Positions 1 through 64,000 of a stretch of 64,000 nt of DNA are shown here, piece by piece (position 1 is the stretch's first letter; each line of letters opens with the position of its first letter). Origin of the DNA: Micromonospora vinacea (GTDB taxonomy: Bacteria > Actinomycetota > Actinomycetes > Mycobacteriales > Micromonosporaceae); the NCBI RefSeq assembly GCF_015751785.1, contig NZ_JADOTY010000001.1, positions 7,192,001-7,256,000 of the forward strand, in the 5' to 3' direction. Under the pieces are notes generated by a model. It was given only the letters and a program-made list of their open reading frames with translations. It had not been told where the DNA came from and searched no databases. Both the position numbers and the translations under genes were made by a program.

Positions 1-861
1 CGGGACAAGGTCGCCCTGGTCTCCGACGGCACCGGCATCGACGGGCTCGGCGACTGGGCCGAGCAGCTGATCGCCGAGTCGACAGGCAAGGCCGGGGTGG
101 GCATCCTGCCGGTGGTCGTGGAGTCCCCGCAGAGCCCCGGCGCCACCGGCGCGGACGTGCTGACCGTCAGCTACGGCGGCGCGCTGGCTCCCGGTGACGT
201 GCCGGGCGGCGGCGCCGCCCCGGACGTGGCCGTCAACGGCCCGCTGGGGGCACAGTTCCTGGCCTGGGAGTACGCCACCGCGGTGGCCGGGGTGGTGCTC
301 GGCATCGACCCGTTCAACCAGCCGAACGTCACCGAGTCCAAGGAGAACACCAACAAGATCCTGGCCTCGGGCCTGCCGGCGGAGACGCCGTCGTTCACCG
401 AGGGCGCGATCGAGGTGTACGCCCCGCAGGGCGCTCCCGAGGACCTGGCCGGTGTGCTGCGTTGGCTGCTCGACGGGCTGGGCGACGACGGTTACCTCGC
501 GGTGATGGCGTACCTCGACCGGTTCGCCGACGCCGACGCGGCCCGGCTGCGGCCGCTGCTGGCCCAGGCGGGTGGCCGGCCGGTCACCTTCGGTTGGGGT
601 CCCCGGTTCCTGCACTCGACGGGCCAGTACCACAAGGGCGGCCCGCAGGTGGGCAGCTACCTCCAGGTGACCGGCGCGGTCGCCGAGGATCTGGCCGTGC
701 CGGGCAAGCCGTACACCTTCGGTGAGCTCCAGGCGGCGCAGGCCGCCGGGGACCGGCAGGCTCTCGCCGGTCGGGAGCGGCCGCTGCTGCGGTTGCACCT
801 GACCGACCGGGCCGCCGGTGTCGCCCAACTACTGGACGCGGCCGGTGATCTGCGGGCGTGA
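1..861 (+). CDS. pgi: Glucose-6-phosphate isomerase, C-terminal part (cut by window edge)
   Basis: Interconverts glucose-6-phosphate and fructose-6-phosphate in the cytosol. The reading frame is open from base 1, so the N-terminal half and the start lie outside the window; 286 codons are visible. The block [16 protein letters not shown] (about residues 103-118 of the visible part) and the late motif [10 protein letters not shown] are characteristic of the C-terminal isomerase domain in the actinobacterial form. The stop codon TGA at 859-861 is followed 41 bases later by the zwf start, so pgi probably opens the same transcription unit as zwf and opcA. Assignment is secure; only the missing 5' part cannot be judged. 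Confidence 0.93.
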
Positions 862-902
862 GGATGGACGACGTGACTGAAGCGGAGCGAGGAGGTGGTT
901 CG

Positions 903-2417
903 GTGAACCCGCTGCGCGACCCGCAGGACCGCCGGTTGCCCCGGATCCCGGAGCCCTGCGCTCTGGTGATCTTCGGGGTGACCGGCGACCTGGCCCGCAA
1001 GAAGCTGCTCCCTGCGGTCTACGACCTGGCCAACCGGGGGCTGCTACCGCCGGGCTTCGTGGTGCTCGGTTTCGCGCGCCGCGACTGGGGTGACGGCGAC
1101 TTCGAGACGTTGGCCTGCGAGGCTGCCCGCAAGCACGCCCGTACCCCCTGGCGGGACGAGGTGTGGGCGCGGCTGGCCGGCAACATCAAGTTCGTCGGCG
1201 GCTCGTTCGACGACGACGCCGCCTTCGACCAACTCGCCTCGACGCTGGACGACCTGCGCCAGACCCACGGCATCGCCGGCAACGCGGCGTTCTACTTCTC
1301 CATCCCGCCGGCCGCGTTCCCCGTCGTGCTCAAGCAGCTGGCCCGCACCGGGATGGCCGACAACGACAAGTCCGGCGGTTGGCGCCGGGTCGTGGTGGAG
1401 AAGCCGTTCGGCAACGACCTGCCGTCGGCGAAGGCACTCAACGACCTCGTCGACGACGTGTTCACCCGGCAGGACGTCTTCCGCATCGACCACTACCTGG
1501 GCAAGGAGACGGTTCAGAACATCCTCGCCCTGCGGTTCGCCAACAACCTGTTCGAGCCGCTGTGGAACTCCAAGTACGTCGACTCGGTGCAGATCACCAT
1601 GGCGGAGGACGTCGGCATCGGCACCCGCGCCGGCTTCTACGACACCGTCGGCACCGCCCGTGACGTGCTGCAGAACCACCTGCTCCAACTCCTCGCCCTG
1701 GTGGCGATGGAGGAACCGACAAGCTTCGACGCCGACGAGATCCGGGCCGAGAAGTTGAAGGTGCTCAAGGCCATCACCCTGCCCAAGGACGTCGCCCGGG
1801 ACACCGTCCGCGGTCAGTACCTGCCCGGCTGGGTCGGCGGCGAACGCGCGGTCGGCTACCTGGATGAGCGGGACGTCCCCGCCGGCTCCACCACCGAGAC
1901 GTACGTGGCGGTGCGGTTGGGCATCCAGAACCGCCGCTGGGCGGAGGTGCCGTTCTACATCCGGGCCGGCAAGCGGCTGCCCCGGCGGGTCACCGAGGTC
2001 GCCATCATGTTCAAGAAGGCGCCGCACCTGCCGTTCAACGACGCCGACATGGAGTCGCTGGGCAACAACCAGCTGGTCATCCGGGTGCAGCCGGACGAGG
2101 GTGTGGTGCTCAAGTTCGGCTCGAAGGTGCCGGGGACGACCATGGAGGTCCGCGACATCGCGATGGACTTCCAGTACGGCGAGGCGTTCACCGAGTCCAG
2201 CCCCGAGGCGTACGAACGGCTGGTGCTGGACGTGCTGATCGGTGACCGCACCCTGTTCCCGGACGCGGCCGAGGTCGAGCAGAGCTGGCAGGTGATCGAC
2301 CCCCTGGAGCACGCCTGGGAGGGCACCACCCCGGAGCCGTACCGGGCCGGCGAGTGGGGCCCCCGGGCCTCCGACGAGATGCTGGCCCGCGAGGGCCGCG
2401 CCTGGAGACGAGCATGA
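903..2417 (+). CDS. zwf: Glucose-6-phosphate 1-dehydrogenase
   Basis: Oxidises glucose-6-phosphate to 6-phosphogluconolactone with NAD(P)+, the entry step of the oxidative pentose-phosphate pathway. The protein is 504 residues, normal for the family. The nucleotide-binding motif [10 protein letters not shown] is at about 25-34 and the active-site signature RIDHYLGKE at about 194-202. I chose GTG at 903 because GGAGG lies at 891-895, seven bases upstream; an in-frame GTG at 858, overlapping the pgi stop, would add 15 residues with no ribosome-binding site. The TGA overlaps the opcA ATG (ATGA), indicating translational coupling. Confidence 0.95.
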
Positions 2418-3430
2418 TCGGGCTGTGGGACACCACCGGCAACGAGGTGGTCAAGGCGCTCGCCGCCGAGCGGCGCAGCGCCGGCGGGGTGGCCAGCGGC
2501 ATGGCACTCACCCTCATCGTGGTCGTGGACGAGAAGCGGGTGCGGGAGGCGGAGGCCGCGGCGACGATCGCCGCGGCCGCCCACCCGTGCCGGCTCCTGG
2601 TGGTGGTGCGCTCGGAGATCGAGCGGGACCGCAACCGACTGGACGCGGAGATCGTGGTGGGTGGCCGGCTCGGCCCCTGCGAGGCGGTGGTCACCCGGAT
2701 GTACGGCCGGTTGTCCCTGCACGCCGAGTCGGTAGTGATGCCACTGCTCGTCCCGGACGTACCGGTGGTGACCTGGTGGCACGGCGAGCCGCCGGCGGAG
2801 ATCGCGACCGACTTCCTCGGGGTGGTGGCCGACCGGAGGATCACCGACTCCGCGCAGGCCGCCGACCCGGTGGAGGCGCTGCGGCAGCGGGCCCGGGACT
2901 ACGCCCCGGGCGACACCGACCTGGCGTGGACCCGGATCACCCCGTGGCGCACCCTGGTCGCCGGGGCCTTCGACACCACCAGCGCCCAGGTCACCGAGGC
3001 GACCATCGTCGCGCCGGCCACCGACCCGACGGCGGCGCTGATGGCCGGTTGGCTGTCCAGCCGGCTCGGCATCACCCCACGACGGGTGGACAGCAACGAG
3101 TTCCCGCGGATGCGGGAGGTGCAGCTCAGCTGCGCCAACGGCGACCAGCTGACGCTGACCCGCGAGGACAGCATGGCGGTGTTCCGGCGGACCGGCCAGG
3201 ACGACAGGGCCCTGCCGTTGGTCCGCCGCCCGCTCGGCGACGAACTGGCCGAGGAGCTGCGCCGTCTGGACGCCGACCAGGTGTACGCGGAGGCGCTGGG
3301 CGCGACGGTCGGGCTGCGCGGGCTGGAGCAGCGCCCCCCGCAGCGGGTCCACGTCTGGAAGGATCCGGCCACCGCGCAGCGCGCCGAGGCCGGGGTCACC
3401 GCGCACGTCGGCACGAGCGGCGAGGGCTGA
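2414..3430 (+). CDS. opcA: Glucose-6-phosphate dehydrogenase assembly protein OpcA
   Basis: OpcA is an actinobacterial and cyanobacterial partner needed for assembly or full activity of glucose-6-phosphate dehydrogenase. The 338-residue product starts [16 protein letters not shown] and carries the conserved [14 protein letters not shown] segment at about 113-126. The ATG overlaps the zwf stop by four bases, so the two are made together in the stoichiometry expected of an enzyme and its assembly factor. No catalytic motif is expected or seen. A hairpin at 3453-3480 closes the unit. Confidence 0.93.
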
Positions 3431-3452
3431 GCCCAGCCGGGGCACCACGTCG

Positions 3453-3480
3453 GGCAGGGCCGGTACAAGCCGGCCCTGCC
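3453..3480 (+). terminator. Hairpin after opcA
   Basis: An 11-bp perfect stem (GGCAGGGCCGG against CCGGCCCTGCC) encloses a 6-base loop 23 bases past the opcA stop. There is no T-run, as is common in actinomycete terminators. It separates opcA from pgl, which may therefore have its own promoter in 3481-3574. Confidence 0.6.
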
Positions 3481-3574
3481 CCGCACCCTCCGGGGTTCTC
3501 CGTCCCACCACCTCGGGCACACCGCCCCGGGCACGACAGCGACCGCACCGCGGTCGGGAAACGAAGGCGCAACC

Positions 3575-4345
3575 ATGAGTGAGGCGAGTGTCGCCGTCCA
3601 CGCCGACGCCGACCTGCTGGCGCAGGCGGTGGCGGCCCGGCTGCTGGTGAAGCTGCTCGACGCTCAGGCCGACCGGGGCGAAGCCTCGGTGGTGCTCACC
3701 GGAGGTCGGGTCGCCGCGGCCGTGTACCGGGCGGTGGCCACGCTGCCGGCCCGCGACGCGGTGGACTGGTCCCGGGTCGACGTGTGGTGGGGCGACGAAC
3801 GGTTCCTGCCCGCCGGTGACCCGGACCGCAACGAGACCCAGGCGCGGGCCGCCCTGCTGGACGTGGTGCCGCTGGACCCGGCCCGAGTGCACCCGATGCC
3901 GGCCTCGGACGGCCCGGCCGGCAACGACCCCGAGGCGGCCGCTGCCGCGTACGCGGAGGAGCTGGCCCGTGCCGCCCGGCCCGGGCACGCAACCCTGCCG
4001 CACTTCGACGTGCTGATGCTGGGCGTCGGCGAGGACGGCCACGTGGCCTCGGTCTTCCCCGAGCACCCGGTCAGCTACGAGACCCGGCCGGTCAGCGCGG
4101 TGCGGGGCAGCCCCAAGCCGCCGCCGACGCGGACCACCCTCACCCTGGCGGCGATCAACACCGCCGAGGAGATCTGGCTGGTGGCCGCCGGCGCCGACAA
4201 GGCTCGCGCGGTGGGTATGGCGTTGGCCGGCGCCGGGCCGGTGCAGTTGCCTGCGGCCGGCGTGCGGGGCGTGGGCCGCACCCGCTGGCTGCTGGACCGG
4301 GCGGCGGCAGTCGACGTGCCCGCCCGGCTGCGTAGCCTGCGCTGA
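3575..4345 (+). CDS. pgl: 6-phosphogluconolactonase
   Basis: Hydrolyses 6-phosphogluconolactone, the product of Zwf, to 6-phosphogluconate. The product is 256 residues, typical for the family, with LTGGRV near residue 42, the WWGDERF segment near 72 and the signature LGVGEDGHVASVFP near 149. The ATG at 3575 follows GAAGGCG. It is the third pentose-phosphate gene in the row but lies 144 bases past opcA, behind a hairpin, so it may be partly independent. It ends only 17 bases before the convergent rbpA stop. Confidence 0.93.
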   Translation: MSEASVAVHADADLLAQAVAARLLVKLLDAQADRGEASVVLTGGRVAAAVYRAVATLPARDAVDWSRVDVWWGDERFLPAGDPDRNETQARAALLDVVPLDPARVHPMPASDGPAGNDPEAAAAAYAEELARAARPGHATLPHFDVLMLGVGEDGHVASVFPEHPVSYETRPVSAVRGSPKPPPTRTTLTLAAINTAEEIWLVAAGADKARAVGMALAGAGPVQLPAAGVRGVGRTRWLLDRAAAVDVPARLRSLR

Positions 4346-4362
4346 GCGTGAGGGGAAGCCCG

Positions 4363-4704
4363 CTACTCGCCGCGTCGACGTCGTAGTGCGGCGAGCGCCT
4401 CAGCGAGCAGGGCCTCCCCCTCCTCGGCGGTACGCCGCTCCTTCACGTACGCCAGGTGGCTCTTGTACGGTTCGGCGCGGACCCGGCCCGGCGGGTTCTG
4501 GGCGTCCCGACCGGCGGGTAGACCGCAGCGGGGGCAGTCCCACAGGGCTGGCGGTTCGACGTCCGCGGCGATCCGGATGTCGACCCGGTGGTCGTTACGG
4601 CACCAGTAGCTGACGTCCTGTCGGGGGGCGGGTTGGTGCCGCTCGTCCGGGCGCATCGGTGCGGATCCGACCCGGGCTCCCCGGATAACGTTGCCATTCG
4701 GCAC
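4363..4704 (-). CDS. rbpA: RNA polymerase-binding protein RbpA
   Basis: RbpA binds the principal sigma factor and RNA polymerase and stabilises the open complex; it is confined to actinobacteria. The product is 113 residues with the N-terminal RGARVGS element, a central zinc-ribbon-like core (CRNDH at about 35-39 and CPRCG at about 58-62) and the C-terminal sigma-interacting region ending ALRRRRGE. The start is GTG at 4704, with AGGAG ten bases upstream. An ATG at 4697 is in a different frame and does not give this protein. Monocistronic by appearance: the upstream secG ends in its own hairpin. Confidence 0.9.
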   Translation of the reverse strand: MPNGNVIRGARVGSAPMRPDERHQPAPRQDVSYWCRNDHRVDIRIAADVEPPALWDCPRCGLPAGRDAQNPPGRVRAEPYKSHLAYVKERRTAEEGEALLAEALAALRRRRGE

Positions 4705-4785
4705 GGCTGCTCGCTCCTGTCGTCGGAGGGGACCCGCCGTCTTCGGGGGTGGAGCGGCGGGCGACGCGGTGCAGCGGAGAAAAGC

Positions 4786-4821
4786 CTGCGCGCGGCCCGT
4801 CGAGTGACGGACCGCGCGCAG
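4786..4821 (-). terminator. Intrinsic terminator of secG
   Basis: Two 16-base arms (one mismatch) around a 4-base loop form a very strong hairpin just after the secG stop. On the minus strand it is followed within two bases by TTTT, so it looks like a classical intrinsic terminator, unusual in so GC-rich a genome. Confidence 0.8.
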
Positions 4822-4844
4822 ATTGTACGACTTACTGAGCCTGC

Positions 4845-5105
4845 TCAGGTGACGCTGTTCATCTGGAGGCGCAGCCAGAGCCCGAGCCCGATGATCGCGG
4901 CGAACCAGACGACGCTCACCAGAACGGTGTAGCGGTCCAGGTTCTTCTCCGCGACCGAGGAGCCTGCGAGGCTGGAGCTGACGCCACCGCCGAACATGCT
5001 CGACAGACCGCCGCCCTTGCCGCGGTGCAGCAGGATCAGCAGGGTGAGCAGAATGCTCGTGATGACCAGCAACACGATCAACGTGTATGCGAACCAGATC
5101 GGCAT
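4845..5105 (-). CDS. secG: Preprotein translocase subunit SecG
   Basis: SecG is the small accessory subunit of the SecYEG channel in the cytoplasmic membrane. The product is 86 residues with two membrane segments (about 5-24 and 57-77) joined by the family's glycine-rich loop HRGKGGGLSSMFGGG. The start chosen is ATG at 5105 (MPIWFAY...), because an upstream in-frame start would add a charged extension not found in SecG; GAGGA lies about 13 bases before it. It follows tpiA, as in other actinobacteria. Confidence 0.92.
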   Translation of the reverse strand: MPIWFAYTLIVLLVITSILLTLLILLHRGKGGGLSSMFGGGVSSSLAGSSVAEKNLDRYTVLVSVVWFAAIIGLGLWLRLQMNSVT

Positions 5106-5201
5106 GGCTGGGGTCAGTTCCTCTCGTAGCGATCCTCGCCCGGTCTGATCGGGCACGGCGGCACCGACCGGCGGACGGGCGGTGTCAAGGATACCGAGCG
5201 A

Positions 5202-5993
5202 TCAGCGGGCGAGGTGCTCCGGGAACCGGCAGATCTGAGCGAATTCCTCCGCGTCCAGGCTGGCGCCCCCCACCAGGCCCCCGTCCACGTCCGATTGCGC
5301 CATGATCGAGGCAATGTTGGACGCCTTGACCGAGCCGCCGTAGAGGACCCGCACCTGGTCGGCGGTCTCCTGGTCGAAGCGTTCCGCCAGCCGCTGACGG
5401 ACCGCCCCGCAGACCTCCTGGGCGTCGTCCGGCGTCGCGGTCTTGCCCGTGCCGATCGCCCAGACCGGCTCGTACGCGATCACGACCTGCCGCACCTGCT
5501 CGGGGGTGAGCCCGGCGAGGCCCCCGTCGAGCTGGTCGGAGCAGTGCGCCACGTGGGTGCCCTGCTCGCGGATGTCCAGCCCCTCCCCCACGCAGAGGAT
5601 CGGCGTCAGGCCGTGCGTCAGCGCCGCCTTGACCTTGGCGTTGACCAGCGCGTCGTCCTCGTTGTGGTAGGCCCGCCGCTCGGAGTGCCCGACCACCACG
5701 TACGTGCAGCCGAGCTTGGCCAGCATCGGCCCGGAGATGTCCCCGGTGTACGCGCCGGACGCGTGCGGGGAGAGGTCCTGCCCGCCGTAGCCGATCAGCA
5801 GCTTGTCCCCGTCCACAGCCGTCTGCACGGTGCGCAGGTCGGTGAAGGGCGGCAGCACGACCGTCTCGACGGCCGTGAGCTGCTTCTCGGTGAGGCTGGC
5901 CGCCAGCTTCTGCACCAGCAGGTTGGCCTCGAGGTGGTTGAGGTTCATCTTCCAGTTGCCGGCCATCAGCGGCCGGCGGGTGGTGCTCGACAT
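5202..5993 (-). CDS. tpiA: Triosephosphate isomerase
   Basis: Interconverts dihydroxyacetone phosphate and glyceraldehyde-3-phosphate. The product is 263 residues with GNWKMN near 12-17 (substrate lysine), the catalytic histidine in VVVGHSERR at about 99-107, the catalytic glutamate in the signature [12 protein letters not shown] at about 174-185 and the phosphate-gripping YGGSVK at about 219-224. The ATG directly abuts the pgk stop (TGAATG), so tpiA is the last gene of a tightly coupled gap-pgk-tpiA operon. Confidence 0.96.
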
Positions 5994-8287
<2,294 letters not shown>

Positions 8288-8387
8288 TCATCTCGGCCAC
8301 CCCGCCGCGCGGTCTGAGGACCTGACCGCCCGAGGCGGTGGGGCACGACGAGGAATGCCGGTGTCGGCCCCCTTGCCGTACGCAGCG

Positions 8388-8393
8388 ACCCTA
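8388..8393 (-). promoter_or_regulatory. Possible -10 box for the gap operon
   Basis: TAGGGT on the minus strand about 190 bases before the gap start, inside the 267-base gap between whiA and gap. No good -35 box is visible at the proper distance, so this is only a candidate. Confidence 0.3.
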
Positions 8394-8461
8394 TCCGAGC
8401 GCGCGAGACCACGCTGCGCCGGGTCGTGCTCCCGGACGCACCGTGCGGCCCCACCGTCCTA

Positions 8462-9442
8462 TCAGACCACGAGCATGTCGGGCGTGACGGCTGCTTCCGT
8501 ATCCGGGATGCCAAGGTCGCGGGCCCGCTTGTCGGCCAACGCCAGGAGCCGGCGGATCCGCCCCGCGATGGCGTCCTTGGTCAGCGGCGGCTCGGCCAGC
8601 GCCCCCAACTCCTCCAGCGACGCCTGCCGGTGCTCCAGGCGCAGCCGACCGGCGTCGGTCAGGTGGTTGGGCGCCTCGTCGGCGAGGATCTCCAGCGCAC
8701 GGGTGACCCGGGCGGCGGCGGCGACCGCTGCCCGCGCCGAACGGCGCAGGTTGGCGTCGTCGAAGTTGGCGAGCCGGTTGGCGGTGGCCCGCACCTCGCG
8801 GCGTACCCGGCGCTCCTCCCAGGCCAGCACGCTGGAGTGCGCGCCGATCCGGGTGAGCAGCGCGGCGATCGCGTCACCGTCCTTGACGACCACCCGGTCC
8901 ACCCCGCGTACCTCGCGGTTCTTCGCGGTGATGCCGATCCGGCGGGCCGCCCCGACCAGCGCCAACGCCGACTCCGGCCCCGGGCAGGTGATCTCCAGCG
9001 CGCTGGAGCGACCCGGCTCGGTGAGCGAGCCGTGAGCCATGAACGCGCCCCGCCACGCGGAGACCGCGCAGCAGACGTTGGCCGCCACCACGTGCGGGGG
9101 CAGCCCGCGCACGGGGCGACCCCGCACGTCGAGCAGACCGGTCTGCCGCGCCAGGGCCTCGCCGTCCTTGACCACCCGCACGATGAAGTGGCTGCCCTTG
9201 CGCAGCCCACCGGAGGCCAGCACGTGGATCTCGCTGGGGTAGCCGTAGACCTCGGCGACCTCCCGGCGCAGCCGCCGGGCGACCGCCCCGGTGTCCAGTT
9301 CAGCCTCCACCACCACGCGGCCGGAGACGATGTGCAGCCCGCCAGCGAAGCGCAGCAGTGCGGCCATCTCCGCCCGTCGGCAGCAGGGCTTGGGCACGTC
9401 GACCCGACTCAGCTCGTCCTTGACCGCGGCCGTCATCGCCAT
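8462..9442 (-). CDS. whiA: DNA-binding protein WhiA
   Basis: WhiA is a regulator of sporulation septation and cell division in actinomycetes, with an N-terminal LAGLIDADG-like fold that has lost nuclease function and a C-terminal helix-turn-helix. The product is 326 residues, the usual size; it begins [13 protein letters not shown] and ends with the DNA-binding helices ([20 protein letters not shown], about 279-298). ATG at 9442 was chosen because GAGGGGA lies about six bases upstream. It follows rapZ and yvcK in the conserved order rapZ-yvcK-whiA. Confidence 0.95.
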
Positions 9443-9496
9443 TGTGCGTCCCCTCACGGACCTGTTCCGGCGTGTCGCCGGAGATTACGTACGTGT

Positions 9497-10564
9497 CTAA
9501 CGATCGGCGCCCAGGACAGGCACCAGCGCGGCGCCCAGGGCAGCCGGATCATGGCGGGGAGTCCCGTCGACAACGGCGACGGGGGCGAGGACCAGGCGGG
9601 CACCCAGCGATTCTGCCGCACGTTCGACCGGTTCGGGGTCACCCACCGCCTTGGCATCGGCGAGCACAAGATCCACCTTGAGCTCGGGCAGGTACCAGTG
9701 CAGCGCCGCGAGATGGTCGGCGACGGAGAGCCCGAGGGTCTCCTTCTCCGCGGCGAGGTTCAGCGTGACCAGCCGCCGGGCCGAGGTGGACACGATCGCG
9801 TCGGCCAGCTGCGGCACCAGCAGGTGCGGAAGCACGCTGGTGTACCAACTGCCCGGCCCGAAGATCAACCAGTCGGCCGCCCGGATCGCCTCGATGGCCT
9901 CGGCGCAGGCCGGTGGGGCGCTCGGGGTGAGACGCAGCGACTCGACCCGCCCGGTGGTGACGGCCACCTGGTGCTGGCCACTCACAGTGCGCACCTCGTC
10001 GGGGGCGGCCGGGTCGGCACCGCGTACCCGCGCCTCGATGCCGACCGGTTGACGGGACATCGGCAACACCCTGCCGACCGCGCCGAGCATCGCTCCGGCG
10101 TGCTCCAGCGCGGCCACCGGGTCGCCGAGCAGCTCCATCAGGCCGCAGAGCACCAGGTTGCCCACCGCGTGACCGGTCAGACCGTCGGTGCCGGCCGACG
10201 CCCCGTCGGTGCCCCGCCGGGCCGCGCCGTCGCGGTCCGGGCCGTCGCCCGCCGCCGGGCCCGGCTCGGTCGCTCCAGTTTCGGGTACGCCCACCGGTAC
10301 GGCGGCGAAGCGGTGCTGGAACAGCCCGGCGCTGCGCCGGGTGGCCGGGTGGTCCCCGGCCAACGCCACCAGGGCCTGGCGCAGGTCTCCCGGGGGCAGG
10401 CCGCCCCGCTCGGCCCGCAGCCGGCCACTGGAGCCGCCGTCGTCGCCCACAGTGACCACAGCGGTGATGTCGAGGTCGAGTTCGGGAGCGCAGTGGCGCA
10501 GCGCACGCAACGAGGCGGACAGCCCGTGCCCTCCGCCGAACGCCACCACCCGCCGGGCCGTCAT
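9497..10564 (-). CDS. yvcK: Gluconeogenesis factor YvcK family (UDP-sugar binding)
   Basis: Members bind UDP-GlcNAc-type nucleotide sugars and affect carbon metabolism and cell-wall growth; the family is related to the LPPG:FO transferase CofD. The product is 355 residues with the N-terminal AFGGGHGLSASL at about 8-19, VTVGDDGGSSGRLR at about 36-49 and the GPGSWYTSVLPHLL segment at about 235-248. A DNA stretch encoding PEPGPAAGDGPDRDG forms a low-complexity insertion near residue 110-130. The ATG overlaps the rapZ stop (ATGA), so translation is coupled. Confidence 0.92.
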   Translation of the reverse strand: MTARRVVAFGGGHGLSASLRALRHCAPELDLDITAVVTVGDDGGSSGRLRAERGGLPPGDLRQALVALAGDHPATRRSAGLFQHRFAAVPVGVPETGATEPGPAAGDGPDRDGAARRGTDGASAGTDGLTGHAVGNLVLCGLMELLGDPVAALEHAGAMLGAVGRVLPMSRQPVGIEARVRGADPAAPDEVRTVSGQHQVAVTTGRVESLRLTPSAPPACAEAIEAIRAADWLIFGPGSWYTSVLPHLLVPQLADAIVSTSARRLVTLNLAAEKETLGLSVADHLAALHWYLPELKVDLVLADAKAVGDPEPVERAAESLGARLVLAPVAVVDGTPRHDPAALGAALVPVLGADR

Positions 10565-11493
10565 TCCCGCCCCAGGTCGCGGTGCTGGGCGTTCGCCGCC
10601 AGCCCGGAGTGACGCAGTCGGCTGGCCAACTCCTCGGAGATGGCCACGCTGCGGTGCTTGCCGCCGGTGCAGCCCACGGCGACGGTGAGGTAGCGCTTGC
10701 CCTCCCGCTCGAAGCCGGTCGTGGTGGCGTTGACCAGGTCGGCGTACGAGGCCACGAAGGCGTCCGCGCCCTCCTGACCCAGCACGTACGCGCTGACCGC
10801 CTCCTCCCGCCCGGTGTGTTCACGCAGCTCCGGCACCCAGTACGGGTTGGGCAGGAAGCGGGCGTCCAGCACGAAATCGGCGTCCGGCGGAAGGCCGTAC
10901 TTGAAGCCGAACGACAGCACGGTCAGCCGCAGCCGGCGGGCGTCCTCGCCGCCGAACAACTCCTCGATGCGCCGCCGGAGCTGGTTGACGTTCAGGTGGC
11001 TGGTGTCGATGATCACGTCGGCCTGGTCGCGGGCCTCCTCCAGCAGACCGCGCTCCACGGCGATGCCGTCGGCCAGCCGCCCGTCACCCTGCAACGGGTG
11101 CGAACGCCGAACGCTCTCGAACCGCCGGATCAGCACCTCGTCGTCGGCGTCGACGAAGACCACCCGGGGCGAGAACCCGCGCTCCTTGAGCTCCCGGATC
11201 GCCCCGGCCAGGTCCGTCGAGAAGGCCCGCGACCGCACGTCCAGCACCATGGCGGTACGCCGGGCCGCGCCGCCCGCCTTGAACGCAAGCTCGGCCATGT
11301 CCAGCATCAGGGCCTGCGGCAGGTTGTCCACGACGTAGTAGCCGACGTTCTCCAACGCCCGGGCGACAGTGCTGCGGCCACCCCCGGAGAGGCCGGTGAC
11401 CACCACGAGGGTGGTCTCCGACTCGGCCGCCACCTGCTCGTCACCGGCATCCGGGCCGTCGATCCGGTCACCGGTTGTGCGCGCCTCGCTCAC
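10561..11493 (-). CDS. rapZ: RNase adapter protein RapZ
   Basis: RapZ-family nucleotide-binding protein; in enterobacteria it presents GlmZ RNA to RNase E, but in actinobacteria its role is less clear. The product from GTG at 11493 is 310 residues. The Walker A loop near 36-44 reads GLSGGGRST, with arginine where the classic motif has lysine; this is a variant I associate with actinobacterial members. The C-terminal domain carries VGCTGGKHRSVAI near 280-292. The longer TTG start at 11544 lacks a ribosome-binding site. First gene of rapZ-yvcK-whiA; uvrC, its usual upstream partner, is displaced. Confidence 0.92.
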   Translation of the reverse strand: MSEARTTGDRIDGPDAGDEQVAAESETTLVVVTGLSGGGRSTVARALENVGYYVVDNLPQALMLDMAELAFKAGGAARRTAMVLDVRSRAFSTDLAGAIRELKERGFSPRVVFVDADDEVLIRRFESVRRSHPLQGDGRLADGIAVERGLLEEARDQADVIIDTSHLNVNQLRRRIEELFGGEDARRLRLTVLSFGFKYGLPPDADFVLDARFLPNPYWVPELREHTGREEAVSAYVLGQEGADAFVASYADLVNATTTGFEREGKRYLTVAVGCTGGKHRSVAISEELASRLRHSGLAANAQHRDLGRE

Positions 11494-11716
11494 CCGTACC
11501 CCCAAGCCGTGGCGCCGCGGCCGCCCTCGGCCGCGATTGGTCAATCAGCGACTCTATCCCGCCACCGGGTCGCGACCCGGCACCCGTGGCCGGGCGGCGC
11601 CCGCTGACCTCTTCGACGGTCGCCCTCCCGACACCCGAGGGCACTTGATGACGATCAGTAGTTGTCAATACGCTCAACGTGATCGTCGCAGGTCAGACCG
11701 ACATCTGGAGGGTGCG

Positions 11717-12061
11717 ATGCACGACCTGGCGGACAAGAACAAGTACGTCGGTTTCCTGTTCATGCGGATCAGCCCCGAGTACTTCGCCCTCGGCCGCGAG
11801 GGCATCCACGAGATCTCCGCCGAGCACGCCCGCGACCTGGGCCGCTTCGCCAAGCAGCTCACCCACGTCGTCTGCACCGGGGTGAACGGCAAGTACGACC
11901 AGGTCACCATGGTCGAGGCCGACACCCTCGAGGAGATCAACGCGGCGGCCACCGCCTTCCGAATGGGCAACAAGGCCCGCTACATCGAGATCGTCGACAT
12001 CGTGGTCGGGATGAAGGCCCCGCCACGCGGCCTGGCCAACCGGTCCAGCCAGCCCGGCTGA
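11717..12061 (+). CDS. Small alpha/beta protein, GYD-like, function unknown
   Basis: A 114-residue protein beginning MHDLADKNKYVGFLFMRIS, with GGAGGG six bases before its ATG. The pattern strand-helix-strand, then GKYDQVTMVEADTLEEINAAATAFRMG, then IEIVDIVVGM resembles the ferredoxin-like alpha/beta fold of GYD and Lrp ligand-binding domains, in which a GxYD turn precedes the third strand. There is no DNA-binding segment and no membrane segment. It lies divergent from rapZ and 76 bases before recQ, within the block that separates rapZ from uvrC. The fold call is inference; no function is assigned. Confidence 0.75.
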   Translation: MHDLADKNKYVGFLFMRISPEYFALGREGIHEISAEHARDLGRFAKQLTHVVCTGVNGKYDQVTMVEADTLEEINAAATAFRMGNKARYIEIVDIVVGMKAPPRGLANRSSQPG

Positions 12062-12125
12062 CCGCGTCGCACGTCCGGTGCACCCGGCCCGGGTGCGCCG
12101 GACGGGCGCCGTCGGGGTGGGCTCG

Positions 12126-12131
12126 TAGACT
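12126..12131 (+). promoter_or_regulatory. -10 box of recQ, probably a leaderless transcript
   Basis: TAGACT lies six bases before the recQ ATG and no Shine-Dalgarno is present, so the transcript probably begins at or next to the start codon. The -35 region is not recognisable. Confidence 0.5.
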
Positions 12132-12137
12132 CCCCGG

Positions 12138-13982
<1,845 letters not shown>

Positions 13983-13990
13983 CGTCATGC

Positions 13991-14028
13991 CGAAGGGCCG
14001 GACCCCGGTGGTGGGGTCCGGCCCTTCG
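13991..14028. terminator. Bidirectional terminator between recQ and C39 peptidase
   Basis: A perfect 16-bp stem with a 6-base loop (GGTGGT) sits between the two convergent stops at 13982 and 14044, so it can serve both transcripts. Confidence 0.85.
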
Positions 14029-14043
14029 TCGTGGTGCGGTGGG

Positions 14044-14706
14044 TCAGCTGGTGGCGTAGCCGCGGGTGGCGATCCAGTCCGCGAGGTGCTCGACGCTGAT
14101 CCAGTAGGAGGCGGTGTTCGGGTCGGCGGAGTCGGCGATCTTCACCGTGTTGCCGTTGTCGCGGTAGCCGACGACGCTGATGTAGTGCCCGCCCTCGTAG
14201 GAGTGCACGCCGCCGTCGGTGTCGGTGCTGGTGCCGGCGATGTTGGCGACCACGGCCCGGCCGTCGTCGACGGTCTTGACGATGTCGGCGCGCAGCGTGT
14301 CGGTCTGCTTGGTGTTGGCGTCGGGGGTGCTGATCTCGACCGACCGGTAGGCGTCGTTCTTGCCGGTTTCCTTGTTCAGCACGGGGGTGATGTCGTTGAT
14401 GGAGTTGGTGCCGGCCTCGGTGGTGCCCATCTCCTTGGCCATGTCATCGACGTTGATGTCCTTACCCTGCACGGACAGGGCGTTACGGGTGGCGGCGGGG
14501 CCGCAGTAGTAGAAGTTCGGCTGCGCCTCGTAGCGCACACCCAACTCGCGCTCGCCGTGGCCCTTGCGGTCGGTCTGGGTCTGGGTGGCCGGCTTGCCGG
14601 TGGTGGGGGCGGCGAAGGCGGTGGTGACGGGGCCGGCGATGGCGCCTCCGGTGAACGCGAGGCCGGCGGCGGTCAGGGCGGTCTTACGGATCAGATCGGT
14701 ACGCAT
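14044..14706 (-). CDS. Secreted C39-like (papain-fold) peptidase
   Basis: A 220-residue protein with a Sec-type signal peptide: MRTDLIRK, a hydrophobic stretch to about residue 30 and a likely AFA-A cleavage site. The mature part has the cysteine-peptidase C39_2 layout: catalytic Cys in YYCGPAATRNAL near 66-77, His in GGHYISVVGY near 172-181 and Asp in IADSADP near 189-195. Such proteins are secreted proteases of unknown substrate; there is no ABC transporter or peptide precursor nearby, so a bacteriocin-processing role is not supported. GAGGAG precedes the ATG by about ten bases, after a leader containing an inverted repeat (CCCGCAC/GTGCGGG at 14737-14769). Confidence 0.8.
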   Translation of the reverse strand: MRTDLIRKTALTAAGLAFTGGAIAGPVTTAFAAPTTGKPATQTQTDRKGHGERELGVRYEAQPNFYYCGPAATRNALSVQGKDINVDDMAKEMGTTEAGTNSINDITPVLNKETGKNDAYRSVEISTPDANTKQTDTLRADIVKTVDDGRAVVANIAGTSTDTDGGVHSYEGGHYISVVGYRDNGNTVKIADSADPNTASYWISVEHLADWIATRGYATS

Positions 14707-14866
14707 GATGGCGTGCTCCTCTGCATCGGGGGTGTGCCCGCACCACCTCAGGGGGTGTGGTCGTGCGGGGAAAGCTTGTTGCCCGGCGACCCGCGAGGGA
14801 GGTCGGCGTCGGGACAGGGTGTAACGGTTGCCGGTGGCGGGTCATTCCGCCTACCTGCTGGGGGTC

Positions 14867-14933
14867 GGCCGTTGTGGTGCTCGGCCGCTGGCCGTTGTGG
14901 TGCTCGGCCGCTGGCCGTTGTGGTGCTCGGCCG
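14867..14933. repeat. 23-bp tandem repeat, three copies
   Basis: The unit GGCCGTTGTGGTGCTCGGCC plus GCT occurs at 14867-14889 and 14890-14912, with a third copy from 14913 that diverges after 21 bases. Each unit begins and ends with GGCC-type half-sites. There are no spacers, so it is not a CRISPR array. Confidence 0.85.
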
Positions 14934-15138
14934 TGCGGGGATGTAACCGGGGCGGCCTGCCGGATGTTCCCGGCGGCTACCGTGGCCCCACGACCCGGCG
15001 GTCGCGGTGGCATGCCAGGTATAACGACCCCGGCCGGCCGCCGATTCCACCGTCGGGGTGGCCCCGACCACCCGACAGCCGGGGTCAAACCGGACAAGGC
15101 ACCCAGCCGGCGAAACGGACATGGCGGTCAGGGCGGGG

Positions 15139-15215
15139 TGATCGACTCGGGTTCATGGAAAACGCGGCGTCCAGGTGCCGGGGATACCCCGACATCATGA
15201 AAGCCGAGTGGATCA
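15139..15215. repeat. Dispersed palindromic element A, copy 1
   Basis: Imperfect inverted repeat: TGATCGACTCGG near the left end pairs with CCGAGTGGATCA at the right, TTCATG pairs with CATGAA inside, and a central CGGGG-ATA-CCCCG hairpin closes it. The right arm read in reverse matches the left arm of copy 2 (17728-17760) at about 26 of 33 positions, so the two are homologous and face opposite ways on either side of uvrC. Confidence 0.7.
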
Positions 15216-15240
15216 AGCCGGTCTGCGCCGTTGGTGCACC

Positions 15241-15285
15241 CGGCCCGACCCGGCCCGGCCCGACCCGGCCCGGCCCAAACCGACC
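15241..15285. repeat. GC-rich 15-bp tandem tract
   Basis: CGGCCCGACCCGGCC occurs twice in tandem (15241-15255 and 15256-15270), with a decayed third copy. Probably a slippage product. Confidence 0.75.
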
Positions 15286-15337
15286 CAGCCCCGAACCCAC
15301 CGCCCTGCCTGAAACCCACACCACGCCGCTCCGCCCC

Positions 15338-15415
15338 AAGATCCGCGCAACGTCGGTGAAAGTGCTGCCTCGGCACGCCGTGAGGCAGCGCTTTCACCGA
15401 TAGTGCGCAGATCGT
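15338..15415. repeat. Dispersed palindromic element B, copy 1
   Basis: 34-base arms (15338-15371 and 15382-15415) matching at about 29 positions surround a 10-base loop. The outer end is AAGATCCGCGCA and the inner part TCGGTGAAAG...CTGCCTC. The arm resembles that of copy 2 at 54702-54779, including AAGATC at the tip and GCTG-CTC near the loop. Lies between element A and element C. Confidence 0.75.
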
Positions 15416-15506
15416 GGACATGCCCCGGCGCGGAGCGCCACCCCGGGTGCAGATCGCCACGCGCGCAGGCCCACTTCGGGATAGAAACACCGCGCGAACC
15501 CAGCCC

Positions 15507-15582
15507 AAGATCGCGCTCGATCCAGGAAACAGGGCCTTCCCCATGCCACGAGGCCACTACAACAAGGATCGAGCACGATCAT
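15507..15582. repeat. Dispersed palindromic element C, copy 1
   Basis: Exactly 76 bases, with 17-base ends AAGATCGCGCTCGATCC and GGATCGAGCACGATCAT. Copy 2 at 54839-54914 is also exactly 76 bases with nearly the same ends; its interior matches this copy in the opposite orientation (TGTAGTGG and GGCCC shared). Element C follows element B in both places. Confidence 0.8.
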
Positions 15583-15623
15583 GCGGGTCGCGACCACCCG
15601 ACGAGGGCGAGCGCGAGCCGCGC

Positions 15624-17684
15624 TCAGGTGCTGGGCTTCGCCTCCGCGCCGTCGCCGGCCTTCGCCGTTGTGCCGTCGCCGGCCTTAGCCGTTGTGCCGT
15701 CGCCGGCCTTCGCCTCCGCGCCGTCGCCGGCCTTCGTGTCAGTGTCCAGGGCGGCCAGGATCGCCTCGGCGGTGCGCCGACCCACCCCCGGCACCTCGGT
15801 GATCTCCTCGACCGTCGCGGCCGAGAGTCGCTTGAGTGAGCCGAAGTGCCGCAGCAGCGCCTTGCGACGCACCTCACCCAGGCCGGGTACGTGGTCCAGC
15901 GCCGACTCGGTCATCCGCTTGGAGCGGCGTTGCCGGTGGAAGGTGATGGCGAACCGGTGGGCCTCGTCGCGCACCCGTTGCAGCAGGTAGAGCCCCTCGG
16001 AGGTGCGCGGGAGGATGACCGGGAACTCGTCGTCCGGGAGCCACACCTCCTCCAGCCGCTTGGCGAGCCCGCACAGGGCCACGTCGTCGATGCCCAGGTC
16101 GGCGAGCGCCTGCGCGGCGGCCGCGACCTGTGGGGCGCCGCCGTCGACGACCACCAGCTGCGGCGGGTACGCGAATTTTCGGGGCCGGCCGGTGGTCGGG
16201 TCGATCAGGACACCGACCTGCGGATCGACGGCGCCTCCCGGGGCGGCCGAGTCGTCGGCCGACTCCACGCCCACCTCGCCCGTCTCGGCCCTGGCGTCCA
16301 GGTAGCGGGCGAAGCGGCGCCGGAGCACCTCGGACATCGCGGAGAGGTCGTCGGTGGCGCCCCGGACGATGAACCGCCGGTACTCGCTCTTGCGGGGCAG
16401 CCCGTCCTCGAAGACCACCATGCTGGCGACCACGTCGGTGCCCTGGATCTGGGAGATGTCGAAACACTCGATGCGCAGCGGCGAGGTGCTCATGCCCAGC
16501 GCCTCGCTGATCTCGTCCAGTGCCTTGCCCCGGGTGGTCAGGTCACCGGAGCGCTTCAGCTTGTGCCGGGCCAGCGCGTCCTTGGCGTTGCGCTCCACCG
16601 TCTCCATCAGGGAGCGCTTGTCGCCACGTTGCGGCACCCGCAGCGACACCCGACTGCCCCGGTGGTTGGAGAGCCATTCGGCCAGCGCGTCAGCGTCCGC
16701 GGGCAGCTCGGGCACCAACAGTTCGCGAGGCACGTCGGCCTCACCGTGCTCGCCGCCGTACACCTGGGTGCAGAAGTGGTGCACCAGGTCTCCGGTGGTC
16801 AGATCCTCGGTCTTCTCCACCACCCAGCCGCGCTGGCCGCGGACCCGACCGTCGCGGACGTGGAAGACCTGCACGGCAGCCTCGAGTGGGTCGTCTGCGA
16901 ACGCGACGACGTCCGCGTCGGTGCCGTCGCCGAGCACCACTGTCTGCTTCTCCATGGCCCGGCGCAGTGCGGCCACGTCGTCGCGCAGCCGGGCGGCCCG
17001 CTCGAACTCCAGCTGCTCACTCGCCTCGGTCATCTCGCGTTCGATCTTGCGGACCATGGTGTCGGTGCGCCCGGCCATGAAGTCGCAGAACCCGTCGACG
17101 ATGGCCCGGTGTTCGTCGGCGGAGACGGTGCCGACGCACGGCGCCGAGCACTTGCCGATGTAGCCCAGCAGGCAGGGACGACCGACCTGGCCGGCCCGCT
17201 TGAACACCCCGGCGGAGCACGTCCGCGCGGGGAACACCCGCAGCAGCAGGTCGAGGGTCTCCCGGATGGCCCAGGCGTGCGAGTAGGGGCCGAAGTACCG
17301 CACGCCCTTGCGCTTGGCGCCGCGCATCACCTGCAGCCGTGGGTACTCCTCGTCGAGGGTGACGGCGAGATAGGGGTACGACTTGTCGTCGCGGTAGCGG
17401 ACGTTGAACCGCGGGTCGTACTGCTTGATCCAGGTGAACTCCTGCTGGAGCGCCTCGACCTCGGTGCCGACGGTGATCCAGTCCACCGACTCGGCGGTGG
17501 TGACCATCTGCCGGGTGCGCTCGTGCAGGTTCCAGACGTCGCCGAAGTAGGAGTTGAGTCGGCTGCGCAGATTTCGCGCCTTGCCGACGTAGATCACCCG
17601 GCCGGTGCCGTCGCGGAAGCGGTAGACCCCCGGTAGCTCCGGGATGGTGCCGGGTGCGGGACGGTAGGTCGAGGGGTCAGCCAC
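15624..17684 (-). CDS. uvrC: Excinuclease ABC subunit C
   Basis: UvrC makes both incisions in nucleotide excision repair. The product is 686 residues from GTG at 17684. It has an N-terminal GIY-YIG nuclease ([19 protein letters not shown] near 16-34), a UVR motif that binds UvrB (near 207-240), an RNase H-like second nuclease ([13 protein letters not shown] near 405-417 and VVDGGAPQ near 510) and C-terminal helix-hairpin-helix motifs ([26 protein letters not shown]). An added tail of four 8-residue repeats (KAGDGTTA or KAGDGAEA) ends the protein. Starts further upstream would add a non-conserved extension. Confidence 0.95.
15639..15734 (-). repeat. 24-bp in-frame tandem repeat in the uvrC tail
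   Basis: Four tandem 24-bp units encode [24 protein letters not shown] and KAGDGAEA just before the final KPST. Copy number could change by slippage without shifting frame. Low-complexity, presumably disordered. Confidence 0.85.
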
Positions 17685-17727
17685 GCCAACAAGCCTAGTC
17701 CGCAGCACCGACAGCCCACCGCAAGCG

Positions 17728-17804
17728 TGATCCACTCCGCGTCCGGGAAGTCGGGGTGTCGGCACACCGCAGACACCCCGACTTGCCGAAACGCGATTCG
17801 ATAG
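17728..17804. repeat. Dispersed palindromic element A, copy 2
   Basis: A perfect 13-bp stem (AAGTCGGGGTGTC at 17748-17760 against 17772-17784) with an 11-base loop, extended outward by imperfect arms beginning TGATCCACTC. It lies between uvrC and the Rieske gene. It has the same length, 77 bases, as copy 1 at 15139-15215. Confidence 0.7.
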
Positions 17805-17871
17805 TGCGGCGCCGGGCCGACCGGCCGGTCAGCGTCCGGCGGCGGGGCCAGCCCGCTGGCCCCGCGTCGGA

Positions 17872-18357
17872 TCAGGCCAGCGAGATCTGGTCGCCGGTGA
17901 CCTTGATGTTCTTCGGCGGCAGCGGCTTTGTGGCCGGGCCGCCCTTCACCGAGCCGTCCTCGATCGAGAACTTGCTGCCGTGGCAGGTGCAGTTGATGGT
18001 GCCGCCGTCGACGTTCGTCACCGGGCAGTTCTGGTGCGTACAGATCGGGCTGAAGCCCTTGAACTGGCCGGCCGTGGGCTGGGTGATGACCACACCTTCG
18101 GCGGCGAGGACCTTGCCGCCACCGACCGGGATGTCGGCGGTGGTGGCCAACGACTGGGAACCCTGGCGGTCGCCGCCGCCGGCGTCACCCGTGCTGGGCA
18201 CGGCGGGGCCGCCACTGGTGGGTGCGTCACTGCCGCTGCCGCCGTCGTCGCTGCCGCAGGCAGCCAGGACGACGGCCGCGCCGACCGCCCCGACGCCGGT
18301 GAGCAGGGTACGGCGTGTCTGCGTACCCGGACCGGTCAGCGCCTGATCGTCACTCAT
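17872..18357 (-). CDS. Rieske (2Fe-2S) lipoprotein
   Basis: A 161-residue exported iron-sulfur protein. The N-terminus has a twin-arginine-type start (TRRTLLTGVGAVG near 14-26) followed by a lipobox-like LAAC near 31-34, so it is probably exported folded and lipid-anchored outside the membrane. The C-terminal half has both Rieske cluster motifs, CTHQNC near 103-108 and CTCHGSKF near 121-128, giving two Cys and two His ligands. It is not beside cytochrome bc genes, so it is probably a stand-alone electron carrier rather than QcrA. GAGAGAGG precedes the ATG. Confidence 0.88.
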   Translation of the reverse strand: MSDDQALTGPGTQTRRTLLTGVGAVGAAVVLAACGSDDGGSGSDAPTSGGPAVPSTGDAGGGDRQGSQSLATTADIPVGGGKVLAAEGVVITQPTAGQFKGFSPICTHQNCPVTNVDGGTINCTCHGSKFSIEDGSVKGGPATKPLPPKNIKVTGDQISLA

Positions 18358-18464
18358 GCCTCGCCTCTCTCTAGCCCGCTGCCGGTCGATAGCCGGCCAC
18401 ACTTCTCCACACGGGCAACTGTGCCGGATGGTTCATCGCGGCATTCGTCCGACCCGGCAAATGG

Positions 18465-18497
18465 GGCGGGGCGGGTCGTCGACCGACCCGCCCCGCC
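18465..18497 (-). terminator. Terminator of uvrA
   Basis: A perfect 14-bp GC stem with a 5-base loop lies 19 bases past the uvrA stop, between uvrA and the Rieske gene. Confidence 0.8.
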
Positions 18498-18516
18498 ACG
18501 CGAACACGCACAGAGG

Positions 18517-21462
<2,946 letters not shown>

Positions 21463-21671
21463 GGTGCGTGTACTCCCGGGAGAAGAAAAAGCGAAGGATG
21501 TGTCCCGCTCTGGGTGGTCTTGAGCGGTCGTGCGGGCGCGGAAAACACGCCTCGGCAACTCTAGCCCCGAGGTACGACAGTTTCCCTCGCCCGCACATTC
21601 CCCCAGCTCAGCCCGGTCGGCCGCGCCATCCGGAAGCCCGGGCCACCCGAAAACACGCGCCACCCGGAAGC

Positions 21672-21701
21672 CCGGGCGCCCGCGCGTCGGCGGGCGCCCG
21701 G
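21672..21701 (-). terminator. Terminator of rsgA
   Basis: A perfect 12-bp stem (CCGGGCGCCCGC against GCGGGCGCCCGG) with a 6-base loop directly abuts the rsgA stop. Nearby 21640-21680 contains a short direct repeat of the CACCCGGAAGCCCGGG type. Confidence 0.7.
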
Positions 21702-22772
21702 TCAGAAGCCGCCGGGCGTCGGCGGACGCGCCGCCCGGCGTCGGGCCGAACGCCACCCGCCGCGCCGCTCGGCCGCCACCCGGGCCTCCCGCCGTCGGCT
21801 CTCGTGGGCCACCTCACCCTGCAGCCGTCGCCAGCTCTCCCACCGGCGGGTGGAGAGTTCGCCGGTGTGCAGCGCCTCCCGGACCGCGCAGGCGGGCTCG
21901 CCGTCGTGGCCGCAGTCGGCGTACCGGCAGCCCTCGGCCAGCCCGGCGATGTCGGCGAATGCCCGGTCGAGCCCGACCGCGCCGTCCAGCAGGCCGACCG
22001 CCCGCACGCCGGGTGTGTCGATCACCGCCCCGCCGCCGGGGATCGGTACGAGCGCCCGCCAGGTGGTGGTGTGCCGACCCTTGCCGTCGACGCGCCGGAT
22101 CGCCTGGGTGGGCATCATCACCGCCCCGACGAGCGCGTTGACCAGGCTCGACTTGCCCGCCCCGGACGGGCCGAGCAGGCCGAGCGTGCGGCCGGGCGCC
22201 ACCTCGGCGCGCAGTGGGTCCAGCCCGAGGCCGAGTTCGGCGCTGACCGGCAGCACCGGCACTCCGGGGGCGACCGCGGCCAGCTGGCGGGCCAGCGCGG
22301 CCGGGTCGGCCGCGAGGTCCGCCTTGGTCAGTACGACCAGGGGCCGGGCGCCGGACTCGTGGGCCAGGGAGAGCAGCCGCTCGATCCGGCCCACGTCCGG
22401 TTCGGGGTGCACCGGCTCCACCACGGCGGCGGCGTCGAGGTTGGCGGCCAGCACCTGGCCGCTGGCGTCCTTGCCCGCGGTACGCCGGATCAGCGCGCCG
22501 CGCCGCGGCAGCACCACCTCCACTGTGACGCGGCGGTCCGGCCAGTGGGTGAGCAGTACCCAGTCCCCGGCGCAGGGCAGCGCGGACGGGTCCCGCGCCG
22601 CGGCGGCCAGCACCGCCCCACCCAGGCTGGCCCGGACCGGGCCGGCCGCGCTGAGCACTGTGCAGACCCCACGGTCCACCCGGGCCACCCGCCCCGGCTG
22701 GTGCTCGCCGCGGCGTGCGGCGTACGCCGTCCGCTCGGCGTCCCAGCCGAGGGCGGTCAGATCGATCGTCAT
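21702..22772 (-). CDS. rsgA: Ribosome small-subunit biogenesis GTPase RsgA
   Basis: GTPase that checks and releases maturing 30S subunits. The product is 356 residues with an N-terminal OB-fold and the circularly permuted GTPase order: G4 motif TKAD near 148-151, G1 GPSGAGKSS near 196-204, then G3 DTPG near 245-248. The zinc-binding segment [14 protein letters not shown] is near 272-285. The C-terminus is strongly basic. A predicted 16-residue leader ORF with a strong ribosome-binding site ends seven bases before the ATG and may couple translation. Confidence 0.93.
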
Positions 22773-22779
22773 GGCATCC

Positions 22780-22830
22780 TCATCGGTGTCGAAGCTGGTG
22801 ATGGCGGAACACGCGTGCCACGTCCGGCAT
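22780..22830 (-). CDS. Predicted 16-residue leader peptide of rsgA
   Basis: ATG CCG GAC ... TGA encodes MPDVARVFRHHQLRHR. It is preceded by GGAGGTGGTGATC, one of the best Shine-Dalgarno matches in the window, with proper spacing, and its stop lies seven bases before the rsgA ATG, which itself has only a weak site. This arrangement suggests translational coupling or attenuation. The peptide contains three histidines and four arginines. No homologue is known to me; the call rests on the ribosome-binding site and position alone. Confidence 0.5.
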   Translation of the reverse strand: MPDVARVFRHHQLRHR

Positions 22831-22938
22831 GATCACCACCTCCGTCCGATGTCCCGGTGCCGCGTCTGCCGCTGACGGTAGGTCGCGCGCCGACGCGCCG
22901 AAAGCGATTTCCCCGGCGACGGCGCGACGGCGGACCGC

Positions 22939-22944
22939 TAGGGT
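22939..22944 (+). promoter_or_regulatory. -10 box, leaderless start of the following gene
   Basis: TAGGGT ends six bases before GTG at 22951, and there is no Shine-Dalgarno, so the transcript probably starts at the initiation codon. Confidence 0.5.
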
Positions 22945-22950
22945 CGACGG

Positions 22951-23667
22951 GTGACCACGGATCCGCTGCTGCTGATGGGCGAGGTGGACGCGGCCACCAG
23001 CCGACTACTCCGTACCGCTGCGTCTTTCGACGCCGCGGACCTTGCCGCCGCGTCGCTGTTGCCCGGCTGGACGCGCGGCCACGTGCTGGCGCATCTGGCG
23101 CGCAACGCCGACGGCTTCGTCAACCTGCTCACCTCGGCCCGCACCGGGGAGGCGCTGCCGATGTACGCCTCGCTGGAGGCCCGCACGGCGGACATCGAAG
23201 CTGGTTCGAGCCGGCCACCGGCCGAGCATCTGGACGACCTGCGCCGCACCGCGGACCTGTTCTCCGAGGCGGTCGCGGCGATGCCGGCCGACGCCTGGGC
23301 GGCGACGGTACAGGCGCGTAAGGGCCCCTGGCCGGCCGCGTTGCTCGTCTGGGGTCGGCTGCGGGAGATCGAGGTGCACCACCTCGATCTGGCCGCCGAC
23401 TACCAGGCCGCGCACTGGTCGGAGACGTTCGCCCACCGACTGCTGCGCGAGGCGGCCAGCCACCACGCCATGGGGCCGACACCGCCGTCGATGGTGCTGC
23501 GCCTCGACGGCACCGAGCACGAGGTGGTGATCGGGGAACGCGTCGGCGCCCCGATCGTCGCCGGTCCCGCCCCCGATCTCGCCGCCTGGCTGATCGGCCG
23601 TGCCGACGGCGCCCCGCTCTCCGTCGTCCCCGACGGTCCCCTGCCTACTCCACCGGAATGGATCTAG
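22951..23667 (+). CDS. Maleylpyruvate isomerase family, mycothiol-dependent enzyme
   Basis: A 238-residue member of the DinB/MDMPI metal-binding superfamily. The N-terminal domain has the family pattern LLPGWTRGHVLAHLARNADG near 36-55 with the first metal histidine, and REIEVHHLDLAADY near 136-149 with the second histidine pair; a C-terminal SCP-like part follows. Known members use mycothiol as cofactor, consistent with an actinomycete, but the substrate here is unknown; there are no gentisate-pathway neighbours, so a true maleylpyruvate isomerase role is not supported. The MBL gene follows after seven bases. Confidence 0.82.
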   Translation: MTTDPLLLMGEVDAATSRLLRTAASFDAADLAAASLLPGWTRGHVLAHLARNADGFVNLLTSARTGEALPMYASLEARTADIEAGSSRPPAEHLDDLRRTADLFSEAVAAMPADAWAATVQARKGPWPAALLVWGRLREIEVHHLDLAADYQAAHWSETFAHRLLREAASHHAMGPTPPSMVLRLDGTEHEVVIGERVGAPIVAGPAPDLAAWLIGRADGAPLSVVPDGPLPTPPEWI

Positions 23668-23674
23668 AAACGTC

Positions 23675-24328
23675 ATGACATACAGCGGAGACGTCACGCA
23701 CGGCGGCGCACCGGCGGTTCGGGAGCTGGACGGGCTGACCATCAGCAAGCTCTCGGTGGGCCCGATGGACAACAACGCCTACCTGCTGCGGTGCACGGGC
23801 ACCGGTGATCAGGTGTTGATCGACGCCGCCAACGAGGCCCCCCGGTTGCTCGAACTGATCGGTGACGGTGGGCTCACCGCCGTGGTGACGACCCACCAGC
23901 ACATGGATCACTGGGTGGCGCTGGAGGAGGTCGTCGCCAAGACCGGTGCGCGGGCGCTGGTGCACGCCGACGACGCGGTGGGGCTGCCGATCGAGGCGGA
24001 GCGGCTGGCCGACGGCGACACCGTGGCGGTCGGCGACTGCGCGTTGGAGGTCATCCACATCAAGGGGCACACCCCGGGTTCGATCGCGCTGCTCTACCGG
24101 GACCCGGCCGGCACCCCGCATCTTTTTACTGGGGACAGCCTTTTCCCAGGTGGCGTTGGCAACACGGACAAGGACCCGGAACGCTTCGCGGCGTTGATCG
24201 GTGACGTCGAGCAGAAGCTGTTCGACCAGCTACCGGATGACACCTGGTTCTACCCGGGCCACGGCAAGGACAGCACCCTGGGTGCCGAACGCCCCGCCCT
24301 CCCCCAGTGGAAAGCAAGGGGCTGGTAA
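23675..24328 (+). CDS. MBL-fold metallo-hydrolase
   Basis: A 217-residue metallo-beta-lactamase-fold hydrolase of the glyoxalase II-like type. The metal motif is THQHMDH near 74-80, followed by a histidine in GHTPGSI near 132-138, the bridging aspartate in FTGDSLFPGG near 151-160 and the last histidine in YPGHG near 193-197. It is probably transcribed with the upstream mycothiol-related gene, which makes a thiol-ester or mycothiol-conjugate substrate plausible but unproven. Codons near 24119-24165 are unusually AT-rich for this genome. Start ATG at 23675 aligns with the conserved N-terminus. Confidence 0.85.
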   Translation: MTYSGDVTHGGAPAVRELDGLTISKLSVGPMDNNAYLLRCTGTGDQVLIDAANEAPRLLELIGDGGLTAVVTTHQHMDHWVALEEVVAKTGARALVHADDAVGLPIEAERLADGDTVAVGDCALEVIHIKGHTPGSIALLYRDPAGTPHLFTGDSLFPGGVGNTDKDPERFAALIGDVEQKLFDQLPDDTWFYPGHGKDSTLGAERPALPQWKARGW

Positions 24329-24430
24329 CCCCCCCACCACCAATCAAGATCACCAACCGTCGACCGTTCACGACCAAGATCACAACTCAACCGACGTGGT
24401 GGCACTCCGCGCGCGAGCCGAAACCACGAC

Positions 24431-24508
24431 GGGGGCGGGGGCCCGCCGTGCCCGGCGCAGGGATCAAGCCTGACCGCCCGGAGCCGGGTACGGCGGGCCC
24501 CCGCCCCC
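24431..24508. repeat. Conserved-loop palindrome D, copy 1
   Basis: 26-base arms (24431-24456 and 24483-24508) pair throughout with a single G-T wobble. The 26-base loop at 24457-24482, beginning GCAGGGATCAAGCCTGACC, is identical to that of copy 2 at 58931-58956, and CCCACCGCAAC follows the right arm in both. The stems differ in sequence between copies. Located between the convergent MBL and DedA genes, so it may terminate both transcripts; the conserved loop suggests an additional role. Confidence 0.85.
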
Positions 24509-24568
24509 ACCCACCGCAACCCGGCTCCAAACGCCCCCACACCCCCGTGCCCCCGGCACGAAGACAAC

Positions 24569-25177
24569 TCAGCCGACGACGGCGAACAACCGCCGCCGCG
24601 CCCCCAGCAACGCGACGGAGGCCAGCACCAGCCCGACCCCCATCGTGACCACCAGCGGGCTGGGGTCGCCCGGCAGCAGCGCGGCCACCGACCGCGACGC
24701 GGTGCCCAGAGCGAGGTAGAGACCGGCCCAGGCGGCCGCGCCGATCGTCGCGCAGCCGAGAAATCGGCGGTACGACATCCGCAGCCCGCCGGCGGCCAGT
24801 GGCAGTAGCGCGTTGAAGACCGGCAGGAACGGCGCGACGACCATCATCCGGCCGCCACCGCGGCGCAGGATGCCTTCCGCCGCTGTCCAGCGGGTCTCGC
24901 CGATCCAGCCGCCGATGCGGCTGTGGCGCAGCCGGTCGGAGTAGCGACGGCCGATCAGGAAGCTCAGCGACCAGCCGGCCAGGCAGCCGATCAGCACCGC
25001 GGCGAAGGTGGCCAGCCCGGTGCTCGGGCGGCCGACGCCGACCGCGGCGAGGATCGCGATGTCGCCGGGGATGAGGACACCCAGCAGGGGTACGGCGTCG
25101 AAGAGCATGACGAGCCCGAGCGCACCCATCAGCAGCAGAACCGGTAGTTCTCCGATCTGGGCCAGCCATTGCGTCAT
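24569..25177 (-). CDS. DedA family membrane protein
   Basis: A 202-residue integral membrane protein of the DedA/VTT family, which flips or recycles membrane phospholipid carriers and affects envelope stress. Hydrophobic segments occur near 12-34, 40-60, 70-85, 140-160 and 175-195. The family's re-entrant-loop motifs are visible: a glycine-proline turn (LIPGDIAILAAVG near 36-48) and the FLPVFNALLPLAAG segment near 118-131, where members usually carry an arginine after the FxPxxR; here asparagine-alanine occupies it. Lies downstream of a methyltransferase on the same strand. Confidence 0.78.
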   Translation of the reverse strand: MTQWLAQIGELPVLLLMGALGLVMLFDAVPLLGVLIPGDIAILAAVGVGRPSTGLATFAAVLIGCLAGWSLSFLIGRRYSDRLRHSRIGGWIGETRWTAAEGILRRGGGRMMVVAPFLPVFNALLPLAAGGLRMSYRRFLGCATIGAAAWAGLYLALGTASRSVAALLPGDPSPLVVTMGVGLVLASVALLGARRRLFAVVG

Positions 25178-25278
25178 GCGTCGACGCTATGGCCGATGTG
25201 CCACTTCGGACATCGGGTCGTAGCCCCCAGTGACCCCTGGTATCCGCCTCGGGGTCGCCCCTGAGTCGGGGTACCGCC

Positions 25279-25974
25279 TCAGACGGGGCGCAGCACCTGC
25301 ACGTGGCGTAGCGACGAGTCGACCGACGGTTCGGTCGTGGGCACCGGGTAGTCGGCCAGCACGCTCAGGCGGTCCGTCGGTAGGTGTCCGCGGCCGGGGT
25401 CGCCGACCAGCACGTCGGCGCCTGCGGCGGCGGCCCGCTGCAGGAAGGGCAGTACCCGGTCGGCCATCGCGCGGTCGTAGAAGACGTCTCCGGCGACCAC
25501 GAGGTCGACCTTCGCCTCGGTGCTGTCGAGCAGGTCGTCCCCGGTGGCGTCGACGGCCACGTGGTTGGCCCGGGCGTTGAGGGTGACGGCGGCGACGGCG
25601 TACGGGTCGATGTCGTTCGCGGTGACCTCTGCGGCGCCGGCCAGCGCGGCGGCGATGGCCACCAGCCCGGATCCGGAGGCGAGGTCGAGCACCCGGCGAC
25701 CGGCGGCCAGCTCCGGGTGGTCCAGGAGGTGGCGGGCCAGGGCCTGCCCGCCGGCCCAGGCGGACGCCCAGTACGGCGCCGGCAGCGCGTGCCCCGCGAC
25801 GGCTTCCATCCGGGCCCACCAGACGATCGCGTCCTCGGCCAGGTGCAGCCGCACCTCGGGGACGAACGGGGTGGGCATCAACCGGAGCCGGTCCAGACCG
25901 GCGCCGGGCGAGTTGATCTCGCGTTCCAGCTCGGTCAGCGCGTCGGCTGCGGCATCCCTCATCGGCGCAAGCAT
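25279..25974 (-). CDS. Class I SAM-dependent methyltransferase, lysine-methyltransferase-like
   Basis: A 231-residue methyltransferase. After an N-terminal region with [20 protein letters not shown] (about 37-56) and [18 protein letters not shown] (about 66-83) come the SAM motif [16 protein letters not shown] near 95-110, the acidic post-motif NDIDPYA near 122-128 and [13 protein letters not shown] near 156-168. The order and the PYWA..W segment resemble ETFB lysine methyltransferase and nicotinamide N-methyltransferase-like enzymes. The start is uncertain: ATG at 25974 or 25962, neither with a good ribosome-binding site. Confidence 0.8.
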
Positions 25975-26155
25975 GCCCCAGCGGCGGTTGGTCGGGGCGG
26001 GTTTCGCATGCCGCCGCGCAGAGTTCACCCGAGTTCAGTCAAAGACCTACGGCACTTCGGCCAGCGGATCGGGGTTTTGCCCGTTACTGTCGAACAGGTA
26101 CGGGCGATCATCGGCCAGAGGCCGAGGGTCAGCCGCTTTGAACAGGGAGAGATGC

Positions 26156-26359
26156 ATGGCAACCGGCACGGTTAAGTGGTTCAACTCGGAAAAGGGCTTC
26201 GGCTTCATCGAGCAGGACGGTGGAGGGCCGGACGTGTTCGTCCACTACTCCGCCATCGCTTCGAGCGGCTACCGGGAGCTCAACGAGGGCCAGAAGGTCG
26301 AGTTCGAGGTGACCCAGGGGCAGAAGGGTCCGCAGGCGGACAACGTCCGCCCGATGTAG
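26156..26359 (+). CDS. CspA-family cold-shock protein
   Basis: A 67-residue single cold-shock domain that binds single-stranded RNA and DNA and opens RNA structure. The RNP1 motif KGFGFIE is near 14-20 and RNP2 VFVHYSAI near 28-35. The ATG at 26156 follows GGGAGAG by six bases. A candidate promoter (TTGCCC at 26077, 16-base spacer, TACGGG at 26099) would give a leader of roughly 45 bases. Stands alone between a divergent methyltransferase and a convergent transporter gene. Confidence 0.93.
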
Positions 26360-26408
26360 CTCCGTGCCGGTGGCGGCGGTCGGTTCTCCGGCCGCCGTCG
26401 CAGCGCAC

Positions 26409-27689
26409 TCAAGACGCCACCGGGGCGGCGGGCAGGTCCCGCCGCCTCCGGATTGGCCCAACGAACAGAATCAACGGGGTGAGCGCCAGCCAGGCGGTCA
26501 TCACGACGATTGCCGTCCCGACGCCGTAGCGCGCGCCGATCACACCGGCCAGCACGGCTGCCAGCGGGATCGTGCCGTAGTTGAGCAGATGCATGCTCAC
26601 CGTCACCCGGCCCAGCAGGTGGTGCGGCGTGTACGTCTGCCGGAAGGCGCCCTTCACCACGTTGCCGATGGCCACCCCCAGGCCGATCAGCAGGCCGCCG
26701 AGGGCCGGCCAGGCCAGCCCGATGCCGGGCGCGGCGAGGGGGATGAGCAGCGCGGGCGGGCCGGTGAGCGCCGCCGCGATCAGCAGGGCGCGCGCGGTGC
26801 CGCAGCGCCGGGCCACAGTGGTGGCGACCAGCGCTCCGATGATCCCGCCGGCACTCATCACGCCGACGAGTGCGCCCACCAGGCCCGGCTCGAGACGCAG
26901 GTCACGCACCAGGAACACCACCAGGACGGCCTGGTAGCCGGTCAGCCCGATGTTGCTGGCCGCGCCGAAAACCGTGAGCACCCGCAGGTACGGGTCCCGG
27001 ATGACGAAGCGCAGCCCCTCGATGATGTCCCGGCGCAGCGATCGGGACCGCTCCGCGCGGCGTGCGCGTGGTTCGCGGGTGCGGATGCGCAGCAGGAACA
27101 CCGCGGAGAGCAGGAACGTGAGCGCGTCCAGCAGCAGTGCGGCGACGGCACCGGTGAGCTGGGCGATCAGGCCGGCGAGGCCGGGGCCGACGACGTAGCT
27201 GACGGTCTGGGTCGCCTGGAGCTTGGCGTTGCCCTCCGGCAGTTGACCCGGTCGCAGCAGCACCGGCAGGTAGACCTGGTCGGCGGTTTCGAAGAAGACC
27301 CGTGCGGCGCCGGCGCTGAGGGCGACCACCAGCAGCTGCGCGACGGTGAGCCGGCCCAGCAGGGCGGCCAGCGGCACGCTGAGGAAGGCCGCCGCGCAGA
27401 GCAGGTCGCAGACCACCATCACCGGTCGTCGGGGCAGCCGGTCGACCCACGCACCGGCCGGCAGACCGATCAGCAACCAGGGAAGCCAGGCCGCGGCGGT
27501 GAGCACCGCCACCTGGAAGGTGCCGGCGTCGAGGACGGCGACCGCGACCAGGGGCAACGCGACAGTGGTGACGTTGCTGCCGACGCTGCTGACCGCCTGG
27601 CCGGCCCAGAGCAGTCGGAAGTCGCGGTGGCGCAGCAGCCCGCCGGTCGGCCGGGCGTCGGTCGGGCCACCGCGGGTGACTGTGGTCAC
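26409..27689 (-). CDS. MFS transporter
   Basis: A 426-residue major facilitator with about 12 membrane segments, of the macrolide/enterobactin exporter-like group (RHRDFRLLWAGQAVSSVGSNVTTVALP near the N-terminus is typical). The loop after segment 2 reads GLPAGAWVDRLPRRPVM near 74-90, matching the MFS signature. The GTG at 27689 overlaps the stop of the ArsR-type gene (GTGA), so regulator and pump are co-translated. Drug or metabolite efflux under control of that regulator is the likely role; the substrate cannot be told. Confidence 0.85.
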   Translation of the reverse strand: MTTVTRGGPTDARPTGGLLRHRDFRLLWAGQAVSSVGSNVTTVALPLVAVAVLDAGTFQVAVLTAAAWLPWLLIGLPAGAWVDRLPRRPVMVVCDLLCAAAFLSVPLAALLGRLTVAQLLVVALSAGAARVFFETADQVYLPVLLRPGQLPEGNAKLQATQTVSYVVGPGLAGLIAQLTGAVAALLLDALTFLLSAVFLLRIRTREPRARRAERSRSLRRDIIEGLRFVIRDPYLRVLTVFGAASNIGLTGYQAVLVVFLVRDLRLEPGLVGALVGVMSAGGIIGALVATTVARRCGTARALLIAAALTGPPALLIPLAAPGIGLAWPALGGLLIGLGVAIGNVVKGAFRQTYTPHHLLGRVTVSMHLLNYGTIPLAAVLAGVIGARYGVGTAIVVMTAWLALTPLILFVGPIRRRRDLPAAPVAS

Positions 27690-28261
27690 GGGCGGGCCGG
27701 CACGCCGTGGACGAACACGAAGACCGGCCTGCGCTCGGCGTCGTCGTCGGGCAGCTCCCGGTTGGCCCAGCGCGCGAGAAGGTCGATCATCTCGCGGCTC
27801 AGCTCGGCCAGTTCCTCGGGTGTGAGGCGCAGCCAGTGGTCGGTGGAGAACGCGGCGTCGTGCCAGGATGCCTGCTCGACCTCGTCGGCGGCGTGCCAGG
27901 CCCGTGCCAGGGCGACGTGTCGGTCCAGGTTGAGCGAGGTGGCGGCGTCGGCGGCCGCCCGGGCGGCCGGGTCGGCGTCGAAGTCGGCGTTGGACCAGCG
28001 CAGCCCTCGGGTGACCAGGCGCCACCACCGCTCGCGCCGGTCCCGGGCCAGCTCGGGCGCCTCGGTGACGAGATCCGCGTTGGCGAGGACCTTGAGGTGG
28101 TGGCTGACGTTCGCGGGGGCCTGGTCGGTGCGCTCGGCGAGCATCCCGACGGTGGAGGGCCCGTGGACCTTGAACACGTCCATCAGCCGTCGGCGCAGGG
28201 GGTGGGACATGGCGGCCAGCACCCGGGAGTCGGTGATCTGGCGTACGTCGGAGCTGTCCAT
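27686..28261 (-). CDS. ArsR-type winged-helix transcriptional regulator
   Basis: A 191-residue regulator with an N-terminal ArsR-like winged helix (SHPLRRRLMDVFKVHGPSTV near 19-38, recognition region ANVSHHLKVLANADLV near 50-65) and a longer helical C-terminal part. No metal-binding cysteines are present, so it is not a metal sensor of the classic ArsR type. ATG at 28261 is preferred over an upstream start that would add a cysteine-rich extension. It is the first gene of the pair with the MFS pump and lies just downstream of overlapping palindromes that are good operator candidates. Confidence 0.82.
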   Translation of the reverse strand: MDSSDVRQITDSRVLAAMSHPLRRRLMDVFKVHGPSTVGMLAERTDQAPANVSHHLKVLANADLVTEAPELARDRRERWWRLVTRGLRWSNADFDADPAARAAADAATSLNLDRHVALARAWHAADEVEQASWHDAAFSTDHWLRLTPEELAELSREMIDLLARWANRELPDDDAERRPVFVFVHGVPARP

Positions 28262-28274
28262 GCCGACAGCATGA

Positions 28275-28326
28275 CATCCGCAACAACTCTTGTGCAATGG
28301 TTGTTGCTCAACAGCTGTTGCGGATG
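28275..28326. promoter_or_regulatory. Nested palindromes, likely operator of the ArsR/MFS unit
   Basis: CATCCGCAACA (28275-28285) and its reverse complement (28316-28326) bracket a perfect 12-bp palindrome CAACAGCTGTTG at 28309-28320 and an overlapping TGTTG-CT-CAACA at 28302-28313. All lie just upstream of the regulator's ATG, where autoregulation would act. Confidence 0.5.
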
Positions 28327-28367
28327 CGCCAAGAGGGGCGGCCCGGCGGCCTCGGGCCGCCCCTCGC

Positions 28368-29243
28368 TCAGGCGGCCAGCCGGCGGGCCAGCTCGTCGGC
28401 GACCTGCTTGGCCATTGTGGGTGGGATGGCCGCGGCGATCTTCTCCGGCGTCAGCGAGGCCAGCACGCCCTGGACGATCGCCGGTTCGTCGGTGAAGTCC
28501 TGGTTGGACAGCGCCGTCAGCGCCGTCTGCACCGCGGTCAGCTGAGCGGCGAGCGTCCTGAGCGTCGGGTGGGCCGGTTTGTAGTTCGGGACGGTGACGT
28601 CCTCACCCATCGCCATCCGGGTGTAGATCTGCCCGACCGGGTTACGGCCGTCCAGCCTGGTGAGGTTCTTGTGGACGGTGGCCAGCCAGTTGTGCTCTTC
28701 GGGGGTCATGTCGTCGTCCTCCAGGAGTCCGATGGAGCTGAGGTAGCGGCGGAACAGGGGCCGCTGGTCGCGGCCCGCCTTGATGGCGTCGCGGAAGAAG
28801 CTGAAGTGGGTGTGCCAGCGGTGTGAGCTGTCGCCGCTGGTGCGCTTGCCGAGGCGATCCCACCGCTTCACAGTGGTGCCGTCGGGGCTGTAGATGATCT
28901 CCCGGATGTCCCGGGTGTCGGCAGCGTTCGCGGCGCACTGCGCCACACACCAGACCGAGAAGCTGGCCAGGGTGTTGGTACGGCCACCGGAGCGGACGTC
29001 GAACTGGCCGACATCCAGCGCCGCCGCGTCGAGGGTCAGCCCGGCCCGGTCGCGGGGCGACTCGACCACCGAGTAGTCGTTGGTCACCACCCGGTCCGAT
29101 CCGCAGTGGTAGCCGCCCCGGTGGGCCGAGTCGCCGACGATGCCGACCTCGCCCGGGTCCAGGTCGTCCGGCCCGGGGGCGTTGTCGAGGTGAGTGAGGA
29201 GGAGGCTTCGGACGGCCAGAAGATTAGCCGGGGCCCGGGTCAT
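28368..29243 (-). CDS. Phage-lysin-like M15 zinc peptidase-type protein
   Basis: A 291-residue protein. The N-terminal 150 residues contain GGYHCGSDRV near 43-52, GLTLDAAALDVGQF near 68-81 and HRWHTHFSFF near 143-152; the spacing His, Asp, and a late HxH resembles the zinc ligands of M15 peptidases found in actinophage endolysins. The C-terminal part (MTPEEHNWLATVHKNL onward) resembles linker regions of such lysins, then ends in an amphipathic helix-rich tail. No signal peptide, holin or other phage gene is near, so it may be a domesticated phage gene. Family identity is inference. Confidence 0.6.
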   Translation of the reverse strand: MTRAPANLLAVRSLLLTHLDNAPGPDDLDPGEVGIVGDSAHRGGYHCGSDRVVTNDYSVVESPRDRAGLTLDAAALDVGQFDVRSGGRTNTLASFSVWCVAQCAANAADTRDIREIIYSPDGTTVKRWDRLGKRTSGDSSHRWHTHFSFFRDAIKAGRDQRPLFRRYLSSIGLLEDDDMTPEEHNWLATVHKNLTRLDGRNPVGQIYTRMAMGEDVTVPNYKPAHPTLRTLAAQLTAVQTALTALSNQDFTDEPAIVQGVLASLTPEKIAAAIPPTMAKQVADELARRLAA

Positions 29244-29285
29244 GGGGTCCCCCTTTCCGAGAGGTGGGGACCGGGCACGACATCA

Positions 29286-29301
29286 CACCGCGTACGCGGT
29301 G
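29286..29301. promoter_or_regulatory. Perfect 16-bp palindrome upstream of the M15-like gene
   Basis: CACCGCGTACGCGGTG is a perfect palindrome 43 bases before the ATG at 29243. It is a candidate operator; nothing shows which protein would bind. Confidence 0.4.
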
Positions 29302-29401
29302 CTGGGCTTCGGACGAGCCCGGCCTACTGGTGCACGGCGCCGGGCGTTGACTCAACCATAGCCCGCGTTTTCGGCAAACGCCCAGCTCAGGATGGGTCTG
29401 T

Positions 29402-31081
29402 TCAGATTGGAGGTTGCGGTGGGGCAGAGTGGACGATCGGTAGCAGCAGCGCCGAGGGATGTGCCGGGTCGTGCAGAACCTGCCGCTGGCCGGCACGCAG
29501 CGTCACCGCCGCGCCGAGGGGTTCCCCGGTGCCGGGGTTGCGGGCCCACCGTGGATGGGCGCCACCGGAGACCTGCACCCGCAGCCGGTGCCCGGAGGCG
29601 AACCGGTACGCGGTCGGCCAGAGCGGCACCGGAATCCGCAGCGCCCCGGAGGGGTCGGCGGGGAACCGTTCGGGGGTGACCCGCACCAGACCGTCGCACA
29701 CGTTCCACGAGCGACCCCGGCGGTCCACGTCGCACAGACGAACGAAGACGTCCAGGTACGGCAGGTCGCTGCGGACGTGGATCTCGGCGCGGACCGGGCC
29801 GACCACCTCGACCGGCCCGGTCAGCGGGGCGCTGGTGTAGGTCAGCACGTCGCGCCGGGCCTCGACGCTCCGGTTGTCCACCGGGCCGGCCCGCTGGGCG
29901 ACGAGCAGTGGCCCGCCCAGCGACGGAGTGGGGTCGGCGGGGTCGTAGCGAAACTCGTCCGGCGTCGACGCGACCGGAGGGCGCGCCGCCAGCCCACCAC
30001 CGGGTTGCAGGTGCCAGGCGGTCTCGACCGCCGGTGGCGGCCAGTCCGGCAGGTCCCGCCAGCCACCGCCGGCCCCGCCGACGTACAGCCGGACGGGTGG
30101 CACGGTTGACCGTGCCCGCCCGTTCGGTCGGGGCGCGGCCGGGAGGTGCTCGTCGAGCCAGGCCAACCCCTCGCGCAGCGCGGCCACGAACAGGCCGGGG
30201 CTGCCGTGCGTCCACGGGCCGATCACCAGGCGCGACGGTGTGCCGGCGGCGCGCAGCACGGCGTGGTCGTCGAGCTGGGCGGGCAGGAAGATGTCGTGCC
30301 AACCGGTGACCATGACCACCGGCGCCCGCACCTGGGCGACCCGGTCGGCGAAGACCCGGGTCCGCCAGTACGCGGCCTGCGGGGTGTGGTGGCGCAGCCA
30401 CTCCTGGAAGAACGGGATGGTCACCCCGGTGGCCACCCGGTCGGCGTCGGCCAGCGGGAGGTGCTCCAGCGCGGCGGCCAGGCGGGGCTGCCCACGCTTG
30501 AGTTCCCACTGCCGGGCCAGCCACGGCACGGTCTGCGCGTGCAGCAGCTCGGCCCAGGTCAGCACGGTGTCCAGGGCGAAGGACTCCCCCGCGTACGTCG
30601 AGTCGCGGGTGGCCGAGGCGGTCACCACGGCGACCATGGCGCGCAGTTCCTCGCCGGCGTCGGCGGCCAGTGCCCACTGCGCGAAGCCCTGGTAGCTGAC
30701 CCCGAACATGCCGAGCTGCCCGGACCACCAGGGTTGGCGACGCAGCCAGTCCAGGGTGTCCACCCCGTCGTCGCGCTCGTGCACCAGCGGGGCGAACGTC
30801 CCACCGGAGCCACCGGTGCCGCGGCAGGACTGGATCACCGCGTGTCGACCACGGGCGGCGAGCAGCCGACCGAGCAGCCGCAGGGGCCCACCGCGCCCGT
30901 AGGGGGTGCGGATCAGCACTGTCGGCGCGGGGCCGACGGCCGGGGCGTAGTGATCGGTACGCAGCACCACACCGTCGCGGGCCCGCACCGGGAGGTCACG
31001 GGTGACCCGCACCGGGCCGGGGCGGGTCGGTGGCAGGCGCAGCGCGGCGCTGGCGAGGCGGGTGACGAGCCGGTCCGGCAC
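29402..31081 (-). CDS. CocE/NonD family serine hydrolase
   Basis: A 559-residue alpha/beta hydrolase of the cocaine-esterase / X-Pro dipeptidyl-peptidase class, acting on esters or acyl-peptides. The nucleophile is in MFGVSYQGF near 124-132, the acid probably in VTGWHDIF near 265-272 and the histidine in IGPWTHGSPG near 295-304. The C-terminal jelly-roll domain (about 355-559, with VEVVGPVRAEIHV) is complete. The GTG at 31081 lies three bases after the MarR stop, so regulator and hydrolase form an operon. Substrate unknown; no signal peptide is seen. Confidence 0.87.
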   Translation of the reverse strand: MPDRLVTRLASAALRLPPTRPGPVRVTRDLPVRARDGVVLRTDHYAPAVGPAPTVLIRTPYGRGGPLRLLGRLLAARGRHAVIQSCRGTGGSGGTFAPLVHERDDGVDTLDWLRRQPWWSGQLGMFGVSYQGFAQWALAADAGEELRAMVAVVTASATRDSTYAGESFALDTVLTWAELLHAQTVPWLARQWELKRGQPRLAAALEHLPLADADRVATGVTIPFFQEWLRHHTPQAAYWRTRVFADRVAQVRAPVVMVTGWHDIFLPAQLDDHAVLRAAGTPSRLVIGPWTHGSPGLFVAALREGLAWLDEHLPAAPRPNGRARSTVPPVRLYVGGAGGGWRDLPDWPPPAVETAWHLQPGGGLAARPPVASTPDEFRYDPADPTPSLGGPLLVAQRAGPVDNRSVEARRDVLTYTSAPLTGPVEVVGPVRAEIHVRSDLPYLDVFVRLCDVDRRGRSWNVCDGLVRVTPERFPADPSGALRIPVPLWPTAYRFASGHRLRVQVSGGAHPRWARNPGTGEPLGAAVTLRAGQRQVLHDPAHPSALLLPIVHSAPPQPPI

Positions 31082-31084
31082 CGG

Positions 31085-31600
31085 TCAGCCCGTCGGTCGG
31101 CGGGGTGACTCCGGCCGGGCGGCGCGCACCGCGTCGCGGTGCCCCCGCAGCGACTCGCTCATCTCGGCCATGAACCGGTGCACGACCTCCAGCTCGTCCT
31201 CGCCGAAGCGGGCCATCACCGTGTCGGTACGGGCGCCCAGCGGTTGGAAGAACTCCATGGCCAGGGCGGCGCCCTGGTCGGCGTAGTGCAGCAGCACCTT
31301 GCGCCGGTCGACGGTGTCCCGGTCGCGGCGGATGTGCCCGGCCCGTTCCAGCCGGTCGATCAGGGCCGTGACCGAGCCGGAGGAGAGGTTGAGCTGCTCA
31401 CCGAGGCGGCCGGGGGTGATGGGGTCACCGAGCAGCTCGGCGTCCATCACCGCGATCAACGCCTGGAGGTCGGTCGGGTTGAGGCCGTGCAGGTTGGCGA
31501 AGGCGTGGCCGACCTGTTGGGCGTCCACCGCGTACCGCCGAAGGTTGTTGGTGATCTCCGCGACCAGCTGCTCGCGGCGCGTGTCGCGCCGTCGGTACAT
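31085..31600 (-). CDS. MarR family transcriptional regulator
   Basis: A 171-residue winged-helix regulator. The MarR core is visible: LNPTDLQALIAVMDAE near 39-54, recognition helix LNLSSGSVTALIDRLERAGHI near 68-88 and the wing RRDRDTVDRRKVLL near 89-102. The ATG at 31600 is preferred; GTG at 31615 would add five residues with no ribosome-binding site. It is divergent from an MMPL exporter across 123 bases that hold a palindromic site, and upstream of the CocE hydrolase, so it probably represses both units. Confidence 0.88.
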   Translation of the reverse strand: MYRRRDTRREQLVAEITNNLRRYAVDAQQVGHAFANLHGLNPTDLQALIAVMDAELLGDPITPGRLGEQLNLSSGSVTALIDRLERAGHIRRDRDTVDRRKVLLHYADQGAALAMEFFQPLGARTDTVMARFGEDELEVVHRFMAEMSESLRGHRDAVRAARPESPRRPTG

Positions 31601-31670
31601 GCCGTGAGTCGCCACCTCGCGCCGCTCTTCCCGTCGTCGGTCCCCCGGGTTGCAGCATAGAACAGCTCTG

Positions 31671-31697
31671 GATAATCTCGGCTATCAAGATACTCGA
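31671..31697. promoter_or_regulatory. Likely MarR operator between MarR and MMPL genes
   Basis: GATAATCTCGGCTATC followed by the perfect palindrome TATCAAGATA (31683-31692). Read on the minus strand it gives TATCTTGATA, the kind of AT-rich dyad MarR proteins bind, in an otherwise GC-rich intergenic region. Confidence 0.5.
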
Positions 31698-31723
31698 CTT
31701 CCGAAAGACCTTGGGGTCATCTG

Positions 31724-33850
31724 ATGTCTGTGTTCACCAGAGTCGCTCGTGGCCGGCTGGCCGCCTGGCTCACCGTGGCCGCCGCGATCGTCGTGGGCGC
31801 GGCCGTCTTCGCAACGCCCCAGCCTGACAACCCGGCACCGGTCTCCGCCACCGGACTGTCCGTGCAGTGGCAGTCGACCCAGGTGCAGCGTCTCCAGGAC
31901 CAACTGCCCTCCAGCGACGTGCAGCCGGCCATCGTGGTGGTCAGTCGGGGCGACGGCGGTGCGCTGAGCGAGGCCGACCGGGCCACCGTCGGCGCTCGCG
32001 CCGACGACCTGCGCCGCTTCGCGGCGGGTGGGCAGGTCAGCCCCGCCCAGTTCTCCCCGGACGGCGCGGTGGCCCTCGTCGCCGTGCCACTGGACACCGC
32101 CGGTGGGCAGGAGGCCGTCACCGACACGGTGACCCAGCTGCGCACCGCCCTCGCGAACCTGCCCGGCGGGCTGACCGCCGAGGTGACCGGCTCCCCGGCC
32201 TTCACCGCCGACCTCTCCTCGGTGTTCGACGGCGCCGACATCACCCTGCTCGCGGTGACCGCCGCCGTTGTCGCGCTGCTCCTGCTGATCACCTACCGCA
32301 GCCCGTTCCTGTGGATCGTGCCGCTGGTCGTGGTCGCCGCGACCGAACAGCTCACCCTGCGCGCTGTGGACGTCATCGTGCCGGCCGTCGGCATCAACCT
32401 TCAGCAGGGCCAGGTCACCGGCATCGCCAGCGTGCTGGTCTTCGGCGCCGCCACCGACTACGCGCTGCTGCTCATCGCCCGCTACCGGGAGGAGCTGCGC
32501 CGCGAGGAGGACCGGTTCGCGGCGATGCGCGCCGCGCTGCGCCGCACCGCGGAACCCATCCTGGCCAGCGGTAGCACGGTCGTACTCGGCGTTCTCACCC
32601 TGCTGCTCAGTGAGCAGGAGACCAACCGGGCACTGGCGGTGGCCTGCGCCACCGGTGTGGTCTTCGCCATGCTCTCGGCCCTGTTCGTGCTCCCCGCCGT
32701 GCTCGTGCTCTTCGGTCGCGGCCTGTTCTGGCCGTTCGTACCCCGCATCGGCGGGCCGGTCCGCGAGGGCCGCCTCTGGGGTCGACTCGGCGCCACAGTG
32801 CAACGCCGCCCGGTGGTGGTCGCCACGCTGGCCACAGTGCTGCTCGGCGGCCTGGCACTGGGTGGGCTGGGCATCCGCACCGGCCTGTCCGAGACCGAAC
32901 AGTTCCGGGCCGAGCCCGAGGCGGTGACCGGGGCGCAGACCCTGGCGCGGGCCTTCCCCGCCGGCAGCACCCAACCCGTCGCCGTGATCACCACCCCGGC
33001 GGCGGTGCGGGCGGTCACCGACGCCGCCACCGCGGTTCCCGGTGTCGCCTCGGCGCGCCCCGGCGACGCCGGCGCGGCCGTCGCCCAGGTCGACGTGGTC
33101 CTCGACGCCGAACCCGGCACCACCGCCTCGGACCGGGCGATCGAGGCGCTGCGCGCGGCTGTCGCCGCCGTGCCTGACTCCGCGCCGCCGGCCGCCGCCG
33201 GCGCCGACGCCCCGTCCGGGGCGATCGTCGGTGGCTCCGTGGCCGCCACCTACGACTCCGACGAGGCCAACGACCGTGACCTACGCCTCATCCTGCCGAT
33301 CATCCTGCTGCTGGTCGGCGGTGTGCTCGTGCTCCTGCTGCGCGGCCTGCTCGCACCGCTGCTGCTGGTGCTCACCGTGATCGCGTCGTTCTTCGCCAGC
33401 CTCGGCGCGGCCTGGCTGCTCTTCGACCACGTGCTGGGCTTCCCCGCCCTGGACAGCGGGGTGCTGCTGCTCGCCTTCGTGTTCCTGGTGGCGCTCGGGG
33501 TGGACTACAACATCTTCCTGGTCACCCGGGCCCGGGAGGACGCCCGCAGCGCCGGAACCCGCGACGGCATGCTCTCCGCCCTGCGGGTCACCGGCGGCGT
33601 GATCACCAGTGCCGGAGTGCTGCTCGCCGCGGTCTTCGCGGTACTCGGCGTGCTGCCGCTGATCACCCTGACCCAGATCGGCATCATCGTCTGCATCGGT
33701 GTCCTGCTCGACACCCTGCTGGTCCGCACGGTCCTGGTGCCGGCGCTGGCGTTCCTGCTCGGTGACCGCTTCTGGTGGCCCGGCCGCATCACCCGCGACC
33801 CGGTGCCGGACACCCCGCGCTCGCCCGAGCCGGTGGCCGCGCACGACTGA
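31724..33850 (+). CDS. MMPL/RND-family membrane exporter
   Basis: A 708-residue exporter with the MMPL layout: one membrane helix, an extracellular loop (about 35-165), five helices, a second loop (about 385-515) and six more helices. The proton-relay motif pair is present: FGAATDYALLLIARYREE near 243-260 and ALGVDYNIFLVTRAREDA near 591-608. In actinomycetes such proteins export lipids, drugs or secondary metabolites. It is controlled in all likelihood by the divergent MarR gene. GGGG precedes the ATG, and a strong hairpin follows the stop. Confidence 0.9.
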   Translation: MSVFTRVARGRLAAWLTVAAAIVVGAAVFATPQPDNPAPVSATGLSVQWQSTQVQRLQDQLPSSDVQPAIVVVSRGDGGALSEADRATVGARADDLRRFAAGGQVSPAQFSPDGAVALVAVPLDTAGGQEAVTDTVTQLRTALANLPGGLTAEVTGSPAFTADLSSVFDGADITLLAVTAAVVALLLLITYRSPFLWIVPLVVVAATEQLTLRAVDVIVPAVGINLQQGQVTGIASVLVFGAATDYALLLIARYREELRREEDRFAAMRAALRRTAEPILASGSTVVLGVLTLLLSEQETNRALAVACATGVVFAMLSALFVLPAVLVLFGRGLFWPFVPRIGGPVREGRLWGRLGATVQRRPVVVATLATVLLGGLALGGLGIRTGLSETEQFRAEPEAVTGAQTLARAFPAGSTQPVAVITTPAAVRAVTDAATAVPGVASARPGDAGAAVAQVDVVLDAEPGTTASDRAIEALRAAVAAVPDSAPPAAAGADAPSGAIVGGSVAATYDSDEANDRDLRLILPIILLLVGGVLVLLLRGLLAPLLLVLTVIASFFASLGAAWLLFDHVLGFPALDSGVLLLAFVFLVALGVDYNIFLVTRAREDARSAGTRDGMLSALRVTGGVITSAGVLLAAVFAVLGVLPLITLTQIGIIVCIGVLLDTLLVRTVLVPALAFLLGDRFWWPGRITRDPVPDTPRSPEPVAAHD

Positions 33851-33856
33851 CCGACA

Positions 33857-33892
33857 CGTCGGGGCCGTGGCCAATCCGGCACGGCCCCGACG
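33857..33892. terminator. Bidirectional terminator between MMPL and transglycosylase genes
   Basis: A perfect 13-bp stem (CGTCGGGGCCGTG and its complement) with a 10-base loop fills the 45-base gap between convergent stops. Confidence 0.85.
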
Positions 33893-33895
33893 AGG

Positions 33896-34771
33896 TCAGT
33901 ACGCCAGGCAGACGCACTCGCTCATCAAGGCCCGCACGTTGCGCACGTACGACGGGTTGGGGATGGCCAGTGGCTTCCCCTCCTGCGCCACCGCGCCGTG
34001 CCCGAAGTTGTACGCGGCGATGACCGCGTTGAGCAGGCAGGAATTCAGCTCGCTGGTGCACAGTGCCGGGTCGAGACGGAAGTCGGACTCGAAGTACATG
34101 TCGCCGATGTACTTCGTCGCCCAGGCCAGGTAGGTGGCCCCGAGGTAGGCGTTGTCCCGGTAGGCGTCGATCTTGTAGCTCTTCTCGAACCGCTGGTTCA
34201 TCCAGGTCGCGGTGTCCGGCATCACCTGCAACAGCCCTACCCCACCGTCGCAGGCGTAGATGTTGGACTGCCAACCGCTCTCCTGCCAGGCGGTGGCCTT
34301 GAGCAGTGTGAGCGGGATCGTGATGTCCGGCGCCGAGACCGGCCAGTAGGTGCGGTTGGCCGCGTCGGTCAGCGCCGCCTTCACCTCGGCCCGGGTCGCC
34401 TGGCTGCCCTTGTACGTCGGCTTGCAGGAGCTCGGCGCCGGCTTCGGTGGCGCCGGAGGAACCTCGGTCTCGGTGGGCGGCTTCGCCACCGCACGCGGTT
34501 TCGGCGCCACAGTGGTCGGCTTCTTCGTCGGCTTCGGGGTCGGGGTCGCGCTACGACTCGGCGCGGAACCCATCGCCTCCACGGCGCTCACCGACGGGCT
34601 CGGCTCCCCGCCGGCCTCGTCGGACGGGGCATCCGTCGCCCCGTCGGCGACGGCGACCGGCGCGGCCAGGCCCGATGGGCTCTCCCCCTTGCCGGCGCAG
34701 CCGACCAGCGCGCTCGCCAGCAGGAGCCCGGCGAGCACCGCGGCGGCCAGCCGATCGGTCCGTCGGACCAT
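33896..34771 (-). CDS. Lytic transglycosylase (SLT domain) lipoprotein
   Basis: A 291-residue cell-wall enzyme. MVRRTDRL, a hydrophobic segment and the lipobox ALVGC near 21-25 indicate a lipoprotein signal. A proline/threonine/lysine-rich linker (about 60-120) follows, then an SLT domain: catalytic glutamate in AWQESGWQ near 172-179, GGVGLLQVMP near 187-196 and the AYNFGHG segment near 262-268. It should cleave the glycan strand of peptidoglycan. GGGGGAGG lies eight bases before the ATG. The closing cysteine pair CVC near the C-terminus is unusual. Confidence 0.87.
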   Translation of the reverse strand: MVRRTDRLAAAVLAGLLLASALVGCAGKGESPSGLAAPVAVADGATDAPSDEAGGEPSPSVSAVEAMGSAPSRSATPTPKPTKKPTTVAPKPRAVAKPPTETEVPPAPPKPAPSSCKPTYKGSQATRAEVKAALTDAANRTYWPVSAPDITIPLTLLKATAWQESGWQSNIYACDGGVGLLQVMPDTATWMNQRFEKSYKIDAYRDNAYLGATYLAWATKYIGDMYFESDFRLDPALCTSELNSCLLNAVIAAYNFGHGAVAQEGKPLAIPNPSYVRNVRALMSECVCLAY

Positions 34772-34805
34772 GCCGTTGCCTCCCCCGTGTGGCTGTCGCC
34801 GCACC

Positions 34806-36224
34806 CTAACAAGGTTCCACCGGGCGGCGGTGCCCCTGCGACGGCCGCCGGGCCTGGTCCACCGGGGGCTGACCATTGCCCACCGCCCGGTCCCGGGTCG
34901 CCCACGCGACCATGAACACCACCGTCCAGAGCACACCGAGCAGCACCGCCGCGGCGGTCCCGCTCGCCGTGTCCAACCCCAGGTAGAGCCGCGCGCCGCC
35001 GACACCGAGCACCCCCGCAGCGGCGGCGGTCCAGGCGGCCACGGCCACCGGCCAGTGGGCGCTGCGCGACACCAGCCAGGCCAGGGTGCAGAAGCTCGCC
35101 GCGACCACGGCGTTCTGGGTCGAGAGTGGGGCCGCCTCACCGCCGCCCGGGGCGGTCCCGTTCGGGCCGGTCAGCTCGGCCACCACTGCCAGCACCACCA
35201 ACGGCACGAACGCGCCCACCGTGCCGACCACGCTGAGCAGGTCCGCCCGCCAAGGCCGGTTGCGCCACGCCAGCACCGCCGCCACCAGCGCCACCAACAG
35301 GATCAGCACCGACCCGCGTACCACCGACACCACGACCAGCACGGCGTCGGCGGCGTCCGGCGTCCGTCGGGCAGCGAACCACCCCGCGATGGCGCCGTCC
35401 AACGCGGCCAGCCCACTGTTGCGCACCGCCACCGCGAGCAGACCGGCGATGGCGAGCCCGGCGGCGAACAGCAACAGCAGCCCGGCGGCCAGATTGAGCA
35501 GCAGCGTCCACGCCGGGCCGATCCGCATGGCCACCAGGAAGAACAGCACCCCGTAGCGGGCGGTGAGCCACCGCACCGGGGGCAACGCGCCCGCCCGGGA
35601 CAGCAGCGCGCGCACCGGGTCGGGGTTACGACCCAGCCACCGGCCGACGAGCACCACACCGACCAGGCCGGCCAGCAACAGGAACGCCACCCCGGTGGCC
35701 CGGCCGAGCAGACGGGAGACAGTGTCGTATGACTCACCGGCCAGGTGACCGAGCAGCACCGAGCCGCCCACCCAGGTCACCACCCCGGCCAGGTTCCACA
35801 GGGCGAACCGCCGGTACGGCATGCCGGCCGCTCCGGCCAGCCGGGGCACCAGGGTGCGGGCGAAAGCCACCCACCGGGCGGCGAACACCCCGCGCCCACC
35901 CAGGCGGGCGAGCATGGCGTCGGCGCGGGCCCACCGCTGCGGCCCGACCCGGTGACCCAGCCCGGCGCGCAGCCGGGAGCCGTACCGCCGTCCGGCGCGA
36001 AAGGCCAGCCCATCGCCGAGGACCGCCGCGACGATCATCGCGAGCAACGCCGGCCCGAGCCGCAAGGTACCGTTGTAGGTGAGGAAGCCGACCAGCAGCA
36101 GGGTAGCCTCACCCGGCACGAGCAGGCCGAAGATCACCGCGGTCTCGCCCGCCACGATCAGCGCGGCGACCAGGTAGATCCACAGGGTGGGCAGACCCTG
36201 CACCCAGGTCAGCAGGTCGTGCAC
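34806..36224 (-). CDS. DedA domain fused to a degenerate PAP2 domain
   Basis: A 472-residue polytopic membrane protein. Residues about 1-205 are a DedA/VTT domain with LLVPGEATLLLVG and FARTLVPRLAGAAGMPYRRF, keeping the family's arginine. Residues about 215-455 have the helix pattern of a PAP2 phosphatase, but the catalytic motifs are gone: PSGH is replaced by PLSTQNA near 368-374, and the late SRxxxxxHxxxD reads GARLYLGLDTASG near 408-420 with no histidine. It should therefore be inactive as a lipid phosphatase. The start codon lies 133 bases from divergent typA. Confidence 0.8.
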   Translation of the reverse strand: MHDLLTWVQGLPTLWIYLVAALIVAGETAVIFGLLVPGEATLLLVGFLTYNGTLRLGPALLAMIVAAVLGDGLAFRAGRRYGSRLRAGLGHRVGPQRWARADAMLARLGGRGVFAARWVAFARTLVPRLAGAAGMPYRRFALWNLAGVVTWVGGSVLLGHLAGESYDTVSRLLGRATGVAFLLLAGLVGVVLVGRWLGRNPDPVRALLSRAGALPPVRWLTARYGVLFFLVAMRIGPAWTLLLNLAAGLLLLFAAGLAIAGLLAVAVRNSGLAALDGAIAGWFAARRTPDAADAVLVVVSVVRGSVLILLVALVAAVLAWRNRPWRADLLSVVGTVGAFVPLVVLAVVAELTGPNGTAPGGGEAAPLSTQNAVVAASFCTLAWLVSRSAHWPVAVAAWTAAAAGVLGVGGARLYLGLDTASGTAAAVLLGVLWTVVFMVAWATRDRAVGNGQPPVDQARRPSQGHRRPVEPC

Positions 36225-36357
36225 TCAGGCCCCCGGGACACGGGAGCCAGCATGCCAGCCGGGGGAACCACCGGCACAGCGGTTTCACCATAGATCAGGG
36301 GCACCTGGGGGTGACCCCGACGCAGCCTGCGCGAGCGCAGGCGGAAGGATAGAGGGT

Positions 36358-38226
<1,869 letters not shown>

Positions 38227-38245
38227 CCCACCAGCACCCGAACAC

Positions 38246-38279
38246 CGGGCGCGTCGGCCGCTTGCGGCCGGCGCGCCCG
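38246..38279 (+). terminator. Terminator of typA
   Basis: CGGGCGCG-T-CGGCC pairs with GGCCG-G-CGCGCCCG around a short loop, then TTCGCTTT follows. Placed 19 bases after the typA stop. Confidence 0.75.
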
Positions 38280-38340
38280 TTCGCTTTCCCCCCGACGGGC
38301 ACCCGGGCCCGTCCACAGGTGATCCGCTACGGTCACCGTC

Positions 38341-39192
38341 ATGACCTGGGATGATCTCGACGCCCACCTGGACCGGGTGCCCGGCACCGTCTCCGCGTAC
38401 GTGGGGCGGCTCGACGCGCCGCCGACCTGGACCCGGCACGCGGACGCCGCCCACTACGCCGCGAGCACCATGAAGGTGGCGGTGCTCGCCGCGCTGCACC
38501 GCGCCGCCGAGGCCGGCACCCTGGACCTGGACGCCCCTGTTCCGGTCGTCAACGACTTCGACTCCGCCCAGTCCGGCGTGCCCCGCTTCACGTGCGCGCA
38601 GCCCTATGACAACGACGACGCGGTCTGGGACCGCATCGGCGGCACCGCGACGCTGCGCTGGCTGGCCGACCGGATGATCGTGCGCTCCAGCAACCTCGCC
38701 ACCAACCTCGTCCTCAGCCACGTCGGGCTGCCCGCGGTCGCCGAGGTCTGGGCGCTCGCCGGCGCCCGCACCAGCGTCACCGGCCGCGGCATCGAGGACT
38801 TCGCCGCCCGCGAGGCCGGCATCACCAACACGGTCACCGCCGCCGACCTCGCCGCCCTGCTCGGCGCCCTGGCCACCGGGGCCGACACCCCCGGCCCACT
38901 CGCCTCACCGGCGGCCTGCACCACCATGCTGGACGTCCTGCTCGCCCAGGAACACCGCGAGGACCTCGCCGCCGGCCTGCCCGAGGGCACCCGCATCGCG
39001 CACAAGAACGGGTGGGTACGCGGCGTCCGTCACGGTGCCGGCGTGGTGCTGCCCGACGACGCCCCGCCGTACCTGATCGCCGTCTGCACCACCACCGACC
39101 TGGCCGGGGGCGACGACCAGGTGGAGGACGACGCCTGCCTGCTGCTCGCGCACATCTCGGCGCAGGTCTGGGCCGCCCGCCACCAACTCTGA
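38341..39192 (+). CDS. Class A beta-lactamase-like serine hydrolase
   Basis: A 283-residue penicillin-binding-fold hydrolase. The nucleophile motif SxxK is STMK near 42-45, the second motif is SSN near 117-119 and the third is KNG near 222-224 in place of KTG. No signal peptide is visible at the chosen ATG, so it appears cytoplasmic, and a true secreted beta-lactamase is doubtful; a peptidase or esterase role is possible. TACGGT at 38328-38333, seven bases before the ATG, suggests a leaderless transcript. Confidence 0.8.
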   Translation: MTWDDLDAHLDRVPGTVSAYVGRLDAPPTWTRHADAAHYAASTMKVAVLAALHRAAEAGTLDLDAPVPVVNDFDSAQSGVPRFTCAQPYDNDDAVWDRIGGTATLRWLADRMIVRSSNLATNLVLSHVGLPAVAEVWALAGARTSVTGRGIEDFAAREAGITNTVTAADLAALLGALATGADTPGPLASPAACTTMLDVLLAQEHREDLAAGLPEGTRIAHKNGWVRGVRHGAGVVLPDDAPPYLIAVCTTTDLAGGDDQVEDDACLLLAHISAQVWAARHQL

Positions 39193-39267
39193 CCCGACAG
39201 CCTCGGCGGCGAGGCCAACGCCGCCGACTGCGGCTACGCTGCTCGCACCCCCACCCCGGAGCCGCCG

Positions 39268-39969
39268 ATGCCCCGCAGTCGCACCGTGCTGATCGCCTTC
39301 CTCGTCGTGACGGCCGCGAACCTGCTGGCCAACGCCACCGGCGTCGGCCTGGCCTTCCTGCTCACCAAGCCGCTGCTGATGCCGCTGCTGGCGGCGTACC
39401 TCTGGCGGGTCAGCGCCGAACGCGCGGCCCGACCGGACCGGCTGCTGCTCGCCGCGCTGGCCTTCGCCACCGGCGGCGACGTCGCCCTGATGATCGACGG
39501 CACCTACTGGTTCCTCGCCGGCATGGCCTGCTTCCTCGGCACGCACCTCTGCTACCTCGCGGCCTTCACCCGACACGGCGCCGCGACCGCGCTGCGCCGC
39601 ACGCCGCTGGTCGCCGTCCCCCTGGGGTACGCGGTGCTGACCGTCGTCGCCCTGACCTGGATGTGGGCGGGGCTGACCGACGTCGGGCTGGCCGTACCGG
39701 TGGCCGGCTACGCGATCGCACTGGCCGCCATGGCCACCACCGCCACCACCCAGGGCTGGCGGATCGGTCTCGGCGCCGCGCTCTTCCTCGGCTCCGACCT
39801 GCTGATCGCCGCCGGGGTGGCCGAGGTCGCCCAGCCACCCGGCGCGCCGGTGCTGGTCATGGCGACCTACGCCGCCGGTCAGGCGCTGATCGTCACCGGT
39901 TGGGCCACCCGCGTCGACACACCACCGGGCGCGCCGGTCACTCCAGCAGTTGCACCCGCAGCGCGCTGA
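39268..39969 (+). CDS. Lysoplasmalogenase, YhhN/TMEM86 family
   Basis: A 233-residue membrane protein with about eight hydrophobic segments. The YhhN pattern is clear: TKPLLMPLLAAYL near 30-42, the conserved GGDVALM with an acidic residue near 70-76, then the FLGTHLCYL segment near 90-98 and FLGSDLLIA near 172-180, where the aspartates are the presumed catalytic residues. Members hydrolyse the vinyl-ether bond of lysoplasmalogens, although activity in actinomycetes is not established. Its last 32 bases overlap the convergent phosphatase gene. Confidence 0.85.
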   Translation: MPRSRTVLIAFLVVTAANLLANATGVGLAFLLTKPLLMPLLAAYLWRVSAERAARPDRLLLAALAFATGGDVALMIDGTYWFLAGMACFLGTHLCYLAAFTRHGAATALRRTPLVAVPLGYAVLTVVALTWMWAGLTDVGLAVPVAGYAIALAAMATTATTQGWRIGLGAALFLGSDLLIAAGVAEVAQPPGAPVLVMATYAAGQALIVTGWATRVDTPPGAPVTPAVAPAAR

Positions 39970-40735
39970 GGTCCGAGTCGGTGAGCCCCAACCCGTCGCG
40001 CAGGTACGCGTCGAACGAGCCGTGCACCCGACGCACCTCGGCGTAGCCGGCGTCGAGGTACTCGGCGCGAACCTCCAGCACCGGCAGCACCGCGTCGACG
40101 TCCAGCTCGGGATTCCGCCGTCGCATCGCCTCGACGATCACCGCCCGCAGGCTCTCGGTCAGCTCGTTGTTGCGCAGGTAGTCGGCGCGGATCGCCGCCT
40201 CGTCCACCCCGAGCGCCGTCAACAGGATGACGGTGAGCCAACCGGTGCGGTCCTTGCCAGCCGAGCAGTGGTAGACCAGCGGCAGGTTCTCCGGCTGGGC
40301 CGCCAGCCGCACCGCCTCGGCGAAACCGACCCGCGCCGACTCACCGGTCACGAACCAGCGGTAGATCGCCGCCATCGCCCCCGCCGTGCCCTGCCGGGCC
40401 AGCTCCGCGTACGCGTCCAGGTCGTGACCGAGCAGCACCGCCGAGACGTACGTGAAGACCGGGTGCTCCGGGTCGTGCACCGGCAGGCGCACCACCCGTG
40501 GCTCACCGGCGAACCGGTCCTCCGGGGCGACCGCGATCTCGGTGCCGTCGCGCAGGTCGACCACGCACGCCGGCCCCAGCTTCGCCAGCACCGGTAGGTC
40601 GTCGTCGGTCAGCCGGCCCAGCGCCGGCGTGCGGATCAACTGGCCGACGCGGACCCGCCGCCCGTCCGCGCCGACGAGCCCACCCAGGTCACGTGCGTTC
40701 GGTGCACCCACCAGTTCCCAGCTCTGCCCGGTCAT
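39938..40735 (-). CDS. Tyrosine/dual-specificity protein phosphatase (Y_phosphatase3)
   Basis: A 265-residue phosphatase similar to mycobacterial PtpB. The N-terminal NARDLGGLVGADGRRVRVG near 13-31 is typical, and the catalytic P-loop is HCSAGKDRTG near 156-165 with cysteine and arginine intact. Further helices follow the active site. It could act on phosphotyrosine proteins or phosphoinositides. The 3' end overlaps that of the lysoplasmalogenase gene by 32 bases, tail to tail. Confidence 0.87.
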   Translation of the reverse strand: MTGQSWELVGAPNARDLGGLVGADGRRVRVGQLIRTPALGRLTDDDLPVLAKLGPACVVDLRDGTEIAVAPEDRFAGEPRVVRLPVHDPEHPVFTYVSAVLLGHDLDAYAELARQGTAGAMAAIYRWFVTGESARVGFAEAVRLAAQPENLPLVYHCSAGKDRTGWLTVILLTALGVDEAAIRADYLRNNELTESLRAVIVEAMRRRNPELDVDAVLPVLEVRAEYLDAGYAEVRRVHGSFDAYLRDGLGLTDSDLSALRVQLLE

Positions 40736-40766
40736 CCGGTCTCCCCTCCCGCGGTGGACCTCCGTA

Positions 40767-40772
40767 TAGGGT
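40767..40772 (+). promoter_or_regulatory. -10 box of the epimerase gene, leaderless
   Basis: TAGGGT ends seven bases before the ATG at 40780 with no ribosome-binding site between, so the mRNA probably starts at the AUG. Confidence 0.5.
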
Positions 40773-40779
40773 GCCTGAC

Positions 40780-41877
40780 ATGACGATCTCGGCGGTACGC
40801 ACCCACCGGGTTTCCGCCCCCTTACACACCCCGTTCGTCACCGCACTGCGCCGTACCACCACAGTGGACACCATTGTCGTCGAACTCGTCGACAGCGACG
40901 GCCGATCCGGCTTCGGCGAGGCCCCCCAGGTCTGGCAGGTCACCGGCGCGTCGGTCGCCGGCGCACAGGCGTGTGTCAGCGAGTTGCTCGGCCCGCAGCT
41001 GATCGGCCGTGACCCGGACGACCTGGTGACCCGTTGCGGCGAGGTGCAGCGCGCGGTGGTCGGCAACGAGGCAGCGAAGGCGGCGGTGGACGTCGCCCTG
41101 CACGACCTCGCCGCGCGGCGGCTGGGCGTACCCCTGGTGCGGTTGCTCGGGGGCACCACGCTGCGGGTCCCGACGGACGTGACGCTGGCGGCGGGCGACG
41201 CGGTGGACCTGGCGGCCGCGGCGCGGCAGCGGCAGGCCGACGGCTTCGGCGTGCTCAAGTTGAAGGTCGGCACCGACGCGGCGAGTGACCTGGACCGGGT
41301 GCGGGCGGTACGGGCGGCCGTCGGCCCGGGCATCCGGATCCGGCTGGACGCCAATCAGGGCTGGACGCCCCGGGAGGCGGTGCGGGTGATCCGCGGCATC
41401 GAGGACGCCGGGCTGGACGTGGAGCTGGTCGAGCAGCCGGTGGCCCGCTGGGACCTGGACGGGCTGGCCTGGGTCAGCGACCGGGTGTCAGTGCCGATTC
41501 TCGCCGACGAGGCGGTCTTCGGGGTTCGTGACCTGGTGGAGGTGATCCGTCGCCGGGCCGCCGACCTGGTCAACGTGAAGCTGGCCAAGTGCGGTGGACT
41601 GCATCCGGCCCGCACCCTCCTCGACCTGGCCACCGCCCACGGGCTCGGCACTGTGGTCGGCTCGATGATGGAGAGCCAGGTCGGCATCGGGGCGGCGGCG
41701 AGTCTGGTCGCCGCGTACGGCACGACGGCGGTCGCCGACCTGGACGCCGCCTGGTGGCTGGCCTGGTCACCGGTGCAGGGCGGCATACGCTACGACGGGG
41801 CGACAGTGGTGTTGCCGGATGCCCCTGGCCTGGGCATCTCCGGCCTCGCTGAAGCAAAAGTGCAGGCTCGTGGTTGA
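40780..41877 (+). CDS. Dipeptide epimerase (L-Ala-D/L-Glu epimerase-like), enolase superfamily
   Basis: A 365-residue enzyme of the muconate-lactonizing subgroup. The acid/base lysine motif is LKLKVG near 157-162, metal ligands are DANQGW near 189-194, EQP near 218-220 and DEAVF near 243-247, and the second lysine is in VNVKLAKCGG near 265-274. The late D-x-D in VADLDAAWWL near 321-330 is the feature that binds the amino group of dipeptides in L-Ala-D/L-Glu epimerases. With the following NlpC/P60 peptidase it matches the ykfB-ykfC logic of murein-peptide recycling. Confidence 0.85.
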   Translation: MTISAVRTHRVSAPLHTPFVTALRRTTTVDTIVVELVDSDGRSGFGEAPQVWQVTGASVAGAQACVSELLGPQLIGRDPDDLVTRCGEVQRAVVGNEAAKAAVDVALHDLAARRLGVPLVRLLGGTTLRVPTDVTLAAGDAVDLAAAARQRQADGFGVLKLKVGTDAASDLDRVRAVRAAVGPGIRIRLDANQGWTPREAVRVIRGIEDAGLDVELVEQPVARWDLDGLAWVSDRVSVPILADEAVFGVRDLVEVIRRRAADLVNVKLAKCGGLHPARTLLDLATAHGLGTVVGSMMESQVGIGAAASLVAAYGTTAVADLDAAWWLAWSPVQGGIRYDGATVVLPDAPGLGISGLAEAKVQARG

Positions 41878-41902
41878 TGACTGTCGGTTTCTTTCATAGG
41901 GT
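41874..41902 (+). promoter_or_regulatory. Promoter of the NlpC/P60 gene
   Basis: TTGATG (41874-41879), a 17-base spacer, then TAGGGT (41897-41902) is close to the housekeeping sigma consensus. The -35 overlaps the epimerase stop codon, so the peptidase gene can be transcribed independently. Confidence 0.6.
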
Positions 41903-41935
41903 TCCCTGGACAGCCGACACGATCTGGGGGTTGAC

Positions 41936-42859
41936 GTGGAGCTGCAACCGGGCCGTGAGGCCGTCGTCCGGGTCGCCGTGGCGACGCTGTGGACCTCCCC
42001 CGAGGCGGTCCGCCCGGTCGACTGCCCAGCGCTGACCGCCGGTGTCGACATCCCGACCTGGGTCTCCGGACTGGACACCGACCAGCAGGTCGGTGACTGC
42101 GTGCTGAGCCAACTCCTGCTCGGCGAACGGGTCCTCGTCAGCGAGCTCCGCCCGGACGGCTGGGCCCGGGTCGTCGCCGTCGAACAACCAGCCGCCAAGC
42201 TTGACCCGCGCGGCTACCCGGGCTGGCTGCCCGCCGGGCAGCTGGCCGTCCCCGACCCGGCCCACACCGGCACCGATCACCCGCTGGTGGTCGATGCCAC
42301 TGTCACCGGGCTGCACGCCGCCCCGAACGGGCCGGTGGAGTTGCCCGGCGTCGTCGTCGGCACCCGCCTCGTCCCGGCCGGCCCCGCGCAGGACGGCTGG
42401 CGGCCGGTGCACGTCCCCGGCCGGGCCACGCCGCTCTGGCTGCCGGACGGGCACCTGGTCCCAGCGGCGGCAGCGACGCCGCCCGCCAAGCAGGCGCTCG
42501 CTGTGGCACAGCGACTGCTGGACGTGGTCTACATCTGGGGCGGGCTCTCCGCGCACGGCATCGACTGCTCGGGGCTGGTGCATCTGGCCTGGCGGCGGTT
42601 CGGGGTACTGCTGCCCCGCGACGCCGACGACCAGGCCGTCGCCACGACCCCACTGCCGTTGGGCGCGGAACGCCCCGGCGACCTCTATTTCTTCGCCCGA
42701 CCCGGCCGCAAGATCCACCACATCGGCATCGTCACCGCCACGCCGGGCGACGGCGGTCAGCGCCGGATGCTGCACGCCTGCTACCGGCGGCGGCGGGTCA
42801 TCGAAGAGGAACTGCCGGCCGACCGGACCGCCACGCTGGTCGGCGCGCACCGGGTCTAG
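41936..42859 (+). CDS. NlpC/P60 peptidase, YkfC-like
   Basis: A 307-residue cysteine peptidase. Two SH3-like regions occupy about 1-180, then the NlpC/P60 domain has the catalytic cysteine in GIDCSGLVHLAW near 209-220 and histidine in HHIGIVTA near 261-268. YkfC proteins cleave gamma-D-Glu-diamino acid bonds in cytosolic muropeptides, giving L-Ala-D-Glu for the epimerase encoded just upstream; no signal peptide is present, in agreement. The start is GTG at 41936. The TAG stop is part of the CTAG flank of a MITE. Confidence 0.87.
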   Translation: MELQPGREAVVRVAVATLWTSPEAVRPVDCPALTAGVDIPTWVSGLDTDQQVGDCVLSQLLLGERVLVSELRPDGWARVVAVEQPAAKLDPRGYPGWLPAGQLAVPDPAHTGTDHPLVVDATVTGLHAAPNGPVELPGVVVGTRLVPAGPAQDGWRPVHVPGRATPLWLPDGHLVPAAAATPPAKQALAVAQRLLDVVYIWGGLSAHGIDCSGLVHLAWRRFGVLLPRDADDQAVATTPLPLGAERPGDLYFFARPGRKIHHIGIVTATPGDGGQRRMLHACYRRRRVIEEELPADRTATLVGAHRV

Positions 42860-43020
42860 GGCCTGTTTCATAAGGGCGGTCGAGCCGAGGCGGAGTCCGG
42901 GCGGCGATCCGGCAAGGCGCGGTTTCGTCCGGATACCGGTGTCGTATCCGGACGAAACCGCAACGCCGCCGGTCGTCGTCCGGGCCCGCCGCAGGCCGGC
43001 CAGTTCTTATGAAACAGGCC
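42860..43020. mobile_element. 161-bp MITE with CTAG target duplication
   Basis: Perfect 15-bp terminal inverted repeats (GGCCTGTTTCATAAG and its complement, 42860-42874 and 43006-43020) are flanked on both sides by CTAG (42856-42859 and 43021-43024). The middle holds a perfect 18-bp stem with a 7-base loop (42919-42961), so the element folds into a near-full-length hairpin. It has no ORF and would need a transposase supplied from elsewhere; CTAG-type duplications suggest an IS5-like source. Confidence 0.85.
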
Positions 43021-43047
43021 CTAGGGCGCGTTTCGGAAGCCGCCCTT

Positions 43048-43081
43048 CACCGGCCGGGCGCGTGTCCGCACCCGGCCGGTG
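43048..43081. terminator. Terminator between NlpC/P60 and TerC genes
   Basis: An 11-bp stem (CACCGGCCGGG against CCCGGCCGGTG) with a 12-base loop lies next to the TerC stop, and can serve the convergent genes. Confidence 0.65.
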
Positions 43082-43086
43082 ACCGG

Positions 43087-44085
43087 TCAGCGTCGGGCGT
43101 CGGCCAACTCGCGACGCCGGTCCCGGGAGGACTTGATCAGGCTGGCGGCGGTGGCGATGCCCAGGGTGCCGATGATGACCAGCAGCGACAACCAGATCGG
43201 GATGTGCGGCGCCCAGCCGACGTGCTCGCCACCGTTGATGAACGGCAGCTGGTTGTCGGCCAGCGCCTCCAGCACCAGCTTGACCCCGATGAAGCCGAGC
43301 ACGACGGCCAGGCCGTAGCTCAGGTAGATCAGCCGGTCGAGCAGGCCACCGAGCAGGAAGTAGAGCTGCCGGAGGCCCATCAGCGCGAAGACGTTCGCGG
43401 TGAAGACCAGGTACGGCTCCTGGGTGATGCCGAAGATCGCCGGGATCGAGTCCAGCGCGAAGATCAGGTCAGTGGTGCCGATCGCGATCATCACGATCAG
43501 CATCGGGGTGAACAGCCGCTTGCCGGCCACGTGGGTGGTGAGCTTCGCGCCGTCGTAGTCCTTCGAGATCGGCAGCGCCTTGCGGCTCCACCGGATCAGC
43601 ACGTTCTCGGAGAACTCGTCCTCGTCCGGCTCACCCTGCCGGGCCAGGTTCACCGCAGTGTAGATCAGGAACGCGCCGAAGATGTAGAAGACCCAGGAGA
43701 ACTGCGTGATCAGCGCCGCACCGGCGGCGATGAACCCGCCACGCATCACCAGCGCCAGCACGATGCCGACGAGCAGCACCTTCTGCTGGTACTGCCGAGG
43801 CACCCCGAAGCGGGCCATGATGATCACGAAGACGAAGAGGTTGTCCACCGAGAGGCTGTACTCGGTGAGCCAGCCGGTGTAGAACTGGCCGGCCGCGCTG
43901 GCCCCGGAGGTCAGCCAGACACCCGCGCCGAAGAGCAGGGCGAGACCGACGTAGAAGGCGACCCAGAGGCTCGACTCCCGCACACTCGGCTCGTGCGGGC
44001 GCCGACCAATGATCAACAGGTCGACGAGCAGGACCGCAGTCAGTGCGACAAGCGTCCCCGCCCACACCAATCCGGACACGTCCAA
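43087..44085 (-). CDS. TerC family integral membrane protein (Alx-like, probable Mn2+ exporter)
   Basis: A 332-residue protein with about nine membrane segments. The family's metal-site motifs are present: EYSLSVDNLFVFVIIM near 75-90 and the second acidic helix TTDLIFALDSIPAIFG near 204-219. The start is TTG at 44085 because GGAGGA lies seven bases upstream; an ATG at 44091 is out of frame. A yybP-ykoY-type manganese riboswitch lies in the leader, strongly supporting a role in manganese export, as shown for Alx/MntP-linked TerC proteins. Confidence 0.9.
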   Translation of the reverse strand: MDVSGLVWAGTLVALTAVLLVDLLIIGRRPHEPSVRESSLWVAFYVGLALLFGAGVWLTSGASAAGQFYTGWLTEYSLSVDNLFVFVIIMARFGVPRQYQQKVLLVGIVLALVMRGGFIAAGAALITQFSWVFYIFGAFLIYTAVNLARQGEPDEDEFSENVLIRWSRKALPISKDYDGAKLTTHVAGKRLFTPMLIVMIAIGTTDLIFALDSIPAIFGITQEPYLVFTANVFALMGLRQLYFLLGGLLDRLIYLSYGLAVVLGFIGVKLVLEALADNQLPFINGGEHVGWAPHIPIWLSLLVIIGTLGIATAASLIKSSRDRRRELADARR

Positions 44086-44171
44086 CGTTCATTCCTCCGG
44101 CAGACACGCGGCGTCGGGCACACCGTACGCCCCTGCGGGAGCCGGCGTGCCGCTGTCGCTCACTCTGGTGA

Positions 44172-44305
44172 CTGTCGGAGGTCTCTTCCGCCGTCGCCCC
44201 GAAGTGGGGCGGCGACCTACGGGGCCGGGTCGGGTCACCGTGGTTCCGGCGATCGACCGTGCTGACGACTCCGTTGCGGGGGAATACTCCCCTCCTCGGT
44301 GACCA
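44172..44305 (-). promoter_or_regulatory. Probable yybP-ykoY (Mn2+) riboswitch
   Basis: On the minus strand the leader contains GAGGAGGGGAGTATTCCCC, then GTCGTCAGCAC, a central GC hairpin (GTCGCCGCCCC/GGGGCGACGGC) and finally AGAGACCTCC, about 85 bases before the TerC start. The GGGGAGTA, GTCGTCAG and AGACCTC blocks in this order are hallmarks of the yybP-ykoY class, and the GGAGG/CCTCC ends can pair as P1. Assigned by eye, without a covariance model. Confidence 0.7.
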
Positions 44306-44399
44306 TTGTTGCCCACCACGCCCCGTGATCGCACCCCGGGCACCGGGTGGCGCTGACCACCTGCGGCCTGGCACACCTCGCCTAGGGCTTCCTAGGAGG

Positions 44400-45518
44400 C
44401 TAGTGCAGGTCGGGTGCGGCGATCGGGTCGGCGAGCGACCAGCCGGCGGCGAGCAGGTCGTCGCAGGCCCGCACCGCCCGGGCCAACCGCTCGGCGTGCG
44501 ACCCGGTCAGCTCCACCACAGGCACCCCGCACCCCGCCAGCTCGGCGCGGAACCGCTCGGTCATCCACGCCCGCAGGTGCTCACCGTCGCGCAGCCCGTC
44601 ATCGGTGAACGGAACCCCCCGGTGATCGGTCAACAGGTACAGCGCCGGCCGGCGGGCCGCCGCCCGCACCTCCTCCGATGCGCTGCCCAGGTAGCGCTCC
44701 TCCCACACCGCCGTCGCCCGCGCGTCGGTGTCGCAGACCAGCAGCGGCCCGCTCGTCCGGGCCGCCGCGTCCTCGGCCGCCTGCTGCTCGCGGACCACGG
44801 CGCGGAAGTCGTCCCGGTCCCAGGTGACGTCGAAGACGGTCGCCTCCGGTGTGCGTTCGCGCAACCCTGCCAGTTTGCGAGCGGTCAACTCCCGGCCGTA
44901 CTCCGGCACCCAGGACGTGCCGTAGTGCCCCGCGAGGGCCGCCGCCATCGTCGTGGTCCCGGTCGACTCGGCCCCGACCACCACCACCCGCCGGACGAAC
45001 CACGCCCGCACCGGCGGGCTCAGCCACCGCCAGTGAGCTGCCGGGTCCGCGCGCACGGCCGTCCCGGACACCGGCACCGTCCGCCGGTCCGGATCCACCG
45101 ACACGGGTACGGCGTCGAAGCGGCGCGCCAATTCGGCCCCGTACGCCTCAGAGGAGAAGACCGCGTCCACCGGCCTCGACCCGACCGCGGCACGGAACAC
45201 CGCGCAGTGCGCGTCCCAGACCGCCGGATCGGCGTAGTCCACCGGGTGATCGTCGTACCGGCCGACGAAACGGACCCACGGTGTGTCCGCGTGCACCTCC
45301 CGCAACCAGCCGAGGCGCAGCGGGAGCGGAATGGACTCCCGACGTGAGGGCGCCACGACGACCGTCACCTCGGCGCAGCGGGCGGCGGCGGCCCCGATCA
45401 GCGCGTGGTGCCCGGCGTGCGGCGGATAGAACTTTCCCACCACCATCCCGTGCCCGAACTCCGCCGAGCGGGCCGGCCCGCGAGGCACCGGAGCAGGGCC
45501 GGACGTCTCGGCGTTCAC
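44400..45518 (-). CDS. NadR-like NMN adenylyltransferase / ribosylnicotinamide kinase
   Basis: A 372-residue bifunctional enzyme. The N-terminal nucleotidyltransferase has GKFYPPHAGHHALI near 27-40 with the HxGH motif and a late SGTAVRADP near 147-155 like the ISxTxIR signature. The C-terminal kinase begins VVVVGAESTGTTTMAAALA near 174-192; the usual P-loop lysine is threonine (GTTT), so kinase activity needs checking. GTG at 45518 overlaps the pnuC stop (GTGA). NadR and PnuC act together: PnuC imports nicotinamide riboside, NadR phosphorylates and adenylylates it toward NAD. Confidence 0.85.
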   Translation of the reverse strand: MNAETSGPAPVPRGPARSAEFGHGMVVGKFYPPHAGHHALIGAAAARCAEVTVVVAPSRRESIPLPLRLGWLREVHADTPWVRFVGRYDDHPVDYADPAVWDAHCAVFRAAVGSRPVDAVFSSEAYGAELARRFDAVPVSVDPDRRTVPVSGTAVRADPAAHWRWLSPPVRAWFVRRVVVVGAESTGTTTMAAALAGHYGTSWVPEYGRELTARKLAGLRERTPEATVFDVTWDRDDFRAVVREQQAAEDAAARTSGPLLVCDTDARATAVWEERYLGSASEEVRAAARRPALYLLTDHRGVPFTDDGLRDGEHLRAWMTERFRAELAGCGVPVVELTGSHAERLARAVRACDDLLAAGWSLADPIAAPDLH

Positions 45519-46171
45519 GCGGTGACCGGCGCCGGGCCGGGCGGGACCGCGCTCGGCCGGTCGGCCCGACGCAGGTCGGCCCGCCAGGCCCGCAACCCGA
45601 GTACGCACAGGGCGAGGAAGACCAGGTAGAGGACTGCGGTCAGGTGCAGTCCCTTGTACGCGTACAACGGGATGTAGATCAGATCGGCGGCGATCCAGAG
45701 CCACCAACTCTCCACCCGCTTGCGGGTCTGCCCGTACGTGGCCAGCAGGGACAGCGCCGTTGTCAACGCGTCGGGCAGCGGCACCGTCGAGTCGGTGCCC
45801 CGGTCCAGCAGCACCCAGAGCGCGCCGGTGAGCAGCACCCCGGCGGCGGCCAGCACCAGCCACTCCCGCCGCCCCGTCCGGCTCACAGTGAGCCGGCTAC
45901 GCCGCTCGCCACCGAACAGCCAGTGCCACCAGCCGTAGCAGCCGAGCGCGACGTAGACGACCTGGAGCCCCGCGTCGGCGTACAGCCCGGCGGTCCAGAA
46001 CAGCACCATGAGCAGCAGCACGTTGGCGATGCCGATCGGCCAGTTGGCGATCTTCTGCCGGGCCACCAGCCACACGTTGAGCACACCGGTCGCAAACCCC
46101 AGCAGCTCCGCCCAGGTGGTGCCCGTACCGGCCACCCGAAACGCGGTGCCGGTGAGCCAGTCGATGATCAC
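45515..46171 (-). CDS. pnuC: Nicotinamide riboside/NMN transporter PnuC
   Basis: A 218-residue membrane protein with about seven hydrophobic helices. Family motifs include the NVWLVARQKIANWPIGIANV region near 32-51 and the WWHWLFGG segment near 80-87. The ALSLLATYGQTRKRVESWWLWI segment near 140-161 is the characteristic PnuC core. It imports the vitamin precursor used by the coupled NadR. The start is GTG at 46171, six bases after TAGGGT, so translation is probably leaderless; no riboswitch fits. Confidence 0.9.
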   Translation of the reverse strand: MIIDWLTGTAFRVAGTGTTWAELLGFATGVLNVWLVARQKIANWPIGIANVLLLMVLFWTAGLYADAGLQVVYVALGCYGWWHWLFGGERRSRLTVSRTGRREWLVLAAAGVLLTGALWVLLDRGTDSTVPLPDALTTALSLLATYGQTRKRVESWWLWIAADLIYIPLYAYKGLHLTAVLYLVFLALCVLGLRAWRADLRRADRPSAVPPGPAPVTA

Positions 46172-46177
46172 GAGGCC

Positions 46178-46183
46178 ACCCTA
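46178..46183 (-). promoter_or_regulatory. -10 box of pnuC-nadR, leaderless
   Basis: TAGGGT on the minus strand followed by six bases and the GTG start of pnuC. Confidence 0.5.
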
Positions 46184-46254
46184 GGTGCGGAGCCGGCGCC
46201 GGAACAGACCCCCGCGACACCACCGGCCCCGGCCACCGTGGGAGGCTGTCCGAC

Positions 46255-46548
46255 ATGGTGCTTGAGGTCGCGCTGATCGATGTACTTCCCGGACACGAGG
46301 ACGCGTTCGCCAAGGCGTACGCCGAGGGTCACCCGGTGCTCGCCGGGGCGACCGGCTGCCGGTCCGTGCGGATGACCCGAGGAATCGAGTCACCGACCCG
46401 TTTCGTGCTGCTCGTCGAATGGGACTCGGTCGAGGCGCACGAGGAGAACTTCCGGGCCACCGAACGGTTCGAGCAGTGGCGGGCGCTGATCGGGCCCCAC
46501 TTCGCGGGACCGCCCGTGGTGGAACACTTCCTCGACGTACCGGCCTGA
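46255..46548 (+). CDS. Antibiotic biosynthesis monooxygenase (ABM) domain protein
   Basis: A 97-residue single-domain protein with the dimeric alpha/beta-barrel ABM pattern: LEVALIDVLPGHEDAFAKAY near 3-22, then FVLLVEWDSVEAHEENFR near 50-67 and a C-terminal strand VVEHFLDV. Such proteins include small cofactor-free monooxygenases and heme-degrading or stress proteins; the true activity is unknown. GGAGG lies nine bases before the ATG. Divergent from pnuC. Confidence 0.82.
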   Translation: MVLEVALIDVLPGHEDAFAKAYAEGHPVLAGATGCRSVRMTRGIESPTRFVLLVEWDSVEAHEENFRATERFEQWRALIGPHFAGPPVVEHFLDVPA

Positions 46549-46669
46549 GCCGAGCTGTCGTACCCCAGGGTTATCGTGCCGGGCGCACGCGCCGGCCGCC
46601 GGTCCCGACGGGCTCGGGGGCGCCGGGCCCGGTGGCCGCGCGGCGCCGCACCGTCGACACCCGAAGCCG

Positions 46670-47527
46670 TTACTCGCCGACGCGGCGGGCCAGCACGGTG
46701 ACCGTCTCTTCCGGTGACAGCGCCGCGGCCAGCAGCGCCGCGGTCATCCGTTCGTAGCGGTCGACGTCGAGCACTGTGGCCAACCGGACGTCGGTGGTCA
46801 ACGCCTCGAGCATCACCGTCCGCGGGTCCGCCGGGTCGGGAAAGGCGTAGCAGGAATACGGTGTGAGCGGGTGCAGCCCGCCACCGGCCGCCCCGCGGGG
46901 CAACAGCCGCACCGTGACGTGGGACAGGCCGGTCACGGCGACCAGATGCCGCAGCTGTTCGCGCCAGATCTCCACCGGCAGGTCACCGGGGTCGCAGACG
47001 GCCTCGGCGAGCACCGCCGTGTAGCGCGGCGGATAGGCCCGCCGCAGCACCTCCTGCCGCAAGGCCCGAGCGCGCACCTCGGCCTCCACATCGACCTCCG
47101 GCGTGAGCTGGGCGCCGGCCGCCACCAGCACCCGGGCGTACGCGGGCGTCTGGAGCAGCCCCGGCACCACCGACGGCTGGTACTCCACGATGTCGGCGGC
47201 GCCGGCCTCCAACTCGGCGTAGGTGCGCTGCCGTTCGCTCATCTCGCCCAGCGTCTTCCACCAGCCCCGACTGGTCGCCGCGTCCCGGGCGATGACGATC
47301 AGCGCCTCCCGGGCGGGCGTGGAAACCTTGTAGACGTCCAGCAGATCGAGCACGTCGGCGAGGTCCGGGCGACTCTGGCCCAGCTCGATGCGGGACAGCT
47401 TCGACGTCGAGGCCCAGCCCAACCGGTCGCAGACCTGCTCCAGGGTCAGCGACTCGCGCCGACGGAGTTGGCGCAGTTCTGCGCCGAGACGTGCACGTCG
47501 AATAACAGGACTTGTTGGCAGCGGCAT
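46670..47527 (-). CDS. XRE-type regulator with DUF5753 domain
   Basis: A 285-residue regulator of a family greatly expanded in actinomycetes. The helix-turn-helix is near 12-65 (LGAELRQLRRRESLTLEQVCDRLG and STSKLSRIELGQSRP), and residues about 95-280 are the DUF5753 domain (YQPSVVPGLLQTPAYARVL near 116-134). These genes usually sit beside a small DUF397 gene in BldB/WhiJ-like pairs; none is found here. GGGGAGG precedes the ATG, and a consensus promoter lies upstream. Confidence 0.88.
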   Translation of the reverse strand: MPLPTSPVIRRARLGAELRQLRRRESLTLEQVCDRLGWASTSKLSRIELGQSRPDLADVLDLLDVYKVSTPAREALIVIARDAATSRGWWKTLGEMSERQRTYAELEAGAADIVEYQPSVVPGLLQTPAYARVLVAAGAQLTPEVDVEAEVRARALRQEVLRRAYPPRYTAVLAEAVCDPGDLPVEIWREQLRHLVAVTGLSHVTVRLLPRGAAGGGLHPLTPYSCYAFPDPADPRTVMLEALTTDVRLATVLDVDRYERMTAALLAAALSPEETVTVLARRVGE

Positions 47528-47547
47528 CCCGGCCTCCCCACCGAGGG

Positions 47548-47576
47548 AGACTACGCAGGACGATCACCCAGTGCAA
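47548..47576 (-). promoter_or_regulatory. Promoter of the XRE-DUF5753 gene
   Basis: On the minus strand TTGCAC, a 17-base spacer and TAGTCT, about 20 bases before the ATG. Confidence 0.6.
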
Positions 47577-47687
47577 TAGCGCGCTCGCACACCGCAATCA
47601 GGGCATTCGGTGCCGCTGACCGGCCGGGCCGGCCCACACGTACCGTTTCCACAGGTCAGCAGCGGTTACGGCCGGCGAGGTCCGATC

Positions 47688-47711
47688 CCGGCGGGCCGTG
47701 CGTCCCGCCGG
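47688..47711 (-). terminator. Hairpin after the VOC gene
   Basis: CCGGCGGG pairs with CCCGCCGG over an 8-base loop, 12 bases past the VOC stop. Confidence 0.5.
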
Positions 47712-47723
47712 TGCGGCGGGGGC

Positions 47724-48092
47724 TCAGGGTCGGTAGGTGCCGAAGGACCACACGTTGCCGGCCAGATCGCGGGCGGCGTAGTCACGGGAGCCGTAGTCGG
47801 TGTCGAACGGCTCGCGGGTGATCTCGGCGCCGGCCGCGCGGGCCTGGGCGCAGTGCGCGTCGACGTCCGGCACGGCCACGTAGACCGACCAGTCGTCGTC
47901 GGCCGGCCGGGGCCGGGCGTCGGCTCGTCCACCGAGCATGATCATGCCGGTGTCGAGGACCAGTTCGGCGTGCGCCACAGTGCCGTCCGGCGCCTCGTGC
48001 ACGGCATGCACCTGGAAACCGAAGGCGGCGCCGAGCCAGTCGATCGCGGCGCGGGGATCGGGATAACGGAAGATCGGATAGATGGTTCGCAT
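47724..48092 (-). CDS. VOC/glyoxalase-like protein
   Basis: A 122-residue member of the vicinal-oxygen-chelate superfamily. It starts with the typical PIFRYPDPRAAIDWLGAAFGF (strand, then helix with the WLGxAFGF motif), has HAELVLDTGMIMLGG near 41-55 and ends in DLAGNVWSFGTY near 109-120. Metal residues expected for active glyoxalase are only partly present, so binding of a small molecule or antibiotic is as likely as catalysis. It is transcribed away from the AraC-type gene. Confidence 0.83.
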   Translation of the reverse strand: MRTIYPIFRYPDPRAAIDWLGAAFGFQVHAVHEAPDGTVAHAELVLDTGMIMLGGRADARPRPADDDWSVYVAVPDVDAHCAQARAAGAEITREPFDTDYGSRDYAARDLAGNVWSFGTYRP

Positions 48093-48182
48093 GACCCGAT
48101 TCTGCTGCCGGCGGCGCCGATCCGGATTGGACGAATGTGACCTCCGCTGGTCGCCGACGCGGCTGCGGTCAGCCGGCCGGCG

Positions 48183-49001
48183 TCAGCGGGCGGCGAGCAG
48201 CGCGGCCGGGGTCGCCCCCGCGAACTGGTGGAAGTCCCGGATCAGGTGGGACTGGTCGTAGTAGCCGCAGCCCGCCGCCACGGCGGCCCAGTCGACGGCC
48301 CGCCCGGTCGCGCCGACCTGGGTCGACGCCGCGTGGGCCTGCTGGAAACGCAGCAGCCGGGCGGCCATCTTGGGCGGCAGCCCGACCTCCTGCCGGAACC
48401 GGGACGCGAGGTGCCGGCGGCTCCAGCCCAACTCGTCGGCGAGCACCCCGACGCTCCCCCGCCCAGCATCGGCGACGAGCCACCGCCACGCCCAGTCGAG
48501 CCGCGGGTCCACCGGCGGGGACGCCGCCAGCCGGGCGGTGAGCACCCTGTCGAGCAGGGCGAACCGCTCCGGCCAGCCGGGGGCCTCGGCGAGCCGGCCG
48601 CGCAGCCGATCCAGCCAACGGCCCGGGAGTTGCCCGACGCCGACGGCCCGATTGGTCAGCTCGCTCAGTGGCAGGCCGAGGAGCCGACGGGCGGTCAGCG
48701 GGGCGAGCAGCAACTCGACGCCCTCCCCCACACCCACGGTGCGCGTGGTGCACCAACTGTCGAAGGTGCCGGCCACGAACGAGTCGACAGCTGTGACACC
48801 GCGCTCCGCGCTGCGCGGGTCGGTCACGTCCAGCGGAGCGCCCCAACCCAGGATCAGCACCACGAAGACGCCCGCCGACTCCCGACGGACCAGTGGCACG
48901 TCCGCCCGTTCCCGATAGCCCACGTATCTGTCGACGAATGGACGCAGGCTGGCATCGGGCAGACCGAGGACCATCTCGCCGATCGGCACCACCGTCGTCA
49001 A
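48183..49001 (-). CDS. AraC family transcriptional regulator
   Basis: A 272-residue regulator. The N-terminal 150 residues form a DUF6597-like sensing domain with GVELLLAPLTARRLLGLPLSEL near 93-114, and the C-terminal 100 residues contain two helix-turn-helix units: VLADELGWSRRHLASRFRQEVG near 184-205 and AVAAGCGYYDQSHLIRDFHQFAG near 240-262, both with normal AraC residues. The VOC gene lies 90 bases downstream on the same strand and is a plausible target or partner. Confidence 0.87.
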   Translation of the reverse strand: MTTVVPIGEMVLGLPDASLRPFVDRYVGYRERADVPLVRRESAGVFVVLILGWGAPLDVTDPRSAERGVTAVDSFVAGTFDSWCTTRTVGVGEGVELLLAPLTARRLLGLPLSELTNRAVGVGQLPGRWLDRLRGRLAEAPGWPERFALLDRVLTARLAASPPVDPRLDWAWRWLVADAGRGSVGVLADELGWSRRHLASRFRQEVGLPPKMAARLLRFQQAHAASTQVGATGRAVDWAAVAAGCGYYDQSHLIRDFHQFAGATPAALLAAR

Positions 49002-49021
49002 CAGTGCCCGCCCTTCGCGTG

Positions 49022-49069
49022 ACCCGGTCGGCCGGACCCCAGCGGAGCGCTGGGCGTGGCCGACCGGGT
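49022..49069 (-). terminator. Nested hairpin terminator of uvrB
   Basis: A perfect 12-bp outer stem (ACCCGGTCGGCC, 49022-49033, against 49058-49069) contains a 7-bp inner hairpin (CCCAGCG-GAG-CGCTGGG, 49038-49054). Located right after the uvrB stop. Confidence 0.8.
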
Positions 49070-49074
49070 GGCTG

Positions 49075-51183
49075 TCACTTCACCCCGGCGGCGTCCATGC
49101 CGCGCAGCTCCTTCTTCAGGTCGGAGACCTCGTCGCGGATCCGGGCCGCCAACTCGAACTGCAGCTCGCGGGCGGCGGCCAACATCTGGTCGTTGAGCTC
49201 CTGGATGAGCTGGGCGAGGTCGGCGCGGGCCATCCCCTCCCGCGAGGTGGTGCCGGCGGCGGACCGGCTCCGGCTGCGGGTCTCCTTGACCGGCGCCTTG
49301 CCCCGGGAGAGCTGACGCACCGCGCCCCCGACCCGGGAATTCTCGGTGTCCTCCGCCTCGCGGTAGATGTCGTCCAGGATGTCGTGGATCTTCTTGCGCA
49401 GCGGCTCCGGGCTGATGCCGTGCGCCTCGTTGTGCGCGATCTGCTTGGCCCGACGCCGATCGGTCTCGTCGATCGCCGCCGCCATCGACGGGGTGATCTT
49501 GTCGGCGTACATGTGCACCTGACCGGAGACGTTACGGGCGGCCCGCCCGATGGTCTGGATCAGCGACCGGCCGCTGCGGAGGAAGCCCTCCTTGTCGGCG
49601 TCGAGAATCGCCACCAGCGACACCTCGGGCAGGTCCAGACCCTCGCGGAGCAGGTTGATGCCGACGAGCACGTCGTAGTCACCCTTGCGCAGCTCGCGCA
49701 GCAGCTCCACCCGGCGCAACGTGTCGACCTCCGAGTGCAGGTAGCGCACCCGGATGCCGTTCTCCAGGAGGTAGTCGGACAGGTCCTCGGCCATCTTCTT
49801 GGTCAGCGTGGTGACCAGCACCCGCTCGTCCCGGTCGGTCCGCAGCTTGATCTCGTGCATCAGGTCGTCGATCTGGCCCTTGGTCGGCTTGATCACGACC
49901 TCCGGGTCGACCAGACCGGTGGGTCGGATCACCTGCTCGACGAACTCGCCCTGGGCCTGCTCCATCTCCCACGTGCCGGGGGTCGCGGAGAGGAAGACCA
50001 TCTGGCCCACCCGCTCCAGGAACTCGTCGAAGCGCAACGGCCGGTTGTCGGCCGCGCTGGGCAGCCGGAAGCCGTGGTCGATGAGCATCCGCTTGCGCGA
50101 CGCGTCGCCCTCGTACATGCCGCCGATCTGCGGGATGGTCACGTGCGACTCGTCGACCACTGTGAGGAAGTCGTCGGGGAAGTAGTCGAGCAGGGCGTGC
50201 GGCGGGCTGCCGGGCAGCCGCCCGTCCATGTGCATCGAGTAGTTCTCGATGCCGGAGCAGAAGCCCACCTGCCGCATCATCTCGATGTCGTAGGTGGTGC
50301 GCATCCGCAGCCGCTGCGCCTCCAGCAGCTTGCCCTGCCGCTCCAGCTCGGCGAGGCGCTCGGCAAGCTCCACCTCGATGTCGCGGATCGCCCGCTCCAT
50401 CCGCTCCGGACCCGCCGCGTAGTGGGTGGCCGGGAAGATCACCAGCTGGTCGACCTCGCGGACCACGTCACCGGTCAACGGGTTGAGGTAGTAGAGCTTC
50501 TCCACCTCGTCACCGAAGAGCTCGATGCGGATCGCCAGCTCCTCGTACGCCGGGATGATCTCCAGGGTGTCGCCGCGGACGCGGAAGGTGCCGCGCTGGA
50601 AGGCCATGTCGTTGCGGGTGTACTGGATGTCGACCAGCCGGCGCAGCAACTGGTCACGGTCGAGCTCCTGCCCGACCTGTGCCTTCACCGCCCGGTTGAG
50701 GTATTCCTCCGGGGTGCCCAGACCGTAGATCGCCGAGACGGTCGCCACCACGATCACGTCGCGGCGGGTGAGCAGCGACATCGTCGCCGAGTGCCGCAGC
50801 CGCTCCACCTCCTCGTTGATCGAGGAGTCCTTCTCGATGTAGGTGTCGGTCTGCGGGATGTACGCCTCGGGCTGGTAGTAGTCGTAGTACGACACGAAGT
50901 ATTCGACAGCGTTGTGCGGCAGCAGCTCGCTGAACTCCTTGGCCAACTGCGCACAGAGCGTCTTGTTCGGGGCGAGCACCAGGGTGGGGCGTTGCAGCCG
51001 CTCGATCAGCCACGCCGTGGTGGCGCTCTTGCCGGTGCCGGTCGCGCCGAGCAGCACTGTGTTGCGGTCGCCACGCCGAACCCGGCGCTCAAGTTCGTCG
51101 ATGGCTGCCGGTTGGTCGCCGGCCGGCTGAAACTCACTGACGACCTGGAAGCGGCTGTCCAGCCGGGGAATGTCAAGCGCCAT
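49075..51183 (-). CDS. uvrB: Excinuclease ABC subunit B
   Basis: Central helicase-like subunit of nucleotide excision repair: takes damaged DNA from UvrA and recruits UvrC. The product is 702 residues. Walker [10 protein letters not shown] is near 46-54, the beta-hairpin that probes damage is [21 protein letters not shown] near 97-117, the DESH box is VVDESH near 340-345, and the helicase motif QTIGRAARN is near 545-553. The C-terminal UVR domain ([22 protein letters not shown] near 655-676) binds UvrC. A linker rich in serine and arginine precedes it. Confidence 0.96.
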
Positions 51184-51257
51184 GCCGTCAACGGTACGCC
51201 GGAGGTCCGACAGGAACGGCCGTCACGGCAGGTACGTGATCAGCTTCAATATTCCCA

Positions 51258-51287
51258 TTGTGTGGCCCATGTCACCGGGACTACCCT
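51258..51287 (+). promoter_or_regulatory. Promoter upstream of the duplicated-domain protein
   Basis: TTGTGT (51258-51263), an 18-base spacer and TACCCT (51282-51287) resemble a housekeeping promoter. It implies that coding starts downstream of about 51294. Confidence 0.5.
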
Positions 51288-51323
51288 CTTCATGTAGGCC
51301 GCTCGCGGCGGCCGACCGGGCCG

Positions 51324-53357
51324 GTGGCCAGGCCAACATCACGGCCGGTCACCCCCGGCACTGCGGTCGCAGCACCCGGCTCGTCCGGCGTGCGCACCCG
51401 TGTGGTCGCGCTCGAGGCGCAGACCGGCCGCCGCGAGCGCCCCTGCTCGTCACCCCGGCGCGTCCCCGCCCGTTTCACCTCCGTGGACACCTCTCCGACC
51501 CCGGCGCCCGACACCGCCCGCACCGCCACACCCCGACCGGAGGCCGGAAGCACCGGCAACGGCCCGGCCGGCGGGGGCAGTGGCCCAACCAGTGGTGGCA
51601 GCGGCCCGGCCAGCGGCAGCGGGCGGCACCACACCGGCTCGGCCGGTGGCGCCTCGGTGGCCGGCCGGACCAACGACGCCAAGAGCAGGTCCACGGCGAG
51701 CCGGACCAACGACACCAAGAGCAGGTCCACGACCGGCCGGTCCGCCGGCGGGGCGCGCCGAGCCACCGTCGGCCGCAAGACCGACGACACGCGCCGGGCC
51801 GCCGCCGCGCGGAGCCTCGCGGAGAACCGTGACACCGCCCGCCGCGACGACACCCCGGACACCGCCGACACCACCGGCGCCGCCGACACCACCGGCCCGA
51901 CCTCGGCCGGCCGTCGTCGGCGTACGGTGCTGCTGTTGCTCGGTCTGACGGCGGTGACCTCCGCGACGGCCCTGGTGCTCGGGCTGTTGAGCTGGGCGCC
52001 CGACCCACCCGAGCCGGCCCGGCCGCTGACAGTGGCGGAGAGCGAGCGGCTGGCCGCCGTGCGGGTCACCAACCTGCGGGACCTGCGCGCCGGTGTACGC
52101 GTCACGGCCGGCACTGGCGCCACCCGCATCGAGCTGGTGGGCTGGGTGGACTGGTCCCGGTCGCTGCTCTACCTCGACGTTGGCGGGCCGGGCGCGGGTG
52201 CCGAACGCGGGCTGTTGCAGAAGAGCGGCCCGGTGCTGGTGATCCGGCCCGATCCGGCGGCGGTACCCACTCCCGCCGCGCCACCACTGGTAGCCCCGGA
52301 GGACCGGTGGCGGCTGCACCGACTGGCACCCAGGGCGCAACTGGCACCGGTGCTCGACCTGCTCCTCGACCTCGCCGCCGACCGCCCGGACACCACGACC
52401 CGGACGGCGCCGTCAAGCGGAGCACGCTGGATCGCCCGGGAGACCGTGCCGGCCGGAGCACTGGACGTCATACAGGCACCGCTGGCTCGCGGCTTGCCGG
52501 CCGCCAGCACCGCGATCGGTACCCCCGGCGCCGCGACGCCCGCCCCGGACGGACAGACCCGGTACTGGCTGGACCAGGACGCCCGGCTGCACAAGCTGGT
52601 GACCCGGCTGCCCGGCGCCGGCCCGGTCACGATGATCTTCAACCGGGCCGACCGGCCGACACTACGTCCGGTGGACGCACTCGGCGGCCGACCCGGTCTG
52701 CCCCGCGCGCTGACCGACGCCGAGCAACGTCGGCTCGACCGGCTGCCAGCCCGACTCCGCGCCCAGGGTGGCGCCACGCTGACGCTGACCGCGCCGATGG
52801 GCACGACCACGAACCTGCGGGGCGCCGGCTGGCTGAGCTGGACCGCCCGTAGCGCGTACCTCGCGGTCGCCGACCTGGGCGTACCCGATCGCCGGACGCT
52901 GCTGCGACGCGACGCCGCCGGTCTGGCCCGGGCGGACCTGCCGGCGGCCAGTGCCGGCGGCGGCACCGCTGAGGCGCCGGCCCGGCCGCCGTTGCCGCCC
53001 CCGGCCGTGGCGTGGCGGGTCTCCCGACCCGGCCGGGACGCCCTGAGCGTGCTGGTCGACGCCGCCGTGACCGCCGGATCCGTCGGGCACCGCGGCACCG
53101 CCGTGCGGGTACGCGAGGACGTCGCCGCCGGACGGACCGTGGACATCATCGAGTCGGGTCCGGCGGACGCGCGGCTGCGCTACTGGATCGACCGCGACGG
53201 GTCGCTCCGCCGGCTCGAGTTGCGGACCGACGCCGGTGCGTGGGCCCACCTGGATCTCCGCCCTGCCGTCGTACCGCGACTGGCCGCCAACCCCCGGCCT
53301 GCCGCCCCTCGACCATCAGCCCCTCGGTCTTCGGCCCCTCGGCCCGGTGCCCGCTGA
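51324..53357 (+). CDS. Single-pass membrane protein with duplicated extracellular domain
   Basis: A large protein of unknown function, about 677 residues. The start is uncertain (GTG at 51324, 51390 or 51402; no clear ribosome-binding site). Residues 1-195 are a disordered, basic, Thr/Ser/Arg-rich cytoplasmic region with the duplicated phrase RTNDxKSRST. A hydrophobic helix (VLLLLGLTAVTSATALVLGLL) spans about 202-222. Two related extracellular halves follow: each has a turn of the type GWxxWxxRSxYLxVxxxG and ends in RYW(L/I)D(Q/R)DxxLxxL. The halves resemble LppX/LprG-like lipid-binding folds, but that is inference. A Pro/Ala-rich tail closes it. Confidence 0.7.
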   Translation: MARPTSRPVTPGTAVAAPGSSGVRTRVVALEAQTGRRERPCSSPRRVPARFTSVDTSPTPAPDTARTATPRPEAGSTGNGPAGGGSGPTSGGSGPASGSGRHHTGSAGGASVAGRTNDAKSRSTASRTNDTKSRSTTGRSAGGARRATVGRKTDDTRRAAAARSLAENRDTARRDDTPDTADTTGAADTTGPTSAGRRRRTVLLLLGLTAVTSATALVLGLLSWAPDPPEPARPLTVAESERLAAVRVTNLRDLRAGVRVTAGTGATRIELVGWVDWSRSLLYLDVGGPGAGAERGLLQKSGPVLVIRPDPAAVPTPAAPPLVAPEDRWRLHRLAPRAQLAPVLDLLLDLAADRPDTTTRTAPSSGARWIARETVPAGALDVIQAPLARGLPAASTAIGTPGAATPAPDGQTRYWLDQDARLHKLVTRLPGAGPVTMIFNRADRPTLRPVDALGGRPGLPRALTDAEQRRLDRLPARLRAQGGATLTLTAPMGTTTNLRGAGWLSWTARSAYLAVADLGVPDRRTLLRRDAAGLARADLPAASAGGGTAEAPARPPLPPPAVAWRVSRPGRDALSVLVDAAVTAGSVGHRGTAVRVREDVAAGRTVDIIESGPADARLRYWIDRDGSLRRLELRTDAGAWAHLDLRPAVVPRLAANPRPAAPRPSAPRSSAPRPGAR

Positions 53358-53359
53358 CC

Positions 53360-54541
53360 TCAGGGGCGCCAGCCGGTCTGCGCGGCCCACTGCTCGGCCC
53401 GCAGGTACTCCTCGTCGAACCACGGGTTCCGGGCCGTGCCGGAATCGCCGACCTCCGGCGCCGCGTCGACCAGGTCCCGCTTGAACATCAGGTAGGCGGC
53501 CCGCTGATCCGGGTCGGCACGCAGGTGGTCGCGCATCAGCAGCGCGTACCGCCAGCCCGGCGAATCCGCCAGCCGCACGTGCAGACGAACCGAGCGGGCC
53601 GGGTCCGCGCTGCCATGCAGCCGCTTCTCCCACCGGCCCCGGCCGGCCGGACGCGGGTCGTCCCACCACTGCCCCGGCACCCGCGGGAACCCGGCGTTCG
53701 CCAGCCGATCGGCCAACGGCCCGTCGGCGTCGGCGAGGCTGGAGACCGCCACCTGCACGTCGATGACGTTCTGGGCGGCCAGACCGGGCACCGCCGTCGA
53801 ACCGATGTGATCGATCCGTAGGGCATCCGAACCCAGCGCGTGCTGGATCCGGGCGGCCAGCCGCGCGTACTGCTCCGGCCAACTCGCGTCGGCCCCCGCC
53901 AGCTCGGCCGGAGCCGGTGGAACCACCCGCCGCTGGCGCAGGTTGTCCTCATAGGGCACCAGCCGCTGCTTCCAGAGCAGGTCGACGGCGTCGTGCAGCG
54001 CCGTCAGACTCCCGTCGTTGGTCAGCACCACGTCCGCCGCCGCCCGGCGGCGGGCGTCGTCGGCCTGGGCGGCGATCCTCCGCTCGGCCTCCGCGCGACC
54101 CATCCCCCGGTCGCGCGCCAGCCGCTCCAGTCGGGTCGACACGGCCGTCTGCACCACGACCACCAGGTGGTACGTCGGCGCGAGACCCACCTCGACCAGC
54201 AGCGGTACGTCGTTGACGACGATCGCGTCAGGTGCCGCCGCCGCGGCCAGCTCGGCGGTACGGGCCCGCACCCGGGGGTGGGTGATCGCCTCCAGCCGAC
54301 GCCGGGCGCTCTCGTCGGCGAACACCACCGCTCCCAGGGCGGCACGGTCCAGCGCGCCATCGGCGTCCACCACCGCGTCGGAGAAGGCGGCCACGATCTC
54401 GGCCAACCCGTCCGTACCCGGCGCCACGACCTCCCGGGCCACCCGGTCGGCGTCGATGAGCACCGCGCCCCGCTCGACGAGCCGCGCGGCCACCGCGCTC
54501 TTGCCCGACCCGATCCCGCCGGTCAACCCCACTCTCAGCAC
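53360..54541 (-). CDS. coaE: Dephospho-CoA kinase with C-terminal GrpB/UPF0157 domain
   Basis: Last step of coenzyme A synthesis. The product is 393 residues from GTG at 54541 (MLRVGLTGGIGSGKS). The kinase domain (1-200) has Walker A GGIGSGKS near 8-15, DADRVAREVV near 33-42 and the lid arginines near 140-150. Residues about 220-390 are a GrpB/UPF0157 domain (IDHIGSTAVPGLAAQNVIDV near 246-265, a nucleotidyltransferase-like fold). This fusion is known from other actinobacteria; the second domain's role is unclear. The stop lies two bases from the convergent gene's stop. Confidence 0.93.
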   Translation of the reverse strand: MLRVGLTGGIGSGKSAVAARLVERGAVLIDADRVAREVVAPGTDGLAEIVAAFSDAVVDADGALDRAALGAVVFADESARRRLEAITHPRVRARTAELAAAAAPDAIVVNDVPLLVEVGLAPTYHLVVVVQTAVSTRLERLARDRGMGRAEAERRIAAQADDARRRAAADVVLTNDGSLTALHDAVDLLWKQRLVPYEDNLRQRRVVPPAPAELAGADASWPEQYARLAARIQHALGSDALRIDHIGSTAVPGLAAQNVIDVQVAVSSLADADGPLADRLANAGFPRVPGQWWDDPRPAGRGRWEKRLHGSADPARSVRLHVRLADSPGWRYALLMRDHLRADPDQRAAYLMFKRDLVDAAPEVGDSGTARNPWFDEEYLRAEQWAAQTGWRP

Positions 54542-54701
54542 CCGAACAGTCAACCGGATCAACAAGCCCGCCGCCAAACCCACGCACGGCCCGGCGACCT
54601 CCCAACCACCCCGCCCCAAGCCGCGACCGCGCCCGTCCCGGCTCCCCGCGCCCCGCGCCCCGCGCCGGGCGCCCGGCGCCCGGCGCCCCGCGCCCCGCGC
54701 C

Positions 54702-54779
54702 AAGATCTCCACAACTTCCCCGATATTGCTGCCTCCGACAAGCAGGAGACAGCAACATCCCCGATATTGCGCGGATCTT
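54702..54779. repeat. Dispersed palindromic element B, copy 2
   Basis: 35-base arms with an 8-base loop, ends AAGATC/GATCTT, loop-proximal GCTGCCTCC/GGAGACAGC. About 25 arm positions pair. TCCCCGATATTGC occurs in both arms in the same direction. Homologous to 15338-15415, though more diverged. Same length, 78 bases, as copy 1. Confidence 0.7.
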
Positions 54780-54838
54780 GACGACGAACGCCGCCCCCCG
54801 ACAGACCGGGACCAGGGTTCGGGCGCCCACGGGCCGCC

Positions 54839-54914
54839 AAGATCGCGCTCGAACCAGGATGTAGTGGTGTTCGGTGCCCGGGAGGCCCCTCCATCATGGA
54901 TCGAGCGCGATCTT
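54839..54914. repeat. Dispersed palindromic element C, copy 2
   Basis: 76 bases, ends AAGATCGCGCTCGAACC and GGATCGAGCGCGATCTT. Matches copy 1 (15507-15582) in length and ends; interior matches it when reversed. Confidence 0.8.
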
Positions 54915-55067
54915 GGGCGGTCGGCGTCAGCCGCGCATGCCGCGCCCACGGCGGCGCCCCGGCCCGCGGGAGCGCCGCGCCCACAACTCGCCTGGGGCAC
55001 CCGAGGCCGCAACTCGCCCGGGCAACTCCCCGCCCGCAGCTCGCGCGGGGCACGGCGGGTACGGCGA

Positions 55068-55110
55068 GGGCCCCGCCCCCAGCGATCCGGAGATCGCGGG
55101 GACGGGGCCC
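55068..55110 (-). terminator. Composite hairpin terminator of rpsA
   Basis: GGGCCCCG pairs with CGGGGCCC (with one mismatch then four more pairs) around an inner perfect GCGATC-CGGA-GATCGC hairpin, 17 bases past the rpsA stop. Confidence 0.75.
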
Positions 55111-55126
55111 GTCGTCGTTCAGCGGG

Positions 55127-56638
55127 TCACTTACCGCCGGCGAGCTTCTCCCGCAGTGCGGCGAGCGCCTCGTCGGTGGCCAGCGTGCCGGCCGGCTCCT
55201 CGGCCTGCCGGCTCGGGGCCGGGCTGGACGAGGAGGTGGTGCCACCGCCACCGCCACCGGCAGCGGCCGGAACGGCCGGAGTCGGGTTGGCGGCAGCCTC
55301 GGCGTCGGCGGCCCGAGAGGTCTGCACCTGCTTGGTGTGGGCCTCCCAGCGCAGACGAGCCTCGGCGTACTGGTTCTCCCAGGTCTCGCGCTGCTTGTCG
55401 TACCCCTCGAGCCACTCGCCCGTCTCCGGGTCGAAGCCCTCGGGGTAGATGTAGTTGCCCTCGGTGTCGTACGTCGCGGCCATGCCGTAGAGGGTCGGGT
55501 CGAAGTGCTCCTCGCCCTCGACGAAGCCCTCGTTGGCCTGCTTGAGCGACAGCGAGATCCGGCGACGCTCCAGGTCGATGTCGATGACCTTGACCATGAC
55601 CTCGGAGCCGACCTGGACGACCTGCTCCGGGATCTCCACGTGGCGCTCGGCCAGCTCGGAGATGTGGACCAGGCCCTCGATGCCGTCGTCCACGCGCACG
55701 AACGCACCGAACGGCACCAGCTTGGTGACCTTACCCGGCACGATCTGCTGGATCGCGTGGGTGCGGGCGAACTGCCGCCACGGGTCTTCCTGGGTCGCCT
55801 TCAGCGACAGCGAGACCCGCTCGCGGTCCAGGTCGACGTCCAGGACCTCGACCTCGACCTCCTGGCCCACCTCGACGACCTCGGACGGGTGGTCGATGTG
55901 CTTCCAGGACAGCTCGGAGACGTGCACCAGACCGTCGACGCCGCCCAGGTCCACGAAGGCGCCGAAGTTGACGATCGAGGACACGACGCCCTTGCGGACC
56001 TGGCCCTTCTGCAGCTTGTTGAGGAACTCGGTGCGCACCTCGGACTGCGTCTGCTCCAGCCAGGCCCGGCGGGACAGGACCACGTTGTTGCGGTTCTTGT
56101 CCAGCTCGATGATCTTGGCTTCGAGCTCCCGCCCGACGTACGGCTGCAGGTCGCGCACACGACGCATCTCGACCAGGGACGCGGGCAGGAAGCCGCGCAG
56201 CCCGATGTCGAGGATGAGGCCGCCCTTGACCACCTCGATGACCGAACCGCGGACGACGCCGTCCTCGTCCTTGATCTTCTCGATCGTGCCCCAGGCCCGC
56301 TCGTACTGTGCCCGCTTCTTGGAGAGGATCAGACGACCCTCCTTGTCCTCCTTCTGGAGGACCAGGGCCTCGATGTGGTCGCCAACCGTCACAACCTCGG
56401 CGGGGTCCACGTCGTGCTTGATCGACAACTCCCGAGAGGGGATGACACCCTCGGTCTTGTAGCCGATGTCGAGCAGGACCTCGTCCCGATCGACCTTGAC
56501 GACGGTGCCTTCGACAATGTCGCCGTCGTTGAAGTACTTGATGGTCTCGTCGATCGCGGCGAGGAATGCCTCCTCGGAACCGAGATCGTCGTGGGTGACC
56601 CGGGTGGCGCTCGAGGGGGCCTCGATGCTGCTCGTCAT
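55127..56638 (-). CDS. rpsA: 30S ribosomal protein S1
   Basis: S1 binds mRNA and helps the 30S subunit load structured messages. The product is 503 residues with four S1 (OB-fold) domains between about 35 and 375, the usual number in actinobacteria; signatures such as VVSSIVNFGAFVDLGGVDGLVHVSELSW (about 213-240) and KVTKLVPFGAFVRVDDGIEGLVHISEL (about 298-324) are clear. The C-terminus (about 385-503) is long, with a glycine/serine stretch and an acidic end. ATG at 56638 starts MTSSIEAPSS; an upstream in-frame start would add 46 non-conserved residues. Confidence 0.95.
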   Translation of the reverse strand: MTSSIEAPSSATRVTHDDLGSEEAFLAAIDETIKYFNDGDIVEGTVVKVDRDEVLLDIGYKTEGVIPSRELSIKHDVDPAEVVTVGDHIEALVLQKEDKEGRLILSKKRAQYERAWGTIEKIKDEDGVVRGSVIEVVKGGLILDIGLRGFLPASLVEMRRVRDLQPYVGRELEAKIIELDKNRNNVVLSRRAWLEQTQSEVRTEFLNKLQKGQVRKGVVSSIVNFGAFVDLGGVDGLVHVSELSWKHIDHPSEVVEVGQEVEVEVLDVDLDRERVSLSLKATQEDPWRQFARTHAIQQIVPGKVTKLVPFGAFVRVDDGIEGLVHISELAERHVEIPEQVVQVGSEVMVKVIDIDLERRRISLSLKQANEGFVEGEEHFDPTLYGMAATYDTEGNYIYPEGFDPETGEWLEGYDKQRETWENQYAEARLRWEAHTKQVQTSRAADAEAAANPTPAVPAAAGGGGGGTTSSSSPAPSRQAEEPAGTLATDEALAALREKLAGGK

Positions 56639-57112
56639 GTGGGCGGTTGCTCCGGTCGGTGGGTTGTCACAGCAGGCTGGTGTGTCGCAGTGACCTGTTC
56701 GCGCCAGCGGATCCGTCGCCGGGCACACCGAACGATCGCCTAGTGAGATCATGATGTGGCTCCGTCGACCGCGCACCTGCTCCCTGCCGAGGCAACGCGA
56801 TCCGCGAGCGCATCGTCTAGCCTACCGTGCGCATTACCACAGCGTGCAAGCCCTCCCGGGTTCTCTTCGTGCGATGACCTGCGAAAGCCGAACAATCGCC
56901 CGGAAATGACCCCTGCTGTCTCCTGCGTCACAGCAGCCCCGCGCGCCACGCTTGCTCGACCCGGTGTCCCCGGCGTGTCCGGCGTGTCCGGCCCGCCCGG
57001 ACACCGCGAACTTCACCGAAGACGAGACGATCAAGGCCCCCGCGCGAGGAGTCGGGCAGATCGTGGACGCGTCGCCGTACCCACCGGGGTTGGTGGGGCC
57101 TAGCGTGAGCGC
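56639..57112. other. Shared leader and promoter region of rpsA and a methyltransferase
   Basis: 474 bases between divergent starts. The rpsA side holds a roughly 170-base leader, unusually long, with a consensus-like promoter at 56819-56849. The other side contains a GTGTCCGGC direct repeat near 56970-56990 and the -10 box TAGCGT (57101-57106) six bases before the methyltransferase GTG. No small gene is evident. Confidence 0.6.
56819..56849 (-). promoter_or_regulatory. Promoter of rpsA
   Basis: Minus-strand TTGCAC, 19-base spacer, TAGGCT. The -10 is a perfect actinomycete housekeeping box, the spacer one or two bases long. Confidence 0.5.
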
Positions 57113-57919
57113 GTGGATGACGACAGCCGGGTTACCCGGCGCCGGGTGGGTGACGCCGAGGCCCGGCGCGCCAACCGCGGCTGGTGGGACACCGACGCCG
57201 ACGACTACCAGGCCGAACACGGCGCGTTCCTCGGCGACGTGGACTTCGTGTGGTGCCCCGAGGGCCTGCGCGAGGCCGACGCCCGGCTGCTCGGCGACGT
57301 GTCGGGGCGACGGGTGCTGGAGGTGGGCGCCGGCGCCGCGGCCGCCGCCCGCTGGCTCGCCACCCAGGGCGCCCGGCCGGTCGCCTTCGACCTGTCCGCC
57401 GGCATGTTGCGGCACGCCGCCAAGGCCGCCGACCGCACCGGGGTACGCGTGCCGCTGGTGCAGGCCGACGCGCTCGCCCTGCCGTTCGCCGACCGGTCGT
57501 TCGACGTCGCCTGCACCGCGTTCGGCGCGATCCCGTTCGTGGACGACTCGGCGGCACTGCTCGCCGAAGTGCACCGGGTGCTGCGCCCTGGCGGCCGGTG
57601 GGTGTTCTCGGTGACCCACCCGATGCGGTGGATCTTCCTCGACGACCCCGGTGAGGGCGGCCTGACGGCCGTGCACTCGTACTTCGACCGCTCCCCCTAC
57701 GTGGAGCAGGACGAGACCGGCGTGGCCACCTACGTCGAGCAGCACCGCACCCTCGGCGACCGGATCCGCGAACTGGTCGGCACCGGCTTCCGGCTGCTGG
57801 ACCTGGTGGAACCGGAGTGGCCGGAGGGACACGAGGGGATCTGGGGGCAGTGGAGCCCGCTGCGGGGCCGGCTCTTTCCCGGCACCGCCATCTTCGTCAC
57901 CGAGAAGCCCGCCGCCTGA
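57113..57919 (+). CDS. Class I SAM-dependent methyltransferase
   Basis: A 268-residue methyltransferase of the UbiE/COQ5 Methyltransf_11 type. SAM motif I is VLEVGAGAAAAARWL near 69-83, the acidic loop AFDLSAGML near 91-99, then ADALALPFADRSFDVACTAF near 118-137 and LLAEVHRVLRPGGRWVFS near 149-166. A C-terminal insertion with HPMRWIFLDDP and WPEGHEGIWGQW probably shapes the substrate pocket; the substrate is unknown. The start is GTG at 57113 with a -10-like TAGCGT six bases before it, so it is probably leaderless. Confidence 0.85.
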   Translation: MDDDSRVTRRRVGDAEARRANRGWWDTDADDYQAEHGAFLGDVDFVWCPEGLREADARLLGDVSGRRVLEVGAGAAAAARWLATQGARPVAFDLSAGMLRHAAKAADRTGVRVPLVQADALALPFADRSFDVACTAFGAIPFVDDSAALLAEVHRVLRPGGRWVFSVTHPMRWIFLDDPGEGGLTAVHSYFDRSPYVEQDETGVATYVEQHRTLGDRIRELVGTGFRLLDLVEPEWPEGHEGIWGQWSPLRGRLFPGTAIFVTEKPAA

Positions 57920-57933
57920 GCGCCGCACGCACA

Positions 57934-58236
57934 GTGCGACGGCTGTCCGACCGGTCCTCGCTACGACCACACGACGTCGTGCTCGCGGTGGAGATCGTCT
58001 CGCCCGGCACGCGACGGATCGACCGGTTCGCGAAGCCGGGCGAGTACGCCGCCGCCGGCATCCAATTCTACTGGCGCATCGAGCAGGACCCGGTGCACGT
58101 GTACGCGTACCGGATCGGCGACCGGGTGGGGCCGGGCGGTGAGCGGCAGTACGAGCTGGTCGCCGACGGCGCCGACGTGATCGAGCTGACCGAGCCGTTC
58201 GACATCAAGCTGCCGGTCGCCGAGATCACCCCGTAG
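57934..58236 (+). pseudogene. C-terminal remnant of an Uma2-family (DUF820) nuclease
   Basis: About 100 codons, from a possible GTG at 57934. The part HDVVLAVEIVSPGTRRIDRF, EYAAAGIQFYWRIE and the closing TEPFDIKLPVAEI match the second half of actinobacterial Uma2 PD-(D/E)XK proteins. The first half, which should supply the PD aspartate and about 90 residues, is absent; the reading frame upstream is methyltransferase. The glutamate and lysine of the core are kept. Truncated and presumably dead. Confidence 0.7.
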
Positions 58237-58272
58237 TCGTTTCGCCCTGGCCGCCTCGGGTAGCCGACGACC

Positions 58273-58491
58273 ATGGCCGAACAGAGATTCCGCAAGGGCG
58301 ACCAGGTCTCCTGGTCGGCCCACGGCAGCCGCGCGTACGGCGTGGTGCGGGGGACGATCACCGAGCGGACGCGGATCCGCGGGCGGGCCGTGAACGCGGC
58401 CCCCGACGACCCGCAGTACCGGGTCCGCAGTGACGGCACGGGCCGCGACGTGGCCCACCGCCCCGAGGCGTTGCGTCATGAGCAGAAGTGA
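58273..58491 (+). CDS. DUF2945 / HVA1 TUDOR-like small protein
   Basis: A 72-residue protein starting MAEQRFRKGDQVSW. The pattern KGDQVSWSAHGSRAYGVVRGTITE, with later YRVRSDGTGRDVAHRPEAL, matches the small SH3/Tudor-like DUF2945 family, whose role is unknown. The following DUF3140 gene overlaps it by 14 bases; the two are commonly paired in bacteria, so they probably work together. Confidence 0.83.
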   Translation: MAEQRFRKGDQVSWSAHGSRAYGVVRGTITERTRIRGRAVNAAPDDPQYRVRSDGTGRDVAHRPEALRHEQK

Positions 58492-58825
58492 CGACGGCCG
58501 GGACACCTACCGGGAGTTCACCGAAGCGGTGAACATGAAGCCCGGTGAGCTGTCCACGTGGTTGGAGACCGACGAGTCGAAGCAGGTCGGCTGGCACAAG
58601 GGCGGTCAGGCCGGTGGTGGCGAGTCGGTCGGGCACGAGTCCGGTCGGAAGATCATCAATCTGCTCCGTCGTAAGCGCGGCGACCTGTCCGAGGGCGACT
58701 ACAAGCACATGCGCAAGGTGGTCGGCTACGTACGCCGGCACATGGCGCAGCGCCCCTCGGGCGACGTCCGGGACACCAAGTGGCGCTGGTCCCTCATGAA
58801 CTGGGGCCACGACCCCCTGAAATAA
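58478..58825 (+). CDS. DUF3140 family protein
   Basis: A 115-residue basic protein. The family hallmarks are EFTEAVNMKPGELSTWLETDES near 14-35, ESVGHESGRKIINLLRRK near 49-66 and a C-terminal DTKWRWSLMNWGHDPLK. The central helices and many positive charges suggest nucleic-acid binding, but nothing is established. ATG at 58478 overlaps the DUF2945 gene. No enzymatic motif is visible. Confidence 0.83.
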   Translation: MSRSDDGRDTYREFTEAVNMKPGELSTWLETDESKQVGWHKGGQAGGGESVGHESGRKIINLLRRKRGDLSEGDYKHMRKVVGYVRRHMAQRPSGDVRDTKWRWSLMNWGHDPLK

Positions 58826-58906
58826 CCACACCACAGATCAGACCAAGGGCGACGGCCCTGATCCACAACGCCAACGCCAACGGTCGCGACCAGGGCAACC
58901 CGGTCA

Positions 58907-58980
58907 GGGTTTCGGGGCAGCCCGACCCACGCAGGGATCAAGCCTGACCGCCCGGAGTGGGTCGGGCTGCCCCGAAACCC
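58907..58980. repeat. Conserved-loop palindrome D, copy 2
   Basis: A perfect 24-bp stem (58907-58930 against 58957-58980) with a 26-base loop identical to copy 1 and followed directly by CCCACCGCAAC. It lies 81 bases after the DUF3140 stop and 21 bases before the convergent polA stop. The stem sequence GGGTTTCGGGGCAGCCCGAC differs from copy 1 but pairs perfectly. Confidence 0.87.
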
Positions 58981-59001
58981 CCCACCGCAACCAAGAAACG
59001 A

Positions 59002-61701
59002 TCAGTGATCAGCGCTGTTCCAGTCCCGGCCCAGACCGACGGACACCTCCAGCGGCACCGACAGCGGGTACGCCCCGCCCATCTCCCGCCGGACCAGCGC
59101 CTCCAACGCCTCCCGCTCACCCGGAGCGACCTCGAAGACCAGCTCGTCGTGCACCTGCAACAGCATCCGTGAACGCAGCCCGGCCTCGCCGAGCGCGGTG
59201 TCGACGTGCAGCATCGCCACCTTGATGATGTCGGCGGCGGAGCCCTGGATGGGGGCGTTGAGCGCCATCCGCTCGGCGATGTCGCGGCGTTGCCGGTTGT
59301 CGCTGACCAGGTCGGGCAGGTAGCGGCGTCGACCCAGGATGGTGGAGGTGTAGCCGTCCTGGCGGGCCCGGGCGACCACCTGCTGGAGGTAGTCGCGCAC
59401 CCCGCCGAAGCCGGCGAAGTAGTTCTCCATCAGCCCGCGCGCCTCTTCGGTGCTGATGCTGAGCTGTTGGGACAGGCCGAAGGCGCTGAGCCCGTACGCC
59501 AGGCCGTAGTTCATGGCCTTGATCTTGCGGCGCTGGTCGGGGGTGACCTCGTCGAGCGGCACCCCGAAGACCGACGAGGCGGTGGCGGCGTGGAAGTCGG
59601 CGCCGGAGTTGAACGCGTCGATCAGCGCGTCGTCCGAGCTGAGGTGCGCCATGATGCGCATCTCGATCTGGCTGTAGTCGGCGGTGAGCAGACTCTCGTA
59701 GCCCTCCCCCACCACGAAGGCCCGCCGGATCCGACGACCCTCCTCGGTGCGGATCGGGATGTTCTGCAGGTTGGGCTCGGTGGAGGAGAGCCGGCCGGTG
59801 GCGGCCACCGTCTGGTTGAACGTGGTGTGGATCCGGCCGTCGTCGGAGACCGACTTGAGCAGCCCGTCGACCGTCGACTTGAGCTTGGCCACGTCCCGGT
59901 GGCGCAGCAGGTGGGCCAGCACCGGGTGCGGCTGCTGCGCGTAGAGCCACTGCAGGGCGTCGGCGTCGGTGGTGTAACCCGTCTTGATCTTCTTGGTCTT
60001 CGGCAGACCCAGCTCGGTGAAGAGGATCTCCTGCAACTGCTTGGGCGAGCCGAGGTTGAACTCCCGGCCCACCGCCTCGTACGCGCCCTGCGCGGCGGCC
60101 TTCACCTCGGCGGCGAAGTGGGCCTCCAGCTCGGACAGATAGTGGGTGTCGGCGGCGATGCCGGTGCTCTCCATGGTGGCCAGCACCCGCATCAACGGCA
60201 GCTCCACGCCGGCCATCAGCCGGGCGGACTGCTCGCCGTCGCGGGACAGTTCGGCGTCGATCGCGTCGGCCAGGTCGAGGGTGGCCCGGGCCTGGAGCAT
60301 CAGGTTCTGCTCGACCACCCCCTCGTCGCCGAGGCCGTCGAGGGTGAGCTGGCCGGACTCCGGGACGTCGACCCGCAACTCCCGGTGCAGGTAGCGCAGC
60401 GCCAGGTCGGTGAGGTCGTAGGACCGCTGGTCGGGGCGGGCCAGGTAGGCGGCGATCTGGGTGTCGCGGACGATGCCGGCGAGCTGCCAGCCGTGCGCGG
60501 CGCAGGCCAGCACGGCCGGTTTGCTGTCGTGCAGCACCTTGGGGCGCTGCTCGTCGGCCAACCAGCTGGCCAGGGCGCTCTCGTCGGTCGGGTCGAGCTG
60601 CGCCGGGTCGACCCAGGCCGCCGCGCCGCCGGCGGTGGCCAGCGCGAGACCGGTGATCGAGGCGGTGTGCCGGCGGTTGGGGCCGGTGTCGAGCTTGACC
60701 GCCAACCCGACCGGGGTGCCGGTCGGGACGTGCGTGGTCAGCCAGCCGGCCAGCGCGCCGGGCTCGGTGAGCACCTCGCCGGTGAGGTCGAAGCCGGACT
60801 CGGCCTCCGGCTCAACCGCCTCCAGGTACTGGTAGAGACGGTCGCGCAGGATGCGGAACTCCAGGGTGTCGAAGACCTGGTGCACGGCCTCCCGGTCCCA
60901 CCCCGTCCAGCGGGTGTCCTCCGGGCGCAGCGGCAGCTCCAGGTCGGAGACGAGGCAGTTGATCTCGTAGTTGCGGATCACGTCGGCGAGCCGCTCCCGC
61001 AGGCTGTCGCCGGCCTTGCCCTTGATCTCGTCGGCCCGGGCGATCACGCCCTCCACCCCGCCGTACGTGGTGATCCACTTGGCGGCGGTCTTCGGGCCGA
61101 CGCCCGGGATGCCGGGCAGGTTGTCACTGGTCTCGCCGACCAGTGCGGCGAGGTCCCGGTACTGCTGGGGCGGGACGCCGTACTTCGCCTCGATCGCCGC
61201 CGGGTCCATCCGGGCCAGGTCGGAGACGCCCTTGCGCGGGTAGAGGACGGTGATCTGGTCGTCGACCAGCTGGAACGCGTCGCGGTCGCCGCTGCTGATC
61301 AGCACCGACATGCCCTGGTCGCGGGCCTGGGAGGCGAGCGTGGCGATCACGTCGTCGGCCTCGAAGCCCTCTTTCTCCACCACCGGGATCTGCAGCGCGG
61401 CCAGGACCTCCTTGACCAGGCTCACCTGGCCCTTGAAGTCGGTCGGGGTCTCGCTGCGGCCGGCCTTGTACTCCGCGTACTTGTCGGTGCGGAAGGAGTG
61501 GCGGGAGACGTCGAAGGCCACCACGATGTGGGTGGGCTGCTCGTCGCGGAGCACGTTGATCAGCATTGAGGTGAAGCCGTACACCGCGTTGGTCGGCTGA
61601 CCCGTCGTGGTGGAGAAGTTTTCCACAGGCAGGGCAAAGAAAGCCCGGTATGCCATGGAATGTCCGTCGACGAGAAGCAGGCGCGGTGTCGTAGCTGTCA
61701 C
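59002..61701 (-). CDS. polA: DNA polymerase I
   Basis: Fills repair gaps and removes RNA primers. The product is 899 residues from GTG at 61701. The 5'-3' exonuclease domain (1-300) has LLLVDGHSMAYRAFFALP near 8-25 and acidic metal residues in FEADDVIATLA near 105-115. The 3'-5' exonuclease region (about 320-510) lacks the DxE motif and is degenerate, as in mycobacterial PolA. The polymerase domain has motif A DYSQIEMRIMAH, motif B RRKIKAMNYGLAYGLS and motif C LQVHDELVFEV. Convergent with the DUF3140 gene; D element copy 2 lies between. Confidence 0.95.
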   Translation of the reverse strand: MTATTPRLLLVDGHSMAYRAFFALPVENFSTTTGQPTNAVYGFTSMLINVLRDEQPTHIVVAFDVSRHSFRTDKYAEYKAGRSETPTDFKGQVSLVKEVLAALQIPVVEKEGFEADDVIATLASQARDQGMSVLISSGDRDAFQLVDDQITVLYPRKGVSDLARMDPAAIEAKYGVPPQQYRDLAALVGETSDNLPGIPGVGPKTAAKWITTYGGVEGVIARADEIKGKAGDSLRERLADVIRNYEINCLVSDLELPLRPEDTRWTGWDREAVHQVFDTLEFRILRDRLYQYLEAVEPEAESGFDLTGEVLTEPGALAGWLTTHVPTGTPVGLAVKLDTGPNRRHTASITGLALATAGGAAAWVDPAQLDPTDESALASWLADEQRPKVLHDSKPAVLACAAHGWQLAGIVRDTQIAAYLARPDQRSYDLTDLALRYLHRELRVDVPESGQLTLDGLGDEGVVEQNLMLQARATLDLADAIDAELSRDGEQSARLMAGVELPLMRVLATMESTGIAADTHYLSELEAHFAAEVKAAAQGAYEAVGREFNLGSPKQLQEILFTELGLPKTKKIKTGYTTDADALQWLYAQQPHPVLAHLLRHRDVAKLKSTVDGLLKSVSDDGRIHTTFNQTVAATGRLSSTEPNLQNIPIRTEEGRRIRRAFVVGEGYESLLTADYSQIEMRIMAHLSSDDALIDAFNSGADFHAATASSVFGVPLDEVTPDQRRKIKAMNYGLAYGLSAFGLSQQLSISTEEARGLMENYFAGFGGVRDYLQQVVARARQDGYTSTILGRRRYLPDLVSDNRQRRDIAERMALNAPIQGSAADIIKVAMLHVDTALGEAGLRSRMLLQVHDELVFEVAPGEREALEALVRREMGGAYPLSVPLEVSVGLGRDWNSADH

Positions 61702-61778
61702 GGCAGCGACTCTAGTCCGTCGCACCGACATCCCTGGCCCTCGGCACGGGGTGCCGCGACGCCGAGCCGAACGCCGAC

Positions 61779-61812
61779 GGCCGGCCACCCCCGCGAGGGG
61801 ATGACCGGCCGC
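61779..61812 (-). terminator. Terminator of the liv operon
   Basis: A 13-bp stem (CGGCCGG...CCCC against GGGG...CCGGCCG) with one mismatch and a bulge lies 14 bases after the livF stop. Confidence 0.6.
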
Positions 61813-61825
61813 CGATTCGGGTGGC

Positions 61826-62539
61826 TCAGGCCACGCCGAGGTACGCCTCCTTGACCGACGGATCGTGCAGCAGGTCCTGACCGGACCCCTCCTTCACGAT
61901 CTGACCGGTCTCCAGCACGTAGCCGCGGTGTGCCCGCGACAGCGCCTGCTGGGCGTTCTGCTCCACCAGCAGGATCGTCGTGCCCTGCTGGTTGATCTCG
62001 GTGATGATGTCGAAGATCTGCCGGATCACCAGCGGGGCCAGGCCCATCGACGGCTCGTCGAGCAGCAGCAGCTTCGGTCGGCTCATCAGCGCCCGACCGA
62101 CCGCGAGCATCTGCTGCTCGCCGCCGGAGAGGGTGCCACCGGCCTGCTTGCGCCGCTCGGCCAGCCGCGGGAAGAGGGTCAGCACCCGCTCCAGGTCGGA
62201 GGCGATGCCGGCGGAATCCCGCCGGGTGTACGCCCCCATGTCCAGGTTCTCCATGACCGTCATACCCGGGAAGATCTGCCGTCCCTCGGGCGACTGACAC
62301 AGCCCCCGGACCACCCGCAGGTCGGCCCGGAGCTTGCTGATGTCCTCGCCGTTGAACGTGATCTTGCCTTCGGCCAGTGACCGGGTCCCGGAGATGGCCC
62401 GCATGGTGGTGGTCTTACCGGCGCCGTTCGCGCCGATCAGGGCCACCACCTCACCCTCGTTGACGGTGAGGCTGATCCCGTGCAGCGCCTCGATCCGGCC
62501 GTACGCGACGGCGACGTTCTCCAGCTCAAGCAGCGTCAT
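61826..62539 (-). CDS. livF: Branched-chain amino acid ABC transporter ATPase LivF
   Basis: One of the two ATPases of a high-affinity branched-chain amino acid importer. 237 residues: Walker A GANGAGKTT near 34-42, the LivF-type LCQSPEGRQIFPGMTVMENL near 84-103, ABC signature LSGGEQQML near 136-144, Walker B LLLLDEPS near 156-163 and the H-loop glutamine variant near 190. The 14-base overlap with livG implies coupled translation. Last gene of the operon. Confidence 0.93.
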   Translation of the reverse strand: MTLLELENVAVAYGRIEALHGISLTVNEGEVVALIGANGAGKTTTMRAISGTRSLAEGKITFNGEDISKLRADLRVVRGLCQSPEGRQIFPGMTVMENLDMGAYTRRDSAGIASDLERVLTLFPRLAERRKQAGGTLSGGEQQMLAVGRALMSRPKLLLLDEPSMGLAPLVIRQIFDIITEINQQGTTILLVEQNAQQALSRAHRGYVLETGQIVKEGSGQDLLHDPSVKEAYLGVA

Positions 62540-63467
62540 CGGCGGGCTCCCCCAGGTACGCGGCGATCACCTTCGGATCGCGGCTGACCTCCGCGGGCGC
62601 ACCCTCGGCGATCTTGCGGCCGAACTCCAGCACCACGATCCGGTCGGTGACTCCCATGACCAGGCGCATGTCGTGCTCGATGAGCAGGACGGTCAGGCCC
62701 ATGTCACGGATCTTGCGGATCAGGGTGAGGAGCTCCTCCTTCTCCGCCGGGTTGAAGCCGGCGGCCGGCTCGTCCAGGCAGATCAGCTTCGGCTCGGTGG
62801 CCAACGCGCGGGCGATCTCCAACCGACGCTGGTAGCCGTACGGCAGGTTGCGCGCCTCGTCGTTGGCCCGGTCGGCGATCCCGACGAAGCGGAGCAGCTC
62901 GAGCGCCTTGCTCTCGGCCGCCCGCTCCTCCAGGATGTGCCGGGACAGGCCGAAGATCTTGGCGGCCGACAGGCGCACCTGCTGCCAGGTCCGGACGATC
63001 CCGGACGCGGCGGTGACCTGCGGCAGCTCCTCCGGCTTGGGCCGCACCCGGTAGAGCCGGAACAGCGCACCGGGCACGCTCGTCTTGTGCCGGGAGTCCG
63101 TCCCGACCATGACGTTCTCGAGCGCCGTCATCTCCGGGAAGAGCCGGATGTTCTGGAACGTCCGGGAGATGCCCAGCTGGCTGATCTGGTGCGGCTTGCG
63201 ACCGGTCACCTTCTGGCCGCGGAACCGGACCGCGCCGGAGGTCGGCTTGTAGACCCCGGTCATCACGTTGAAGCTGGTGGTCTTGCCGGCACCGTTCGGC
63301 CCGATGAGGCCGAGGATCTCGCCCTCGTAGATCTGGAAATTGATCTTGTCGAGGGCGACCACACCGCCGAAGCGGAGCGTGACGTCGTCGACTTCGAGCA
63401 GTACCGTCCGGGGACCCGCCTGCGTCGGGATCTTCGGCGTGGTGGTGCTGGTGGACTGGTCAGACAT
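62526..63467 (-). CDS. livG: Branched-chain amino acid ABC transporter ATPase LivG
   Basis: The second ATPase of the importer. 313 residues, including an N-terminal Ser/Thr-rich extension. Walker A GPNGAGKTT is near 56-64, the LivG-specific SQLGISRTFQNIRLFPEMTALENV lies near 95-118, a long insert of about 30 residues follows, the ABC signature appears as NLPYGYQRRLEIARAL near 205-220 and Walker B as LICLDEPA near 227-234. It overlaps livM by eight bases upstream and livF by 14 downstream. Confidence 0.93.
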   Translation of the reverse strand: MSDQSTSTTTPKIPTQAGPRTVLLEVDDVTLRFGGVVALDKINFQIYEGEILGLIGPNGAGKTTSFNVMTGVYKPTSGAVRFRGQKVTGRKPHQISQLGISRTFQNIRLFPEMTALENVMVGTDSRHKTSVPGALFRLYRVRPKPEELPQVTAASGIVRTWQQVRLSAAKIFGLSRHILEERAAESKALELLRFVGIADRANDEARNLPYGYQRRLEIARALATEPKLICLDEPAAGFNPAEKEELLTLIRKIRDMGLTVLLIEHDMRLVMGVTDRIVVLEFGRKIAEGAPAEVSRDPKVIAAYLGEPADDAA

Positions 63468-64000
63468 GAGCGGGCGCCTCCTCTGCCTCTGCCGCGCGGT
63501 CCTTCAACTCGCGGGCACGCCGCCGGCTCGGGACCAGGCCCTGCGGACGCAGGATCATCACCAGCACCATGGCCAGACCGAAGACCAACCACCGGTAGTC
63601 GGCGAAGTCGCGGAACCGCTCCGGCAGGTACGCCAGCAGCACCGCGCCGAGCGAGACTCCGATCATGTTGCCGGAGCCACCGACCACCACCATGGCCACG
63701 AACAGGATGGACAGGTTCGCGTTGAACTGGGTCGGGTCGATGAACGCGTTCCGGCTGCCGAAGAGGAAGCCCGACAGGCCACCGAGCGCCGCACCGATGG
63801 CGAACGCCCAGAGCTTGAACTTGAACGGGTACACGCCCATCACCGCTGCGGCGTCCTCGTCCTCCCGCACTGCCAACCACGCCCGGCCGACCCGGCTGTG
63901 CTCCAGCCGACGGACCAGGAACACCATGATCAGTACGAACGTGATCGCCAGCCAGTACCAGGGCTTCGCGTCGATCAGACCGAAGACCTTGTTGTCCGGC
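63460..64000 (-). CDS. livM: Branched-chain amino acid ABC transporter permease LivM, C-terminal part
   Basis: Integral membrane permease; the frame is open to the window end, so the N-terminal part is missing. The visible 179 residues contain the family's EAA-like loop SRVGRAWLAVREDEDAAAVMG, then membrane helices such as LWAFAIGAALGGLSGFLFG and the terminal LVFGLAMVLVMILRPQGL. It is followed by livG with overlap; livH and the substrate-binding livK probably lie beyond the edge. Confidence 0.92.
   Translation of the reverse strand, partial: PDNKVFGLIDAKPWYWLAITFVLIMVFLVRRLEHSRVGRAWLAVREDEDAAAVMGVYPFKFKLWAFAIGAALGGLSGFLFGSRNAFIDPTQFNANLSILFVAMVVVGGSGNMIGVSLGAVLLAYLPERFRDFADYRWLVFGLAMVLVMILRPQGLVPSRRRARELKDRAAEAEEAPAHV

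Follow-up and report, generated by a model that had tools for sequence, protein, structure and literature searches.

The two strongest inverted repeats in a 64,000-nucleotide stretch of the Micromonospora vinacea genome (the window) carry the same 26-nt tip on different stems. The reading that we regard as best, with about as much confidence as doubt, is that they belong to a new REP-like family of loop-invariant hairpins in actinobacteria, the folded form of which would be recognised by a putative factor. This judgement is drawn from sequence comparison. The family is apparently undescribed so far. That distant actinobacteria have a near-identical 20-nt tip on stems unrelated to one another implies that a specific reader has so far been overlooked, and the hairpins are a direct handle for finding this putative reader. 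They are also a model for a repeat that keeps its loop fixed while the paired stem drifts, and they bear on how gene ends, including the one between rpoB and rpoC, are marked in Micromonosporaceae.

Two hairpins with one tip in the window

Copy 1 (24431-24508) consists of 25 Watson-Crick pairs and one G.T pair around a 26-nt loop, exactly the geometry that had been claimed for it from the sequence (Table 1). Copy 2 (58907-58980) has 24 pairs around an identical loop. The original prediction that loop and flank recur there, on a stem that differs in sequence yet is still paired, is also correct. The flank CCCACCGCAAC lies one base further from the stem in copy 1 than in copy 2. In a scan that allowed loops of 3-44, these are the top inverted repeats of the window, with scores of 25 and 24 followed by 18 for the next, and the folding z-scores of the hairpins on either strand range from -7.4 to -9.4. 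No further loop match with up to three mismatches was found in the window, and 100 shuffles of it gave 0. Both copies sit between convergent gene pairs. The distance from stem to stop codon is 60 nt for the VTT/DedA gene and 21 nt for polA.

Table 1. Features of the two hairpin copies and their neighbouring genes (positions in the window)
Feature	Position	Strand	Basis or remark
Copy 1, 5' arm of 26-bp stem	24431..24456	+	inverted-repeat scan
Copy 1, invariant 26-nt tip	24457..24482	+	loop match
Copy 1 tip, GCA of internal loop	24457-24459		
Copy 1 tip, GGG	24460-24462		
Copy 1 tip, ATCAAGCCTGACCG	24463-24476		
Copy 1 tip, CCC	24477-24479		
Copy 1 tip, GGA of internal loop	24480-24482		
Copy 1, 3' arm of stem	24483..24508	+	
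Copy 1, 3' flank CCCACCGCAAC	24510..24520	+	weak conservation among copies
Gene ending toward copy 1, VTT/DedA-domain membrane protein	24569..25177	-	Pfam
Convergent gene on far side of copy 1, metallo-beta-lactamase-fold protein	23600..24328	+	start codon uncertain
Copy 2, 5' arm of 24-bp stem	58907..58930	+	
Copy 2, invariant 26-nt tip	58931..58956	+	same as copy 1 tip
Copy 2, 3' arm of stem	58957..58980	+	
Copy 2, 3' flank CCCACCGCAAC	58981..58991	+	
Gene ending toward copy 2, polA, DNA polymerase I	59002..61788	-	Pfam
Convergent gene on far side of copy 2, DUF3140 protein	58430..58825	+	Pfam

The window holds other hairpins as well. One at 54837-54916, with a 25-bp imperfect stem, a 30-nt loop and the ends CCAAGATCGCGCTCG / CGAGCGCGATCTTGG, may represent a separate repeat family. 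Somewhat similar AAGATC/GATCTT ends occur behind polA in one Micromonospora locus (L193) and at one place (L317) in the closest relative, G294. Two more strong short-loop hairpins lie at 13983-14036 (24-bp imperfect stem) and 42919-42961 (18-bp perfect stem).

Conservation and distribution of the hairpin

Comparison of many copies showed a common architecture: a stem of about 20-26 bp that carries a tip composed of an internal loop, most often GCA/GGA or GGA/GGA on the strand shown in Table 1, followed by a GGG/CCC helix and the apical ATCAAGCCTGACCG. At the sequence level, the tip was shown to be the conserved part and the stem to be generic support. The stem evidence comes from alignment blocks in which 11 or more of the 16 pairs are formed, a filter that kept 160 of 173 blocks and removed 13. 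Those kept were thinned to 78 rows, and to 75 by dropping three noisy ones, with 46 hand-picked for the main alignment. In the 46 rows, 96.0% of stem cells are paired, versus 39-51% when the partners are slid, and 15 of the 16 stem pairs have changed on both sides. The prospect that covariation would be lacking has therefore not materialised, nor are the stems of other copies identical, as in a simple recent duplication: they are unrelated across lineages. Grouped by eye, they form lineage-specific families, two in Micromonospora, another in Actinoplanes and AT-rich ones in the actinobacterial metagenome-assembled genome (MAG) RGIG7097. The idea that a fixed loop on a freely changing but paired stem reflects selection on a folded nucleic acid is now strongly supported, by many copies and by covariation.

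The tip is harder to judge, since a 17-nt core pattern had served to retrieve most of the copies. Identity of the 20-nt core in 153 of 165 distinct hairpin copies is a biased figure for this reason, and the conservation is partly by construction. One clue that it is genuine is that the loop is intact in all five full copies located via polA, including the one in our genome, since these were found independently of the core pattern. The tip also has internal pairing of its own. Each pair of the GGG/CCC helix is formed in at least 74 of the 75 rows, GGG/CCC has become AGG/CCT in one copy (L303), a compensatory change, and the inner C-G pair is flipped to G-C in a copy from G840 (L370) and in a second copy of an RGIG7097 locus (L252). 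It had been proposed that CAGG and CCTG pair within the loop, and this does not hold: about 30% of copies have G at loop position 2 without a matching change, and GGG/CCC pairs instead. Of the 165 distinct copies, 84 have GCA/GGA and 44 have GGA/GGA as the three-base internal loop, with rare forms that are fully complementary (GCA/TGC in two, GGA/TCC in one). The RGIG7097 copies have GA/GA around GGGG/CCCC, or TGAA/TGAA. Judging from these letters, the internal-loop bases can form sheared G.A pairs on the strand on which the tip reads as in Table 1 (hereafter the tip strand) and pyrimidine mismatches on the other.

The loop is not limited to the two places in the window. In the genome as a whole (7.34 Mb) there are 13 copies with up to three loop mismatches, eight of them exact, with paired arms in all. 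A covariance model built from 46 copies recovers the same 13 at 64.3-81.1 bits, followed by the next match at 19.6 bits. The family-wide search that the original prediction had called for found a 17-nt core (up to one mismatch) in 159 of 300 sampled Micromonosporaceae genomes and 19 of 44 genera, at 0-29 matches per genome, these being counts of the core rather than of confirmed hairpins. The reversed core pattern, used as a control, gave one match each in a handful of Micromonosporaceae genomes. Wider samples have few carriers. The 20-nt core is present in 2 of 396 genomes of the phylum sample (our genome and one congener), and the covariance model has matches in 5 of 394 genomes of the class sample (ours, two congeners, G797 and G840).

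A pattern scan of named genomes returned at least 120 stretches, mostly from Micromonospora, Actinoplanes and other Micromonosporaceae among the matches listed. Outside the family, the matches listed include Trueperella bonasi and two actinobacterial MAGs, with 5, 4 and 7 core matches. Thirteen of the Trueperella and MAG loci were fetched and most are hairpins by inspection; one from Trueperella (L260, the same place as L072) is a weak one. Besides Trueperella and the two MAGs, two further actinobacterial genomes outside the family have copies. Copies in these distant carriers have nearly the same 20-nt core on unrelated stems. In nine named loci from unrelated phyla the 17 letters lack a stem, so that these are chance matches. 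An origin from phages or plasmids is rejected as far as viral contigs and plasmid records go: none of the four exact core matches in viral contigs is a hairpin by inspection, and none of the 56 plasmid records with a match to copy 1 covers 80% of it.

No Rfam family accounts for the hairpin, in agreement with the original impression that the loop matches none described. Rfam 15 has no match in the window at the gathering threshold, and with E up to 5 six loci gave sub-threshold hits over the hairpin that were mostly to microRNA models. A literature search, judged by titles and the beginnings of abstracts, found no description of the hairpin, and the exact loop letters gave nothing. The idea that CTTGAT could be a rolling-circle nick motif gained no footing among the papers listed for it.

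Gene ends and the folding strand

Position relative to gene ends, to which the original prediction had also pointed, has a clear polarity. Genes were called with a custom codon-usage caller in GC-rich loci only. Among 146 places with a usable hairpin, 113 have a gene on the 3'-flank side of the tip strand that ends at the element and 21 have one there that is directed away from it, with nine places called inside genes and three without a gene on that side; 137 places are outside predicted genes. Under slightly different overlap rules, the host-side gene ends at the element in 114 of 142 places, at a median of 24 nt (range -7 to 528, 81 within 60 nt), and the gene on the other side does so in 70 of 124, at a median of 146.5 nt (10 within 60 nt), with loci from related species not being independent in these counts. 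Since the gene on the 3'-flank side ends at the element in most places, the tip strand is usually antisense to the gene that the element follows. Host genes recognised by Pfam are VTT/DedA, polA, rpoB and EF-Tu; those recognised by eye only include cytidine deaminase, aldehyde dehydrogenase and GMP synthase. By inspection, a gene-end position is also common among the copies of Trueperella, RGIG7097 and G797, although there are exceptions, for example L236, L253, L259, L265 and L363. At L253, in Trueperella bonasi, a TPP riboswitch (RF00059, 61 bits, positions 1560-1663) lies directly beside a hairpin copy, the loop of which is reversed in orientation relative to the preceding gene.

Could these simply be ordinary bidirectional terminators that were copied around the genome, with the loop kept only by descent? 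Such terminators would be expected to have long stems rich in GC and to follow stop codons closely, as the hairpins do, in many cases with convergent genes on either side. However, at orthologous places the loop is unchanged while the stem and flanks diverge, and the compensatory change inside the tip also does not fit. Intrinsic terminators do not share the fixed 26-nt tip or the prevailing loop orientation, and the hairpin has no U-tract on either strand: T makes up 1-11% over the 14 positions behind the stem on the tip strand of 134 copies, and T is scattered on the other strand. A terminator scan restricted to loops of 3-8 was blind to a hairpin with a 26-nt loop. Two copies between rpoB and rpoC are important here: L064, from Micromonospora sp. 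KC213, follows rpoB at a distance of 6 nt, and L371, from G840, has the loop in the opposite orientation. Because rpoB and rpoC are normally co-transcribed, the hairpin is not a full terminator there. That the hairpins are ordinary terminators is very doubtful. The protein-binding terminator that had been suggested originally is weakened by these copies and by the lack of a U-tract.

If the folded form is what matters, the next point is which strand folds. Non-Watson-Crick stem pairs in 185 distinct stems, counted in a strand-neutral way, are G.T on the tip strand in 82 cases and on the other strand in 31. After grouping into 31 stem clusters the numbers are 59 versus 27 (p 0.0007), and 18 of the 31 clusters lean to the tip strand and 2 the other way. 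Orthologous flanks have 149 C/T versus 72 A/G differences on the mRNA strand (172 versus 174 in coding parts). Local mutation bias does not explain the wobble lean, because the flank substitutions lean the opposite way. The lean is present in convergent and tandem gene contexts, in a set selected by a score that itself favours G.T on the tip strand. The inner helix points to the other strand: in all 75 rows its wobble is G.U when read on the mRNA strand but A.C when read on the tip strand, and so fits the mRNA strand better. Predicted folding energies do not clearly separate the strands. Taken at the level of sequence, the balance suggests that the tip strand, antisense to the host gene, is the one that folds.

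What if the hairpin acts in RNA after all? It might be a site in 3'-UTRs, or in antisense transcripts, for a putative RNA-binding protein that affects mRNA 3' ends or stability. This is a real possibility, albeit a doubtful one. The prevailing orientation, the short distance behind stop codons, the conserved tip with its covarying stem and the G.U of the inner helix on the mRNA strand would all be expected, and a role in processing or stability would suit the rpoB/rpoC placement. There are also precedents. The iron-responsive element and the histone mRNA stem-loop have an invariant loop on an arbitrary paired stem, are located in untranslated regions and are read by proteins, although their sequences are different and the strand favoured in the present hairpins is the antisense one. 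That strand preference is the main difficulty, since the stem wobbles lie on the strand antisense to the mRNA. Moreover, the far-side genes are of mixed orientation, so that they offer no regular origin for an antisense transcript, and the hosts, judged by eye, have no common functional theme. The new structured RNA raised in the original prediction is therefore possible, with the wobbles and the far-side genes both counting against it.

Our preferred view is that the two window sites belong to a REP-like family of hairpins dispersed outside genes, the folded tip of which would be recognised by a putative trans-acting protein. The most economical mechanism would be that a protein recognises the tip in its folded state, with the antisense strand as the likelier one. 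If that strand is indeed the more likely one, then DNA or antisense RNA would be involved rather than host mRNA, and the tip strand would more probably be recognised as a DNA hairpin, either extruded or single-stranded. The role of the stem would be to present the tip and nothing more, so that any paired sequence would suffice. Effects on transcript ends might be secondary, by analogy with REPs. Some observations go against this protein-recognised, REP-like family. The gene-end polarity is expected of an mRNA 3'-UTR element as well, the orientation is not strictly kept (one tip is inverted, see below), and, with 0-29 core matches in a genome, the hairpin is less numerous than REPs typically are.

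Inheritance, mobility and known systems

The polA end was reached in 30 Micromonospora loci. Five, including our own, have full elements with an intact loop; L179 and L180 retain a short hairpin that has lost its apex; and no such element is present in the remaining 23, with the L186 contig ending too early to tell. Twelve host-gene ends of our genome were also sought in three relatives, and 10 places were comparable in all three. By our own classification of the resulting 30 comparisons, the copy is kept in 13, the tip is trimmed or reshaped in 3, a piece of stem or flank is left without a copy in 6 and no remnant is recognised in 8. The closest relative, G294, has a trimmed copy or remnant at five of its six places without an intact copy. 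Many absences are thus deletions but not all, and for 8 of the 14 absent copies loss and never having been gained are not always separable. Positions of copies in G237 pair with nearly all places in our genome, in a rough coordinate comparison only. No fresh insertion appeared in the comparison with the three relatives, and there is no clear target-site duplication, with flank similarity of 5.19 within copies versus 5.08 between copies (sd 0.08). Other changes have taken place. At L004 (1501-1526), compared with L323, the whole tip is inverted between our genome and G294 with both flanks in place, which would resemble the outcome of recombination between the two arms. G797 has tandem groups of two or three copies, 73-170 bases apart, in a single orientation and with group-specific stems.

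REPs are short extragenic palindromes with GTAG or a similar motif at the foot of the stem (PMC2817692). The hairpins answer to the description of a repeated extragenic palindrome with clusters, with 13 copies in our genome, 137 of 146 places extragenic and the arrays of G797. As with REPs and BIMEs, the repeats are short, lie near gene ends or between cistrons, are sometimes in spaced clusters and have kept their stems paired. However, the invariant part here is the tip, whereas in REPs it is the stem and foot; a genome has 0-29 core matches, where REPs number more than 100; and the arrays seen have one orientation, unlike those of REPs and BIMEs. The GTAG-like foot motif is absent from the flank and stem-base composition of 134 copies. 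The Y1/RAYT transposase (PF01797) was not found in 7 of 9 carriers tested (G000, G797, G840, G703, G704, G705 and G707), is present in G293 and G288, and also occurs in one of eight non-carriers (G116). Membership of the RAYT-associated REPs is rejected on this basis, PF01797 being absent from our genome and six other carriers, though present in two.

The attC sites of integrons are hairpins with little conservation of stem sequence in which the bottom strand is recognised (PMC2727003). Hairpin geometry and a poorly conserved stem are shared, and the wobble asymmetry here leans to the antisense strand. Differences are that attC sites carry R boxes at their base and vary in terminal structure, whereas here the tip is conserved and the flanks and stem base vary, and that, unlike attC, the hairpins have core genes such as polA and rpoB as neighbours. 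No integron integrase (TIGR02249) exceeded the cut-off in any of 10 carriers, with weaker matches in nine of them and in all 14 control genomes. Integron attC membership is rejected on this basis. The hairpin family works like REPs in placement and like attC in geometry, and is a member of neither.

Nevertheless, the attC-like geometry raises the idea of a folded-strand recombination or transposition site, where a putative enzyme acting on the folded bottom strand would have spread the copies. The preference of the wobbles for the antisense strand, the position at gene ends, the lineage-specific stem families that share one tip, the tandem arrays, the patchy distribution (carriers, our own genome included, number 2 among 396 sampled genomes and 5 among 394) and the in-place inversion of a tip are all in keeping with it. 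Still, the Y1 transposase is missing from our genome and from six of eight other carriers, and none of 10 carriers has an integron integrase above the cut-off. The copy is kept in 13 of 30 compared places, with nine of the other 17 trimmed or a remnant by our own classification, and a clear target-site duplication is lacking. Such a spreading site is very unlikely. It is unlikely, too, that the hairpin is a folded single-stranded DNA site at gene 3' ends, on the antisense strand, with a tip read by a putative actinobacterial recombination or transposition enzyme and a stem for which any palindrome would do. As for the hairpin of a non-autonomous element, the last of the original suggestions, the repeats and tandem arrays fit, but neither a mobilising enzyme nor a fresh insertion was identified.

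The surroundings of some copies are repetitive in other ways. Downstream of polA in L178, a spacer unit that starts with CCCTGACCGGG and ends near GGATCAGGG occurs behind the hairpin more than once. At the tandem groups of G797 (L363-L369), contigs C4, C6, C11 and C20 end in or beside the groups.
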